DNA of 64,000 nt, taken from positions 136,203 to 200,202 of the forward strand of contig NZ_CP034852.1 in the NCBI RefSeq assembly GCF_005080825.1. Direction: 5' to 3'. The position numbers and the translations under genes are program-made. Shown in pieces: positions 1-64,000 of this stretch (the stretch's first letter is position 1; each line of letters opens with the position of its first letter). The notes beneath the pieces are model-generated. The model was not told the origin of the DNA. It was given only the letters and a program-made list of their open reading frames with translations, and did not search any database. This stretch comes from Buchnera aphidicola (Thelaxes californica). Lineage in GTDB: Bacteria; Pseudomonadota; Gammaproteobacteria; Enterobacterales; Enterobacteriaceae.

Positions 1-667
1 CAGAGGGTATTTTTATTGATAATTTTTTATTTTTTTTAATTCTACCTTTACCATAACAAATATTACAAGGATTTTTTATAATAATACCTTTTCCTTGACA
101 ATGATGACAAGATTGCTGCACACTAAAAAAACCTCTTCTAATGTGAATTTGACCACTGCCTTTACAACTTGTACATTTTTTTGGTTTAGTGTTAGTATTT
201 GTGCCACTACCTGTACATGAAGTACATCTTTGAAAAGATGGTATTATTATTTCTTTAATGGTTCCTTTTACAGCTTCTTCTAGAGATAGCTCCATATTAT
301 ACTGTAAATCTGCACCTCTTGAGTGTCTTTGTGTATTACTATTATTTCCAAAAATATCTCCAAAAACATCTCCGAAAATATCTCCGAAATCTGTAGTTGT
401 ACTAAAACTACTAGTAAAGGAATCATTTGTGTTATTACCTTGTTCAAAAGCTGCATGTCCATATTGGTCATATGCAGATCTTTTTTGTTCATCAGTTAAA
501 ATTTCATATGCTTCTTTAATTTCTTTAAATTTTATTTCTGATTGTTTATCACCTTGATTACGGTCAGGATGATATTTCATCGCTAAGCGTTTATATGCTC
601 TTTTTATATCTTTTTCATTTGCTGATTTTGATACACCTAAAGTTTGATAGTAATCTTTTTTTTCCAT
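1..667 (-). CDS. dnaJ: DnaJ co-chaperone (Hsp40), C-terminal part outside window
   Basis: DnaJ delivers unfolded substrates to DnaK and stimulates its ATPase in the cytosol. I read 222 codons uninterrupted from the ATG at 667 to the window edge. The N-terminal J domain holds the HPD tripeptide (about residues 33-35). A Gly/Phe-rich linker with [14 protein letters not shown] follows near residues 77-90. Next come four CxxCxGxG zinc-finger repeats ([32 protein letters not shown]) and the start of the first substrate-binding beta domain. The gene lies 144 bp downstream of dnaK, as in the usual dnaKJ operon, so it is probably read from the sigma-32 promoter upstream of dnaK. Nothing in the visible part looks degraded. 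Confidence 0.97.
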
Positions 668-702
668 TATATTTTCATCCTACATTGAAGGAAAGTTACA
701 AT

Positions 703-748
703 ACACTTCGGGCGTAGTAGCATATTTATATATTTAACGCCCGTGTGT
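703..748 (-). other. GC-rich hairpin between dnaK and dnaJ
   Basis: Read on the minus strand, ACAC-A-CGGGCGT (748-737) pairs with ACGCCCG-AA-GTGT (715-703). This gives a 7-bp GC-rich stem extended by four pairs across a small internal loop, with an A/T-rich terminal loop. It is one of the few GC-rich spots in the non-coding DNA of this window. It lies between the dnaK stop and the dnaJ start and has no trailing U tract in the dnaJ direction. It may stabilise or partly terminate the dnaK message and so set the DnaK:DnaJ ratio; that role is inference. Confidence 0.7.
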
Positions 749-811
749 TATATTTATTTTTATATAATAATTTTATGCAGGTTCGTTCTTTAAGATTGCT
801 ATGTTATTACT

Positions 812-2725
812 TTATTTTTTTTTTTCATCAACTTCTTCGAATTCAGCATCCACTACTGATTCTTCTTTCGTTTTTGAAGATTCATTTTTTTCTTGTTGTG
901 AATCATTTTTTTTATTTTGATCTTGAGGTATTAATTTAGAGGCGATATCTAATACACATTGAATGTTTTTTTCTATATCTTTTTTATTTTCTCCTTTTAA
1001 GGATTGATCTAATTGATTTAAAGCTTTATTAATTTTTTCTTTATTATCAGTGTTAATTTGATCAGATTTTTCTTTTAATTGTTTTTTTGTATTATGAGAA
1101 ATTTGATCTCCTTGATTTCTTATTTGTACTAATTCTTCAAATTTACGATCAGCAGCAGAATTTTCTTCTGCATCTTGTACCATTTTTTTTATTTCTGTTT
1201 CATTTAATCCAGAAGATGCTTTTATTGTAATTTTTTGTTCTTTTCCAGTATTTTTATCTTTTGCAGAAACATGTAATATTCCGTCTGCATCTATGTCGAA
1301 GGTAACTTCTATTTGAGCCATACCTCTTGGCGCTGCTTGAATACCATCTAAATTAAATTGACCAAGTGATTTGTTATCTTGAGCTCTTTTGCGTTCCCCT
1401 TGTAATACATGTATTGTTACTGCAGATTGATTATCTTCTGCTGTAGAGAATATTTGACTATGTTTGGTAGGAACAGTTGTATTTTTTGTTATTAATGGTG
1501 TCATAACTCCACCCATGGTTTCAATTCCAAGAGATAAAGGAGTAACATCTAACAATAGTACATCTTTTACATCACCAGATAATACTCCACCTTGTACAGC
1601 TGCTCCAACAGCGACTGCTTCATCTGGATTGACGTCTTTTCTTGGTTCTTTTCCAAAGAATTTAGCTACCTTTTTTTGTACCAAAGGCATTCTTGTTTGT
1701 CCACCTACTAAGATTACGTCATCAATATTGGAAATAGTTAATTTGGCATCTTGTAATGCAACTTCTAATGGTTTAATAGAACGTAAAATTAAATCTTCAA
1801 CTAAAGATTCTAATTTTTTTCTTGTCACTTTAATATTTAAATGTTTTGGTCCTGTTGCATCAGCAGTAATATATGGCAAATTTACATCGGTTTGTTGTGC
1901 TGAAGATAGTTCAATTTTTGCTTTTTCTGCTGCTTCTTTTAAACGTTGCATAGCAAGAGGATCATTTCTTAAATCAATGGTTTGTTCGTGTTTAAATTCT
2001 GAAACTAAATAATTGATCAACCTACTATCAAAGTCTTCTCCGCCAAGATGTGTATCACCATTTGTTGATAATACTTCAAATGTTTTTTCTTTATCTACTT
2101 CATCTATTTCAATAATAGAAATATCAAATGTACCACCTCCTAAATCATATACAGCAATTGTTCTGTTTCCTTTTCCTTTATCTAAACCATAAGCTAATGC
2201 TGCTGCAGTTGGTTCATTAATAATTCTTTTAACTTCTAAACCAGCTATTTTTCCTGCGTCTTTTGTTGCTTGTCTTTGTGCATCATTAAAATATGCTGGT
2301 ACTGTAATTACTGCTTCTTTTATTGTTTCTCCTAAATAATCTTCTGCTGTTTTTTTCATTTTCTTTAATACTTCTGCAGAAATTTGAGGAGGAGCTATAT
2401 TTTGTTTTTTAATTTTAATCCAAGCATCTCCATTTTCTGATTTTGTTATCTCGTATGGCATGATTTTAATATCTCTTTGTACTTCTTCATCCTGGAATCT
2501 TCTACCAATGAGACGTTTTATTGCAAATAAAGTATTTTTTGGATTAGTAATTGCTTGTCTTTTAGCGGGTTGACCTACTAATACTTCTCCTTCTTTTGTA
2601 TATGCAATAATAGATGGAGTAGTACGATCACCTTCTGCATTTTCTAATACTTTAGTTTTATTTCCGTCCATGATAGCAACACAAGAATTTGTTGTTCCTA
2701 AATCAATTCCTATTATTTTTCCCAT
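812..2725 (-). CDS. dnaK: Hsp70 chaperone DnaK
   Basis: ATP-dependent chaperone working with DnaJ and GrpE. The chosen start ATG at 2725 gives [15 protein letters not shown] and 637 residues, matching the family length of about 638. It has an AGGAG ribosome-binding site at 2734-2738; an upstream in-frame ATG would add 15 unconserved residues. The nucleotide-binding domain shows the phosphate-1 motif GIDLGTTNS, the signature [13 protein letters not shown] and [11 protein letters not shown]. The substrate-binding domain follows ([14 protein letters not shown]), then the helical lid and the acidic tail ending EEVDEKKK. A sigma-32 promoter lies about 145 bp upstream, and dnaJ follows downstream. 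The gene appears fully intact. Confidence 0.99.
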
Positions 2726-3127
2726 TTTAATAACTCCTGATTTAATTTTGATAAATGGGTGACACAACATTAAATATAAACTTTTTATAGTTTATTTATG
2801 TTTACAATTTTTTTTTAAATTGAAAAGGTATATTTAATGTATTTAAAATATATCTTTTAATACCAATTAGATGGGGGTGAGTCAGGCACTCATCAAGGGT
2901 TAGTATAAAATATATTTATATTTTTTTTAAGATATTTATAAAAAAATATGAGATTGGTTATTTTTTGAAGAAAAATGTTTATATTGTGTTTAAATGACAA
3001 AAATTTTTTAAAGAAATTAAATTTATGTTTACATGATTTATTTCAGTAATATATTTTTTTTTTAGAAATATTAATTGTATAATACATATTATGTATATAT
3101 TTAAAATGAATAAAATGGCGAATAATT
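2726..3127. other. Divergent intergenic region dnaK / nuoA
   Basis: This 402-bp A/T-rich spacer separates the divergent dnaK and nuo operons. The dnaK heat-shock promoter lies at 2868-2899 on the minus strand. On the plus side a TATAAT occurs at 3078-3083, about 45 bp before nuoA, but I see no convincing -35 partner, so I do not call it as a promoter. The nuoA ATG at 3128 lacks a clear purine-rich ribosome-binding site. Confidence 0.6.
2868..2899 (-). promoter_or_regulatory. Sigma-32 (heat-shock) promoter of dnaKJ
   Basis: On the minus strand the sequence runs CCCTTGAT (2899-2892), then a 15-bp spacer, then CCCCAT (2876-2871). This fits the sigma-32 consensus CTTGAA...CCCCAT-T and closely resembles the E. 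coli dnaK P1 promoter as I remember it. The GC-rich boxes stand out in an otherwise A/T-only spacer, which argues for purifying selection. Confidence 0.85.
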
Positions 3128-3508
3128 ATGCATTTAAATTTAAATAGTTATATTTTCAATAATCCACAACAATTGTCATTTTTTTTATATTTTGTTATTT
3201 CAATAGTACTATGTAGTATAATATTACTAATTAGTTATGTATTAGGTGAGAAAAATACTGTTCATAATAAAAATATTCCTTTTGAATCAGGTATTATAGG
3301 AGTTGGTACAACTGATTTAAGATTTTCAATTAAATTTTACTTAATAGCAATTTTGTTTGTTTTATTTGATGTAGAAGCACTTTATTTATATGCTTGGTCT
3401 ATATGTGCTCAAGAATTAGGTTTAGATGGTTTAATAAAAGTTTTTTTTTTTATTTTGACACTTTTAGTGAGTTTAATGTATATAGTTAAAAAAAAAGTAT
3501 TTATATAA
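3128..3508 (+). CDS. nuoA: NADH-quinone oxidoreductase subunit A
   Basis: NuoA is a membrane-arm subunit of respiratory complex I. The 126-residue product has three predicted membrane helices (about residues 16-36, 66-87 and 98-118). It carries the conserved loop FESGIIGVG before helix 2 and FLVFDVEALYLY-like residues in helix 2 (here LFDVEALYLYAW), near the quinone chamber. E. coli NuoA has 147 residues; the shorter form lacks part of the N- and C-terminal tails. It is the first gene of the complete nuo operon, with nuoB starting 39 bp downstream. Confidence 0.96.
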   Translation: MHLNLNSYIFNNPQQLSFFLYFVISIVLCSIILLISYVLGEKNTVHNKNIPFESGIIGVGTTDLRFSIKFYLIAILFVLFDVEALYLYAWSICAQELGLDGLIKVFFFILTLLVSLMYIVKKKVFI

Positions 3509-3547
3509 TTGTTTCAAAAATTTTTTCTTATTAATAAAGGAAATTTT

Positions 3548-4210
3548 ATGGTTAATTATATATTAACTAATGTAAATGAGCATACTTCAAATAATTTATC
3601 AAAAAAAAATCAAAAAATATTTTCAATAGAAGAAGAAAATATTAAAAAATGTGTATTTATGGGAAAATTATCGTCTTTTTTGAAAAATATGGTGAAATGG
3701 GGAAGAAAAAATTCTTTATGGCCATATAATTTTGGTTTATCTTGTTGTTATGTAGAAATGGTTACAGCATTTACTTCTGTTCATGATGTCGCAAGATTTG
3801 GTTCTGAGGTTTTGCGATCGTCTCCTAGACAAGCAGATTTTATGGTAATAGCAGGAACACCATTTATAAAAATGGCTCCTGTAATAAAACGTTTATATGA
3901 TCAAATGTTATCTCCAAAATGGGTAATATCTATGGGAGCTTGTGCTAATTCTGGAGGAATGTATGATATTTATTCCGTAGTACAAGGTGTAGATAAATTT
4001 TTGCCAGTAGATGTATATATTCCTGGTTGTCCTCCAAGACCTGAAGCATATATACAAGCATTAATGCTATTACAAAAATCTATAAATGCAGAAAATAGAC
4101 CATTATCTTGGGTAATTGGAGATCAAAAAATTTATAAATCTAATATTACACCAGAAAAAGTTAAAAAATATAATAAAAGAAAAATATGTAAAGATTATGA
4201 GAATGATTAG
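3548..4210 (+). CDS. nuoB: NADH-quinone oxidoreductase subunit B (N2 cluster)
   Basis: NuoB carries the terminal [4Fe-4S] cluster N2 that reduces quinone. The start ATG at 3548 is preceded by an AAAGGAAA ribosome-binding site and gives 220 residues, the same as E. coli. An open frame begins earlier, at a TTG right after the nuoA stop, but has no homology there. The N2 ligands are visible: tandem Cys in LSCCYVEM, a Cys in GACANSGG and a Cys in PGCPPRPE. The C-terminal 25 residues are lysine-rich. It is the second gene of the nuo operon. Confidence 0.98.
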
Positions 4211-4314
4211 AAAAATTGTTGATAAAAATAATTTTTTTTTATAAAAAAAAGTATATAAATATCGTTAAATTGTGTAATCAATTACATATTGATTAAAAAT
4301 ATTGCGAGCAGTTA

Positions 4315-6114
4315 ATGAAAAAAAATATTAACAATAATATAAACACTATTAAATTAAAACAAATAATTCATGAAAACCCTCTAATTTTAGAACAATTATT
4401 TAACGAGTTTGATAAACAAGAATTTTTTGTTCAATCTTCTTTAATAGATTATCCTATTATTTGGATTAATAAATGTAAATTATTAAACATCATTCGTTTT
4501 TTAAAAAAAGTACAGCAACCATATAATATGCTTTATGATTTACATGGAATAGATGAAAGAACTCGAAAAGTTAAAAAAAATATGATCCAATGTGATTTTT
4601 CTGTTTTTTATCATTTTTTATCGATTGAAAGAAATCATGATATTATTTTGAAAGTTCCTTTATTCACAAAAGATTTGAAAATTAAATCTATTTCTAACAT
4701 ATTTTGTAATGCTAATTGGTATGAACGTGAAACATGGGAAATGTTCGGAATAATTTTTTTAGGTCATAATCATTTAAGTAGAATTATTATGCCTGATTAT
4801 TGGGAAGGGCATCCTTTAAGAAAAGATTATCCAGCTCGAGCAACAGAATTTCAGAATTTTTATTTAAATGAACACAAAGAAAAACAGTCTATGAACAGTT
4901 TAAAATTTCAACCTGAAAAGTGGGGAATGCAAAAATCAGATAAAGATAGTGATTATATGTTTTTGAATTTAGGACCAAATCATCCTTCTTCTCATGGAGC
5001 TTTTAGAATTATTTTACAATTAAAAGGTGAAAAAATAATTGATTGTGTTCCTGATATAGGTTACCACCATCGTGGTGTGGAAAAAATGGCTGAAAGACAA
5101 ACGTGGCATAGTTTTATTCCTTACACTGATCGAGTAGAATATTTAGGTGGTTGTATGAATGAAATGCCTTATATTTTATCTTTAGAAAAGATTGCAGGAA
5201 TTGTTGTTTCTGATCGCGTGAAATTTATTCGAGTTATGTTGTCTGAATTATTTCGTATTAATAGTCATTTATTGTATTTATCTACTTTTATTCAAGATGT
5301 AGGAGGAATGACTCCTGTTTTTTTAGCTTTTACTGATCGTCAAAAAATATATGATTTAATTGAATTTATTACCGGAGCTAGAATGCATCCAGCTTGGTTT
5401 AGAATTGGAGGAGTAGCAAAAGATTTACCAAAAAAATGGGAGTGTTATTTAAAAGAAATAATATCATGGATTCCTAAAAGATTAAATTATTATATTCGTA
5501 CATCACTTAAAAATGACATCTTAATATCAAGATCTAAAAATGTTGCATGTTATAATTTACAAGAAGCATTAAATTGGGGTATAACAGGTGCTAGTTTAAG
5601 AGCTACTGGGATAAATTTTGATTTAAGAAAACAGAGACCTTATTCTGGTTATGAATATTTTGATTTTGAAGTTCCAGTGGGAAATGGTATTAGTGATTGT
5701 TATACTAGAGTTATGTTACGTGTTGAAGAAATTTTTGAAAGTATTAAAATATTACAACAGTGTTTAAAAAATATGCCTGAAGGACCAATTAAAACAGATC
5801 ATCCTTTAACCACCCCTCCTATAAAAGATAAAGTTTTTAGTCATATAGAAACTTTAATTACTCATTTTTTACAGGTTTCTTGGGGAACTATCATGCCAAT
5901 CGGTGAATCACTACAAATGGTTGAAGCTACTAAAGGTATTAATAGTTACTATGTGATTAGTGATGGAGGAAATATGAGTTATAGAACACGTATTCGTACT
6001 CCTAGCTTTGCTCATTTACAACAAATTCCTTCAGTGATTAATGGAAGCACATTAACTGATTTAATTACTTATCTAGGAAGTATCGATTTTGTCATGTCTG
6101 ATGTAGATCGATAA
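4315..6114 (+). CDS. nuoC: NADH-quinone oxidoreductase fused subunit CD
   Basis: NuoCD combines the 30-kDa (C) and 49-kDa (D) subunits in one chain, as in Enterobacterales, and forms part of the quinone-binding site. At 599 residues it matches the E. coli length of about 600. The C part (about 30-180) contains [13 protein letters not shown] and HPLRKDYP. The D part (about 205-599) contains [12 protein letters not shown], with the conserved His pair near the quinone, [12 protein letters not shown] and the C-terminal [12 protein letters not shown]. It is preceded by a 104-bp spacer and followed by nuoE after 62 bp. No sign of decay. Confidence 0.98.
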
Positions 6115-6176
6115 CATTTAATTAGAGTAATAAAATCGTATTATATTATTTTTTATTATTATATGAAGATAAATAT

Positions 6177-6650
6177 ATGGAATGTAAATTATTGCATAAT
6201 GAAATTATTAAAATTCAAACTGTAAAAAAAAATTATGAAAATTCTAAAGCTGCAGTGATAGATTCTTTAAAAATTTTACAAAAACGTTTAGGTTGGGTTC
6301 CTGATTGGGGAATTTATGAAATATCGAAATTATTAAACATGTCTCCAGAAGATGTTGAAAGTATTGCAACTTTTTATAGTCAAATTTTTAGAAAACCAGT
6401 AGCAAGAAATTTAATTCGATTATGTGATAGCGTTGTATGTTATTTAAATGGTTATGAAATTTTGGAAAAAAAAATTAATACTTTACTTAATATTAATATA
6501 AATTGTATGACTGAAGATAAAAAATTTACTGTTTTACCTGTGTGTTGTTTAGGTAGTTGTGATAAGGCTCCTGTTATTATGGTAAATTCTGATATTTATT
6601 ACAAAGTAGATAAATTTTCTATTATTAATATCTTGGATACATATAAATGA
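6177..6650 (+). CDS. nuoE: NADH-quinone oxidoreductase subunit E (N1a cluster)
   Basis: NuoE is the thioredoxin-fold subunit of the NADH dehydrogenase module and binds the [2Fe-2S] cluster N1a. The product has 157 residues (E. coli about 166). The four cluster ligands are seen as Cys-x4-Cys in CDSVVC and Cys-x3-Cys in CLGSC. The N-terminal helical domain has [17 protein letters not shown] followed by [11 protein letters not shown]. The stop overlaps the nuoF start by 4 bp (ATGA), indicating coupled translation. Confidence 0.97.
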
Positions 6651-7954
6651 AAAAAATTTTACGAGATGTAGAAACACATCCTTTAACGTGGAGGTTAAAA
6701 GAAGGCCATAACATCATATGGATGGAAGAATATAAAAATCAACAGGGTTATATTGCTTTAGAAAAAATATTGTTAAATGAAACTTCTCCTGCAGAAATTG
6801 TTGATTTAGTTAAGGAATCTGGTTTAAAAGGAAGAGGAGGGGCTGGTTTTTTGACTGGTATAAAATGGAGCTTAATTCCTGCAGTAAATAAAAATACTCA
6901 AAATAATGATCATTATCATCCATCTCATCGATATTTATTATGTAATGCAGATGAAATGGAACCAGGAACATATAAAGATAAGTTTTTAATGGAGCAGTTA
7001 CCTCATCTTTTAATAGAAGGAATGATTATTAGTGCATTTGCAATACAAGCAACTCGAGGATATATTTTTTTAAGAGGAGAATATTTAAAATCAGAATATA
7101 TTTTAAATAAAGCAATAAAAGAAGCACAAAATATAGGGTATTTAGGAAACAATATTTTAGGTAGTAGTTTTAGTTTTGATATTTTTATACATAGTGGTGC
7201 TGGGAGATATATTTGTGGAGAAGAAACAGCATTAATTAATTCTTTAGAAGGAAATCGAGCTAACCCAAGAGTTAAACCACCTTTTCCTGCTCATATTGGG
7301 TTATGGGGTAAACCTACTTGTGTTAATAATGTTGAAACGTTATCGAACATTCCAGCAATTATACTTTATGGTTCTCATTGGTATCAAAATTTATCTCCAG
7401 ATGGTAGTAGTTCTGGTACTAAGTTAATGGGATTTTCAGGAAATGTTGTTAATCCAGGATTATGGGAAGTCCCTTTTGGAATTACTGCAAGGGAATTATT
7501 AGAAGATTATGCAGGAGGAATAAAAAATAATTTTCATTTAAAAGCTTGGCAACCAGGTGGTGCAAGTACTGATTTTTTATTACAAGAACATTTAGATGTT
7601 TCAATGGATTTTGAACCTATAATGAAAGTAGGTAGTAGATTGGGAACAGCGTTGTGTATGGCTGTCGATAATAGTTTTAATATGGTATTTGTTTTATATA
7701 ATTTAGAAAAATTTTTTGCAAGAGAATCTTGTGGTTTATGTACTCCTTGTAGAGATGGTTTACCTTGGATTGTTAATATTTTAAAAAAATTTATTTCTGG
7801 AAAAGGAAAACAAAAAGATATTCTATTATTAGAAGAATTATGTATATTACTAGGTCCAGGAAAAACTGTATGTGCACATGCTCCAGGAGCGATAGAACCA
7901 TTACAAAGTGTTATTAAATATTTTCGTTCTGATTTTCAATCATTAATAAAATAA
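6647..7954 (+). CDS. nuoF: NADH-quinone oxidoreductase subunit F (NADH, FMN, N3)
   Basis: NuoF binds NADH, FMN and the [4Fe-4S] cluster N3, and is the electron entry point of complex I. The product has 435 residues (E. coli about 445). It shows the NADH/FMN glycine-rich motif [16 protein letters not shown] (about residues 61-76), the acidic site [13 protein letters not shown], a second glycine-rich segment [14 protein letters not shown] and the N3 motif [12 protein letters not shown] (about 359-370). The fourth ligand is the Cys in [11 protein letters not shown]. The start overlaps nuoE by 4 bp. Confidence 0.98.
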
Positions 7955-8057
7955 TGAAAATTATTAAGATATAATATAAAAATAATAATAATTATAAAAG
8001 ATAAATTTTAAATAATTTTTTTAGTATAACTGGTTACTCTTTTTTGGAATTATATAT

Positions 8058-10814
8058 ATGGTTACAATTTATATAGATAATAAATCATATAATGCTCATG
8101 AATCAAATAATTTATTGCAAACTTGTTTACAACAAGGTTTAGATATTCCTTATTTTTGTTGGCATCCTGTATTAGGAAGTGTGGGTTCGTGTCGTCAATG
8201 CGCTGTTAAAAAATACGCAAATGATCATGATGAAAAAGGTTTTATAGTGATGTCTTGTATGACTGCGATTACAAAGGATTTAAGAATTTCGATTAAAGAT
8301 CCTGAAGCAGTACAAATGAGAAGACAAATATTAGAATTATTAATGACTAATCATCCTCATGATTGTCCTGTTTGCCCAGAAGGTGGCAATTGTCATTTAC
8401 AAGATATGACAGTGATGACACAACATCATAAACGTAGATATCATTTTGAAAAAAAAATATATAATAATCAATATTTAGGTCCATTCATACAACATGAAAT
8501 GAATCGTTGTATATCTTGTTATCGATGTGTACGATTTTATAAAGATTATGCTGGAGGAAAAGATTTTAATGTTTTTGGGACTGCTAATAATCTGTATTTT
8601 GGGCGTTTTACTGATGGTATTTTAGAAAGTGAACATTCTGGTAATTTAATAGAAATATGTCCTACTGGAGTATTTACAGATAAAACACAGAGTGAACATT
8701 ATAATAGAAAATGGGATATGCAATATGCTCCCAGTATTTGTCAACATTGTAGCATTGGGTGTAATATCTCGGTTGGAGAACGTTATGGAATGATACGAAA
8801 AGTAGAAAATAGATTTAATACATATATTAATAGTTATTTTATTTGTGACATAGGTCGTTTTTTTTACAGAGACAGTAATAATATTCATAGAACTTCTGTA
8901 TTTCAATATCGTAATCAAAAAAAACTTTTATCTATAGATTATGAAACTTCTTTATTACAAGCAGTAAACCTTTTTCAAAATTCTGAAAAAATTATTGGTA
9001 TTGGATCTTCTAGATCGAGTATAGAAAATAACTTTGCATTATTAAAATTAGTTGGGGAAAAAAATTTTTCTAGCGGTATGTTAAAATTAGATAATGAAAT
9101 TATCTCTTATATTACATCTATTATTCAAAATAAAAAGATACATATTCCAACTTTATCAGAAGTAGAGAAATACGATTTTATTATAATAATTGGAGAAGAT
9201 ATATTAAAAACTGCTCCTCGTTTATCTTTATCTGTAAGACAAGCTATTAAAAATAATAATATTAATGTAGTTAATGATATTGTTGATAAAAAAATTTTTT
9301 CTTGGCAGTCTGATGCGATTAAAAATGTACGTCAAAATAAACAAGCTGCATTTTTTATTATTCATTATCTAAATACTGATTTAGATGAATTATGCAGTAT
9401 GAGTTATGATAAAACTATGATTAATCCACTTTTTCTTAGTACATTAATTAATAAAAAATTGAATAATGAAGATATTACAATAGATTTAGAAACAATAGAT
9501 TCATCATTGTTAAAATATATTACTACTGTAGTTAATGCTTTAAAAAAATCAAAAAATCCTTTGATTATTTCTGGATCACATTGTAGAGATAAACAATTAA
9601 TTCAAATAACAGTAAATATATTTAATTCAATTCAACAGTTTAATAATAATGTTGGATTGATTTTATTAACTCCTGATGTGAATAGTATAGGGTTAGGAAT
9701 GATGAATGGAATGGATTTAAACAGTGTTATTAGTATTGTTGAAAAAAACAAAAAGAACACTTTAGTTTGTCTAGAACATGATATATATACTATATTTCCG
9801 AAATTTTTTTTAAAAAAAATTTTAAAAAATTCTAAAACTTCTTTAATTGTTTTAGATCATAAAAATACTAGAACTATGCAAAAAGCACATTTAAAAATTC
9901 CAGTTACTAATCATTTCGAATCTTCGGGAACTGTCATAAATTATGAAGGTCGTATACAACGATTTTTCCAGGTTTATAATGCTGCTTTATATAAAGATAA
10001 TATTTATCGAGTAAATAGTTGGAGATGGTTACATGCTCTTCAAAGTAAAATTGAAAAAAAAAATATTCATTGGTTAAAATTAGATGATGTTATTAAAAGT
10101 TGTAGTAAACAATTATCTTTTTTTGAAAACATTATTAATGTCACACCAAACTCTTCTTTTCGCATTTTTGGTCAGAAAATACCTCGTTCACCGCAACGTT
10201 TTAGTGGTCGAACTGCTATAGATGTTCATCGAAATATTCATGAAAATACACAACCACAAGATTTAGATTCTATGTTTTCTTTTTCAATGGAAGGTAGTCA
10301 AATTTATGAACAATATTCTTCTGAAATTCCATTTCATTGGTCTCCTGGTTGGAATTCTGTTCAGTCTAGTATTAAATCTAATTTAAATATGTTAGATAAT
10401 GATTACAATAATTCAAAAAAAAATGTGTTTATTAATGTTAATACAAAAATAAAAAAACCATATCATCATCATAATTTTCATCATAAAAATATTGTATTAA
10501 AATATAATTGTTTAAAAATTATTCCGTATTATTGTTTATTTGAACAACATAATGACAATATTATGGATAATATTAAAAATAAAAAAAATCATGGAATTAT
10601 TAATATATTAAAAGCAAAAGAATTAAATATTCCAGAATCTTCTATTATAATACTTAAATATGGATCTGATGTTTTTAAAATTAATGTAAAATTTTCTAAT
10701 AACATTAATTCTGAATATGTTGCTATTTCTTTAGGTACTTATGATCTTCCATTTTTTTTATCTGGAAAGTTGATACAGTTATTAAAGGGGGATGAGTGGA
10801 AAATTGTGATGTAA
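8058..10814 (+). CDS. nuoG: NADH-quinone oxidoreductase subunit G
   Basis: NuoG is the large iron-sulfur subunit of the peripheral arm. At 918 residues it is slightly longer than in E. coli (about 908). The N-terminal ferredoxin-like domain has the [2Fe-2S] ligands in [15 protein letters not shown] and a further Cys in VMSCMTAI. Next come [15 protein letters not shown] and [10 protein letters not shown] with EICPTGVF. The extra N7 cluster motif of enterobacterial NuoG, CQHCSIGC followed by a distant Cys in YFICDIGRF, is also present. The molybdopterin-oxidoreductase-like C-terminal half is divergent and rich in Asn/Lys, but it remains open. The end overlaps nuoH by 19 bp. Confidence 0.97.
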
Positions 10815-11776
10815 ACAATATGTCGATTACAATATTTTTTTATTGTTTTTTAAAAGTATTATTATTATTTTTTTTATTAGTTTTTTGTGCAGCATATATG
10901 AGTTTGGTAGAACGTAAAATATTAGGTTTTTTACAAAATCGATGCGGACCAAATCGAGTGGGTTGGTTTGGATGTTTTCAAGTTTTTGCAGATATGATAA
11001 AAATTTTCTTTAAAGAAGATTGGATTCCTCCTTTTAGCCGAACATTTATTTTTGTTGTTTCTCCTATAATTGCATTTTTATCTTTATTATTAGTGTTTGC
11101 TATTATACCTATTACAAATAATTTAGTATTAATCAATTTAGATATAGGTGTATTATTTTTTTTAATGATGGCAAGTTTATCAGTATATTCAATTTTATTA
11201 GCTGGATGGTCAAGTAACAATAAATATTCTTTGTTGGGATCAATACGTTCTGTTGCTCAAACTTTAAGTTATGAAGTTTTTTTAGGAATTTCATTAATGG
11301 GAGTAGTAGTTAAAGCTGATTCTTTTAATTTATTAGATATAATAATAAGTCAAAAAGATATGTGGAATGTATTTCCTCAATTTTTAGGTTTTTTAACTTT
11401 TTTTATTGCATCTATTGCATTGTGTCATCGACATCCTTTTGATCAACCAGAAGCTGAACAAGAATTAGCTGATGGATATCATATTGAATATTCTGGAATG
11501 AAATTTGGATTATTTTTTATTGGTGAATATGTTTCTATGATTGTAGTATCAGCGTTAATAACATGTTTATTTTTTGGTGGTTTTCAAGGTCCATTTTTTT
11601 CGGGAATAATGTTGTTTTTTTTAAAAGAATTGTTTTTTTTATTTTTATTTATTTTAATTCGTGCATCTTTACAACGTCCACGATATGAACAAGTTTTGTA
11701 TTTTGGTTGGATTTTTTGTTTACCAGCTTCTTTAATAAATTTGTTAATTACTGGTTTTATAATTCTTTTTAAATAA
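10796..11776 (+). CDS. nuoH: NADH-quinone oxidoreductase subunit H
   Basis: NuoH is the membrane subunit that joins the quinone cavity to the proton-pumping arm. The GTG at 10796 is favoured because an AAAGGGGGATG ribosome-binding site lies just upstream and the 326-residue product matches the family (about 325). The alternative ATG at 10820 would remove eight residues. Eight or so membrane helices are evident. Conserved loops include [31 protein letters not shown] and [20 protein letters not shown]. It overlaps the end of nuoG. Confidence 0.97.
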
Positions 11777-11798
11777 ATACTAAATAGGAATATTGTAA

Positions 11799-12341
11799 AT
11801 GTTTTTTAAAAAAATTTTTTTTGGGTTTTTTACACAAATTCGGAGTTTGTGGTTAGTGAGTATAAATCTTTTTTCTAAAAAAGAAACTAAAATGTATCCT
11901 GATCAACCTATACCATTATCAAATAGATATAGAGGTAAAATAATATTAACATTAGATCCAGATGGAGAAGAAAGATGTGTAGCATGTAATTTATGTTCTG
12001 CAGTATGTCCAGTCGATTGTATATCTTTACAAAAATCTACACGTAAAAATGGTAGATGGTATGCAAAATTTTTTCGCATAAATTTTTCTCGATGTATTTT
12101 TTGTGGTTTATGTGAAGAAGCATGTCCTACTGCCGCAATTCAATTAATACCTGATGTTGAATTAGGAGAATTTAATCGAAAAAATTTAGTGTATGAAAAA
12201 AAAGATTTATTAATATCTGGAACAGGAAAAAATAACAAATATAATTTTTATAAAGTTTCAGGAGTAAAAATATCTGATAAACAAGGAGAAGTAAACAAAG
12301 ATTGTTTCAAAATAGTTGATACAAAAACTTTATTACCTTAA
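11799..12341 (+). CDS. nuoI: NADH-quinone oxidoreductase subunit I (N6a/N6b)
   Basis: NuoI is an 8Fe ferredoxin-type subunit that relays electrons through clusters N6a and N6b to N2. The 180 residues match the E. coli length. Two Cys-x2-Cys-x2-Cys-x3-Cys-Pro motifs are intact: [12 protein letters not shown] (about residues 60-71) and [12 protein letters not shown] (about 99-110). The N terminus is an amphipathic membrane-associated helix. A TAGGA box precedes the ATG. It lies 22 bp after nuoH. Confidence 0.98.
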
Positions 12342-12354
12342 AGAGATAAAAATT

Positions 12355-12858
12355 ATGAATATTATTTTTTATGTTTTAAGTTCATTAACTATTTTATTTA
12401 CTTTTTTTGCAGTGATACAAAATAATCCAATTAATTCTTTGTTATTTTTAATTTTTTCTTTATTATCTATATCTGGTATTTTTTTTATTGTTGGTTCAAT
12501 TTTTTCAGCTGTTTTAGAAATAATTATATATACCGGAGCCATCATGGTTTTATTTTTATTTATAGTTATGTTGTTAAATTTAAATATAAATTTTGAAAAA
12601 AAAGAACGTAAATGGATGCAAAATGTTTATAAAGATAAAGTAACTTTATTAATAATATTATTATTTTTCATTTTTATATTTTCTATATTTTTAACAAAAT
12701 ATCATAATATATTTATTTATTTTGTAGATGGAAAAGAAATTGGAAGATTTTTGTTTGGACCTTTTTTTATTATAGTTGAATTAGCTTCGATTCTCTTATT
12801 ATCGGCATTGGTTGTAGTATTACATTTTTTAAAAATAAAAAATATTTCAATTAAGTAA
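12355..12858 (+). CDS. nuoJ: NADH-quinone oxidoreductase subunit J
   Basis: NuoJ is a small membrane-arm subunit. I start it at the ATG at 12355 (MNIIFYVLSS), 167 residues, preceded by AAAGAGATAAA. An in-frame upstream start would overlap the end of nuoI without homology. Five hydrophobic helices are seen. The third carries the conserved IIYTGAIMVLFLFIVMLLN segment with its pi-bulge region, and the last carries ELASILLLSALVVVLHF. E. coli NuoJ has 184 residues; the shortening is at the C terminus. Confidence 0.95.
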   Translation: MNIIFYVLSSLTILFTFFAVIQNNPINSLLFLIFSLLSISGIFFIVGSIFSAVLEIIIYTGAIMVLFLFIVMLLNLNINFEKKERKWMQNVYKDKVTLLIILLFFIFIFSIFLTKYHNIFIYFVDGKEIGRFLFGPFFIIVELASILLLSALVVVLHFLKIKNISIK

Positions 12859-12894
12859 AATAAGTTACTTAATTTCTTTTAAGGTTATAATTAC

Positions 12895-13194
12895 ATGTTT
12901 TCTTTCAATTATGGTTTATTTGTTGCAATTACTATTTTTTGCATTGGTGTTTTTTCTCTGTGTATTAGAAGAAATTTGTTATTTATTTTAATTAGTTTAG
13001 AAATAATGATAAATGCTGTGTCTTTAGCTTTAATTTTAATTAGTGCTAATTATAGTTCAATTGATGGTCAAATTATGTATATTGTGACTTTAACAGTTGC
13101 AGCAATAGAATCCAGTATTGGTTTAACTTTGTTAATTAGATTTTATAAAATATATAATACATTAAACATAGATTTACTCTCTGAGATACAATAA
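12895..13194 (+). CDS. nuoK: NADH-quinone oxidoreductase subunit K
   Basis: NuoK is an MrpC-like membrane subunit of complex I. The 99 residues (E. coli 100) form three helices. The two buried glutamates used in proton transfer are present, in ISLEIMINAV (helix 2) and AAIESSIGL (helix 3). Its stop codon shares one base with the nuoL start (TAATG), indicating translational coupling. Confidence 0.97.
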   Translation: MFSFNYGLFVAITIFCIGVFSLCIRRNLLFILISLEIMINAVSLALILISANYSSIDGQIMYIVTLTVAAIESSIGLTLLIRFYKIYNTLNIDLLSEIQ

Positions 13195-15044
13195 TGAACT
13201 GTATTTATTTTAATTTATTAGCTCCATTGTTTAGTTTTATCATATCTATAATGTATGTAAGATTTCATTCTATAAAAAAATTTTTTGTTTATTTTTTAAC
13301 TTTTATTACTTTTAGTTCATTTATAAGTAGTGTATTTTTATTTCAATATCAGGAAAAATTACATTTTAAAAAAAATATATTACATTTATGGACTTTATTA
13401 TCATTTAAAAAAAATGATATTAATATAGATTGTATATTAGATCAATTATCTATAACTATGTTAGTCATGATTTTAGGTATTGGTTGTTTAGTTCATTTAT
13501 TTTCTCTTTGGTATATACAAAAAAAAAATGAACAAATTCGTTTTTTTACTTTAATCACTTTATTTATTTTTAGTATGTCGGTATTAGTGTTATCAGATAA
13601 TTTATTATCAATATATTTTGGATGGGAAGGTGTTGGTTTATGTTCTTATTTATTAATTGGATTTTATTATACTTCTAATAAAAATATAAATGCTGCAAAA
13701 AAGTCATTTTTAATGACTAAAATTGGTGATGTATTTTTTTTCCTTTCAATATTATTGATATATAAACATTTTCATAGCTTAAGTATATATAATATTTCTT
13801 TAATTGCAGACAAATATTCTTCAGAATATTCTGATCATTGTTATATTTTGCATTTTATTACTTTATTTTTGCTAATTGGTAGTATAAGTAAATCAGCTCA
13901 ATTTCCTTTACATACTTGGTTAATAGATGCCATGGTAGGGCCGACTGCAGCATCAGCATTAATTCATGCTGCTACTATGGTAACAGCGGGTGTTTATTTA
14001 ATTAATAGAACAAAATCAATTTTTCTTACAACACCAGAAATTTTATTTATTACAGGATGTTTAGGTATTATTACTTTATTAATTTCTGGTTTTTATGCGA
14101 TTTTTCAAAATGATATTAAATGTATTTTAGCCTATTCTACCATGAGTCAAATTGGTTATATGTTTGTAGCTTTAGGGGTACATTCTTGGAGATCTTCTAT
14201 TTTTCACTTATTAACTCATGCTATTTTTAAAGCATTATTGTTTTTATCTACAGCATCGTTAATTTTTAGCGCTTCTAAAGAACGTAATATTTTTAAAATA
14301 CATCTTTCAAAAAAGAGTATTCCTATAATATATACATCTTTTTTATTTGGTGTTTCATCTCTTCTTGCTATTCCATATATAACAATTGGGTTTTATAGTA
14401 AAGAAGCTTTATTATACGATATTGTAAATTATAATAATAAATTTTTTTATATTGGTAGTATTTTAGGTGTCTTTTTCACTTCTATTTATATTTCAAGACT
14501 TTTTTTTGTTTTATTTTATAAAGAAAATTGTAAAGTAGATAATTTAAATAAATCTATTATTAATAGTTTTCATAATTTTCCGTTATTTTGTTTAATGTTT
14601 TGTTCTACTTCAATTGGTTTACATATACTGCTTCGGCATTATTCTCTGCAATATATTTATATTGATAATAATGCACATAATGTTTATCTAAAAATTAGTT
14701 TATTTTTATTATCTATGTGTGGAGTATTTTTTTCTTATGTTTATTGGGTTTTAGAAAAATCGATAGTAAGTATTTATATGAAAAAAATGTTTTCTTATTT
14801 TAATTTTAATCTATTTTTTCAATGTAGTATTGATAAATTATATCAAAATTCTTTTATTTATTTTTTTAAATTTATTTTGAAAAAATGTAAAAAAAATATT
14901 TTTATTATTCTTTCAAATAAATTTATGTATCTCTATACATTATGTAATAGTAATGTTTCATATTATGAAAAAAAAACATTAAGGTTTTATATTAATTGTT
15001 TTATATTTATAATAACTGTTTTTTTATTAATGATTTTCATATAA
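13194..15044 (+). CDS. nuoL: NADH-quinone oxidoreductase subunit L (proton pump)
   Basis: NuoL is the distal antiporter-like proton-pumping subunit. The 616 residues (E. coli 613) contain the proton-channel core, with the conserved Glu in IYFGWEGVGLCSYLLIG, the Lys in SKSAQFPLHTWLIDAMVGPTA, SALIHAATMVTAGVYL and the Lys in HAIFKALLFL. A long Lys/Asn-rich C-terminal section corresponds to the lateral helix that braces NuoM and NuoN. A 159-bp spacer without genes separates it from nuoM. Confidence 0.97.
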   Translation: MNCIYFNLLAPLFSFIISIMYVRFHSIKKFFVYFLTFITFSSFISSVFLFQYQEKLHFKKNILHLWTLLSFKKNDINIDCILDQLSITMLVMILGIGCLVHLFSLWYIQKKNEQIRFFTLITLFIFSMSVLVLSDNLLSIYFGWEGVGLCSYLLIGFYYTSNKNINAAKKSFLMTKIGDVFFFLSILLIYKHFHSLSIYNISLIADKYSSEYSDHCYILHFITLFLLIGSISKSAQFPLHTWLIDAMVGPTAASALIHAATMVTAGVYLINRTKSIFLTTPEILFITGCLGIITLLISGFYAIFQNDIKCILAYSTMSQIGYMFVALGVHSWRSSIFHLLTHAIFKALLFLSTASLIFSASKERNIFKIHLSKKSIPIIYTSFLFGVSSLLAIPYITIGFYSKEALLYDIVNYNNKFFYIGSILGVFFTSIYISRLFFVLFYKENCKVDNLNKSIINSFHNFPLFCLMFCSTSIGLHILLRHYSLQYIYIDNNAHNVYLKISLFLLSMCGVFFSYVYWVLEKSIVSIYMKKMFSYFNFNLFFQCSIDKLYQNSFIYFFKFILKKCKKNIFIILSNKFMYLYTLCNSNVSYYEKKTLRFYINCFIFIITVFLLMIFI

Positions 15045-15203
15045 TTATACATTTTATAATAAAATAATTATTAATTAAATCTATCTTTTATGTACATCAT
15101 TACTATTTTTTATTTTCATAATTTTTTATGTTATAAATCATTTTTTCAACAAATTACTGTTATAGTAAATACAATAATACAAAATAATAGGAAATAATAA
15201 AAA

Positions 15204-16724
15204 ATGTTTTTGAAATATTTACTTTTAATTCCTTTTTGTTCTGGTGTTTTTTCAATTTTATTAGGTTTATGTAATTTAAATTTTTCTAAAATAATATGTT
15301 TATTGGGCATGTTATTAACTTTATTTTTTTGTTTGTTTTTTTATGGTATTGAACATATAAATTTAATATCTCAAAATTCTATTCATTCTCTTTTTCATTA
15401 TGAGTTTTCGACTCCTTGGATACATCAATTTGGAATAAATTTTTCTATTGGTATAGATGGTTTGTCTTGTTTGATGATTATTTTAACTTGTATATTGAGT
15501 ATTATATCAATTCTTTCTATGTGGAATTATAATAATTCAAATCAAGATCATTTTTTTTATTTTAATTTTATGTTAATGATTTCAAATATCATAGGAATTT
15601 TTATTGCTTTAGATGTATTTCTTTTTTTTATTTTTTGGGAATTATCTTCTATTCCAATATATTTTTTTATTATTCATTATGGAAAACCAACCATTAATAG
15701 AAATATAAGAATTTTTACTGCTAATCAGTTTTTAATTTATATGCAAATTTCTGGATTATTATTGTTATTAGGTATTTTAGGATTAGTAGTAAATTTTTAT
15801 CGTTTAAATCATTTTTATACTTTTGAATATGCTGTATTGAGAAATTCTTTTTTTAGTAATATTTATTTAGAATATTTTATTATGTTATTATTTTTTTTAA
15901 GTTTTATGGTCAAATTACCTATTTTTCCCTTTCAAAAATGGTTAATAGATGCTCATAAACATGCTCCAATAACAGGTTTTTTAGATATTACTGGAATTTT
16001 GTTAAAAACTTCAATTTATGGTTTATTACGTTTTAATATATTTTTTTTTCCTTATTGTTCATTTAAAATAAGCACTTTTATATTTTTTTTAGGTATTGTT
16101 AGTATTATTTATAATACTTTTATGGCTATAGTATCAAAAAATATCAAGGAAATTTTAACTTATGCTTCACTTTCACATATCGGTTTAATGCTGATAAGCA
16201 TATATAATCCTATTTCTTTTGCTTATCAAGGTATGATAATACAATTATTTAGCTCTACTATTAGTATAGCTGCTTTATTTTTAATAATCTCACAATTATA
16301 TCGTAGGTTATATACTTATGATATTTATAAATTGGGAGGATTATGGAGTGAATTACCATGGATATCTTTTTTTTCTTTGTTTTTTATTTTTGCAAATTTG
16401 AATATTCCTGGTACTGGTAATTTCGTGGGAGAATGTATGGCGTTATTAGGTTTAATAAATAATCATATTATTATTACGATTATTGTCACAATTAACATGT
16501 TTTTTTGTTCAGTTTATTCTATTAGATTATTTCAAAGTGTGTTTTATGGTGAAATAAAAAGAGTAAGTTTAATAAAAAAATGTGATTTTTATGAAATATT
16601 ATCACTTTTAATTTTATTTATATTACTAATATGTATTGGAATATTTCCTAATTGTATTTTAAATATTACTAGTCATGCAATGAACAACATCTATTATTCT
16701 TTTTCTATGATTGCTTTGAATTAA
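15204..16724 (+). CDS. nuoM: NADH-quinone oxidoreductase subunit M (proton pump)
   Basis: NuoM is the second antiporter-like proton pump of complex I. The product has 506 residues (E. coli about 509) and many membrane helices. Conserved features include the start of the core at GIDGLSCLMIILTC, the Glu in FIFWELSSIPIYF, the Lys in MVKLPIFPFQKWLIDAHKHAP and the loop NIPGTGNFVGE. A TAGGAAATAA ribosome-binding site precedes the ATG. nuoN follows after 17 bp. Confidence 0.97.
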   Translation: MFLKYLLLIPFCSGVFSILLGLCNLNFSKIICLLGMLLTLFFCLFFYGIEHINLISQNSIHSLFHYEFSTPWIHQFGINFSIGIDGLSCLMIILTCILSIISILSMWNYNNSNQDHFFYFNFMLMISNIIGIFIALDVFLFFIFWELSSIPIYFFIIHYGKPTINRNIRIFTANQFLIYMQISGLLLLLGILGLVVNFYRLNHFYTFEYAVLRNSFFSNIYLEYFIMLLFFLSFMVKLPIFPFQKWLIDAHKHAPITGFLDITGILLKTSIYGLLRFNIFFFPYCSFKISTFIFFLGIVSIIYNTFMAIVSKNIKEILTYASLSHIGLMLISIYNPISFAYQGMIIQLFSSTISIAALFLIISQLYRRLYTYDIYKLGGLWSELPWISFFSLFFIFANLNIPGTGNFVGECMALLGLINNHIIITIIVTINMFFCSVYSIRLFQSVFYGEIKRVSLIKKCDFYEILSLLILFILLICIGIFPNCILNITSHAMNNIYYSFSMIALN

Positions 16725-16741
16725 AGAGGTATTTTGTAATT

Positions 16742-18220
16742 ATGGTGTCAAATTTATTCGAAATAAAAAAAATAATACCCATATATAGTATGGTTATTTC
16801 TGTTATATTAATGACGGTTTTTATGTCATATCGAACCAACACTTTTGTTATTTTTTTAATTAGTATTTGTGGAATATTATTGTCAATATTTTCTATAAAA
16901 TTTTATCATACATTAATGGTATTACATCCATCAGTTTTATTTAAAATTGGTAATATATCTATTGAATATATGATTATATTATTAATACATAGTTTATTAA
17001 TTTGTTTATTTTCATATTTTTGGATTATACAAAATAAAAAAGTTTTGTATAAGGAAGAATTCTATTTATTTTTAATGATATCTACTTTAGGTGGTCTTGT
17101 GGTTATTATTTCTAATCATGCTTTATCTTTTTTTTTAGGGGTAGAATTAGTATCTGTTCCGTTGATAGGTATGCTAGGATATACTCTTTCTTATAAAGAA
17201 CCTTTTTATTTTTTATTAAAATATGGTGTTTTATCAAGTATAAGCTCAATATTTATGCTGTTAGGTATGACTTTAATGTATGCAGTATCTGGATCATTAA
17301 ATATTAGTGAATGGGAATTATATTTATTAAATCATTCTATTCATGATAATTATTTATTTTTATCTGGTTTTTATTTATTTATAAGTTCTTTAATTTTTAA
17401 ATTTTCTATGTTTCCATTCCATTCTTGGATAGCAGAAATATATGAAGGTGCTCCTATTATATCTTTAAGTCATTTTTCATCTGTTTATAAAATTATTTTT
17501 ATATTAATTTTATCTCATTTTTTTATTTATTTTCCAATGATAAAAAATCATTTTTTTTATTTTATTTTAGAAATTATTGCTTGTTCTTCAATATTATTTG
17601 GAAGTATTAGAACAGTTTATGAATGTGATAATATAAAGAAATTTTTTGCTTATACTTCAATTATTCAATCTGGTTATATTATTGCTATAATTATTGCAAG
17701 CTTAAATAATAATTATGAAATGAATTTTTTAAATATTAATTTTTATATGATTAGTTATTTATTAAATAGTATTAGTTTATTTAGTATTTTTACTTTAACT
17801 AATCTTATAATACATACATCATCATATAAAGATATTTCTTTAAATGATTATACAGGTTTATTTTGGAAAGAACCTTTATTAACATTATTAATGACAATAA
17901 CATTATTTTCTTTATCTGGAATTCCTTTAACATGTGGTTTTATTGGAAAGTGTTATTTATTATTGAATATTTTACAAAACGATTTTCCTATTTTAGGAAT
18001 ATGTTGTATTATTGGTTCAATTGTGAGTATTTTTTATTATTTTCGCATTATTAATAAATTTTATTCTCCTATTCTTAGACAGAATTATAAAAATAATGTT
18101 GATAATTCAATGTTGTTTATATTTGCTAAAATAGTGATAATTTTATTGGTAATATATATAATATATTTTGGGATAAATCCAAATTCTTTGATTAATTTTT
18201 TAAATAAAAATAATTATTAA
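16742..18220 (+). CDS. nuoN: NADH-quinone oxidoreductase subunit N (proton pump)
   Basis: NuoN is the third antiporter-like subunit, nearest NuoK. The product has 492 residues (E. coli about 485). It shows the conserved Glu in FFLGVELVSVPLIGMLGY, the Lys in LIFKFSMFPFHSWIAEIYEGAP, and LSGIPLTCGFIGK near the C terminus. It is the last gene of the nuo operon, so all thirteen complex I genes are present and uninterrupted. Two hairpins follow before the convergent prs gene. Confidence 0.97.
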   Translation: MVSNLFEIKKIIPIYSMVISVILMTVFMSYRTNTFVIFLISICGILLSIFSIKFYHTLMVLHPSVLFKIGNISIEYMIILLIHSLLICLFSYFWIIQNKKVLYKEEFYLFLMISTLGGLVVIISNHALSFFLGVELVSVPLIGMLGYTLSYKEPFYFLLKYGVLSSISSIFMLLGMTLMYAVSGSLNISEWELYLLNHSIHDNYLFLSGFYLFISSLIFKFSMFPFHSWIAEIYEGAPIISLSHFSSVYKIIFILILSHFFIYFPMIKNHFFYFILEIIACSSILFGSIRTVYECDNIKKFFAYTSIIQSGYIIAIIIASLNNNYEMNFLNINFYMISYLLNSISLFSIFTLTNLIIHTSSYKDISLNDYTGLFWKEPLLTLLMTITLFSLSGIPLTCGFIGKCYLLLNILQNDFPILGICCIIGSIVSIFYYFRIINKFYSPILRQNYKNNVDNSMLFIFAKIVIILLVIYIIYFGINPNSLINFLNKNNY

Positions 18221-18265
18221 AAATAATATATTAATTTTTATTTGTATTTATATTAATCAGTTAAA

Positions 18266-18339
18266 AAAAAAGCGATTAAAAAATAATTTAATTTTATTAT
18301 TTTATCAAAAAATATTAATTATTATTTTAATCACTTTTT
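18266..18339 (+). terminator. Possible nuo operon terminator, long-loop stem
   Basis: AAAAAGCGATTAAAA near 18267-18282 pairs with TTTTAATCACTTTTT at 18325-18339, with one C-A mismatch and a loop of about 40 nt, ending in a T tract. It lies 46 bp after the nuoN stop and upstream of the stronger hairpin at 18356-18404. Confidence 0.45.
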
Positions 18340-18355
18340 GTAAAAAATATATGAA

Positions 18356-18404
18356 TTTGTACATATAATAATATTTTTGTAAAAAATATTATTATATGTA
18401 CAAA
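18356..18404. terminator. Bidirectional hairpin between nuoN and prs
   Basis: A perfect 23-bp inverted repeat: the left arm 18356-18378 begins TTTGTACATATAATA, the loop is GTA (18379-18381), and the right arm 18382-18404 is its exact complement. It sits between convergent nuoN (+) and prs (-). Both arms end in A/T runs, so it could terminate transcription from either side. Confidence 0.8.
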
Positions 18405-18453
18405 GAAATAATTTTTATAAAAATTACATCAAGAATATCTAATATGACAATAT

Positions 18454-19401
18454 TTAATGTTCAAACATTTCTGATATAGATTCTTCATTACTAATTCTTC
18501 GAATAGCTTCTGCTAACATCCCGGAAAGGGTTACGGTACGTACTTTAGATAAGACACAGATATTTTTATTTAAAGGTATGGTATCACAAACAATAATTTC
18601 GTCTAACATGGAATGTTGTAAATTTTTTGATGCTTTTCCTGAAAAAATAGGATGGGTTGCATAAGCAAATACCTTATTCGCTCCATTTTCTTTAAGAGCT
18701 TGAGCAGCGTTACATAATGTACCAGCTGTATCAATAATATCGTCGACTAAAATACAATCTCTATTTTTTATTTTTCCAATTACGTGCATAACTTGAGAAG
18801 TATTCATTTCTGGTCGACGTTTATCTATAATAGCCATGTCAGTATCATTTAAAAGTTTTGCAATAGCACGAGCTCGTACTACTCCACCGATATCTGGAGA
18901 TACTACAACTGGATCATTTAATTTAATTTTTAACATATCTTCTAAAAGAATTAAGCTTCCAAAAACATTATCTACAGGTATATCAAAAAAACCTTGTATT
19001 TGTTCAGCATGTAAATCTACTGTAAGTATACGATCTACTCCTGCTTTTGATAAAAAATCAGCTATAAGTTTAGCTGTAATTGGTACTCTTGCTGATCGAA
19101 CTCTTCTATCTTGACGAGAGTAACCAAAATATGGAATAACAGCTGTTACACGACCAGCAGATGCTCGTTTTAACGCATCTGTCATTACTAATAATTCCAT
19201 TAAATTATCATTTGTTGGAAAGCAAGTCGATTGTATGATAAATACATCATGTCCTCGCACGTTTTCATTTATTTCTACACTTATTTCTCCATCACTAAAT
19301 TTTTTTACTGAAGCTTTTCCTAATTGTGTATACAAATTTTTAGCGATATAATGTGCAAGTTTTGGAATAGAATTTCCAGAAAATAGTTTCATGTTAGACA
19401 T
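18454..19401 (-). CDS. prs: Ribose-phosphate pyrophosphokinase (PRPP synthetase)
   Basis: Makes PRPP from ribose 5-phosphate and ATP, the precursor for nucleotide, histidine and tryptophan synthesis. The 315 residues match the E. coli length exactly. Visible motifs are the N-terminal MKLFSGNS, the ATP-binding FGYSRQDRR, the metal/ATP loop [18 protein letters not shown] and the PRPP-binding signature [23 protein letters not shown] ribosome-binding site precedes the ATG. It is transcribed alone on the minus strand; ispE, its usual downstream partner in E. coli, is not adjacent here. Confidence 0.99.
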
Positions 19402-19697
19402 GATTTCCTACCTTGTTTAAAAAAATTATATTTTATTTTTTTTTAAAATAATCATATTCGAATATTAGTTATAAGTAGGGTTATTTTTGTAAGATAATTT
19501 CAAAAATTTGATTTTATATAATTTTAAAATATATAATATGAAGTAATTTTTAATGTGAAAAATAAGTTTTAATTAATGAAATAATAGCATATATGTAGTA
19601 TATATATCAATTTTATTCATAAATACTAAAAATAATGATTTTTTTGATCTCTTATTATATGATATATAATAAAATTAAAAAAAAGTATTGATAAATA

Positions 19698-20771
19698 ATG
19701 AAAAAATCTATTGTAATAAAATTAGAAAAAATGTTTAATCACTATCAAGAATTAGAAAAAATGCTTTCTAATAAAGAAATTATATTAAATAACACATTAT
19801 ATAAAAAATTATCTAAAGAATATTTTGATCTTACTAACATAGTGTTGATTTTTAAAAAATGGAAAAAAAATCAACAAGAAATTTTAGGTGTAAAAACTTT
19901 ATTACAAGATGTTGATTTGCATCAAGAAGCAAAATTAGAATATAAAAATTTATTAAAAAAAAATGTAAATTTAGAAAATAAATTAATTCAATCATTAATT
20001 CCTAATGATCCAAATGATAAAAAGAGTTGTTTTATAGAAATTCGAGCAGCTACTGGTGGAGATGAATCTGCAATTTTTGCTGGTGAATTATTTAGAATGT
20101 ATGTAAGATATGCAGAACAATATTCATGGAAAGTACAAATATTAAATGTTCATGAAGGAGAAAAAGGAGGTTATAAAGAAATTATTGCAAAAATTTCAGG
20201 AAACAATGTAATGAAACGATTAAAATTTGAATCTGGTGGTCACAGAGTGCAACGTATACCTAAAACTGAAACGCAAGGAAGAGTACATACTTCTACTTGT
20301 ACTGTTGCTATTATGCCATTGGAAAAAACAACAAATAAATATGAAAATATTAATCCAAATGATTTAAAAATTGATACTTTTCGATCTTCTGGAGCAGGAG
20401 GACAACATGTTAATACTACTGATTCAGCAATCAGAATTACTCACATACCTACTGGTCATGTTGTAGAATGTCAAGATGAACGATCACAACATAAAAATAA
20501 AGCTCGCGCATTATCAATATTATCTGCTCGTATTAATGCTGCAGAAGCCAATAAAAAACATGAAAAAGAATCTGAAATACGTCGTAATTTATTAGGTACA
20601 GGAGAACGATCAGATCGAAATAGAACATATAATTTTCCTAATAATAGAATTACTGATCATCGTATTAATTTAACAGTATATCGATTGAGTGAAATTTTAA
20701 ATGGTAATTTAGACATTTTAATTGAGCCAATGATAAAAAATTATCAATCACATGGTTTATCTTCTTTTTAA
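19698..20771 (+). CDS. prfA: Peptide chain release factor 1
   Basis: RF1 recognises UAA and UAG stop codons and triggers peptidyl-tRNA hydrolysis. The product has 357 residues (E. coli 360). The catalytic GGQ lies in [18 protein letters not shown] (about residues 231-233 within it), preceded by [20 protein letters not shown]. The C terminus has [20 protein letters not shown]. The adjacent prmC, 11 bp downstream, encodes the enzyme that methylates the GGQ glutamine, so the pair form a functional operon. The 296-bp spacer upstream holds no gene. Confidence 0.99.
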
Positions 20772-20782
20772 TAATAAAATTT

Positions 20783-21625
20783 ATGATGATTAAAGAATGG
20801 TATATAAAAAATGTACAAAAATTAAATTGTTATCCTAATATCAAGAAAGACATATTTGTGTTATTATCGACAATTTTAAATAAACCTATTAGTTGGATAA
20901 GAGTTTTTGATGAAACAAAATTGACTTTAATGCAAAAAAAAAATCTTGATAAATTACTATATCAAAGAATGAAAAGTAAGCCACTGTCTTATATTATTCA
21001 AAACCAAGAGTTTTGGTCATTAAATTTTAAAGTAACTCAAGATACTTTAATTCCTAGAGTGGATACTGAAAGATTAGTAGAAATTGCATTATTAAAAATC
21101 AATAATAATAACAGAAAAAAATATATCCTAGATTTAGGAACAGGATGTGGAGCTATTGCATTATCTATTGCGAAAGAATGTCCTCAACATTATGTGGTAG
21201 GAATAGATAATTGTAGAAAAGCTTTAAAAATAGCTTATTATAATGCAAACAAATTAAAAATAAATAATGTGTTGTTTTTACATAGCAATTGGTTTTCTAC
21301 ATTAAAAAATTTTCGTTTTCATTACATTCTTAGTAATCCTCCTTATATTGGAGAAACAGAACGATATAGTTTAGATAAAGAATTAACATATGAACCTAAT
21401 AATGCATTATTTTCAAAAAAAAATGGTTTATCAGATATACAACATATTATTGAGAAATCAAGTAATTATTTATTAGATTCAGGTTGGTTAATTTTAGAAC
21501 ATGGATGGAAACAAAAAATTCAAGTAATGAATTTATTTTATAAAAATAATTATAAACAGATTAAGTCATATAAAGATTATAATGATTGTGATAGAGTGAT
21601 TATAGGAAGTTATAATTTTTTATAG
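20783..21625 (+). CDS. prmC: Release factor glutamine N5-methyltransferase
   Basis: PrmC (HemK) methylates the GGQ glutamine of release factors using S-adenosylmethionine. The product has 280 residues (E. coli 277). The SAM-binding motif LDLGTGCGAIALSIA (about residues 115-129) and the catalytic SNPPYIG motif (about 188-194) are intact. PLSYIIQNQEFWSLNF marks the N-terminal RF-binding domain. Two consecutive ATG codons occur at the start; either gives nearly the same protein. It is co-transcribed with prfA. Confidence 0.98.
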   Translation: MMIKEWYIKNVQKLNCYPNIKKDIFVLLSTILNKPISWIRVFDETKLTLMQKKNLDKLLYQRMKSKPLSYIIQNQEFWSLNFKVTQDTLIPRVDTERLVEIALLKINNNNRKKYILDLGTGCGAIALSIAKECPQHYVVGIDNCRKALKIAYYNANKLKINNVLFLHSNWFSTLKNFRFHYILSNPPYIGETERYSLDKELTYEPNNALFSKKNGLSDIQHIIEKSSNYLLDSGWLILEHGWKQKIQVMNLFYKNNYKQIKSYKDYNDCDRVIIGSYNFL

Positions 21626-21739
21626 TATAAAATAATTAATAGAAATAAAATGTTTTTAAATCATTTTAAAAAAATATATGAGATTTAAGAATAATTATTA
21701 AACTCATTAAAATAATAAATACATTGTACAAGAGGTAAT

Positions 21740-22555
21740 ATGAAACTTCTAATAGAAAAAATTAAACTTAATCAATCTTCTATTCTTGATTCTATTCTTG
21801 AAGTTTTATCTTTTATAAAAGATGGTGTTTATAAAAATGTTTTAATATCAGAATTTAATGAGAAGATTAAATCTTCTTCTGGAAGTTTGTTGAATGATTG
21901 TGATTCTATTGATAAATTAAGAAAAATGCTAGATATATTTTATGTTCATTGGAAGTTTGGAAGTGCTTATGGTACCTATAAAATTTCAAATATTTTATAT
22001 TTAGATGAAGTTTTAAAAACAAAACAAGGTTCAGCTTTATCTTTAGGAATAATTTTAATTTATGTAGCAAAGCAATTTAATATTAATTTAGATCCTATTA
22101 TTTTTCCAACTCAATTAATTTTGAGTTATTTTTGTAAAAAAACGAGTAAAGTATTATTAATAAATCCTTTTGATGGAGAATTTTTAGATAAAAACATATT
22201 AACATTATGGTTACAAGGAAATATTACTCCCACTGCTACAATTCAAAAAAATAATTTAAAGATAGCAGATAACTTTACAGTCATTTGTAATTTTTTACAT
22301 ACTTTAAAGTTATCTTTAATTGAAGAAAAAAACATGGTACTTGCTTTAAAAGTTAGTGATGTTTTAATAAAAATTAAACCTGAAGATCCTTATGAAATTA
22401 GAGATAGAGGATTAATATACGCGTATTTAGAATGTGATAATGTTGCTGTATCTGATTTAATGCAATTTATTGAAAGGTGTCCTCATGATCCTGTTAGTGA
22501 AATTTTAAAAATGCAAATTTATGTTATGCAAAAAAAATCTGTTATTTTACATTAA
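21740..22555 (+). CDS. sirB1: SirB1 family protein (YchA), transglutaminase-like/TPR
   Basis: The 271-residue product aligns along its whole length with E. coli SirB1/YchA (about 269), for example GSALSLGIILIYVAKQ, IIFPTQLILSYF, LINPFDGEFLD and the near-identical EDPYEIRDRGLIYA close to the C terminus. The N-terminal half belongs to the transglutaminase-like superfamily and the C-terminal half to the tetratricopeptide type. The biochemical role is not established in any organism as far as I know. Its retention next to prfA-prmC in such a reduced genome suggests a role linked to that pair or a general housekeeping function, which is inference. The start has an AGAGGTAAT ribosome-binding site. 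Confidence 0.93.
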   Translation: MKLLIEKIKLNQSSILDSILEVLSFIKDGVYKNVLISEFNEKIKSSSGSLLNDCDSIDKLRKMLDIFYVHWKFGSAYGTYKISNILYLDEVLKTKQGSALSLGIILIYVAKQFNINLDPIIFPTQLILSYFCKKTSKVLLINPFDGEFLDKNILTLWLQGNITPTATIQKNNLKIADNFTVICNFLHTLKLSLIEEKNMVLALKVSDVLIKIKPEDPYEIRDRGLIYAYLECDNVAVSDLMQFIERCPHDPVSEILKMQIYVMQKKSVILH

Positions 22556-23426
22556 AAATGTATCAAATAATATTTAATAATATTATAAATAAATCTTCAT
22601 TTGTATTTTTTTGTAGTTATTTAAAATAATTGATATTTTTTTATCTAATTATTGTTAAAACAAATTTCATTTTTATATTATTTATATAATATTTTTTTAT
22701 TAGTGTGATATAGTAATATGTTTTTTAAATATTCAGTTTTATTTTTTAAGTATAAGTTTTTTAATGAATATAAATAAATTGTTTTTTTTTATATTTAAAT
22801 TTGATTAAATAAATATTTTTATTTTATTTTTTATATTTTAAAAAATGTGGTTGTTATTAATAAAGTATTAGTAATGTTACTTATTATATTTTTTTTTATA
22901 AAAGATAAATATATATAATATATATTAAAATATATGATGCAATTTTCATGATATAAATGAAATATTTATAAACCTTATGATATTACTAATATTTTTATTT
23001 TTTTTTAAATAGTTAGAATATTTTTATATAACTGAATTATTTTTTACTTGAAAATAATAAATGTGAGTAATTTTTATACACAATATTTTTTATTATAAAG
23101 AAAACATATAGTTATTTATATAATTTTCTGGTTTTTTTGTTTAATTAATTATATATATCAAATAATTTTATTGTTTTAATTAAGTATTCATTTAGTAAAG
23201 TAATAATTTAATAATTTTTTTTAGTTTATGATAGATATTTTTTTTAAAAAAATAATGAAAGTATATTTATACGATATGAATTTATTTTTTTATAATTTTG
23301 AAAAACAAATATTATAATTGATAATGATTTGATAATTTTTTTACATTATAAATTTTACTTATATAAAAAAATTATCTTTTTTGTACAACAAAAATATTTG
23401 TAAATATGTATTATTAAGGGAAATAT
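22556..23426. other. 871-bp non-coding A/T-rich spacer sirB1-ackA
   Basis: No open frame of note, no tRNA-like GC-rich segment and no strong hairpin was seen. The composition is almost pure A/T. A single TTATACACA sits at 23074-23082, which I treat as chance. The last bases carry AAGGGAAAT, the ribosome-binding site of ackA. The spacer is probably the residue of genes eroded since the ancestor; no identity can be recovered by eye. Confidence 0.6.
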
Positions 23427-24638
23427 ATGTTTCAAAAATCAATTTTAGTATTAAATTGTGGTAGCTCATCAATAAAATTTTCTATAATAGAACATCATTC
23501 TTCCAGAAAATTGTTATATGGTTCTATTGAATCTATTGGACTGCAGAATTCTAGTGTTACATGGAAAATATATAATTTATGTGAAAAACGTAAAATTTTT
23601 AAAAATATTATAACACATGAAATAGGATTTAAATTTTTATTTCATTCTATTTTGTCACAAGAACAAGAAATTAGTAATACAATAATTGGAATAGGGCATC
23701 GTATAGTTCATGGAGGCGATAAAATTACTTCTTCTGTGTTACTTAATGAAGTAAATATTAAATATGTTAAAGATGCAATTTGTTTTGCTCCTTTACATAA
23801 TCCTTTAAATTTATTGGGAGTAATGTTTGCAAAACAATTTTTTTCTCATTTATCTGATTATAATGTTGGAGTTTTTGATACTGTTTTTCATCAAACATTA
23901 CAAAAAGAGAAATATTTATATGCTATACCTTATCAGTTTTATTCTAAAAACAAAATTAGAAGATATGGAGCACATGGAATTAGTCATCAGTTCGTTCGGG
24001 ATCAATCGTCAAAAATTTTAAATATTCCAATATGTAATTTAAATATGATTAGTTGTCATTTAGGAAATGGTGCATCAATTACCGCAATAAGAAATGGTGT
24101 ATCTGTTGATACTTCTATGGGTTTGACTCCTTTAGAAGGATTAGTTATGGGAACTAGAAGCGGAGATATTGATCCTGCTATTATTTTTTTTATGTACCAT
24201 AATTTAAATTTAAAAATTTCTGATATTGAAAATATTTTAATAAAAAAATCGGGATTACTTGGATTAAACGGGGAAACTAGTGATTTTCAAAAAATTACTG
24301 ATAGTTATGCTACAAATAAACAGTCAAAGTTGTCAATAGATATTTTTTGTCATAGGTTAGCTAAATATATTTCAGGATATTCATCATTAATGAATGGTAA
24401 ATTAGATGCTCTTGCATTTACTGGTGGAATTGGAGAAAATTCATCTTTAATGCGTAAAATAACAATTGATAAGTTGTCTTTGTTAGGTTTTTTTATTGAT
24501 TATGTAAAAAATGATACAATATATAAAAAAAAGCAATATTTTATTCACACAAAAGAAAGTATTCCTATACTAGTAATTTTTGCACAAGAAGAAGAATCAA
24601 TTGCAAAAGAAACTTTTTCAGTCATTCATAATATATAA
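23427..24638 (+). CDS. ackA: Acetate kinase
   Basis: Interconverts acetate plus ATP and acetyl phosphate plus ADP. The product has 403 residues (E. coli 400). The ATPase-fold phosphate-1 motif VLNCGSSSIKFS is at residues 8-19, followed by GHRIVHGG, the aspartate in GVFDTVFHQT, YGAHGISH, HLGNGASITA and the adenosine motif FTGGIGENSS. With pta downstream it forms the phosphotransacetylase-acetate kinase pathway, which turns acetyl-CoA from pyruvate dehydrogenase into ATP and acetate. The two genes are 61 bp apart. Confidence 0.98.
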   Translation: MFQKSILVLNCGSSSIKFSIIEHHSSRKLLYGSIESIGLQNSSVTWKIYNLCEKRKIFKNIITHEIGFKFLFHSILSQEQEISNTIIGIGHRIVHGGDKITSSVLLNEVNIKYVKDAICFAPLHNPLNLLGVMFAKQFFSHLSDYNVGVFDTVFHQTLQKEKYLYAIPYQFYSKNKIRRYGAHGISHQFVRDQSSKILNIPICNLNMISCHLGNGASITAIRNGVSVDTSMGLTPLEGLVMGTRSGDIDPAIIFFMYHNLNLKISDIENILIKKSGLLGLNGETSDFQKITDSYATNKQSKLSIDIFCHRLAKYISGYSSLMNGKLDALAFTGGIGENSSLMRKITIDKLSLLGFFIDYVKNDTIYKKKQYFIHTKESIPILVIFAQEEESIAKETFSVIHNI

Positions 24639-24699
24639 ATTATATGTATAAAATAATTTTTTATTATTGTGTTATTTTTATTTTTAAGGATAAAAAATT

Positions 24700-26802
24700 A
24701 TGTCATGTCCTATTTTATTATTTCCTTTAGATGATTATGTTGGAATAGACACAGTGAGTTTGACTATTTTAAAAAAAATTAGTCAGCAACAAATTTCTTG
24801 TGATTTTTTTTATTGTTTAAAAAAAAAAAAATTAAATGATATTTCTTGCGTAAATATAAAAGATATTTTTAATTCATTACATTTAAATATTTCACATATA
24901 TATCCAATGATAATTTCAGAATCTGATGCTTCTTTAATTAATCATATACAATTAATGCATGTAGTAGATCAATTTGTAGAACAATATTTTTTAAAATCTT
25001 CCAAAAATGTGCAACTTAATTTTATTAAAGGTTTATCTATTAATAAAAAAAATTTTCTTTTTTCTCTTCACTTTAATACTTTTTTAGCGAAAAGATTAAA
25101 TGCGAAAGTTATTATTTTATATAACAGTGATCGTTTAATACAATTAAAAAATTATCAAAAAAATATTTTAAACATAATAAAATCAAATTTTATTATAGAT
25201 AATATTGATGTTATTGGAATAATTTTTAATACATCTAGAAAAAATATTTTTTCATTGACTAAATACAATAAAAAAATATTAAAATATAATTTATTACAAA
25301 ATATTTCCATCAATGAAAAAGATTCTAAATTAACAATATTAGGATATATGAATTATGAAAATTTTTTATCGCAAATTTTAATAAGTGAATTATTTTTTTA
25401 TTTACAAGCAAAAAGAATAGGAACATATGTTAATATTAATTTTTATATAAATAAAGTAGTATTATTAAATCATTATTCACATAATGATATGCATAATATT
25501 TTGTTAATTTTCGATAATATTTCTATTAAAGATATTCTGTTAACATTATCTAATTATAAAAAAAAAAAAAATGTTGCTTTACTAATAACTAATTATACTC
25601 AAGATCTTCATGAAATATATGAAAAAATTGTATTACAATTTGGTAATTATATTTCAATATTTTATGTTTCATGTTCTTTCATACAAGTATTAAAAAAATT
25701 AAGATTATTTAAAAGTTCAATATATTTCAAAAATATCAAAGATATTGATAATATTTTAAATTTTATTAATACAAAAATTAAAATAAATTTTTTAAATGTA
25801 CAAAAATCTATTAAAAAAAATATAATTAATCCTTATTTTTTTCAATTTCAAATTAAACAAAATGCAAAAAAAAATCATAAATCTATTATCTTACCAGAAG
25901 GAAGTAATCTTTTTATTTTAAAAGCTGCTTCAATTTGTTCTAATTTAAAAATAGCAAAAATAATTTTATTAGGAAATAGTGAAAAGATTCTAAATAAAAT
26001 GAAAGTACACAAGATTATAATGAATAAATATATTCAAATAGTAGATCCAAAATATATTAAAGAAAAATATATATCTCTTTTATATTCATTAAGAAAAAAT
26101 AAAGGAATGACTAAATTATTAGCTCAAAAAGAAATTAACAATAATATTATTTTATCTATGTTAATGTTAAAAAGTGATTATTCAGATGGTGTAGTAGCTG
26201 GAATTGAACATAAAACATCTGAAATTATACGCCCTGCTTTTCAAATTATTAAATGTAAACAAGAATTTTCTTTAATTTCTTCTTGTTTTTTTATGCTTCT
26301 TAATAATAATGTATTAATGTATGCAGATTGTGCAATTAATATTAATCCTTCTTACCAACAGTTAGCAGAAATTGCTATTCAATCTTATGAAACGGCTATA
26401 AAATTTCAAATTAAACCTAAAATTGCAATGTTGTCTTATATTACTGGAATTAATAATTCTGAAGATATTAATGTGTTAAAAGTTATTAATGCTACTAAAT
26501 TAGTAAAAAATATAAGACCAGAAATATTAATTGATGGTCCAATTCAATATGATGCTGCAATATCCAGAGAAGTTAGTCAAATAAAATGTCCAAGTTCTCC
26601 ACTTAAAGGGGAAGCAAATGTTTTTATATTTCCAGATTTAAATACGGCTAATATTGTGTATAAAGCAGTACAACGTTCTTCTAAAGCTATTTGTATTGGT
26701 CCTATTTTACAAGGTATTCAAAAACCTGTTAATGATTTATCGAGAGGAGCATCTGTTGAAGATATTTTGTATACAATTATGTTGACAGTTTTACAATCTT
26801 AA
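24700..26802 (+). CDS. pta: Phosphate acetyltransferase
   Basis: Converts acetyl-CoA and phosphate to acetyl phosphate. The product has 700 residues (E. coli about 714). The C-terminal catalytic PTA domain (about 385-700) is well conserved: KSIILPEGSNLFILKAA, SDGVVAGIEHKTSEIIRPAF, YADCAININPS and ANVFIFPDLNTANIVYK. The N-terminal regulatory region is much more divergent. The E. coli P-loop-like GTSVGLTSVSLG is replaced by LDDYVGIDTVSLT, so nucleotide binding there is doubtful. Two long in-frame adenine runs, A13 at 24819-24831 and A14 at 25558-25571, encode lysine tracts. A hairpin terminator follows. Confidence 0.96.
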   Translation: MSCPILLFPLDDYVGIDTVSLTILKKISQQQISCDFFYCLKKKKLNDISCVNIKDIFNSLHLNISHIYPMIISESDASLINHIQLMHVVDQFVEQYFLKSSKNVQLNFIKGLSINKKNFLFSLHFNTFLAKRLNAKVIILYNSDRLIQLKNYQKNILNIIKSNFIIDNIDVIGIIFNTSRKNIFSLTKYNKKILKYNLLQNISINEKDSKLTILGYMNYENFLSQILISELFFYLQAKRIGTYVNINFYINKVVLLNHYSHNDMHNILLIFDNISIKDILLTLSNYKKKKNVALLITNYTQDLHEIYEKIVLQFGNYISIFYVSCSFIQVLKKLRLFKSSIYFKNIKDIDNILNFINTKIKINFLNVQKSIKKNIINPYFFQFQIKQNAKKNHKSIILPEGSNLFILKAASICSNLKIAKIILLGNSEKILNKMKVHKIIMNKYIQIVDPKYIKEKYISLLYSLRKNKGMTKLLAQKEINNNIILSMLMLKSDYSDGVVAGIEHKTSEIIRPAFQIIKCKQEFSLISSCFFMLLNNNVLMYADCAININPSYQQLAEIAIQSYETAIKFQIKPKIAMLSYITGINNSEDINVLKVINATKLVKNIRPEILIDGPIQYDAAISREVSQIKCPSSPLKGEANVFIFPDLNTANIVYKAVQRSSKAICIGPILQGIQKPVNDLSRGASVEDILYTIMLTVLQS

Positions 26803-26833
26803 TATTTGATTAAACATGCTTAATAAGTTTATG

Positions 26834-26862
26834 TAATATAAATAAAAATTATTTATATTTTT
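26834..26862 (+). terminator. Rho-independent terminator of ackA-pta
   Basis: AATATAAATAA (26834-26844), loop AAA, and its exact complement TTATTTATATT (26848-26858) are followed by TTTT. The site is 31 bp after the pta stop on the same strand. Confidence 0.7.
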
Positions 26863-28745
26863 TCATAACAAAAATAATTAGAAATAATAAAATTGAATAG
26901 ATTTATTATATAATAAAATATTTATTTCAAAGAAACTAAATAATTTTTTTTAAGAATAATTAAATATATTTATAAAAATAAATAAAATATAATTATTGTA
27001 AATATATCTTAATAAATAAAAAGAATCGTTTTTCTTTTTTAAATAAAAAATTGACTTTATCTTTTTAGGTATTATCTGAATTATAGATGAATATAATTAA
27101 TAATTAATTAACAAGATATTTGTAAGATTTGTAATAATTGATGGTAATTTTTTTTTCATATTGATTATATAATATATGCAATATATTTATATAAAATATC
27201 TTAATTTAATTAAAAATAAATTTGTTTTTAAAAATTAATTTTTACAATTTTTTTTCTTTATTCTTCTATTTGTTAAAATAATTCAATTTTTTTATGTTAT
27301 ATATTTAGATTTTTTGTGATAAATTATAAGATATTTATAAAAAATAATATTACATAATTCCAAAATTTTTGTGTTTTACATTATTATTATTTTTATCAGA
27401 ATATTGAATCTTATTTTTTAATAAATAATATGTGAAATTAATAATTTAAATTTTTTTTTCACAATTTTTTTCCTAAATTTTTTTAATTAAAAAGATATTA
27501 TAATAATCTAATAAAATATTTAATATATTAAAGAAAAATTTAGATAATTTATTTAATTCATGTATGTAAATAATGTGTACTAAATTTAGGGATTAAAAAA
27601 TATAGAATAATAAATTCTTTTTTTTTATTTTTTTAATATAGTTTAATTATTTGTGTAATTAATAATATTGATACATATAAATTAAATTTTTAATTAGTGT
27701 TATTTAAGTATTAAAAGAACTATAAATATGATTATTTTATATTTTTTTATATAAAAAATAAATAATAAAATCTAATATTTTTTTAATCACATTCTTTTTT
27801 TTTGAACAAGGATTTACTGTTTTGATACAGGTATTTATAAAATAAAATATATTCTTTGTGCAATGTTTTTTTGAATTATTTATTGAGTTCTGAATAATAT
27901 CTAATTTATCCTAATTAGTTACACTAATATTATTTTTTGTGAAATATATTTATAATTGTTATCTTTAGTTATACTAATATAACTAATAGTATAAGAATAT
28001 GATGTTAATAAACAAAAATTAAATTTTTTGTTGAAAATTTTCATTTTATTCATAATTGGAGTGAGAAATGAAATTTGAAAAATTATATTTCATTTTGAAA
28101 TATAAAGATATTTATTAAATATATTAAGTAATAATTAATTATATCACCATTGTGCTTTTTTATATAATTTTTTTAACTTATTTTTAATTAAGTATTTTAC
28201 TTTCATTATTATATAAGATAATAAAAAATGTATTTTGATTTTATTTTTTACATATAAATTCATTTTATTTATTTCATTTGTAAAAAAAATTTAATATTTT
28301 AATCCATTTTTATATTTCACGATTTTTTTTTGATATGTTTATATAAAATAGATAATAAAATATTTTATATTTTTCTTCTTCAATGAAGAATAAAGACTTT
28401 GGATATTAAATATTAATATTTTGGATATTTTTATCAATTACATTTTTTAGATTTTATGATGATATTATGAAGTAAAATTATTTTTATTGTATTATCAAAT
28501 TATATTGGAGTATGTAATTTCACTTAATATATTTAAATATTGTTTATTTTTTTATTGAAAAATTTAAAATATGATGTCATTTGTTAAATTAATTATGTTT
28601 TTTTTATTTATTGTTTCATTTTCAATATTTTTTTTGATATGTATAATATTTTTTTTAAATCTTTTTATTAAAAGTATAAAAAATAGCATTTATGTTTTCT
28701 AAAATTTATTCACTATATAGTACAATATTGTTGGTTATAAATGTT
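26863..28745. other. Long non-coding tract between pta and gyrA
   Basis: Together with its flanks this 2.0-kb interval is the largest gene-free stretch of the window. No frame longer than about 60 codons was found on either strand, and no tRNA- or rRNA-like segment. Composition is near pure A/T. From memory, other Buchnera genomes carry nrdA and nrdB (ribonucleotide reductase) between pta and gyrA, so this is probably the erased site of those genes; I could not recognise a residual motif. It contains a 16-bp near-identical direct repeat at 27915-27930 and 27965-27980. Confidence 0.6.
27915..27980 (+). repeat. Direct repeat TTAGTTAyACTAATAT, 50-bp period
   Basis: TTAGTTACACTAATAT at 27915-27930 and TTAGTTATACTAATAT at 27965-27980 differ at one base and start exactly 50 bp apart. 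The first copy contains the inverted repeat ATTAGT-tac-ACTAAT. Function unknown. Confidence 0.6.
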
Positions 28746-28780
28746 AAAAAATTAGTATTTTTTATGTAAAATACTAATTT
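28746..28780 (-). terminator. Terminator of gyrA
   Basis: AAATTAGTATTTT (28749-28761) and AAAATACTAATTT (28768-28780) form a perfect 13-bp stem with a 6-nt loop. On the minus strand the stem is followed by a T run. It lies about 65 bp beyond the gyrA stop. Confidence 0.7.
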
Positions 28781-28845
28781 AAAATGATTACTATAATATT
28801 AAAACAGTATTATATATATTAATAATATCATAATCAATTATATTA

Positions 28846-31377
28846 TTAATATAATGTATTTAATTTTTGTACCGCTACTACTTTTTCTTTTTTTGTAGTG
28901 CGTATTAAAATTACTCCTTGAGCATTTCTTTTTAATATACCTATTTCAGAAATACGAGTACGTACTAATGTTCCAGCATCAGTAATAATCATAATTTGAT
29001 TATTTTGACAAACTTGAATTGCACCGATTAAAATTCCATTTTTATTGGTAATTTTTATAGCTATTATTCCTTGTGTGGATCGTGATTTTATTGGAATATC
29101 TGATATTTTTGTTCGTTTTCCAAATCCATTTTCTGTTACTGTAAGTATATGTCCTTTATCTTGCGGTATAATTAAAGATACAACTCTATCTTTTTTATTG
29201 ATTTTAACCCCTTTTACTCCAGTAGCTGTACGTCCCATTTCTCTAACAGAATGTTCAGAAAAATGTACAACTTTACCCATTGCAGTGAATAACATAACAT
29301 TATCATGTCCATTAGTTAAAGCAACCCCTATTAATTCATCATGTTCTTTTAAATGAATAGCAATAATTCCATTATTTCGTGGTTTTTTAAAAAATTTAAG
29401 TGGAGTTTTTTTTACAATTCCTTGAGCGGTAGCCATAAAAATGTTGACATTTTCTTGATATTTTTTAAATGGTAAAATAGCTGTAATTCTTTCGTTGTTT
29501 TTTAGTGGAATAAGATTAATAATAGGTTTTCCTCTTGCATTTCTACTTGCTTCAGGTAATTGATATACTTTTAAACAATAAATAACACCTTTACTAGAAA
29601 AACATAAAATTGTATCGTGTGTATTTGCAATTAATAAATTTTCTATAAAATCTTCTTCTTTGGTTTTCGCTGCAGATTTTCCTTTTCCTCCTCTTTTTTG
29701 TGCTTCATAATCAGATAACGGTTGATATTTTACATATCCTGAATGTGATAAAGTTACTACTACATCTTCTTTATTAATTATATCTTCTACATTAATTTCA
29801 GATATACTATTCTGTATTTCAGTTTTTCTATTATCTCCATATTGATTACTAATATTTTGTAATTCTTTTTTTATTATTGACATCATAAAATTTGGTTGAT
29901 TTAATATATCTACTAAATTTTTTATTTTTGTTAAAATAACAAAATATTCTTCTGTAATTTTTTTTTGTTCTAATGATGTGATTTTTTGAAGTTTTAAATC
30001 TAATACAGACTCGGCTTGTTTGATAGATAATGTACATATTTTTTGAATGTTGTTATTTTTATGATGTTTACATGAAGATAATATTGTTTCTTTTTTTTTC
30101 ATTAGCATAACAAAACGATTATCAAAATTTTTCCATTCTTTTTGTATTAATATATTTTTAGCATCTTCAGGACTGTTGGTTTTTTGAATCATATTAATAA
30201 TTGAATTAATATTATTTAATGCAATACTAATACCTTCTAAAATGTGCATTTTTTTTAATTTTTTTTTAAGTTCAAATAAACTTCTACGAAATACAATTTC
30301 TTTTCTATGAGAAATAAAATATTGAATAATTTCTTTTAATGATAATTTTTTTGGTTCGCCATTACATAATGCAACCATATTAATACCAAAAGAAATTTGT
30401 AATGGAGTAAGTAAATATAGTTGATTTAATACAATTTCTGTTCTAGCTTCTTTTTTTATTTTAATCACAATACGCATTCCATCTTTATCAGATTCATCTC
30501 GTAAAGCGACTATACCATCTATTTTTTTGTCTTTTGCTAATTCTGCTATTTTTTCGATTAATTTAGCTTTATTGACTTGATAAGGTAATTCGTAAATAAT
30601 TATTTTTTCTCTTTTAGTTTTTGAATTTGTTTCTATTTTGATACGTGCTCGAATAGAAATTTTTCCTTTTCCTGTACGATATGCTTCTTCTATTCCTATT
30701 TTTCCATTTATAATTCCGTAAGTTGGAAAATCTGGTCCTGGAAGATATTGCATAATTTTTTTTAAAGATATTTCATTATTATCAATATAAGCTAAGCAAG
30801 CATTAATGACTTCTTTAATATTATGAGGAGGGATATTTGTAGCCATTCCTACTGCAATTCCAGATGATCCATTGATAAGTAAATTAGGAAAATTTGTAGG
30901 TAATACGTCAGGTATAAGTTCTGTTCCATCATAATTTTTACTAAATTTTACTGTATTTTTTTCTAAATCATTTAATAATTCTTGAGCAATTTTTGACATT
31001 CTAATTTCAGTATAACGCATTGCAGCAGCTGCATCTCCATCTATAGAACCGAAATTACCTTGTCCATCGATTAAAACATACCTTAAAGAAAATGTTTGAG
31101 CCATACGAACGATGGTATCATATACAGCGGAATCTCCATGAGGATGATATTTACCAATTACGTCACCTACAATTCGAGCAGATTTTTTATATGTTTTGTT
31201 CCATACATTATGTAAAATATACATAGCAAACAATATTCTTCTGTGAACAGGTTTAAGACCATCACGTACATCTGGTAATGCTCGACTAATGATCACTGAC
31301 ATTGCATAATCTAAATAAGAAGTTTTTAATTCTTCTTCAATATCAACTTGTGTAATTTCTTTAGCAAGTTCTTTCAT
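28846..31377 (-). CDS. gyrA: DNA gyrase subunit A
   Basis: Type II topoisomerase subunit that breaks and rejoins DNA during negative supercoiling. The product has 843 residues (E. coli 875). The N-terminal domain has [20 protein letters not shown] and [20 protein letters not shown]. The catalytic tyrosine is in [13 protein letters not shown] (about residue 122). The GyrA box needed for DNA wrapping reads QKRGGKG (about 560). The C-terminal beta-pinwheel repeats are recognisable, and the acidic tail of E. coli GyrA is missing. It is divergently transcribed from the DUF2076 gene across a 281-bp spacer. Confidence 0.99.
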
Positions 31378-31658
31378 AGAATAAATTATCTCTTTTATAT
31401 GTAGAATATTTATATTTTTATTATATTTTTTTTTAAATTGAAACTATAGCATATTTATATTCTTCAGTGAATCAAAGAAAAGATTTAATTTTTTTGTTAG
31501 TTATTATAAAAATAATGTAAAGTTATATAAATATTATTTTTAATATATTTTAAAACATAAATTTGAAAATACCTGTATAATTAATCAATATTATGTTTGT
31601 TTTCAACATGTAATATATATATTAATTATATAATTTTAAAAATTAGGAGAGTAATTTT

Positions 31659-32447
31659 ATGCAGTTTGAAGAAAAAAAAATAATTGAAAATTTGTTTGAA
31701 AGATTAAAAAATGTTGAAGAAAAATGTCCTGAAAAAAATACATTAGCTAATAATTTTATTAATGAATGTATTCAAAAGAACCCGAATTCTATATATTACA
31801 TTATTCAAACAGTTTTAATTCAAGAAGATGTTATTAAAAAATTAAATGAACGTATAATTGCATTAGAAAATGATATTTCTTTATTTAAAAAGAATAATAA
31901 TATACAAGAACCAAGTTTTTTAAAAAATACTGAAAACGCTATAAAATCTACACAGAAATTAGATACTAAAAAAAATCAAAATACTATTTCAAAAAATTAT
32001 GATTCTGCTTTTTATGAACAAAAAAATCCTATGAATAAAGGATGTAATTCTTCTATTTCATCAGGAGGAGTAAGTAGTTTTTTAGGTTCTGCTGCACAAA
32101 CAGCTGCAGGTGTTGCTGGAGGTATATTTATGGGAAACATATTAAATAACTTATTTCACTCTGATAAAGAAATTAGCACACCTATAGATATTAATAATCA
32201 AAATGATTTATCAAAAATATCAAATACAGATTCTATAAAAAAAGTAAACGATGATTTTTTATCTGAAGAAGATAAAATTCAAAACAATGAAAATAAAAAT
32301 TTAGATCATGATTATGAAAATAATCATGAAGAAGCAAATAATGAATATGATGAATATGATGATGAAGATGAAGATGATGATGACTATTATGAAAATCATG
32401 ATGACAATATGTTAGATATAGATAATCAAGGTGATGAATTATTATAA
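31659..32447 (+). CDS. DUF2076 family protein with acidic C-terminal tail
   Basis: The 262-residue product has the layout of DUF2076 proteins. There is an N-terminal helical segment beginning MQFEEKKIIENLFERL (about residues 1-80). A low-complexity linker follows, then a glycine/alanine-rich segment (about 133-165) containing SSFLGSAAQTAAGVAGG and FMGNILNNLF. The last 55 residues are almost entirely Asp, Glu, Asn and Tyr. I recall a homolog at this locus in other Buchnera genomes, but no function is known to me. The small-residue segment may insert in or pack against membrane; there is no signal peptide. It starts with a good AGGAGAGTAA ribosome-binding site. Confidence 0.85.
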   Translation: MQFEEKKIIENLFERLKNVEEKCPEKNTLANNFINECIQKNPNSIYYIIQTVLIQEDVIKKLNERIIALENDISLFKKNNNIQEPSFLKNTENAIKSTQKLDTKKNQNTISKNYDSAFYEQKNPMNKGCNSSISSGGVSSFLGSAAQTAAGVAGGIFMGNILNNLFHSDKEISTPIDINNQNDLSKISNTDSIKKVNDDFLSEEDKIQNNENKNLDHDYENNHEEANNEYDEYDDEDEDDDDYYENHDDNMLDIDNQGDELL

Positions 32448-32486
32448 TAATTACACTTTTTATTGTTTTTAGTAATTATTTTTTTT

Positions 32487-32532
32487 AAAAAAAAACCAGA
32501 ATATACAGTATTATATACTGGTTTTTTTTTTT
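32487..32532. terminator. Bidirectional terminator, DUF2076 gene / ahpC
   Basis: AAAAAAAAACCAGAATATA and TATATACTGGTTTTTTTTTTT form a stem with one mismatch and loop CAGTAT. The GC core CCAG/CTGG is flanked by A and T runs on both sides, the classic form of a terminator usable in both directions. It lies between convergent genes. Confidence 0.85.
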
Positions 32533-32549
32533 GATAATGTAATATTAGT

Positions 32550-33140
32550 TTATTTTTGTGTAAAGTATTGAATTACTCCTTCTGTAGTCGGAATTATTCC
32601 TAATTTTCCTTTTTTCCAATTAGCAGGACAAACTTCTCCATTTTTTTCATGAAATTGTAAAGCATCAATTGTTCTTAACATTTCTTGAATATTTCTACCT
32701 AAAGGTAAATCATTAACTAATTGATGTCTAATAACCCAATTTGAATCAATTAAAAAAGATGCTCTTAACGCAACACCAATTGAAGGATGTTCAATATTAT
32801 ATTTTTTTTGAATTTCTCTTTTTAAATCAGATACCATAACATATTGTATTTTTCCTATTCCTCCTTTATTTATCGGAGTATTTCTCCAAGCATTATGAAC
32901 AAATATTGAGTCTATGGATACTCCTACAACTTCTACATTTCTTTTTTGAAATTCAGGGTACATTTTATCAAAAGCAATTAATTCAGAAGGACAAACAAAT
33001 GTAAAGTCCATAGGCCAAAAAAAAAGTACCGTTGGTTTTCCTGATGCATATTTTTTAAAATTAAAATCTTCTATTAATTGTCCATTTCCTAAAACAGCTG
33101 GAGCAGTAAAATTAGGAGCTGGTAAAGTTACTAAAACCAT
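32550..33140 (-). CDS. ahpC: 2-Cys peroxiredoxin (AhpC/TSA family)
   Basis: Thiol peroxidase reducing hydrogen peroxide and organic hydroperoxides. The product has 196 residues. The peroxidatic cysteine is in FTFVCPSELIAF (about residue 50) with the upstream FFWPMDF. The resolving cysteine is in GEVCPANWKKG (about 171). The length and the VCPANW form fit the typical 2-Cys Prx/TSA group rather than a short 1-Cys type. No ahpF reductase is adjacent, so the electron donor is probably a thioredoxin or glutaredoxin system (inference). It stands alone on the minus strand. Confidence 0.95.
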   Translation of the reverse strand: MVLVTLPAPNFTAPAVLGNGQLIEDFNFKKYASGKPTVLFFWPMDFTFVCPSELIAFDKMYPEFQKRNVEVVGVSIDSIFVHNAWRNTPINKGGIGKIQYVMVSDLKREIQKKYNIEHPSIGVALRASFLIDSNWVIRHQLVNDLPLGRNIQEMLRTIDALQFHEKNGEVCPANWKKGKLGIIPTTEGVIQYFTQK

Positions 33141-33340
33141 TAGATTATTCCTTTTTTAAAATGTTATTTTTTTTATACATTTTGAAAATGATAATTGTTA
33201 TTATTTGATTTTTTATTTTTTTAAAAAATATATAATTTTAATAATAATGGTAATTTTTATTATTTAACAAAAATTTGTTCTATTGTATTTTGTTTATTAT
33301 TAATATTATACTTTTTTAAAAAAATATTATTTAGGAAATT

Positions 33341-34006
33341 ATGATTATGCAGAAAATATTTACTTGGAAAGATATTTTAAAATATGAAATAAAAAAAAAA
33401 TATTTTATAGACATTTTACAATATATTAAAAACGAGCGTCATAATAAAACGATTTTTCCTTCGGAAAAGAATGTTTTTCAAGCATTTAATATTACTAATT
33501 TTAGTAGTATTAAAGTTGTTATAGTTGGTCAAGATCCTTATTTTCGAATAGGTCAAGCTCATGGATTAGCTTTTTCAACTTTATCTAGACAATTCTTACC
33601 TCCTTCATTAAAAAACATTTTTTTAGAAATTAAACGTGATTTACCTGATTTTAAATATCCAAATCATGGAAATTTAATAAATTGGGCATATCAAGGTGTT
33701 TTTTTAATAAATAGAGTATTAACAGTGGAAGAAGGAAAACCACATTCTCATGCTAAAATAGGTTGGAATATATTTACAAATCAAGTTATTTCTGTAATTA
33801 ATTTTTTTTTAAAGGGTGTTATTTTTTTGTTATGGGGGAGGTATGCAAAATTGTTAAAGCCATTAATTGATCAAGATAAACATTTTGTTTTACAGACTTC
33901 GCATCCTTCACCTTTGTCTGTACATAAAGGTTTTTCTGGATGCTGTCATTTTTCTCAGGTAAATAAATTATTATTATTGCAAAAAAAAACACCAATAATA
34001 TGGTAA
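33341..34006 (+). CDS. ung: Uracil-DNA glycosylase
   Basis: Removes uracil from DNA, a repair step relevant to C-to-T change in an A/T-biased genome. The product has 221 residues (E. coli 229). The catalytic Asp lies in VVIVGQDPYF, followed by GQAHGLAFS. The uracil-specificity Asn lies in LINRVLTV, and the catalytic His in HPSPLSVHKGFSGC. The residue after GQDPY, usually His, is Phe here. Two nearby ATG codons (33341 and 33347) are both possible starts after TTAGGAAATT; the first is chosen. It is one of the few DNA-repair genes in the window. Confidence 0.97.
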   Translation: MIMQKIFTWKDILKYEIKKKYFIDILQYIKNERHNKTIFPSEKNVFQAFNITNFSSIKVVIVGQDPYFRIGQAHGLAFSTLSRQFLPPSLKNIFLEIKRDLPDFKYPNHGNLINWAYQGVFLINRVLTVEEGKPHSHAKIGWNIFTNQVISVINFFLKGVIFLLWGRYAKLLKPLIDQDKHFVLQTSHPSPLSVHKGFSGCCHFSQVNKLLLLQKKTPIIW

Positions 34007-34018
34007 TTGTATAATTTT

Positions 34019-34046
34019 TATTTTTATATTTAAATGTATAAAAATA
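34019..34046. terminator. Hairpin between convergent ung and grpE
   Basis: TATTTTTATA (34019-34028) and TATAAAAATA (34037-34046) form a perfect 10-bp stem with an 8-nt loop. T tracts lie downstream on the plus strand. It is likely to serve ung and possibly grpE. Confidence 0.5.
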
Positions 34047-34083
34047 CAATCAATTTTTTTCTATTATTCTTTCAATCTGATTT

Positions 34084-34650
34084 TTATTTTTCATATACTT
34101 CAACGATAGCTGGACTTAAAATAACATCACCGAAAGAATATCCATTTTGTATTATTTTATTTATATATTGTGGTTGTCCTGAATCAATAAAATTTTTTTT
34201 TTGATTGATTTTATGTATTTTTTTATTAAATAGTTCGTTAACTTTTCCTTCTTGTTTTATTTTAAATTGAAAAAAAGTATTTAACATAGTTTTAAAAATT
34301 AATTTTATTCCTAAAATTGTATTTTGATTATATTTTTCAATATTTTTTTTATTTTTATAAAGATTTTTTAATTGATTAGCGATAGGAATAATTTTTTTCA
34401 TAAAAAGAATGAATTGTTCATCTTTTATATATTTTTTTTTTATTTCATTTTTTTTTATGATATTTTCAATTTCTGCTTGAGCACGTAACTTTATATTTTT
34501 TTTTTTTTTTTGTAATATTTTAATTTCTTCGTTTAATTCTAAAATTGTTTTTTCTAATGGTTCAAGATGTTTTTTTTTTATTAATGTCTCTTCATTTTTT
34601 TTGTTTACTTTTGAGTTGTTTGTTGTTACACAATCTTGTTTATTTTCCAT
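34084..34650 (-). CDS. grpE: Nucleotide exchange factor GrpE
   Basis: GrpE releases ADP from DnaK, completing the DnaK-DnaJ-GrpE cycle together with the dnaK operon at the left of the window. The product has 188 residues (E. coli about 197). The N-terminal coiled coil (about 30-80) is very Lys/Glu-rich and includes LRAQAEIENIIKK, matching the family's RxxAExEN pattern. The C-terminal beta domain ends IIQNGYSFGDVILSPAIVEVYEK. An A16 run at 34496-34511 (minus strand) encodes Lys residues in the coiled coil, the longest adenine run I noticed in a coding region here. A promoter is proposed upstream. Confidence 0.95.
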   Translation of the reverse strand: MENKQDCVTTNNSKVNKKNEETLIKKKHLEPLEKTILELNEEIKILQKKKKNIKLRAQAEIENIIKKNEIKKKYIKDEQFILFMKKIIPIANQLKNLYKNKKNIEKYNQNTILGIKLIFKTMLNTFFQFKIKQEGKVNELFNKKIHKINQKKNFIDSGQPQYINKIIQNGYSFGDVILSPAIVEVYEK

Positions 34651-34703
34651 ATTTCTTTAAAACTCCTTATTCAATGATTAGAGTATTTAAAATTCCTTAA
34701 TAT

Positions 34704-34732
34704 ATTATGAATCTTTTTTGAAAAATTTTCAA
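34704..34732 (-). promoter_or_regulatory. Putative sigma-70 promoter of grpE
   Basis: On the minus strand TTGAAA (34732-34727), a 17-bp spacer and CATAAT (34709-34704) lie about 55 bp upstream of the grpE ATG. I see no sigma-32 -10 box (CCCCAT) here, in contrast to dnaK. With this A/T content chance matches are common. Confidence 0.45.
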
Positions 34733-35167
34733 CTGTATTTAGAATTTTATTAAATTACTAAAAATGTTGTTTTATTTATAAAACATTTAATCAATAGATT
34801 ATTGAAGAAAATATTATATCTTATATCGTCATTACACAAAAATAATATTATTTTTTTTATATATGAAATATGAATATGTATTATTGATAATATATAAATA
34901 TTTAATAAAATTTAATTTTGTATTTATTTAAAATTTTTCATGTTTTTATATCAAAAAAATATGTTTTTTATGAATATTAACAATAAATACAATAAAAAAA
35001 TAAATTTATATATAAAATTGAATTAATTCAATATATTTTGTTACAAATTTTAAAGAAAAAAATATTAGAATATTTAATATTAGATATGAAATTTATAATG
35101 AAGTGTAATATTTTTAATTATAAGTGCAATATTTTATAATAAATAATTGTTAATACAAAATTTTATA
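34733..35167. other. Non-coding spacer upstream of grpE, downstream of ssrA
   Basis: A 435-bp A/T-rich stretch with no supported gene, no tRNA-like element and no clear terminator for the tmRNA gene, whose 3' end is at its right edge. Confidence 0.6.
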
Positions 35168-35550
35168 TGGAGCTGGCGGGATTTGAACCCGCGTCCAAAA
35201 ATTCTAGAATTAAGGTTCTACATGCTTATTCTATTTTTTAAAAAACTATAAATATTCTAAAAAAAATATAGAAAAAAATGATTTAGATATTTATCTTACT
35301 AATATTTTAATATATAGGTAGTAAGAATGCTACATATTATCTCTTATTTGAATATGACCTTTCTACAACTTTTTAAATTTTGTCAAGAGAATCAATTTAA
35401 AATGAAAGGGCTTTAAAACAGTTTTTTAAGCTGCTAAAGCGTAATTTTTTTTGTTTGCAACTATATTTTTACGGTTTTTTACGAGGCCACCGTTCCTCGG
35501 CATGCATCTGTAATTTTTTGATATTTTTGTCGAATCCAATTATCAGCCCC
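35168..35550 (-). ncRNA. ssrA: Transfer-messenger RNA (tmRNA)
   Basis: The tmRNA frees stalled ribosomes and adds a degradation tag. On the minus strand the 5' end reads GGGGCTGATAATTGGATTCGAC and the 3' end CGCGGGTTCAAATCCCGCCAGCTCCA, with CCA encoded. GGGGCUG pairs with CAGCUCC to form the acceptor stem, including the G3-U70 wobble that identifies an alanyl-tRNA mimic. The T arm has GTTCAAATC. The reading frame at 35458-35426 starts at resume codon GCA and encodes ANKKNYALAA followed by TAA. Total length is 383 nt. The 5' pseudoknot portion has GC-rich TGCCGAGGAACGGTGGCCTCG; the region after the tag is strongly A/U-drifted. Confidence 0.97.
35426..35458 (-). other. tmRNA tag-peptide frame (ANKKNYALAA)
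   Basis: Ten sense codons from GCA to GCT then TAA. The C-terminal YALAA is the usual proteolysis signal. The first residues ANKK replace ANDE of the E. coli tag, making it basic rather than acidic. Confidence 0.93.
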
Positions 35551-35562
35551 AGTTTTTTTGCT

Positions 35563-35590
35563 ATTATATATAATAATTTTATTATATTAA
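35563..35590 (-). promoter_or_regulatory. Possible ssrA promoter
   Basis: TATAAT on the minus strand (35568-35563) lies 12 nt before the mature 5' end. A weak TTAATA is 16 bp upstream as -35. Plausible by position, but the match is not distinctive in this composition. Confidence 0.35.
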
Positions 35591-35684
35591 CTGATTATTT
35601 TTTTAAAGTCTATGTATTTATTATAATAATTATAATTACATTTTTTAAAACATGATTTTAGATTTATGACATTAAGGAATTTTT

Positions 35685-36014
35685 ATGAATACTTATAAAG
35701 TTATTAAAGAACAAATTAGATCAAATCCTATTTTGATTTATATGAAAGGAACACCAGAACATCCTAATTGTGGTTTTTCAGCACAAGCAATAAATATATT
35801 AAAAACATGTAACATTCGTTTTGCTTTTGTTGATGTATTACAACATCCATCTATTCGTTTAGAATTACCTAAATATTCTAATTGGCCTACTTTTCCACAA
35901 TTATGGGTTTCGGGGGAATTAATAGGAGGTTGTAATATTATTCAAGAGTTATCATCTTCTGGAGAATTGAAACGAATTTTAGAAAAAACATTTTCAGAAC
36001 AACAATCTGAGTAA
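35685..36014 (+). CDS. grxD: Monothiol glutaredoxin
   Basis: CGFS-type glutaredoxin that carries or transfers [2Fe-2S] clusters with glutathione. The product has 109 residues (E. coli 115). The active-site motif is NCGFSAQA (about residue 28), preceded by ILIYMKGTPEHP. WPTFPQLWVSGELIGGCNII carries the cis-Pro and glutathione-binding residues. It has an AAGGAATTTTT ribosome-binding site. Together with erpA at 57009 it represents Fe-S cluster delivery, fitting the many clusters of complex I. Confidence 0.98.
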   Translation: MNTYKVIKEQIRSNPILIYMKGTPEHPNCGFSAQAINILKTCNIRFAFVDVLQHPSIRLELPKYSNWPTFPQLWVSGELIGGCNIIQELSSSGELKRILEKTFSEQQSE

Positions 36015-36093
36015 ATCTTTTTTATTTATTTGATAATATTTTTTATTAATTTAGTGGTTTTATTTAAATAATTATTAAAAATATTTTATTTTT

Positions 36094-36133
36094 TATCAGT
36101 ATTAACTAAAAAAATTTTTAGTTAATACTGATA
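36094..36133. terminator. Long perfect hairpin between grxD and rnt
   Basis: TATCAGTATTAACTAAAAA (36094-36112) and its exact complement (36115-36133) give a 19-bp stem around AA. It lies between convergent grxD and rnt. The T-run is inside the stem rather than after it, so it may act as an RNA 3'-end stabiliser as well as a terminator. Confidence 0.65.
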
Positions 36134-36268
36134 TTATTACCATTTTTTGATTGCATATAAAAATGTTTATAAATTATAATAATAAAATTATTCTATTATA
36201 TATAGAAATATATTTTTAAATATTTTTTTAATGTATATTATTAATATAATAAATAAGAATTACTATTC

Positions 36269-36907
36269 TTAATAGTTATTAGGTGGCCACCCTCCTATTC
36301 TTTTTAAACGGTTAACTAATTCACAAAATAGATTTGCTGTTTGTGTTGTATCATATAATGCAGAATGTGCTTGACTATTATCAAAGTTTAATCCAGCTTT
36401 TTTACATGCTTTTGATAAAACAGTTTGTCCAAGAATTAATCCACTTAAAGATGCAGTATCAAAAGTTGCAAAAGGGTGAAAAGGATTACTTTCAATATTT
36501 GTGCGTTCTATTGCAGCCATTAAAAAATTATAATCAAACATAGCATTATGTGCTACGATAATTGCTTTACTACATTTAGTTTCTTTAATTCCTTGATGAA
36601 TTAATTGAAAAATTTTTTTCAATGCTTGTATTTCACTAATTGCACCTCTTAATGGGTTAAAAGGATCAATTTTATTAAAAGTTAATGCATTTTTATTAAT
36701 TAAAGATCCAATAAATGGTTGTATGTGAAAATGGATAGTTTTTTCTTTATATATCCATCCTAATTTATCCATTCTTAAAGTAATTGCTGCAATTTCTAAT
36801 AATGCATGTTTTTTAGGATTAAATCCGGCAGTTTCAATATCAATAATCACAGGATAAAAACTTCTAAATCTTTGGTTTAAAGAACAAGAATTTACATCTT
36901 TAGACAT
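36269..36907 (-). CDS. rnt: Ribonuclease T
   Basis: 3'-5' exoribonuclease of the DEDD family that trims tRNA and other stable RNA 3' ends. The product has 212 residues (E. coli 215). The exonuclease motifs are [10 protein letters not shown] (Asp and Glu ligands, about residues 22-25), [12 protein letters not shown] and [12 protein letters not shown] with the catalytic His and Asp. A 15-nt T run lies just upstream of the start. Confidence 0.98.
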
Positions 36908-37336
36908 ATATGTAACTCATCTTTTTTTTTTTTTTTACTTTGAATTGTATATTGTTATAAAATAACATGTTCAGTTATAATTGTTTATAGAATTGTTATA
37001 TCTTTACTAAATTTTTTTTTTAATTTTTATTTTTTTCACATTTTTTATATTTTTGTTAAATTTTATTTTATAAAAAATGTTTAAAAAAGATATTTAAAAA
37101 ATTGTATTAAAAATTTTAAAAAATAATAAAACTGATAATTTTATAATATTAAATTAATAATTTTTGTGTAATTTTTATTAGATTTTTATAAAAAAGTTAT
37201 TTTTTTTTGAATATAATAATGATATTATCAAAAATTTTTTTTTAAAATTTATTTATTTTATTTAAATTAATTTTTTTAACATTAGTTAATATTGAATTAA
37301 AAATTCAATTTCATTTAAAATAAAAAGGATAAATAT
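36908..37336. other. 429-bp spacer rnt-sodA
   Basis: Divergent intergenic region with no gene or RNA signal seen. It has many A/T homopolymers, including T15 at 36922-36936, and the small inverted repeat TTGAATTAAAAATTCAA upstream of sodA. An AAAAGGATAAAT ribosome-binding site precedes sodA. Confidence 0.55.
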
Positions 37337-37996
37337 ATGAGTTATGTTTTACCAAAATTAAAATATGCATATGATAGCTTCGAACCTTTTATTGATACAG
37401 AAACTATGATTATACATCATACAAAACATCATCAAACTTATATAGATAATACAAATATGATGATTAAAAAGATGAACTTATTACATAAAAATATAGATCA
37501 AATTATTATGCATTTGAGAGACATTAAAAATTCAAACAATTTAGATAATGATTATATTTTTTTAAAAAATAATATTGGTGGACATATTAATCATAGTATA
37601 TTTTGGAGTTTATTAAAAAGAGGTACTGTATTAAGGGGTCGTTTAAAAAATCAAATAGAACAAGATTTTAATTCTTTTGATAATTTTAAACAAATGTTTG
37701 AAAAAGTAGCAATAAGTCACTTTGGTTCAGGATGGGTATGGTTAGTAGAAAGAAAAAAAAAGTTATATATTGAAAGTACTATCAATCAAGATAATCCTTT
37801 AATAGATTCTCTAATCTCAAAAACATATGGATATCCTATTTTTGGTTTAGATATTTGGGAACATGCATATTATTTAAAATATAAAAATAGAAGAATGGAT
37901 TATATTCAGTCTTTTTGGCAAATATTAAATTGGGATGAAGTGATTTTTCGTTTTGAAAAATGTTTTTGTTCTTCACAAAATATCAATATATTTTAA
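37337..37996 (+). CDS. sodA: Superoxide dismutase [Mn]
   Basis: Dismutates superoxide in the cytosol. The product has 219 residues (E. coli 206), longer through small insertions and a C-terminal extension. The metal ligands are His in MIIHHTKHHQTY, His in GGHINHSIFW, and Asp and His in LDIWEHAYYLKY. TINQDNPL carries the Gln typical of the Mn type, and FGSGWVWLV is conserved. With ahpC and grxD it forms the visible oxidative-stress set. The pth gene starts 12 bp downstream, so the two are probably co-transcribed. Confidence 0.97.
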   Translation: MSYVLPKLKYAYDSFEPFIDTETMIIHHTKHHQTYIDNTNMMIKKMNLLHKNIDQIIMHLRDIKNSNNLDNDYIFLKNNIGGHINHSIFWSLLKRGTVLRGRLKNQIEQDFNSFDNFKQMFEKVAISHFGSGWVWLVERKKKLYIESTINQDNPLIDSLISKTYGYPIFGLDIWEHAYYLKYKNRRMDYIQSFWQILNWDEVIFRFEKCFCSSQNINIF

Positions 37997-38008
37997 AAGA
38001 GGTGTATT

Positions 38009-38574
38009 TTGAATTTAATAAAAATTATTATTGGATTAGGAAATCCAAATATTCAATATAAAGAAACTAGACATAACTTAGGTGCTTCATTAATTTATAC
38101 ATATGCACAACATAACAATGTGAACATGGTTGAAAAAAAAAATTTTTAGGATATATTGGTACAGTAAAAAAATTTAAAAATAATGCGTATATATTTACTC
38201 CAAATACATATATGAATAAAAGTGGAGATGCTTTATCAAATATATTACATTTTTTTAATATTTCTCTGGAAAACATTTTAATTGTACATGATGATTTAGA
38301 TCTTAAAATAGGACAATTAAAATTTAAATATTCTATAGGAAGTAGCGGACATAATGGTTTACGCAGCATAATTATTTCATTAAGAAAGTTTTTTTCTCAT
38401 GTTGATTTAAAATCTCTATTTTTTCATAGAATATGTATAGGTATTGGTCGTCCTAATTCTAGAAAAAATGTTAGTTCATTTGTACTTACTTGTCCCTCAA
38501 AATATGAAAAAGAAATATTATCGACATCGATACAGCAAGCAATGAAATTTATTGATACTTTTATTCAACAATAA
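38009..38574 (+). CDS. pth: Peptidyl-tRNA hydrolase, interrupted by poly(A) frameshift
   Basis: Pth recycles peptidyl-tRNA dropped from ribosomes and is essential in E. coli. Translation from TTG at 38009, after an AAGAGGTG ribosome-binding site, gives IIIGLGNPNIQY and ETRHNLGA with the catalytic His. It then stops at 38147 just after an A10 run (38133-38142). One added A restores the frame into KFLGYIG, then TPNTYMNKSG, VHDDLDLKIGQLKFK, GSSGHNGLRSII and RICIGIGRP, ending at 38574 with the usual length of about 188 residues. Apart from the run nothing is damaged, which suggests rescue by polymerase slippage, or a sequencing indel. The poor TTG start is also notable. Confidence 0.9.
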
Positions 38575-38663
38575 ATATATAATTAAATATAGTATTAGTA
38601 CTATAAATAGTATATGTGTATCACAATTTATGCATTATTAATCATTTTTTTATGGAATATAAA

Positions 38664-39746
38664 ATGGGATTTAAATGTGGTTTAATTGGTTTACCGAATG
38701 TTGGTAAATCCACTTTATTTAATATTTTAACACAATCTAATGTTCCATCAGAAAATTATCCATTTTGTACGATTGAACCTAATATTTCTATTGTTCCAGT
38801 GTTTGATCATCGATTAAAAACATTACAAAAAATTGTATTTTCTAAAAATGTTGTTCCGACAACAATGGAATTTGTAGATATTGCAGGTTTAGTAAAAAAC
38901 GCACATTCAGGAGAAGGATTAGGTAATCAATTTTTACAAAATATTAGAAATGTAGATGCTTTAGTTCATGTCGTTCGATGTTTTTTGGAAAAAAATATTG
39001 TGCATTGTTATGATCAAATTAATCCTATTCAAGATATAGAATTAATTTTACTAGAATTAATTTTTGCTGATATTTACTTTTGTGAATTAGAATTAAAAAG
39101 CTTTGAAAAACAAATTAAAAAAAAAAATAGTGAGTTAATTAAACAGAAAATTACGTTATTATCTAAATGTTTAACTCATTTAAAAAAACAAAAAATGTTA
39201 AAGTCGTTAATATTAAATGATATAGAAGAAATAATAATTTCTTCTTTTAATTTTATTACTAAAAAACCAATAATGTATATTGCAAATATTAGTAAAATTA
39301 AAAGTAATACTCCTAATTTAGATTTATTTAATAATTTTTGTAAAAAAAATAACACAGAAATTATTCAATTATGCATTGAATATGAAAAACAAAAAATTTT
39401 ATGTGATAATAAAATTAAAAAAAATTGGAAAAATAATAATAATTCTGTAATACAAAAAATTATTCTTTCTGGTTATAAATTATTAAATTTAAATACTTTT
39501 TTTACTGTAGGTAAAAAAGAAATTAAAGCTTGGACATTAAAACATGGTGATAATATTACTGAAGCTGCAGGAAAAATTCATAGTGATATGAAACGAGGTT
39601 TTATTAGAGCACAAGTAATGTCATATGAAGATTTTATAAAATATAACGGAGAGATAGGAGTTAAAAAAATAGGAAAATATAGAACGGAAGGAAAAAAATA
39701 TATTGTACAAGATGGTGATATTATTAATATTTTATTTAATGTATGA
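38664..39746 (+). CDS. ychF: Redox-regulated ATPase YchF (Obg family)
   Basis: Ribosome-associated P-loop ATPase of the Obg family. The start ATG at 38664 gives MGFKCGLIGLPNVGKSTLF, identical in layout to E. coli (363 residues); an upstream in-frame ATG would add unconserved residues. The product has 360 residues. Motifs: Walker A GLPNVGKST, Walker B region FVDIAGLV, GEGLGNQFL, and the C-terminal TGS domain with FTVGKKEIKAW and GAKIHSDMKRGFIRA-like sequence (here AAGKIHSDMKRGFIRA). In many enterobacteria it is paired with pth, as here (89 bp apart). Confidence 0.97.
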   Translation: MGFKCGLIGLPNVGKSTLFNILTQSNVPSENYPFCTIEPNISIVPVFDHRLKTLQKIVFSKNVVPTTMEFVDIAGLVKNAHSGEGLGNQFLQNIRNVDALVHVVRCFLEKNIVHCYDQINPIQDIELILLELIFADIYFCELELKSFEKQIKKKNSELIKQKITLLSKCLTHLKKQKMLKSLILNDIEEIIISSFNFITKKPIMYIANISKIKSNTPNLDLFNNFCKKNNTEIIQLCIEYEKQKILCDNKIKKNWKNNNNSVIQKIILSGYKLLNLNTFFTVGKKEIKAWTLKHGDNITEAAGKIHSDMKRGFIRAQVMSYEDFIKYNGEIGVKKIGKYRTEGKKYIVQDGDIINILFNV

Positions 39747-39785
39747 TTTTTTATTTTTTTAAATCATTATTAATAATTAATTGAA

Positions 39786-39825
39786 AGCTAACAAAAAATA
39801 CTTTATTTAAAGATTTTTGTTAGCT
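39786..39825. terminator. Bidirectional terminator ychF / thrC
   Basis: AGCTAACAAAAA (39786-39797) pairs with TTTTTGTTAGCT (39814-39825), a perfect 12-bp stem. The loop itself can extend pairing (CTTTA/TAAAG). It lies between convergent ychF and thrC. Confidence 0.8.
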
Positions 39826-39850
39826 GTTTATTTATTATTATAAATAAATT

Positions 39851-41143
39851 TTATTTTTTTAAAAGAAAATCTTTGAGTGAGAAAAAGTTTGGCTTCATAT
39901 TATATGATAATGAAGGAAGGCTTATTCTATGCTGCAGAACATGAGGTATATTCATGTTAATATTTAATATTTTGTCAACAGTTTTTTTAAATTTAGAAGG
40001 ATGTGCTGTACCTAAAAATAAACCATATTCATGTTTTTTTAGTTGATCTTTTAATAGTTTATAAGCAATTGCTGCATGTGGTTCCGATATATATTTTAAT
40101 TTATATAAATTTAATAAAGTTTCTTTTGTTACATTATCAGATACACTTCCATAACCTAAAGATTTTAATTTCCATTTTTTTCTGTGAAATAATTCTTTTA
40201 CTCGAGTCCAATTATTTGGTTGACTAATATCCATTGCATTTGAAATTGTTGAAACTGTTTCTTTTGGATTCCAAATTCCTGTTTTTAAAAATCTTGGAAT
40301 TGTATCATTGGAATTAGTGGCTGCAATAAAAGATTTAATAGGTAAACCTAAAGATTTTGCTAATAATCCAGCAGTTAAATTACCAAAATTACCACAAGGA
40401 ACGGAAATAATTAATTCTTTTCTTTTATTATGTGGAACCATAGAAAATGCTTCAAAATAATAGCATATTTGTGCTAATAATCGACTTATATTAATAGAAT
40501 TAGCTGAATTTAATCCTGTTTTTTTTCTCAAATCTTTATCTTGAAAAGCTTGTTTTACTAATGTTTGGCATTCATCAAAACTTCCATTGATAGCTATTGT
40601 TGTTATATTTTCTCCTAAAGTACAGAACATTTTTTCTTGAAATTCACTAATTTTTCCTTTTGGAAAAAGGATTACAACACGTACATTTTTCATTTTATAA
40701 AAAGCATGTGCTACTGCTGCACCTGTATCTCCAGAAGTTGCGGTTAAAATAGTAACGTTTTCATCTTTATTTTGATTTAACAAAGATAGCATTTGAGCCA
40801 TAAATCGTGCTCCAAAATCTTTAAATGCTAAAGTTGGTCCATGAAATATTTCTAAACAAGAAATATTTTCTTCTACTTTTCTGACAATTGGTCCAGAAAA
40901 AGAAAACGCTTGTTTAACCTTATTAAATAGTTCTATTGTGTTAATTTCATCTCCTATAAACATTTCTAATATTTTACTACTTCTAGATATAAAATCCATT
41001 TCTAACAATTTTTCTAAATCAGATGAATCTATTTTTGGTAAATATGTAGGAAAAAATAAACCTTGATTTTTTCCTAATCCTAATGTTACCGCTTCAGCAA
41101 AACTAACTTGCTCTTCGTGATTTTTTAAATTATATAATTTCAT
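39851..41143 (-). CDS. thrC: Threonine synthase
   Basis: PLP enzyme converting O-phosphohomoserine to threonine, the last step of the pathway encoded by thrABC. The product has 430 residues (E. coli 428). The PLP lysine lies in GPTLAFKDFGARFMAQ (about residue 107). TATSGDTGAAVAHAF and the phosphate-binding SVPCGNFGNLTAG are conserved. It follows thrB by 3 bp on the minus strand. Threonine is an essential amino acid for the insect host, consistent with a nutritional role. Confidence 0.99.
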   Translation of the reverse strand: MKLYNLKNHEEQVSFAEAVTLGLGKNQGLFFPTYLPKIDSSDLEKLLEMDFISRSSKILEMFIGDEINTIELFNKVKQAFSFSGPIVRKVEENISCLEIFHGPTLAFKDFGARFMAQMLSLLNQNKDENVTILTATSGDTGAAVAHAFYKMKNVRVVILFPKGKISEFQEKMFCTLGENITTIAINGSFDECQTLVKQAFQDKDLRKKTGLNSANSINISRLLAQICYYFEAFSMVPHNKRKELIISVPCGNFGNLTAGLLAKSLGLPIKSFIAATNSNDTIPRFLKTGIWNPKETVSTISNAMDISQPNNWTRVKELFHRKKWKLKSLGYGSVSDNVTKETLLNLYKLKYISEPHAAIAYKLLKDQLKKHEYGLFLGTAHPSKFKKTVDKILNINMNIPHVLQHRISLPSLSYNMKPNFFSLKDFLLKK

Positions 41144-41146
41144 TGA

Positions 41147-42076
41147 TTAACCTATAATTTTAGTTCCAATATTATCTATTTTACAAATTTTTACAAACCC
41201 ATTTTTGTTTACAATATATTCTTCATTAATTTTTTTTTCAATTTTTATAGCAATATTTATATTGTCACATATTGCAAAAATGCTAGGTCCTGATCCAGAA
41301 ATACCGAATGACATTGCTCCGATATTCATAATTTTTTGTTTAATATTATTAAATTGAGGCATTAAGATGGTTCTATATGGTTCAGCAATTACATCTTTCA
41401 TCACTTGAGCTGCTAAATCATATTGCATAGTATGAGAAGCGTGTATAAAACTTGCAATATGTCTACTATGATCAATACAAATTTTTTTAGTATATTTTTT
41501 AGGTAATAGATTTCTAGATTCCATAGTGTTTATATTTATTCCTGGCCATGCTATTATCCAAAACCAATCATTACAATGAGGAATTTTTTGAGTAATATAT
41601 TTTTTTTCGTTAATAATTAATTGAATCCCTCCTAAATAACATGGAGCAACATTGTCATAATGAATAGTTCCAGAAATTAAACTTTCTAATTTACCCATTA
41701 AAATTAATAATTCATTATCATTTATAGGATGATTTAAAAAATTATTTAATCCTACTAAAGTGGCTACAACAGAACAAGCGCTAGAACCTAAACCGGAACC
41801 AATTGGCATATTTTTTTCTAATATTATTGATACAGAGATATCTTTTTTAATTTTTTTACAAAAATATAACCAACATTTCCATACTATATTTTCTGTAATA
41901 TCTGTAGGTAATTCATGTGAAAATTGTCCTATAGTTTTTAACGTAAATTGTTTTGATTTTTTGATTGTAATGCAATCTCCTAATAAAGATTTATCTATTG
42001 GATAAATAGCTGCTCCTAAAATGTCAAAACCTACATTTATGTTTCCTATAGAAGCTGGTGCATAAATTTTTATCAT
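41147..42076 (-). CDS. thrB: Homoserine kinase
   Basis: GHMP-family kinase phosphorylating homoserine. The product has 309 residues (E. coli 310). The ATP-binding motif [15 protein letters not shown] (about residues 90-104) and the C-terminal [15 protein letters not shown] are intact. It sits between thrA (21 bp upstream) and thrC (3 bp downstream). An AAAGGGAAA ribosome-binding site precedes the ATG. Confidence 0.99.
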
Positions 42077-42097
42077 AATATTTTTCCCTTTATTCTC

Positions 42098-44560
42098 CTA
42101 TGATAAAGTACGTAAAATATCTGAAAATACTCCAGCAGCAGTAACATTATTACCAGCTCCATATCCTCTTAATACTAAAGGTATTGGTTGATAATATTGG
42201 GTATAAAAAGCTAGTGCATTTTCTCCGTTTTTCACAGAATATAAAGGATCATTAGTGTTAACTTCCATAATATTAACGCTGCATTTTCCATTAACATCTA
42301 TTAAACCAATGTATCTTAATACTTTTCCTTTTTTTTGTATTTTATATATTTTTTCTTGAAAAAATTTATCGATTTTTGATAAATTAGATATAAAATTATT
42401 AACATTAGAACTTTTTAAATAATATTCATTTGGTAAAATTGATTCAATTTTGATATCTTTAAGTTCTAAATGATAACCGGCTTCTCTTGCTAAAATAAGT
42501 AATTTTCTAGCTACGTCAATTCCTGATAAATCTTCTCTAGGGTCAGGTTCAGTTAATCCAGCATGCATTGCTTGCATAGTAGCTTCAGAAAATTTTATAT
42601 TTTCTTCTAATTTCCCAAAAATAAATGATAAAGATCCAGATAATATTCCTTTAAATTGAATTAATTTATCTCCTGATAATAATAAATTTTTAAAATTTTC
42701 TATTATTGGTAATCCTGCACCAACATTTGTTTCATAAAAAAAATGTTTTTTATTTTTTTGTGTTTCTTTTCTAATGTTTAAATAATAACTATAATTTGAA
42801 GTATTTGCTTTTTTGTTTGCAGTAACTATATGCATACCATAATTTATGCATTCAATATATTTTTCAGAAATAAACTGACTAGAAGTACAGTCCACAAGTA
42901 TAGGATGAGAACAATTATTTTCTATAATAAATTGTTTTAATTGATCAAAATTAAATTTTTCTGTAGATTTATTGATTTCTAATTTATAGTGATTTAAATT
43001 AATTCCTTCATTATTCATTACACTTTTTTTAGAATTAGCAATACTACATAATTTAATAAAGATATTTTTTTTTTGTAATATTTTTTTTTGTTGTGCAATT
43101 TGTTGTAACAGTGTTTTTCCGATTCCTCCTATCCCTATTAAAAATATTTCAATATATTTTTTATAATGATTAAATATAAAATTATGTAATTTATCTATTT
43201 TTTTAATATATATATTTTTTTTTTCTATTTTTTTTAATAATACTGATAATGATTGTTGTGAAGAATAAAATATATTATATATACATTGTTTTTTTTCATT
43301 TTCAAATATTTTGTATAATTTTGGTACAATTTTTTTTTGTAATAACTGAATATTTCCTACAATAGAAATAATAGAAATATTATTTATTATTTTTTTTATG
43401 AAAAAATTATTTTTATTAGTTTTTACACAATGTATTTTTTTTATTTTTTGGCATATTTTTTCTAAAAATTTTTTTTTAATACAAATATGTAATTCATAAT
43501 TTTCAGTTAATTCAACAAATGAAAAGATATTTGAATTTAATTTTTGAGAGATATTTTGTAAACTATGAATAGTTTGTTTTATATTTTCATTTTTTTTAAT
43601 TTGTATATAGATTAAACTAAAATCATTGAGTTCTGCAATGCCTTTAATATTGTTTGTATCATTAGATTGATGTGAAATTATTGTTCCTGAAGCATATTGA
43701 TCAAAAGTATTTTTAATTATGCAATTAATATTATTTTTTTCAAGTGGAAAAATAGTTTTTGGATGTAAAACTTTTGCTCCTAAATATGATAATATTGTTG
43801 CTTCCGAATAAGATAAACTTTTTAACTGTTGTGCAGAATGAATAATTCTTGGATCATATGAATATACTCCATTTACATCTGTCCAAATTTCACATGAACA
43901 TGCGTTTAAACAAACTGATAAAATAGCAGCGGAGTAATCTGATCCATCTCTTCCTAATACTACAATTTCTCCTTTTTGGTTACTAGCAATAAATCCAGGC
44001 ATTAATATTATTGATTGTTTTTGTATTGTTAATGCTTGTATGTTATTTTTTGTTTTTTTAATATTTACAGTAGCATTTAAATAATCATCATTAGTAATGA
44101 TTTCTTTTTGAGGGTTAATTATTACAGTAGGATACTTTAACATTTTAAAAATACCTTCCATAATAATTATGGATAAAATTTCTCCTTTTGAAATAATGAT
44201 TGCTTTTATTTTATCAGGACATTGTTGTAATACAGATATTGCTTTTAACATTCTTGTGATATGATTTAATTCATTTTGTATTTTTTGTTCTATGATTTTA
44301 TAAGGAAAAGTATTATTTTTATCAAATAATTCTTTTATTAATAAATAAAAAATTTGTTGAATTTCATGTATTTCGTGTTGAAATTGATTATTTATAATAC
44401 TTTTTTCTATTGCATCTATTAAATAATTTGTTATTTTTTTTGGTGCTGATAATACTACTGCGATTTGCATTTCTTCTTTTTTTTTCAAAATAATATTTGA
44501 AACTAATAAAAATAATTTGGCATTAGCTAAAGAAGATCCTCCAAATTTTAATATTTTCAT
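42098..44560 (-). CDS. thrA: Bifunctional aspartokinase I / homoserine dehydrogenase I
   Basis: Catalyses the first and third steps from aspartate to homoserine. The 820 residues equal the E. coli length. The aspartokinase domain has MKILKFGGSSLANA at the N terminus and GRDGSDYSAAILS. The central ACT-like regulatory region (about 310-460) is Lys/Asn-rich and strongly drifted. The homoserine dehydrogenase domain starts near IGIGGIGKTLLQQI and contains VDCTSSQFISEKY, ANKKANT and GLTEPDPREDLSGIDVARK. I found no Thr/Ile-rich leader peptide or attenuator upstream. It is the first gene of the thrABC operon. Confidence 0.99.
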   Translation of the reverse strand: MKILKFGGSSLANAKLFLLVSNIILKKKEEMQIAVVLSAPKKITNYLIDAIEKSIINNQFQHEIHEIQQIFYLLIKELFDKNNTFPYKIIEQKIQNELNHITRMLKAISVLQQCPDKIKAIIISKGEILSIIIMEGIFKMLKYPTVIINPQKEIITNDDYLNATVNIKKTKNNIQALTIQKQSIILMPGFIASNQKGEIVVLGRDGSDYSAAILSVCLNACSCEIWTDVNGVYSYDPRIIHSAQQLKSLSYSEATILSYLGAKVLHPKTIFPLEKNNINCIIKNTFDQYASGTIISHQSNDTNNIKGIAELNDFSLIYIQIKKNENIKQTIHSLQNISQKLNSNIFSFVELTENYELHICIKKKFLEKICQKIKKIHCVKTNKNNFFIKKIINNISIISIVGNIQLLQKKIVPKLYKIFENEKKQCIYNIFYSSQQSLSVLLKKIEKKNIYIKKIDKLHNFIFNHYKKYIEIFLIGIGGIGKTLLQQIAQQKKILQKKNIFIKLCSIANSKKSVMNNEGINLNHYKLEINKSTEKFNFDQLKQFIIENNCSHPILVDCTSSQFISEKYIECINYGMHIVTANKKANTSNYSYYLNIRKETQKNKKHFFYETNVGAGLPIIENFKNLLLSGDKLIQFKGILSGSLSFIFGKLEENIKFSEATMQAMHAGLTEPDPREDLSGIDVARKLLILAREAGYHLELKDIKIESILPNEYYLKSSNVNNFISNLSKIDKFFQEKIYKIQKKGKVLRYIGLIDVNGKCSVNIMEVNTNDPLYSVKNGENALAFYTQYYQPIPLVLRGYGAGNNVTAAGVFSDILRTLS

Positions 44561-45033
44561 AATTTTTCTCTAGAAATTTAAAAAATTGTTAAAAAAAGAA
44601 TATAAAAAATAATAATTTTTTATATTTATTTATAATATTTAAATTTTTTATATCATATTTAGTTACAATTATAATTGTACAAAATATTTTTTGTAAAAAA
44701 AATAATAATCAGTGTTAAAAATTTTAGTTAATATAATAGTATTAATTAATTATATTGTAACTAAAGAAGTTATAAACATATTTTTTTATTTTTTATTATA
44801 TTTTTAAAATAAATATAAAAAAGATTTAAAAAAATTTTTATTATTTTCTATTAATTAGTTACAATACATGATAAAAAATAATAAAATTATTTATTTTTTA
44901 AATCAATTAATATTTTTTTCACAATTAGTATTTACGCTATGTATCTTAATCAAAATTTTAACAAAAATTAATATACATACTATATTTTATTATATTATGT
45001 ATATATAGTACTTCAACTTTGTAATGATATTTT
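44561..45033. other. Divergent spacer thrA / hpt with repeated motif
   Basis: A 473-bp A/T-rich spacer. I see no thrL-like leader peptide and no attenuator. It contains three copies of an 11-bp motif and a 16-bp palindrome, described separately. No promoter could be assigned with confidence for either gene. Confidence 0.6.
44659..44865. repeat. Three copies of TTAGTTACAAT (two direct, one inverted)
   Basis: TTAGTTACAAT occurs at 44659-44669 and 44855-44865 on the plus strand and at 44764-44754 on the minus strand. The first copy runs into the 16-bp palindrome TACAATTATAATTGTA (44664-44679). The first and second copies could also pair as a 12-bp stem with a loop of about 84 nt. Possible operator or recombination trace; function unknown. 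Confidence 0.6.
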
Positions 45034-45567
45034 ATGCAAATTTTTATTAAAAGCATTATTTCTAAAGATGAGCTTCAAAAAAAAATTAATGAATTAGGAG
45101 TGATGATTACTAATCGGTATAAAAATAGTAAAAATCATATGATTTTAATTGGATTATTAAGAGGTTCTTTTATTTTTATAGCTGATTTATGTCGAGTTAT
45201 TCATGTACATCATGAAATAGATTTTATGACTATATCTAGCTATGATAGTGGTATGAAACCTAGTGGGGATGTAAAAATACTTAAAGATTTAGAATGCGAT
45301 GTTTTAAATAAACATGTTTTAATTGTTGAAGATATTATTGATTCTGGACAGACTTTAAGTAAAGTTTTAGAAATTTTATCAATTAGAAATCCTAAATCAT
45401 TATCAGTATGTACATTATTAGATAAACCAGAGCGTCGTGAAGTAAATATTAAAGTGGATTATGTTGGATTTTCGATACCAGATTATTTTGTTGTGGGTTA
45501 TGGAATAGATTATATACAATCTTATCGTTATTTACCTTATATAGGTAAGGTAATAATAAAAAAATAA
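45034..45567 (+). CDS. hpt: Hypoxanthine phosphoribosyltransferase
   Basis: Purine salvage enzyme forming IMP from hypoxanthine and PRPP (supplied by prs in this window). The product has 177 residues (E. coli about 182). The PRPP-binding motif [14 protein letters not shown] (about residues 97-110), the SYDSG loop and the base-binding [20 protein letters not shown] are all conserved. It is transcribed away from thrA and converges on dksA. Confidence 0.98.
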
Positions 45568-45690
45568 AATTATAAAACAAAATGTTTTTGTTGTTGTATT
45601 TCGAATAACATTGTTCTTTTTTAATTATGAAGTAAAAATATAATATATCAGTAAACTGTAATTTTTTTTGTTGTTGTTACATATTATTTT

Positions 45691-45724
45691 AATAGTAAAA
45701 TGGGTTTTACCCATTTTTACTATC
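45691..45724. terminator. Bidirectional terminator hpt / dksA
   Basis: ATAGTAAAATGGGT and ACCCATTTTTACTAT form a stem (one bulged T) with a GC core GGG/CCC and loop of T residues. It lies between convergent hpt and dksA, 12 bp from the dksA stop. Confidence 0.85.
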
Positions 45725-45735
45725 TTTGTTTTTAA

Positions 45736-46188
45736 TTATCTTAAAATTTGTTTTTCTCTTATTTCTTCTAATGTTTTACAATCTATACATAAATTTGCAG
45801 TAGGTCTTGCTTCTAATCTTTTTATTCCTATTTCAATACCACAGGAGGTACAATATCCAAATTCTTTTCTTAAAATTTTATTTAATGTTCTATCTATTTT
45901 TGTTATTATTTTTCTTTCTCGTTCTTTATTTCTTAGTTTTAAACTAAATTCTTCTTCTTGTACAGCTCGATCGATAGGATCTGGAAAATTATTAGTAAGT
46001 TCTTCTTTTTGATCTTCATGTTGTCTGTTTAATTCAAAAATAATTTGATTTTTCCAAGCTGTGAGTATTTTTTTAAAATGTGTTAATTGCATGCTATTCA
46101 TATATTTTTCTTCTTTTGTTTCTTGATAGGGATGTACTCCAGCAATAGAGAGAATACTTAAAGAAGAAATTTTACGATGTTTATTCAT
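45736..46188 (-). CDS. dksA: RNA polymerase-binding transcription factor DksA
   Basis: DksA binds the RNA polymerase secondary channel and tunes rRNA and amino-acid promoters, with ppGpp in free-living relatives. The product has 150 residues (E. coli 151). The N terminus has [18 protein letters not shown]. The coiled-coil tip reads [11 protein letters not shown] with the key aspartates. The zinc finger has [18 protein letters not shown] and LCIDCKT. Its high conservation contrasts with the loss of most regulators in such genomes. A clear promoter lies about 40 bp upstream. Confidence 0.99.
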
Positions 46189-46224
46189 TTTTATATTCCT
46201 ATTTTTGTGAAATTTTATTTCATT

Positions 46225-46252
46225 ATTATTATTCGAGTAAGTGAAATGTCAA
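46225..46252 (-). promoter_or_regulatory. Sigma-70 promoter of dksA
   Basis: On the minus strand a perfect TTGACA (46252-46247) is followed after 16 bp by AATAAT (46230-46225). The site is 37 bp upstream of the dksA ATG. A perfect -35 box with two C/G positions is unlikely by chance here. Confidence 0.7.
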
Positions 46253-46563
46253 TTTTGTAGTTATAATAAAATATTTTTAGATATAATTTTTTATTAAAAA
46301 AAACAAGCTTATAAAAAATTTTTAAATAATATATTTATCTAAAATTTAAATTAATAACACATGATTTCTTATAAATGTATTATTTTTAATACAAATAAAT
46401 AATTTTTTTGGAATATATGAGAATTATAGGATTTTTATTTTTTTTTGATCATTAATTTATTGTATTATATATATAAAAAATATTTTTTGTAAGAAAAGTA
46501 TAAGCTGCAATTACAATAGTTTTAATATTTCATTTATTATAGTTTAAAAAAAAAATATAAAAT
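46253..46563. other. Spacer dksA / truA
   Basis: The 311 bp upstream of the dksA promoter and before truA hold no gene or RNA signal that I can see. There are A/T homopolymers only, and truA lacks a clear ribosome-binding site. Confidence 0.5.
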
Positions 46564-47358
46564 ATGATTAAAATTATATTACAAATAGAATACGATGGTA
46601 CAAGATATTTTGGTTGGCAAATTCAAAAAAATACTATTACAATTCAAGAAAAATTAGAATTAGCTATATCTAAAATTGCTAATCAAAAAATCAGAATAGT
46701 ATGTGCAGGAAGAACCGATACAGGGGTACATAGTATTGGTCAAATTATACATTTTGTTACTAATGTACATAGAAGTATTAAATCTTGGATTATTGGAGTT
46801 AATTCTTATTTACCAAAGGATATAGTTGTTATCTGTGCTTGGTTTTCAGAAGATTGTTTTCATGCTCGTCACAGTGCTATTTCAAGAAGATACCAATATA
46901 TCATTTATAATTATCCAATTCGTTCTGCTATAGTTCACAATAGAGTATTTCATTTTTATCGTCAAAAATTAGATGAAAAGAAAATGAATCAAGCTGCTTT
47001 ATTATTATTAGGAACTCATGATTTTAGTGTTTTTCGAGCTAAAAATTGTCAATCAAAAAATCCGATTAAAACAATAAAATTTATTCAAGTATATCGAATA
47101 AATAAATTTGTATTTCTAGATATAGAAGCTAATTCATTTTTATATCATATGGTTAGAAATATTATGGGTACATTATTAATTATTGGATTAAATAAAAAAA
47201 AAGTTAGTTGGATAAAAAAGTTATTAAAATTAAAGAAAAGATTATATGCGGGACCTACGATGCCTGCTTCTGGACTTTATTTAACATTTGTACAATATCC
47301 AAAAAGTTTTAATATAACAAAATGGAATACTAATTTTAATATTTTTAAAGAATTTTAA
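46564..47358 (+). CDS. truA: tRNA pseudouridine(38-40) synthase
   Basis: Modifies U38-U40 in the anticodon arm of tRNAs. The product has 264 residues (E. coli 270). The catalytic aspartate is in CAGRTDTGVHSIGQ (about residue 52). The N terminus has EYDGTRYFGWQIQ, and the C-terminal region has HDFSVFRAKN and FLYHMVRNIMGTL. It is preserved among few tRNA-modification genes in this window. Confidence 0.98.
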   Translation: MIKIILQIEYDGTRYFGWQIQKNTITIQEKLELAISKIANQKIRIVCAGRTDTGVHSIGQIIHFVTNVHRSIKSWIIGVNSYLPKDIVVICAWFSEDCFHARHSAISRRYQYIIYNYPIRSAIVHNRVFHFYRQKLDEKKMNQAALLLLGTHDFSVFRAKNCQSKNPIKTIKFIQVYRINKFVFLDIEANSFLYHMVRNIMGTLLIIGLNKKKVSWIKKLLKLKKRLYAGPTMPASGLYLTFVQYPKSFNITKWNTNFNIFKEF

Positions 47359-47834
47359 AAAAAATTGAATATGATAACAATATTATTATAAAATATTTGT
47401 GTAATATGTACATAGTTAAATATATTATACATATTATTTTTTGATAAAAATTTTAACATAATATTCTGTATATAAAAAAAATAAAATTATAATAAATAAT
47501 AATATTATTTTAAATTTTTAATAAAAATGAATTTAATAATAATATTTTAATATTTTATTAGATCTAATAAACTTTTAAATAATGTTTAATTTTTATACAC
47601 AGTTATCTTTTGAACATTGTTATAATATTTACACGATATTACAAAATTTTTTTATTTTATACAGTATTTTATAATATTTTTTGAAAAATAATATTGTTTA
47701 TTAAAATTAATATTATTTAATATTTAATTTGATTTTAATGACAATTTAAATAATTTTAAGAGTAGTTAAATTTATATATAAATAACCTTTTTACATTTTT
47801 ATATATTTAAGTTTTTATATTGAGAATAATATAT
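47359..47834. other. 476-bp spacer truA-secA
   Basis: No gene seen. As I recall, related genomes carry mrcB (penicillin-binding protein 1B) between truA and secA; no trace is recognisable. A TTATACACA at 47593-47601 is probably chance. The frame of secA opens slightly upstream of its ATG. Confidence 0.5.
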
Positions 47835-50351
47835 ATGCTTACTCAATGGTTACGCAAATTTTTTGGAAATAATAATAGTTATATTTTACAACAAGCACAA
47901 AGTATAGTTCATAATATCAATAAAATTGAACCGAAAATGATTAAATTATCTGATCAAAAATTACAAAATAAAACACAAAAATTACGAACTTTAATTCAAC
48001 AAGGGATTGCGTTAAATAATATACTTCCTGAAGCATTCGCAGTAGTAAGAGAAGCAAGTAAACGTATATTTGGAATGCGTCATTTTGATGTACAGTTATT
48101 AGGAGGTATTGTTTTACATCAAAATTGTATTGCAGAGATGAGAACAGGAGAAGGAAAAACTTTAACTTCTACTTTACCTGCATATTTACATGCTTTAAAG
48201 GGAAATGGTGTTCATATAGTAACGATGAACGATTATTTAGCTAAAAGAGATGCTCAAATTAATAAACCTTTATTTGAGTTTTTAGGTTTAACTGTAGGTT
48301 TAAATGCTGCACATATATCTATTGAAAAAAAACGTCAAGCGTATTTATGTGATATTACTTATGGAACTAACAATGAGTATGGTTTTGATTATCTTAAAGA
48401 CAATATGATTTTTTCTAAAAAAGATTGTGTACAAAGATCACTAGATTATGCTTTAATCGATGAAGTGGATTCTATTCTTATTGACGAATCACGTACACCT
48501 TTAATTATATCTGGACCTATAGAATCCAGTTCTAAAATATATTATAAAATCAACACAGTTGTATTAAGTTTATTAAAAAATAATATTAAAAATGTCAAAA
48601 ATAAATATTTCTCAGTTGATGAAGAAAAAAAACAGGTATATTTAACAGATATAGGTTTGATAAAAGTAGAAAAATTATTAGTTCAAAATAAAATATTAAA
48701 TTATCAGGAATCATTATATTCGTCGAATAATATAATTTTATTACAATATGTTTCAGTGTCTTTACGAGCACATAAATTTTATTTTAAAAATATAGATTAT
48801 ATTATTAATAGCAAACATGAAATAGTGATTGTAGATGAACATACAGGTCGTATTATGACAGGTCGTAGATGGTCTGAAGGATTACATCAAGCTATAGAAG
48901 CAAAGGAAAATGTGTATATAAATGATGAAAATAAAACTTTAGCTTCTATTACTTTTCAAAATTATTTTCGTTTATATAAACATTTATCTGGTATGACAGG
49001 AACAGCAATTACAGAATCATTTGAATTTAATAAAATTTATAATTTAAATACTGTATTAATACCTACAAATAAACCTATGATTCGTAAAGATTTACCAGAT
49101 CTTATGTTTTTCAATGAACAACAAAAATATCGTGCTATTATTCAAGATATTCAGAATTGTGTAAAAAAAAAAAGACCTGTTTTAGTAGGAACAATTTCGA
49201 TAGAAAAATCTGAAAAACTTTCTACTTTATTAAAAAATAAAGGAATTATTCATAATGTTTTAAATGCTCTCTCTTTTGATAGAGAAGCTGAAATTATTTC
49301 AGAAGCAGGTAAAAAAGGATCTGTAACAATTGCAACCAATATGGCTGGGAGAGGTACTGATATTGTATTAGGGGGAAGTTTTATTAATACTGAACTAAAT
49401 ATATTTTCATCTAAATTACATGATCAAAAAAAATTTTTTTATCAAAGAAAAAAGTGGAAACAAGATCATGATTTTGTAGTTTCTGTTGGTGGGTTACATA
49501 TTATTGGAACTGAAAGACATGAATCTAGACGTATTGATAATCAGTTAAGAGGGAGAGCGGGTAGACAAGGAGATCCAGGATCATCTCGTTTTTATTTGTC
49601 AATGGATGACTCTTTAATGAGAATATTTGCTTCAAAAAAAATACAAATGATATTAAAAAAATTAGGTATGTATTCAAATGATGCAATTGAACATCCATTA
49701 ATTAATAAAGCAATAGAAAATGCACAGCATACAGTAGAAAATCGTAATTTTGAAATTCGTAAACAATTATTAGAATATGATGACATAATTAACGATCAAA
49801 GATTTGTAATATATCAAGAAAGAAATCATATATTATGTAGTGATAATATTAATAAAAATATATATAAATTGTCTTGTGATGTTTTTAAAAATATTATTAA
49901 ACCTTTTGTTATTGATCAAGTATACTTAAATTATTCTGGGATTCAAAAAATAGAAGAGCATCTATTAAAATATTTTAATATGAATATTAATTTTATAAAA
50001 AAATGTAAATTAAATAATAAAATTGATTATAAATTTTATATAAATTTTGTTTTTGATTTTTTCAATTATTTTTACAAAAATAGAAAAGAAAAAATTGGAA
50101 AAAAAAAATTTAATAAGATAGAAAAAAATATTATGATTAAAACACTAGATATTTTTTGGACTGATCATTTAGCATCTATGGATCATATGAAAAAAAGTAT
50201 TCATTTATGTGGATATGTTCAAAAGGATCCTAAACAAGAATATAAAAAAGAAGCTTTTATAATGTTTTTATCTATGTTAAAAGCGTTAAAAAAAGAAGTA
50301 GTTATATTAATCAGTGAATTTATTTTTAATAAAAAATTTGTATATAATTAA
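47835..50351 (+). CDS. secA: Preprotein translocase ATPase SecA, C-terminally short
   Basis: SecA drives protein export through SecYEG. The start ATG at 47835 gives MLTQWLRKFFGN and 838 residues; a few upstream codons in frame are unconserved. Motifs: Walker A MRTGEGKTLTS, DEVDSILIDESRTPLIISG, NMAGRGTDIVLGGS, and ERHESRRIDNQLRGRAGRQGDPGSSRFYLS. The helical scaffold and wing domains continue to GYVQKDPKQEYKKEAFIMF. E. coli SecA has 901 residues; the last 60 or so, with the linker and CxCx8C(H/C) zinc-binding SecB/lipid site, are absent here. Confidence 0.98.
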   Translation: MLTQWLRKFFGNNNSYILQQAQSIVHNINKIEPKMIKLSDQKLQNKTQKLRTLIQQGIALNNILPEAFAVVREASKRIFGMRHFDVQLLGGIVLHQNCIAEMRTGEGKTLTSTLPAYLHALKGNGVHIVTMNDYLAKRDAQINKPLFEFLGLTVGLNAAHISIEKKRQAYLCDITYGTNNEYGFDYLKDNMIFSKKDCVQRSLDYALIDEVDSILIDESRTPLIISGPIESSSKIYYKINTVVLSLLKNNIKNVKNKYFSVDEEKKQVYLTDIGLIKVEKLLVQNKILNYQESLYSSNNIILLQYVSVSLRAHKFYFKNIDYIINSKHEIVIVDEHTGRIMTGRRWSEGLHQAIEAKENVYINDENKTLASITFQNYFRLYKHLSGMTGTAITESFEFNKIYNLNTVLIPTNKPMIRKDLPDLMFFNEQQKYRAIIQDIQNCVKKKRPVLVGTISIEKSEKLSTLLKNKGIIHNVLNALSFDREAEIISEAGKKGSVTIATNMAGRGTDIVLGGSFINTELNIFSSKLHDQKKFFYQRKKWKQDHDFVVSVGGLHIIGTERHESRRIDNQLRGRAGRQGDPGSSRFYLSMDDSLMRIFASKKIQMILKKLGMYSNDAIEHPLINKAIENAQHTVENRNFEIRKQLLEYDDIINDQRFVIYQERNHILCSDNINKNIYKLSCDVFKNIIKPFVIDQVYLNYSGIQKIEEHLLKYFNMNINFIKKCKLNNKIDYKFYINFVFDFFNYFYKNRKEKIGKKKFNKIEKNIMIKTLDIFWTDHLASMDHMKKSIHLCGYVQKDPKQEYKKEAFIMFLSMLKALKKEVVILISEFIFNKKFVYN

Positions 50352-50776
50352 ATATTAGAAATATTATTTTTAATAAAGATATAGTTCTTAAAATAAATAA
50401 AATATATAATATTTATATAATTTGAATATATGAATTAAAAATATTTATTGTATATATTTTAAATATTTTTGAAAAGTTTATTATTATTCAATATTTTTAT
50501 TAATACAATATATAACAAAATATTTATATATTTTTATATTATTATAAAAGTTATTATAAATAGATAACATTAATAAATTTTTTTGTAATAATTTAATTTG
50601 TATCTTATGACAAAATTTTATTTAAATAAATACTTAAATTATATACATATCAATAACTATATTTATAGTTTAGTTTTATATTATTGTTATAATTTGATAA
50701 CTTGTATATAAATCATTTAGTATAAGATTTTACAAAAAGTTTTTATTACTTAAATTATCTATTTAAGGAATTAAAT
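50352..50776. other. 425-bp spacer secA-aceE
   Basis: A/T-rich, with no gene, RNA or strong hairpin seen. I see no pdhR regulator gene upstream of aceE. An AAGGAATTAAAT ribosome-binding site for aceE lies at its right end. Confidence 0.55.
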
Positions 50777-53446
50777 ATGAAAAATGATAAAATCATTAAA
50801 GATATTGATGTAATTGAAACACAAGAATGGATTGATTCTATTAATTCTGTTATATGTAAAGAAGGAGTGGAAAGAGCTAAATTTTTGTTATTGAAAATTA
50901 TTGATGTTTCTAAAAAATCAGGGATATTGTTGAATCATGTTGATTTTATGAATGATTATATTAATACTATATCTCCAGAAGAAGAATGTGTATATCCTGG
51001 TAATATTCAATTAGAAGAAAGAATATGTTCTGCAATTCGATGGAATGCTTTAATTGTTGTTTTAAAAGCATCAAAAAAAAATTTGGATTTAGGTGGTCAT
51101 TTAGCTTCTTTTCAATCATCTGCTGTAATTTATGAAGTGTGTTTTAATCATTTTTTTAAATCTTATAATCAAAAAAATGGTGGTGATTTAATATATTTTC
51201 AAGGGCATATTTCTCCTGGAATTTATGCTAGAGCTTTTTTGGAAGGAAGATTAACCGAGCATCAAATGAACAATTTTAGGCAAGAAGTAGATGGTAATGG
51301 TTTATCTTCATATCCTCATCCAAAGTTAATGCCTGATTTTTGGCAATTTCCTACAGTTTCAATGGGTTTAGGAGCTATTTGTTCAATTTATCAAGCTAAA
51401 TTTTTAAAATATCTTGAAAATAGAGGATTAAAAAATACTGCATCTCAAACTGTATATACATTTTTAGGTGATGGAGAAATGGAAGAACCTGAATCAAAAG
51501 GAGCTATTTCTGTCGCTGCAAAAAATAATTTAGATAATTTAATATTTATTATTAATTGTAATTTACAAAGTTTAGATGGTCCAGTAAGTGGTAATCGAAA
51601 AATCATTAATGAGCTAGAAAATATTTTTGTTGGTTCTGGTTGGTATGTGATTAAAGTGATATGGAGTAGTGAATGGGATCAATTATTACGTAAAGATTTA
51701 AGTGGAAAATTAATACATTTAATAAATGAAACAGTAGATGGAGATTATCAAAATTTTTCTTCAAAAGATATATCTTATTTTAGAAAAAATTTTTTTGGAA
51801 AATATAAAGAAACTGCAAAATTAGTAGAAAATTTAACAGATTTAGAATTAGAAAATCTAAAAAAAGGAGGACATGATTTTAGAAAAGTTTTTTCTGCTCT
51901 CAATAAAGCTCAAAAAATAAAAAATCAACCTACTGTGATTTTAATGCATACTACTAAAGGTTATGGAATGGGGAAAGTAGCTGAAGGAAGAAATGCAGCT
52001 CATCAAGTTAAAAAAATAGATATCGATACACTTAAAATTATTAAAAATAAATTAAATATACCAATAAAAAATAGTGATTTATCAAATTTACCATATTTTA
52101 AATTTTCAACAGATTCAAAAGAATATCAGTACATTGTTCAACAAAGAAAAAAATTAGGAGGTTATGTACCTCAACGTATTATTAATTTTACACATTCTTT
52201 AACTTTACCTACTCTTGTTGATTTTCAATCTTTACTTTTAGAACAAAAAAAATCTATTTCTACAACAATTGGTTTTGTAAGAATTTTAAATATATTATTA
52301 CGAAATAAATATATTAAAGATAGAATTGTACCAATTATTGCAGATGAAGCACGAACATTTGGAATGGAAGGTTTATTTAGAAAGATAGGGATATATAATC
52401 CAGATGGACAAAAATATACTGCTCAAGATAGTCAAGAAATCATCTTCTATAAAGAAGATCATAAGGGACAAATTTTACAAGAAGGAATTAGTGAGTTAGG
52501 AGCTGCCGCTTCTTGGTTAGCAGCTGCAACTTCATATAGTAATAATAATTTTCCTATGATTCCTTTTTATATTTATTATTCTATTTTTGGTTTTCAAAGA
52601 ATTGGGGATTTATTGTGGGCTGCAGGAGATCAACAAGCAAGAGGTTTTTTAATTGGAGCTACTTCAGGGAGAACTACATTAAATGGTGAAGGATTACAAC
52701 ATGAAGATGGACATAGTCATATTCAATCTTTAACAATTCCAAATTGTATATCATATAATCCTGCTTATTTATATGAGTTAGTTACAATTATTGAAAATGG
52801 AATACATAGAATGTATGGATTAAATCAAGAAAACATATATTTTTATATTACTACGATGAATGAAAATTATGTGATGCCTGCAATGCCTGAAGGTGCTAAT
52901 GAAGGTATTTTAAAAGGAATATATAAATTAAAAACTCATCATGGTAAATTTAATTATCGAGTACAATTATTAGGTTCAGGATCTATTTTACAAAATGTTT
53001 GTGAAGCTGGGTTGATTTTAGAAAAATTATATGGAATAGGTTCAGATATTTATAGTGTGACATCTTTTACAGAGTTAGCCAGAGAAGGTCAAGATTGTGA
53101 TCGATGGAATTTACTACATCCTAATCAACCACTTAAAATACCTTATATTTCAAAAGTGGTAGAAACTTTTCCAACAGTAGCCGTTTCAGATTATATGAAG
53201 TTATATGCAGATCAAGTACGTAAATATATTCCTCATAATTATTATCATGTTTTAGGAACGGATGGATTTGGAAAATCAGATAGTAGAGAAAATTTACGTA
53301 ATTATTTTGAAGTTAATGCTCAATATATTGTTCTTTCGGCTTTATCTGGTTTATCACATTGTAATTTTATAAAACATAAAATAGTATTAGATGCAATGCA
53401 AAAATTTAATATTAATTCAGAAAAAATTAATCCACGTATTTTTTAA
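50777..53446 (+). CDS. aceE: Pyruvate dehydrogenase E1 component
   Basis: Thiamine-diphosphate-dependent decarboxylase of the pyruvate dehydrogenase complex. The product has 889 residues (E. coli 887). The ThDP/Mg motif is GDGEMEEPESKGAISVA followed by NLIFIINCNLQSLDGPV. GNIQLEERICSAIRWNAL, VIADEARTFGMEGLFR and GEGLQHEDGHSHI are conserved. It is the first gene of an operon with aceF (10 bp downstream) and lpd, feeding acetyl-CoA to ackA-pta and biosynthesis while NADH goes to complex I. Confidence 0.99.
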   Translation: MKNDKIIKDIDVIETQEWIDSINSVICKEGVERAKFLLLKIIDVSKKSGILLNHVDFMNDYINTISPEEECVYPGNIQLEERICSAIRWNALIVVLKASKKNLDLGGHLASFQSSAVIYEVCFNHFFKSYNQKNGGDLIYFQGHISPGIYARAFLEGRLTEHQMNNFRQEVDGNGLSSYPHPKLMPDFWQFPTVSMGLGAICSIYQAKFLKYLENRGLKNTASQTVYTFLGDGEMEEPESKGAISVAAKNNLDNLIFIINCNLQSLDGPVSGNRKIINELENIFVGSGWYVIKVIWSSEWDQLLRKDLSGKLIHLINETVDGDYQNFSSKDISYFRKNFFGKYKETAKLVENLTDLELENLKKGGHDFRKVFSALNKAQKIKNQPTVILMHTTKGYGMGKVAEGRNAAHQVKKIDIDTLKIIKNKLNIPIKNSDLSNLPYFKFSTDSKEYQYIVQQRKKLGGYVPQRIINFTHSLTLPTLVDFQSLLLEQKKSISTTIGFVRILNILLRNKYIKDRIVPIIADEARTFGMEGLFRKIGIYNPDGQKYTAQDSQEIIFYKEDHKGQILQEGISELGAAASWLAAATSYSNNNFPMIPFYIYYSIFGFQRIGDLLWAAGDQQARGFLIGATSGRTTLNGEGLQHEDGHSHIQSLTIPNCISYNPAYLYELVTIIENGIHRMYGLNQENIYFYITTMNENYVMPAMPEGANEGILKGIYKLKTHHGKFNYRVQLLGSGSILQNVCEAGLILEKLYGIGSDIYSVTSFTELAREGQDCDRWNLLHPNQPLKIPYISKVVETFPTVAVSDYMKLYADQVRKYIPHNYYHVLGTDGFGKSDSRENLRNYFEVNAQYIVLSALSGLSHCNFIKHKIVLDAMQKFNINSEKINPRIF

Positions 53447-53456
53447 AAGGTCTATA

Positions 53457-54740
53457 ATGGACGTTATAATTCAAGTTCCCAATATTGGTTTTGAAGAAGC
53501 TGAAATTATTGAAATATTAGTCAATGTAGGTGATATAATTGAATCAGATCAAGGAATCGTTACAGTTGAAGGTCAAAAAGCATCCATAGAAATACCAACG
53601 ACAATTTCAGGTGTTGTAAAAAAAATATTTGTTGCTGTTGGAGATATTGTTATTCCAGGTACTGAAGTTGTTATGATTACCTCTAATCAAAAAAAAGAAA
53701 ATAATAATTCTTTGTTAAAATCATCATCATTAAATAATGATGATAATACTTATCATATTACTAATAAATTCAAAACATCAATTAAACAAACAAATATTCC
53801 TCATTTATCATATAAGACATTATTACATGCTTCTCCTGCAGTTAGAAGATTATCAAGAGAAAATAATATTAATTTAGATGATGTTAAACCGAGTGGACCT
53901 AAAGGTAGAATTCTGAAACAAGATGTTGAACTATTTTTAAAAAATAAAGAAGTATTACATGATAATGTGAATATAAAACAATATCATCAAGATGATAATG
54001 ATGCATTGTTAATGAAAAAGACAAATATAAATAGTGATCAATTTGGTGTAATTGAAAGCTTGAAATTAAGTAGTATACAAAAAAAAGTATCTATCAATTT
54101 GTCTAAAAGTTGGAAAACAATTCCTCATGTTACTCATTTTGATGAAATTGATGTAACACAATTAGAAAAATTTAGAAAAAAATTGAATATGAATATTGAT
54201 GATAATGTAAAAAAAATTACATTATTACCATTTATAATTAAATCTTTAATCCAATCTTTACAATTATTTAGTAAATTTAATAGTTCTTTTGATGAAAAAA
54301 ATAATTTAATTATATTTAAAAAATATATTAATATAGGTATTGCAGTAGATATAGAAGATGGGTTAACAGTTCCTGTTTTAAAAAATTCTGAACAATATAG
54401 TATACAACAAATTGCTAAAAATATAGATAATCTTGTTGAAAATGCTAGAAATCACACGTTAAATGTATCAGATTTAAAAGGTAGTTCCTTTACTGTATCA
54501 AATTTAGGGAAAATAGGAGGTACAGGATTTACTCCAATTATTAATTATCCAGAAGTTGCTATATTAGGTTTATCTCAAATGTGCATTAAACCTATTTGGA
54601 ATAACGATAAATTTATTCCTCGTTCTGTTATTCCGATATCTTTAACTTATGATCATAGAATTATAAATGGATTAGAGTCAGCAAAATTTATTGATTTTTT
54701 AAAAAAAAATATATCCTCTATGAATTTTTTACTTTCATGA
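53457..54740 (+). CDS. aceF: Pyruvate dehydrogenase E2, dihydrolipoyl acetyltransferase, one lipoyl domain
   Basis: Core of the pyruvate dehydrogenase complex. The start ATG at 53457 gives MDVIIQVPNIG, 427 residues; an upstream in-frame ATG lies inside aceE. It has a single N-terminal lipoyl domain with lipoyl-lysine in TVEGQKASIEIP (residue 41), against three domains in E. coli AceF (630 residues). A linker follows, then the E1/E3-binding domain ASPAVRRLSRENNINLDDVK (about 124-160), then the catalytic domain. The active site reads YDHRIINGLES, with His present and Asn at the position where E. coli has Asp. Asn also occurs there in some other bacterial E2p proteins. Confidence 0.97.
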   Translation: MDVIIQVPNIGFEEAEIIEILVNVGDIIESDQGIVTVEGQKASIEIPTTISGVVKKIFVAVGDIVIPGTEVVMITSNQKKENNNSLLKSSSLNNDDNTYHITNKFKTSIKQTNIPHLSYKTLLHASPAVRRLSRENNINLDDVKPSGPKGRILKQDVELFLKNKEVLHDNVNIKQYHQDDNDALLMKKTNINSDQFGVIESLKLSSIQKKVSINLSKSWKTIPHVTHFDEIDVTQLEKFRKKLNMNIDDNVKKITLLPFIIKSLIQSLQLFSKFNSSFDEKNNLIIFKKYINIGIAVDIEDGLTVPVLKNSEQYSIQQIAKNIDNLVENARNHTLNVSDLKGSSFTVSNLGKIGGTGFTPIINYPEVAILGLSQMCIKPIWNNDKFIPRSVIPISLTYDHRIINGLESAKFIDFLKKNISSMNFLLS

Positions 54741-54851
54741 TGATTGTTTTTTAAATTAAATAATGGTACTTTAATATATATTTTATTATTATGTATAATA
54801 TAAAAATAATTTAATTATATTTTATAATTGTTAAAGAAATAAAGGTAGTTT

Positions 54852-56252
54852 ATGAAAAAAAAAATTAATACCACAGTACTTATAATTGGTGGAGGCCCAG
54901 CTGGTTATTCTGCTGCATTTAGATCTTCAGATTTAGGATTAGATGTTGTAATAATTGAAAAACATAAAAATTTAGGTGGTGTTTGTTTAAATGCAGGTTG
55001 TATTCCTTCAAAATATTTATTACATTTATCTAAAATAATATCAGATAGTAAGAAAATTTTTAATTTTGGTATTTCTTTTAATTCCCCTAATATTGATTTA
55101 AAAAAAATATCTTCTTTTAAAGAAAAAATGATTAATAATTTAAATAATGGATTAGTACACCTGACTAAAAATAAAAAAATAAAACATATTCAAGGTGTAG
55201 CTACTTTTTTAAATAAAAATAATGTTGAAGTAACTACAAAATCTGGTGGTATATATAATATTTTTTTTGATAACGTGATTATTGCTACTGGTTCTGAACC
55301 AGTTGAAATACAATATTCTGGATTAAAAACAAAAAAATTATGGAATTCGACTGATGCTTTAGTTTTTAGAAAAATTCCAGAAAAATTATTAATTATGGGA
55401 GCGGGTGCAATTGGTTTAGAAATGGCTACAGTATATTCTGCTTTTGGTTCTGAAGTAGATATAATTGATACAAAAAAAGAATTATTTCCTACATTAGACA
55501 ATTGTTTTTCTAAAATTTTTATAAAATCAACAGAAAAAGATTTTCGTATAAATTTAAATACTACAATAGATTCTTTAAAAGAACATCACGAAAAATTTTC
55601 AGTTTGTATTAAAGATAACAATAATAATATTCAATTACATTTATATGATGCAATTATCACTTCAATTGGGAGAAAACCAAATTTTAGTTCTTTAAATATT
55701 AATAATGCAGAGATACAATTAAACGAACAAGGTTTCATTTGTGTTAATTCTCAATTACAAACTAATATTCCTCATATTTATGCTATTGGAGATGTTGTTG
55801 GTCCTCCAATGTTAGCTCATAAAAGTATACATGAAGGTAAGATAGCTGCTGAAGTGATTTTTGGGTTAAAAAGATATTTTAATCCTAGTGCTATTCCTAA
55901 TGTTATTTATTCAAATCCAGAAATTGCTTGGACTGGTATAACTACTGTTAATCATCAGGATAATGATATAAAAAATGAAGTATATGTATCGAACTATTCA
56001 TGGAATTCTTTAGGAAAAGCATTAGCGACAGGGTCAGAAAATGGTTTAACACAGTTACTTTTCCAAAAAAGTACTGGAAGAATAATTGGTGGGATTATCA
56101 TCGGTAATAACGCTGGTGAATTAATTAATGAAGTTACATTAGCAATAGAAATGGGTTGTACAGCAGAAGATTTATCATTAACTATTCATGCACACCCTAC
56201 CTTATCAGAGTCGGTAGGATTTGCTTCAGATATGTTTGAATTTTTTAACTAA
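54852..56252 (+). CDS. lpd: Dihydrolipoamide dehydrogenase
   Basis: E3 component, an FAD-dependent oxidoreductase regenerating lipoamide with NAD. The product has 466 residues (E. coli 474). The FAD-binding GGGPAGYSAAFRSSDLG is near the N terminus. The redox-active disulfide is GGVCLNAGCIPSK, the NAD-binding motif MGAGAIGLEMATVYSAFG, and the FAD motif IYAIGDVVG. The catalytic His-Glu is in IHAHPTLSES. It follows aceF by 111 bp and converges on mtnN with only 12 bp between. Confidence 0.99.
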   Translation: MKKKINTTVLIIGGGPAGYSAAFRSSDLGLDVVIIEKHKNLGGVCLNAGCIPSKYLLHLSKIISDSKKIFNFGISFNSPNIDLKKISSFKEKMINNLNNGLVHLTKNKKIKHIQGVATFLNKNNVEVTTKSGGIYNIFFDNVIIATGSEPVEIQYSGLKTKKLWNSTDALVFRKIPEKLLIMGAGAIGLEMATVYSAFGSEVDIIDTKKELFPTLDNCFSKIFIKSTEKDFRINLNTTIDSLKEHHEKFSVCIKDNNNNIQLHLYDAIITSIGRKPNFSSLNINNAEIQLNEQGFICVNSQLQTNIPHIYAIGDVVGPPMLAHKSIHEGKIAAEVIFGLKRYFNPSAIPNVIYSNPEIAWTGITTVNHQDNDIKNEVYVSNYSWNSLGKALATGSENGLTQLLFQKSTGRIIGGIIIGNNAGELINEVTLAIEMGCTAEDLSLTIHAHPTLSESVGFASDMFEFFN

Positions 56253-56264
56253 ATTTTAACATTT

Positions 56265-56974
56265 TTATTTTTTTAACATTGTGTGATTAAAATATAAAAA
56301 AATACATGATAATATTTTTGCAATTTTTTTGGAATGATTAAAAAAAGATTGTGAAAAATCTTGTTTGGAATTTTTATCTGAAAAATCAGAAATAAATTTA
56401 ATGATTAATAGTGGTACTTTAAACATAAATGCTGTTTGAGCAATTGCACAACTTTCCATATCTATTGCTATAGATTTTGAGAAATATTTTAAAATTCTTT
56501 TTTTTGATTTATGATCATTTAAAAAAGTGTCTCCAGTAATAATTAAACCTTTTGTAAAATGTATATTTAATTTTTTTGCAGTTAAAATAGCAAATTTTAA
56601 TAAAGTGTGATTTACATAAAAGTAATCAGGAAATAAAGGAATTTGTCCTAATTTATAATTAAAAATTGTTACATCAACATCATGATAAATACATTTATTT
56701 GGTAAAAAAATTTGTTTCAAATTTTTATTTTGATGAATTGCTCCACAAGATCCTATATTAATAATAATATTTGGTTGATAATTTAATATAAGAAATGTAG
56801 TAGCTGCAGCAGCTGATACTTTACCAATTCCAGATTGAATAATTATTGTTTTTTTTTATATAACATACCAATATAAATTTTAAAACCATACTTTTCTTGA
56901 ATAAGACAAAATTTTATTTTTCTTATAAAATAAGATATTTCTCTTTTCATTGCTCCTATAATTCCAATTAACAT
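56265..56974 (-). CDS. mtnN: MTA/SAH nucleosidase, interrupted by poly(A) frameshift
   Basis: Cleaves methylthioadenosine and S-adenosylhomocysteine. From ATG at 56974 the frame gives MLIGIIGAMKRE with the catalytic Glu12, then GFKIYIG. It then stops after an A9 run (56857-56849, minus strand). One added A restores the frame: TIIIQSGIGKVSAAAA, IIINIGSCGAI, YHDVDVTIF, then IAIDMESCAIAQ and FISDFSD with the other catalytic Glu and Asp. Restored length is about 236 residues (E. coli 232). All catalytic residues survive, so the lesion is recent, tolerated by slippage, or a sequencing indel. In relatives, as I recall, speD and speE, whose product pathway makes methylthioadenosine, lie beside it; they are absent here. 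Confidence 0.88.
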
Positions 56975-57008
56975 ATTTTTCTCTAATTATATATTGTTTA
57001 TATTTTTT

Positions 57009-57338
57009 TTAAATATTAAAAGATAATCCGCATCCGCAAGTATTTTTTGCTTGTGGATTTTTAATTAAAAATCGAGAACCTTCTAAATTTTCTAAATAAT
57101 CAATTGTTGAACCTTGTAAATATTGAAAACTAATACTATCAATAACAATTTTTATATTTTTTTCTCGTATAATTATGTCATCTTGGTTTATATTTTCATC
57201 AATAATAAATTTGTATTGAAAACCGTTACATCCTCCTCCTTGTATATAAACTCGAAAATTATATTTTTCTACTGTTTTTGATATATAATATATTTTTTTT
57301 TTTATATTTAAGTATGCTATTTCAGTAATTTTAATCAT
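57009..57338 (-). CDS. erpA: A-type iron-sulfur carrier ErpA
   Basis: Delivers Fe-S clusters to target proteins. The product has 109 residues (E. coli 114). The three ligand cysteines are in [11 protein letters not shown] (about residue 37) and the C-terminal [31 protein letters not shown] matches ErpA rather than IscA, and the locus also corresponds to erpA (yadR). It ends 34 bp upstream of the mtnN start on the same strand. Confidence 0.95.
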
Positions 57339-57564
57339 GATAATTTTTTTTATGGATGTTTATTAAATATTTTATATAGAAAAAAATAATTTTAATAAGG
57401 ATTAATATGATATAAAGTGATGGTTTATTTTAAAATATCGTAATTTTTTTAATATCGTCAAAAAAAATGCTCCTATGTAATAGTTTTTTAATATAAAAAG
57501 TATTTATTTTTATACAGATTTTATTTTTATAAAAAAATACAATAAAAATATTGTTAAAAAATAT

Positions 57565-58737
57565 TTATCTTTTTCTAATAAATGTAGGTATATCTAAATA
57601 TTGTTTATTAATTTTTTGATTAATTGTTTTTTTTTCATTATTTTGAATATTGTGATCCATTTTTGATTGTTCATGTTTCAAAATAATTCTATTAATATTT
57701 TGATATCTTCCATCCATGACTTTATGAATATCTTTCATGTAAGGTTGATTTTTTTTTATTATTATATTATTTCCAGATATTCTTTCCATTCCAATACCAG
57801 TTGCTACAATTGTGACTCGTAAAGTATCATTCATTTCAGAATCTAAAGAAGTTCCAATTACTACTGTTGCATTATCTGATGCAAAAGATCTGATAGTATT
57901 TCCTACAGTTTCAAATTCATCTAATTTTAAATCATGACCTGATGTAATGTTTACCAAAACTCCTCTTGCTCCAGATAAATCTATATCATCTAACAATGGA
58001 CTAGAAACTGCTATTTCTGAAGCTTCTTCTGCTCTATTATCTCCTGTAGAAATGCCAGTACCCATAATTGCATATCCCATTTCTGACATCACAGTACGTA
58101 CATCAGCAAAATCTACGTTAATCAAACCTGGTTTCGTAATTAATTCTGCAATTCCTTGTACAGCCCCCCTTAATACATCATTAGCTGCTCCAAATGCATT
58201 TAATAAAGAAATACCCCGAGATAATACTTTTAATAATTTATCGTTTGGTATAATAATTAAAGAATCTACATGTTTTGAAAGCTCAATAATTCCTTGTTCA
58301 GCAAAATCCATTCTTTTTTTTCCTTCAAAATTAAATGGTTTTGTAACTACAGCTACTGTTAGTATATCTAAGCTTTTTGCTACTTCTGCTACTACTGGAG
58401 CTGCTCCGGTACCAGTACCTCCACCCATTCCTGCAGCTATAAAAATCATGTCTGATCCTTGTAATGCTGTTTTTAATGCTTCTTTATCCTCTTCTGCAGC
58501 CATTCTTCCGACTTCCGGATTTGACCCTGCTCCTAATCCTTTAGTAATAGTATTACCAATTTGTATTCTTTGTTGTACTTCAATTTTATTGAGTGCTTGA
58601 GAATCTGTGTTTATAGCAAAAAAATCTACTCCTTCTATTTTTTCACGAATCATATGTTCCACTGCATTATTTCCACCACCTCCGACTCCTATTACTTTTA
58701 TCACTGCATCATGTTTTGATTCATTGGATTCAAACAT
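57565..58737 (-). CDS. ftsZ: Cell division protein FtsZ
   Basis: Tubulin-like GTPase forming the division ring. The product has 390 residues (E. coli 383). The tubulin signature is GGGTGTGAAPVVAEVAK (about 104-120). VGGGGNNAV near the N terminus and the T7 loop NVDFADVRTVM are present. A Lys/Asn/Gln-rich linker leads to the conserved C-terminal peptide YLDIPTFIRKR, which binds FtsA. FtsA is kept next door, so this partner site remains meaningful although the murein genes are missing. Confidence 0.99.
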   Translation of the reverse strand: MFESNESKHDAVIKVIGVGGGGNNAVEHMIREKIEGVDFFAINTDSQALNKIEVQQRIQIGNTITKGLGAGSNPEVGRMAAEEDKEALKTALQGSDMIFIAAGMGGGTGTGAAPVVAEVAKSLDILTVAVVTKPFNFEGKKRMDFAEQGIIELSKHVDSLIIIPNDKLLKVLSRGISLLNAFGAANDVLRGAVQGIAELITKPGLINVDFADVRTVMSEMGYAIMGTGISTGDNRAEEASEIAVSSPLLDDIDLSGARGVLVNITSGHDLKLDEFETVGNTIRSFASDNATVVIGTSLDSEMNDTLRVTIVATGIGMERISGNNIIIKKNQPYMKDIHKVMDGRYQNINRIILKHEQSKMDHNIQNNEKKTINQKINKQYLDIPTFIRKR

Positions 58738-58781
58738 TTTTATTCCTCATGTTATATTATAAATTAATGGATATTTTTAAT

Positions 58782-60047
58782 CTATTTGTTTATTTTTTTT
58801 TTTATCCAATTGTTAATTTTATACAAAAAGTTGCTTGAAGAAAAATGAGATGTTGTTATTGCATTTATTTTTTTTAATCTATCTTTATTATAAAACAATA
58901 AACCTATTACTGTTGAATATTCTGGTTGTGTAATTTCAATATTTAATTTATTTATTACATTATGAGGAATACCAATTCTAATAGGAAAATTGTAAAATAT
59001 TTTTTTTGCACAAGATATTAGAGAATTAATATTTGCTCCTCCTCCTGTTAATATTATTCCACCTCTTATTTCATAATTTTGGTTTTTGATAGCTCTATTT
59101 TCTTGGATTATTAAAATTTGTTGTTTTATCAAACATAATAATTCAGTATATCTTGCTTCTATTACTTCACTTAATTTTTGTTGAGTAATTTTTTTTATAA
59201 TTTCTCCATTAATATTATAAATATCTATTAGTTCATTTTGTGTCATGTTATATTCCAATGCAGTACCATATTTTATTTTGATTTTTTCTGCTTCTTCATT
59301 CGAAATGGAAAATGCATATGCAATATCTTGAGTCACTGTATTTCCTGCATAAGGTATTACTTTACTATATGCTAAAGAATTAGCAAAATAAATTGTAATA
59401 TCTATATTATCTCCTCCTATATCAATCATACAAGATCCAAATTGTTTTTCTTGATCAGTTAAAACAGATTGACTAGAAGCTAAACCAGAGAAAATTACTT
59501 GATTAACATAAATACCTATTTTTTCTACTGCTTTTTTTAAGTTTTTTATTATTTCTTTAGAACAAGTTATTAAATGTACATTAGTTTCCATTCTCATTCC
59601 AGACATACCTAATGGATTTTTTATACCTGATTTATTGTCAATAATAAATTCTTGTGGAATTATATGTATAATTTCATGAGTTTTTTTTATTTGAACAGTT
59701 TTTGCAGTGTGAATAACTTTTTCTATATCTTGACTAGTAATTTCTTTTTGAGATAAAGGTATCATACCTTTTTCATTAGTTGAATGAATAGATTCATGAG
59801 ATATTGATAACAATACTGATGTAATTTTGCAATTGGCACTTTTTTCTGATTTCTGAATACATTTTTTGATACAATTCACTAATGCATCAAAATTATTTAT
59901 TCCATTTTTGTCAATTCCTTGTGATTTACATATTCCTATTCCGATAATATTTATATTTTTATTTATAATTTCTCCAACTAAACTAATAATTTTACTTGTT
60001 CCTATATCTAAACTAACTAATAATTCTTGATTGACTGATTTTAACAT
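58782..60047 (-). CDS. ftsA: Cell division protein FtsA
   Basis: Actin-like ATPase that anchors FtsZ to the inner membrane. The product has 421 residues (E. coli 420). The phosphate-1 region is LLVSLDIGTSKIISLVGE. CMIDIGGDNIDITIYF and IILTGGGANINSL are the phosphate-2 and adenosine motifs. The C terminus LYKINNWIKKKINK is an amphipathic membrane-targeting helix, encoded partly by a T11/A11 run at 58793-58803. It precedes ftsZ by 44 bp. Confidence 0.98.
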   Translation of the reverse strand: MLKSVNQELLVSLDIGTSKIISLVGEIINKNINIIGIGICKSQGIDKNGINNFDALVNCIKKCIQKSEKSANCKITSVLLSISHESIHSTNEKGMIPLSQKEITSQDIEKVIHTAKTVQIKKTHEIIHIIPQEFIIDNKSGIKNPLGMSGMRMETNVHLITCSKEIIKNLKKAVEKIGIYVNQVIFSGLASSQSVLTDQEKQFGSCMIDIGGDNIDITIYFANSLAYSKVIPYAGNTVTQDIAYAFSISNEEAEKIKIKYGTALEYNMTQNELIDIYNINGEIIKKITQQKLSEVIEARYTELLCLIKQQILIIQENRAIKNQNYEIRGGIILTGGGANINSLISCAKKIFYNFPIRIGIPHNVINKLNIEITQPEYSTVIGLLFYNKDRLKKINAITTSHFSSSNFLYKINNWIKKKINK

Positions 60048-60492
60048 TATTATTAAACCTATCTTTATATAAAAAATAGTTAATCACTAAATTTTTTAAA
60101 TGCATATAATATTTTTTTGATAAATTAATATTGTATAAAATTTTATTAAAATTAATAACCGATATGTTATATATATTTAAATTTTATATATAATATGAAA
60201 ATTTTTTTATTAGTATATAAAAATATTGTTATGATGTTATAAAAATGTAATAAAATAATATTGCATCATGATTTAAATTTTTTAGTTATTGATTTTTTAA
60301 ATAAAAAAATGAATTTTTTATTTAACAATGAATATTATTTTTTTGTCATATTTTATATGATATTTTGATTTTTTTTTCAATAATTGAAAATATATATATT
60401 ATATCAATTAAATTATATTGAGTTCTTTTTATAAAAATAATATAGATAATTGTTTATATAATTTAATTATAATTAAGTAAATATTTTTTATT
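60048..60492. other. 445-bp spacer at site of missing murein cluster genes
   Basis: Between rsmH and ftsA, E. coli has ftsL, ftsI, murE, murF, mraY, murD, ftsW, murG, murC, ddlB and ftsQ. None is present: the spacer is A/T-rich with no recognisable remnant. The promoter for ftsA-ftsZ must lie in or near this region but cannot be picked out. Confidence 0.75.
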
Positions 60493-61434
60493 TTAAATTA
60501 TTTTTTTAGCAATACGTAAGATTGCACTTCTTGAACTAGGATTATTTAATATTTCTTTAAAACTTGGTTTGATTTTTTTTTTAATTGATAAAATCGGTTT
60601 ACTTAAAAATTTTATTTGAGTTTCATTAATTGGCATATTTTTTGGAAATTGTTTTGTTTTTCCAAATTTTATCATAAATTTTTTAATTATACGGTCTTCT
60701 AAAGAATGAAAACTAATTATAGTTAATTTTCCATTTTTTTTTAAAATTTTTAATGAAGTTGCTAAAATAGATTTTAATTCTGTAATTTCTTGATTAATAT
60801 ATATTCTAATTGCTTGAAAAGTACGTGTTGCAGGGTGTTTGTTTCCTATTTTTATAGGAATAATTTTTTTAATAATTTTAACAAGTTCATGAGTATATTT
60901 AATGGGTTTAATTTTATTTTGCTGTACTATTTGATATGCAATTTTTTTTGAATATTTCTCTTCTCCGAATTTTTTAATTATTTCAGCAATCTTTTTTTCT
61001 TTAGTTGTTAATAACCATTTATAAGCAGGAATACCTTCTTGTGGATTCATTCTCATATCTAATATTCCATTATTTGTAAATGAAAAACCTCTTGAAGCAT
61101 TTTTTATTTGCATATTAGATATTCCTAAATCTATGATGATTCCATCTATTTTTCCAATAATTTTTTTTTGTGTAGCAAATTCATAAATTTTAGAAAATTT
61201 TTTTTGATAAACTTTTAACCTCGTTTCTTTTATTTTTTTAGAATAGTCAATAGAATATGGATCTCTATCGAAAGCATAAAGCATTCCTGTTTTTCCTAAT
61301 TTTTTCAAAATTTGTTTTGTATGTCCTCCATATCCAAATGTTGCATCAATATATGTTCCATCTTCTTTTATTTGAAGTGCTTGTATAGATTCATTAAGTA
61401 GTACTGGTATGTGTAATGTTTTTATTGTTGTCAT
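60493..61434 (-). CDS. rsmH: 16S rRNA (cytosine-1402-N4)-methyltransferase
   Basis: Methylates C1402 of 16S rRNA in the ribosomal P site (formerly MraW). The product has 313 residues, as in E. coli. HIPVLLNESIQALQI and the SAM motif YIDATFGYGGHTKQIL are at the N terminus. GIIIDLGISNMQI, RGFSFTNNGILDMRMN and the C-terminal SFHSLEDRIIKKFM are conserved. It is the only gene of the ftsL-murC block left on this side. It follows ilvH by 20 bp, so it is probably read with ilvIH. Confidence 0.99.
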   Translation of the reverse strand: MTTIKTLHIPVLLNESIQALQIKEDGTYIDATFGYGGHTKQILKKLGKTGMLYAFDRDPYSIDYSKKIKETRLKVYQKKFSKIYEFATQKKIIGKIDGIIIDLGISNMQIKNASRGFSFTNNGILDMRMNPQEGIPAYKWLLTTKEKKIAEIIKKFGEEKYSKKIAYQIVQQNKIKPIKYTHELVKIIKKIIPIKIGNKHPATRTFQAIRIYINQEITELKSILATSLKILKKNGKLTIISFHSLEDRIIKKFMIKFGKTKQFPKNMPINETQIKFLSKPILSIKKKIKPSFKEILNNPSSRSAILRIAKKII

Positions 61435-61454
61435 ATATATATAAAAATGTTATT

Positions 61455-61937
61455 TTAATTTTTTAATATTCCAATTATTCCTGAACGTGCGATTTCTAAT
61501 ATTTTATTTTTTTTTTTAATTATTTGAATATAATCTGTAATTTTTTTGTTTGTACCCGTTATTTGTATAATTATTGTTTTATTTGTAATATGTACAATTT
61601 TTCCTTTAAATATTTTTGTAATTAATATTACATCTTTTATTTTTTCATGATCTAATTTAAGTTTGATTAATAAAATTTCTCTTTCAATATGAGGAAATAT
61701 TCCAATTTCTTGTACTTGTAATACATTAATTAATTTATATAATTGTTTTTTGATTTGTTCAACAATGTTTTCATTTTCAACTTTAGTTTGAATTGTCATT
61801 TGAGAAATTGAAGAATCTTCAGTTGGGGAAACCGTGACACTTTCAATATTATAACCTCTTTGAGAAAACAATCCAATTACTCTTGATAAAGCTCCAAATT
61901 CGTTTTCTAGTAAAATAGATAAAATTTTGTGCATCAT
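61455..61937 (-). CDS. ilvH: Acetolactate synthase III small (regulatory) subunit
   Basis: Regulatory subunit of acetohydroxyacid synthase, the first common enzyme of branched-chain amino acid synthesis. The product has 160 residues (E. coli 163). The N-terminal ACT domain begins HKILSILLENEFGALSRVIGLFSQRGYNIESVTV and carries the valine-binding region. The C-terminal half is Lys/Ile-rich and more drifted. The start shares one base with the ilvI stop. Whether valine feedback is kept cannot be judged from sequence alone. Confidence 0.97.
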   Translation of the reverse strand: MMHKILSILLENEFGALSRVIGLFSQRGYNIESVTVSPTEDSSISQMTIQTKVENENIVEQIKKQLYKLINVLQVQEIGIFPHIEREILLIKLKLDHEKIKDVILITKIFKGKIVHITNKTIIIQITGTNKKITDYIQIIKKKNKILEIARSGIIGILKN

Positions 61938-63673
61938 TATACTGTCTCTCTTTTTTTTAATTGCATGTCATTCATTCCACCACCTTTTATTTGCATAGGA
62001 TAAACATGTTCTAAAGGATCGATAATAATATCTACAAAAATTAAATTATTTTTATGTAATTGTTGTATTGCTGTTTTCAGTTTTGGTTTTAATTCTTCTT
62101 TTTTTTCGATTTTCATTCCTTCGTGTCCATATGATTTTGCTAATGCTAAAAAATCAGGTAATGAATTCATGTAAGAATGAGAATGACGTCCAAAATAATG
62201 AATATCTTGCCATTGTTTTACCATACCTAATGCATTGTTATTTAAATTTATAATTAATATAGAAATATTATATTGTTTTGCAGTAGAAAGTTCTTGAATA
62301 TTCATTTGTATACTTCCATCTCCTGTAATACAAATAACAATTTCTTTTGGAAAAGCTAATTTTACACCTAATGCAGCAGGTAATCCAAAACCCATAGTTC
62401 CTAAACCACCTGAATTGATCCATCTTCTAGTTTTGTTGAATGGGTAGTATAACGCTGTAAACATTTGATGTTGTCCAACATCTGAAGTAATATATGCATT
62501 CCCTTTGGTAAGTTTCCATAAACATTTTATGACAGATTGTGGTTTTATATATGTTTTAGACTTACTATATGATAAACTTTGAATATCTTTCCATTTCTTT
62601 ATTTTATTCCACCATTTTTGAAGAATTTTTTGTCTATTTTCTATTTTTTGTTTATTAAGTTTATGTATTATTTGTTTTAATATTTGTTTAGCATCACCAA
62701 TAATAGAAATGTTTGCAATTACTGTTTTTGATATAGAAGTGGGATCAATATCTATGTGAATAATAATTGCTTGAGGACAATATTTTAACAAATTATTTGT
62801 TGTTCTATCATCAAATCTTACACCTACTGCAAATATTAAGTCTGCATGATGCATAGCCATATTTGCTTCATATGTTCCATGCATCCCTAACATTTTTAAA
62901 TTTTGTTTATGAGTTCCTGGAAAACTACCTAATCCCATTAGTGATGTTGTTACAGGAATATTTAATTTTTCTGCTAAAAATAATAGTTCTTCTTCAGAAT
63001 GTGAAGTAATAACTCCTCCTCCAGAATAAATAATCGGTTTTTTTGCAATTAATAATTGTATTATTATTTGTTCTATTTTTTTTGGGTCATAACTAATAAT
63101 TGGTTGATAAGAACGAATAAAGATGTTTTCAGGCCAAATATATTCTTTTTTAATTAATGGATCTAAAATATCTTTAGGTAAATCTATTACCACAGGTCCA
63201 GGTCTTCCTGTAGATGCAATCCAAAATGCTTTTTTAAAAGTTTCCGGTATATCTTCAGTTTTTTTAACAAGAAAACTATGTTTTACAATTGGTCGAGATA
63301 TTCCTATCATGTCGCATTCTTGAAATGCATCAAATCCAATGAGATGTGAAGCGACTTGACCAGATATGATTACCATTGGTATTGAGTCCATATATGCAGT
63401 AGCAATTCCTGTAATGGAATTTGTAGCTCCAGGACCTGAGGTGACTAATACTACACCTACTTTTCCAGTAGCTCTTGCAAACCCGTCAGCCATATGAGTT
63501 GCACCTTGTTCATGTCTAACTAAAATGTGTTTTAAAGAATTTGGAACTGTTTTTAAAGCATCATAAATATCAAGTACAGCACCACCTGGATAACCAAAAA
63601 GATATTTTACTTTCATTTTTACTAAAGATTTAATTACCATTTCAGATCCAGATAACATTTTAATTTTTTTCAT
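61937..63673 (-). CDS. ilvI: Acetolactate synthase III large subunit
   Basis: Catalytic, ThDP- and FAD-binding subunit making acetolactate and acetohydroxybutyrate. From ATG at 63673 ([12 protein letters not shown]) it has 578 residues (E. coli 574); a TTG further upstream in frame adds unconserved residues, and ATG 63658 is another option. The catalytic Glu is in [32 protein letters not shown], the FAD region [12 protein letters not shown] and the ThDP motif [15 protein letters not shown] are intact. With thrABC elsewhere in the window it shows amino acid provisioning. Confidence 0.98.
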
Positions 63674-64000
63674 AAATTTAAATATTAAAATCAACAAAAA
63701 AATGTGTAGTTTTCTTTAGATAATACTTGCTTTAATGGCTTCCTAATTAATTACATTTTTGTATAATGTGCCTCATGATACCAAAAAATTATTATTATTA
63801 TTATTAATGTGTAATTTTAAGTACATAAAAGCTTGTAACTTTTGTGTATAATAGTTATTTAAGAAAATTTAAATCACAATGTTTACACTTAAAATTTTAA
63901 ATATCATCATCATAACATACTTTACTTAAATGTCTAAAATTTACAAAAAGAAAAAAACATGTTTAATTCGACTGTTTTTTTAATTACGATTGGTCACAGT
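63674..64000. other. Spacer upstream of ilvI to window end
   Basis: No gene is visible. It contains an (ATT)6 run at 63788-63805 and, on the plus strand, TATAAT followed by GTGCCTC around 63762-63774 and another TATAAT near 63847-63852, which could serve a rightward gene beyond the window. No leader peptide for ilvI was found. Confidence 0.5.
63788..63805 (+). repeat. (ATT)6 trinucleotide microsatellite
   Basis: Six tandem ATT units upstream of ilvI, flanked by an A run on the left. Probably replication slippage in A/T-rich DNA. Confidence 0.8.

Follow-up and report, generated by a model that had tools for sequence, protein, structure and literature searches.

The 64-kb stretch of the Thelaxes californica Buchnera genome analysed here (the window, from genome G000) carries pth, which encodes peptidyl-tRNA hydrolase (Pth), an enzyme that recycles stuck tRNAs, on the forward strand, where it is flanked upstream by sodA (superoxide dismutase, 37337–37996, forward strand, from the ORF list), a neighbour that is syntenic in most of the Buchnera sampled, and downstream by an intact ychF (38664–39746, forward strand). 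The gap between the sodA stop and the TTG start codon of pth (38009–38011) is about 12 bases and holds a Shine-Dalgarno-like GAGG (AGAGGTG, 37999–38003, forward strand), which, like the run described next, was read from the sequence. The 5′ part of pth (38009–38149, forward strand) is open from this TTG to a zero-frame TAG at 38147–38149, while the 3′ part (38134–38574, forward strand) continues in the −1 frame for 146 codons up to a TAA at 38572–38574, and the frameshift site that joins them is a run of ten adenines (A10, 38133–38142, forward strand). At the run, the zero frame reads GAA AAA AAA AAT TTT TAG, and the −1 frame from 38134 reads AAA AAA AAA TTT TTA GGA. A preliminary description of this DNA had placed the zero-frame stop at 38147, directly after the A10; the position is correct, whereas the adjacency is not, as four T’s intervene.

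Apart from this single frame error, both halves of the gene are intact, as had been proposed. Pfam PF01195 matches them separately, at profile positions 1–45 for the 5′ part (E 3.8e-9) and 38–175 for the 3′ part (E 1e-33), with scores of 114.9 and 35.2 bits for the halves, both above the curated cut-off of 27, and the joined product aligns along its full length with solved Pth structures (2pth, E 1e-31; 4dhw, E 3e-33). Over 38134–38571 the −1 frame contains no stop codon, against counts of 13 and 17 for the two alternative frames, and it keeps the conserved Pth blocks through to 38574, in agreement with the preliminary description; the GLGNP, TRHN, TYMN, HDDLD, GHNGL and GIGRP blocks are all present in the joined protein. 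Alignments further show that the active-site blocks are retained, namely the Asn of GLGNP, the His of TRHN, the Asn of TYMN, the Asp of HDDLD and the His-Asn of GHNG, whose catalytic roles we take to be those in E. coli Pth. Adding one A to the run gives a product without any gap at the junction relative to most intact Pth proteins, and thus an enzyme of normal length as previously claimed, while removing two bases instead gives a protein one residue shorter. The split pth has one of the features by which a poly(A)-slippage gene is recognized, a single frame error in a run of at least about nine A/T with the remainder of the gene intact.

The break is real and is not confined to one genome: the codon at which pth is split and the frame offset are shared by all three sampled genomes of the GTDB genus, which are that of the window (522,699 bases), G001 (529,515 bases) and G002 (509,028 bases), the last a putative Kurisakia onigurumii symbiont. 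We take both Thelaxes californica and Kurisakia onigurumii to be Thelaxinae. The run at the site is A10 in the window and in G001 (L033) and A9G in G002 (L034). A split pth recurs at or beside the same lysine stretch in three further symbiont lineages, namely G020 (L035, A10; genome of 559,180 bases), G017 (L036, A10 at the same motif, with an intact gene in its congener G201) and G104 (L178, A11, a few bases upstream of the Thelaxinae site; 459,102 bases), of which G017 (980-kb genome) and G104 (459 kb) are more distant symbionts. All four broken lineages need one more base to regain frame, a number too small for a test of direction (n = 4). Elsewhere the gene is whole: pth is intact in 36/36 genomes of the GTDB genus that holds the symbionts of Acyrthosiphon, Aphis and other Aphidinae, in 11/11 of the Baizongia genus, and in 4/4 and 3/3 of two other Buchnera genera, and 385 of the 392 sampled members of the family match pth. 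Of 83 distinct copies of the pth site, the six that are split have between 9 and 11 A in the run, and the 63 copies with at most eight A are all unsplit; since runs of at least nine also promote indels in DNA, this association is not independent support for slippage. A single open frame over an A13 at the same site was observed in the pth of G227 (L272), the putative Anoecia oenotherae symbiont; from the KFxG motif of this copy, two conserved residues are missing.

A tree built from ychF, thrC, thrB and sodA groups the genomes of the window, G001 and G002 with 100% support and joins G020 to the intact G204 (putative Taiwanaphis symbiont) with 79%, its deeper nodes being weakly supported. The simplest reading of this history is that one A was lost in the ancestor of the Thelaxinae symbionts, with the out-of-frame state retained since, and that a separate loss took place in G020. 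During this time the gene has remained constrained at the protein level. With the tree fixed, pth branch lengths relative to those of the neighbouring genes were 2.59 in Thelaxinae and 1.53 for the branch of G020, compared with 2.27 elsewhere, so that pth shows no marked acceleration. The downstream half of pth was compared in its −1 frame: in every pair of genomes, codon position 2 was the least changed and position 3 the most changed (p from 0.03 to 1e-4), and this half is free of stops and conserved, at about 46–51% protein identity, in all three members of the genus. The protein sequence downstream of the break is thus under constraint, and the frame break is shared between species while purifying selection on pth continues.

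Since pth has no sign of decay and its break is conserved, restoration of the frame during expression is likely. Our preferred reading is that the Thelaxes Buchnera pth is probably expressed and functional, with DNA that is one A short and a frame restored by slippage at the level of the transcript. RNA polymerase would slip backward on the A10 and add one A in a fraction of the transcripts; these A11 transcripts would be translated into Pth of normal length, and most pth transcripts would yield a short N-terminal peptide. Judged by analogy, the likeliest and best supported route of restoration is for RNA polymerase to insert one A. Of 157 transcription insertions measured in the LSR1 Buchnera, 151 fell in homopolymers, where they rose exponentially with run length (PMC5574713), and they were mostly single A/T, while deletions fell less often in homopolymers (PMC5574713); insertion is the direction in which pth, one A short, must be corrected. 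In favour of rescue by slippage, for poly(A) frameshifts of other endosymbionts 12–50% of the transcripts were reported as corrected (PMC5009743). Counting against it, no error that restored a frame was seen in the LSR1 data of the former study (PMC5574713). The preliminary description had proposed functional Pth from A11 transcripts; functional Pth by frame correction is well supported by the break in 3/3 genus members and by selection that shows no sign of being relaxed, whereas the transcript route stands only as the likeliest.

The closest known systems are the Buchnera and Blochmannia genes in which transcriptional slippage rescues a poly(A)-tract frameshift (Tamas et al. 2008, PNAS 105:14934), as they are described in PMC3017870, PMC3164680 and PMC5009743. 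As far as these accounts go, pth resembles those genes in having a one-base error in a long A run, an otherwise intact reading frame, a host genome of an AT-rich insect endosymbiont and a break shared between species; it differs in gene and lineage, being a core translation gene that is frameshifted in all the sampled Thelaxinae. The pth of Blochmannia vafer is the same gene with the same class of lesion and the same proposed correction, and no rate acceleration was reported for it (PMC3017870). Its site apparently differs from ours, however: in G476, the putative B. vafer genome, the long run (A11) is close to the C-terminus of pth and not at the KKKF motif, and B. vafer was therefore rejected as a further case of the Thelaxes break. 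Two genomes of the Blochmannia genus, G476 (L326) and G171 (L314), have an A11 near the C-terminal end of pth, at another site than that of Thelaxes. A promoter-like match that overlaps the run in the window (38130–38157, 10 of 12 positions) was rejected, as such matches occur at chance level (21 found versus 18.9 expected in the region) and G001 lacks the second of the two hexamers.

The same protein could be made by the ribosome, if it slipped −1 on A AAA AAA (tandem Lys tRNA) of an A10 mRNA, a route that seems unlikely but whose product would be identical to that of an A11 transcript. The A AAA AAA at 38134–38140 is an in-phase slippery heptamer of the X XXY YYZ type, and it is in phase in Thelaxes, in G001, in the putative Kurisakia genome G002 and in G020; such phasing is, however, automatic wherever a long A run carries a −1 offset. 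Folding of the downstream RNA gave z-scores of −2.31 in G001 and −2.08 in G002, but Thelaxes (z 0.64) and G020 (z 1.71) lack a structure there, and the consensus fold of three of the sequences is weak (−3.7 kcal/mol). By eye, no Shine-Dalgarno-like stimulator is visible upstream of the run; neither a conserved stimulatory RNA structure (by folding z-scores in four genomes and the consensus of three) nor an upstream Shine-Dalgarno element was found. A-rich sites can shift ribosomes without a stimulator. The programmed −1 site of E. coli dnaX (A AAA AAG) is likewise an A-rich, tandem-lysine slippery heptamer in phase; unlike in dnaX, neither a conserved stem-loop nor a stimulatory Shine-Dalgarno sequence upstream was found in pth, whose frameshifted product would be the full-length enzyme. 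Since the junction peptide is identical for both routes, proteomics cannot separate slippage from a ribosomal shift, while cDNA can.

That pth is instead a pseudogene on its way to loss, from which no functional enzyme is made, has precedent within Buchnera. The five genomes of the GTDB genus g91 (G100, G225, G302, G369 and G424; about 420–440 kb) lack pth in a profile search even at E 1 (ESSENTIALITY) and lack PTH2 as well; three of them are putative symbionts of Sarucallis, Therioaphis and Shivaphis (Calaphidinae), and pth is listed as lost in Calaphidinae and Phyllaphidinae (PMC11188193 Table 2), in agreement with its absence from this clade. Moreover, homopolymer frameshifts are counted separately in PMC3164680, as a common inactivating change in Buchnera. 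Nevertheless, we regard decay of the Thelaxes gene as quite improbable, as an unconstrained frame at such AT content would soon gain stops (compare the 13 and 17 stops of the two alternative frames), whereas the downstream half is stop-free and conserved, shows no marked acceleration and retains the catalytic blocks. The absence of pth in g91 implies that some Buchnera can do without Pth, and the description of pth as essential, which is correct for E. coli, does not extend to these five Calaphidinae-clade genomes. The case for function of the Thelaxes pth accordingly rests on constraint and not on essentiality in E. coli. PTH2 as a back-up was found in none of the 10 genomes tested, and plasmid searches gave no Buchnera match among the matches listed.

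We also considered that the frameshift could be kept as a feedback switch, in which scarce Pth leads to more −1 shifting and hence to more full-length Pth, and we find this very doubtful. Scarcity of Pth would trap Lys (and Phe) tRNAs as peptidyl-tRNA and leave the tandem AAA codons hungry, a logic comparable to that of release factor 2. Inactivation of Pth in E. coli does rapidly deplete Lys and Phe aminoacyl-tRNA (PMC10192219), and what bears on the idea here is that the break hits the same lysine run, at an identical offset, in Thelaxinae, G020 and G017, and lies a few bases upstream in G104. For frameshifting at hungry codons, no trans-frame protein with a starvation-specific function is known (PMC5009743). 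A two-piece enzyme, with the downstream half of pth translated separately from an internal start, is highly improbable: the downstream frame does offer an ATG at 38212, but a start there would fall after the junction and leave out conserved sequence ahead of TYMN, the codon is not conserved, being ATT in both G001 and G020, and it has no evident ribosome site.

We surveyed reading frames around pth by comparing the proteins of two other Buchnera against the 64-kb window and 76 kb from each of G001, G002 and G020, a scope that comprises the window and its syntenic stretches and a scan that may miss fast-evolving or short genes. The only gene found frame-split in each of the four surveyed regions was pth. 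The regions of the window, G001, G002 and G020 hold 49, 39, 72 and 33 coding A/T runs of at least nine, respectively, and for pth to be the sole broken frame despite the 49 such runs in the window is more than chance. Indel errors of assembly or sequencing usually fall in homopolymers, but a true genome that is in frame at this site has a negligible probability, as the other two genus members are in the same state, the putative Kurisakia genome G002 comes from a separate study with Illumina short reads corrected by Pilon, and no other coding run was found broken in the surveyed regions.

Rescue of poly(A) frameshifts by slippage is already known in endosymbionts, including cases shared between species and the pth of Blochmannia vafer (PMC3017870), and our literature search found no report of the Thelaxinae pth frameshift. 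What is new is that the break is present in all sampled genomes of the lineage, that it is the sole break seen in the regions compared and that it recurs at the same lysine stretch. In one lineage of aphid symbionts a core translation gene has apparently relied on reading errors ever since the common ancestor, and another Buchnera lineage has lost pth. Intact, frameshifted but constrained, and lost copies together form a natural series in which to ask when function persists in a “broken” gene, and they call for caution, since automatic annotation may score such frameshifted genes as lost. Within the window, two further genes hold long homopolymers. In ychF an in-frame A11 (39117–39127) is present, yet the gene stays in frame. 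A run of 16 T on the forward strand (A16 in the sense of the gene, 34496–34511) lies in a minus-strand gene (34084–34650) that looks like grpE and whose frame is intact; if slippage follows run length, the transcripts of this grpE-like gene should vary greatly in length.
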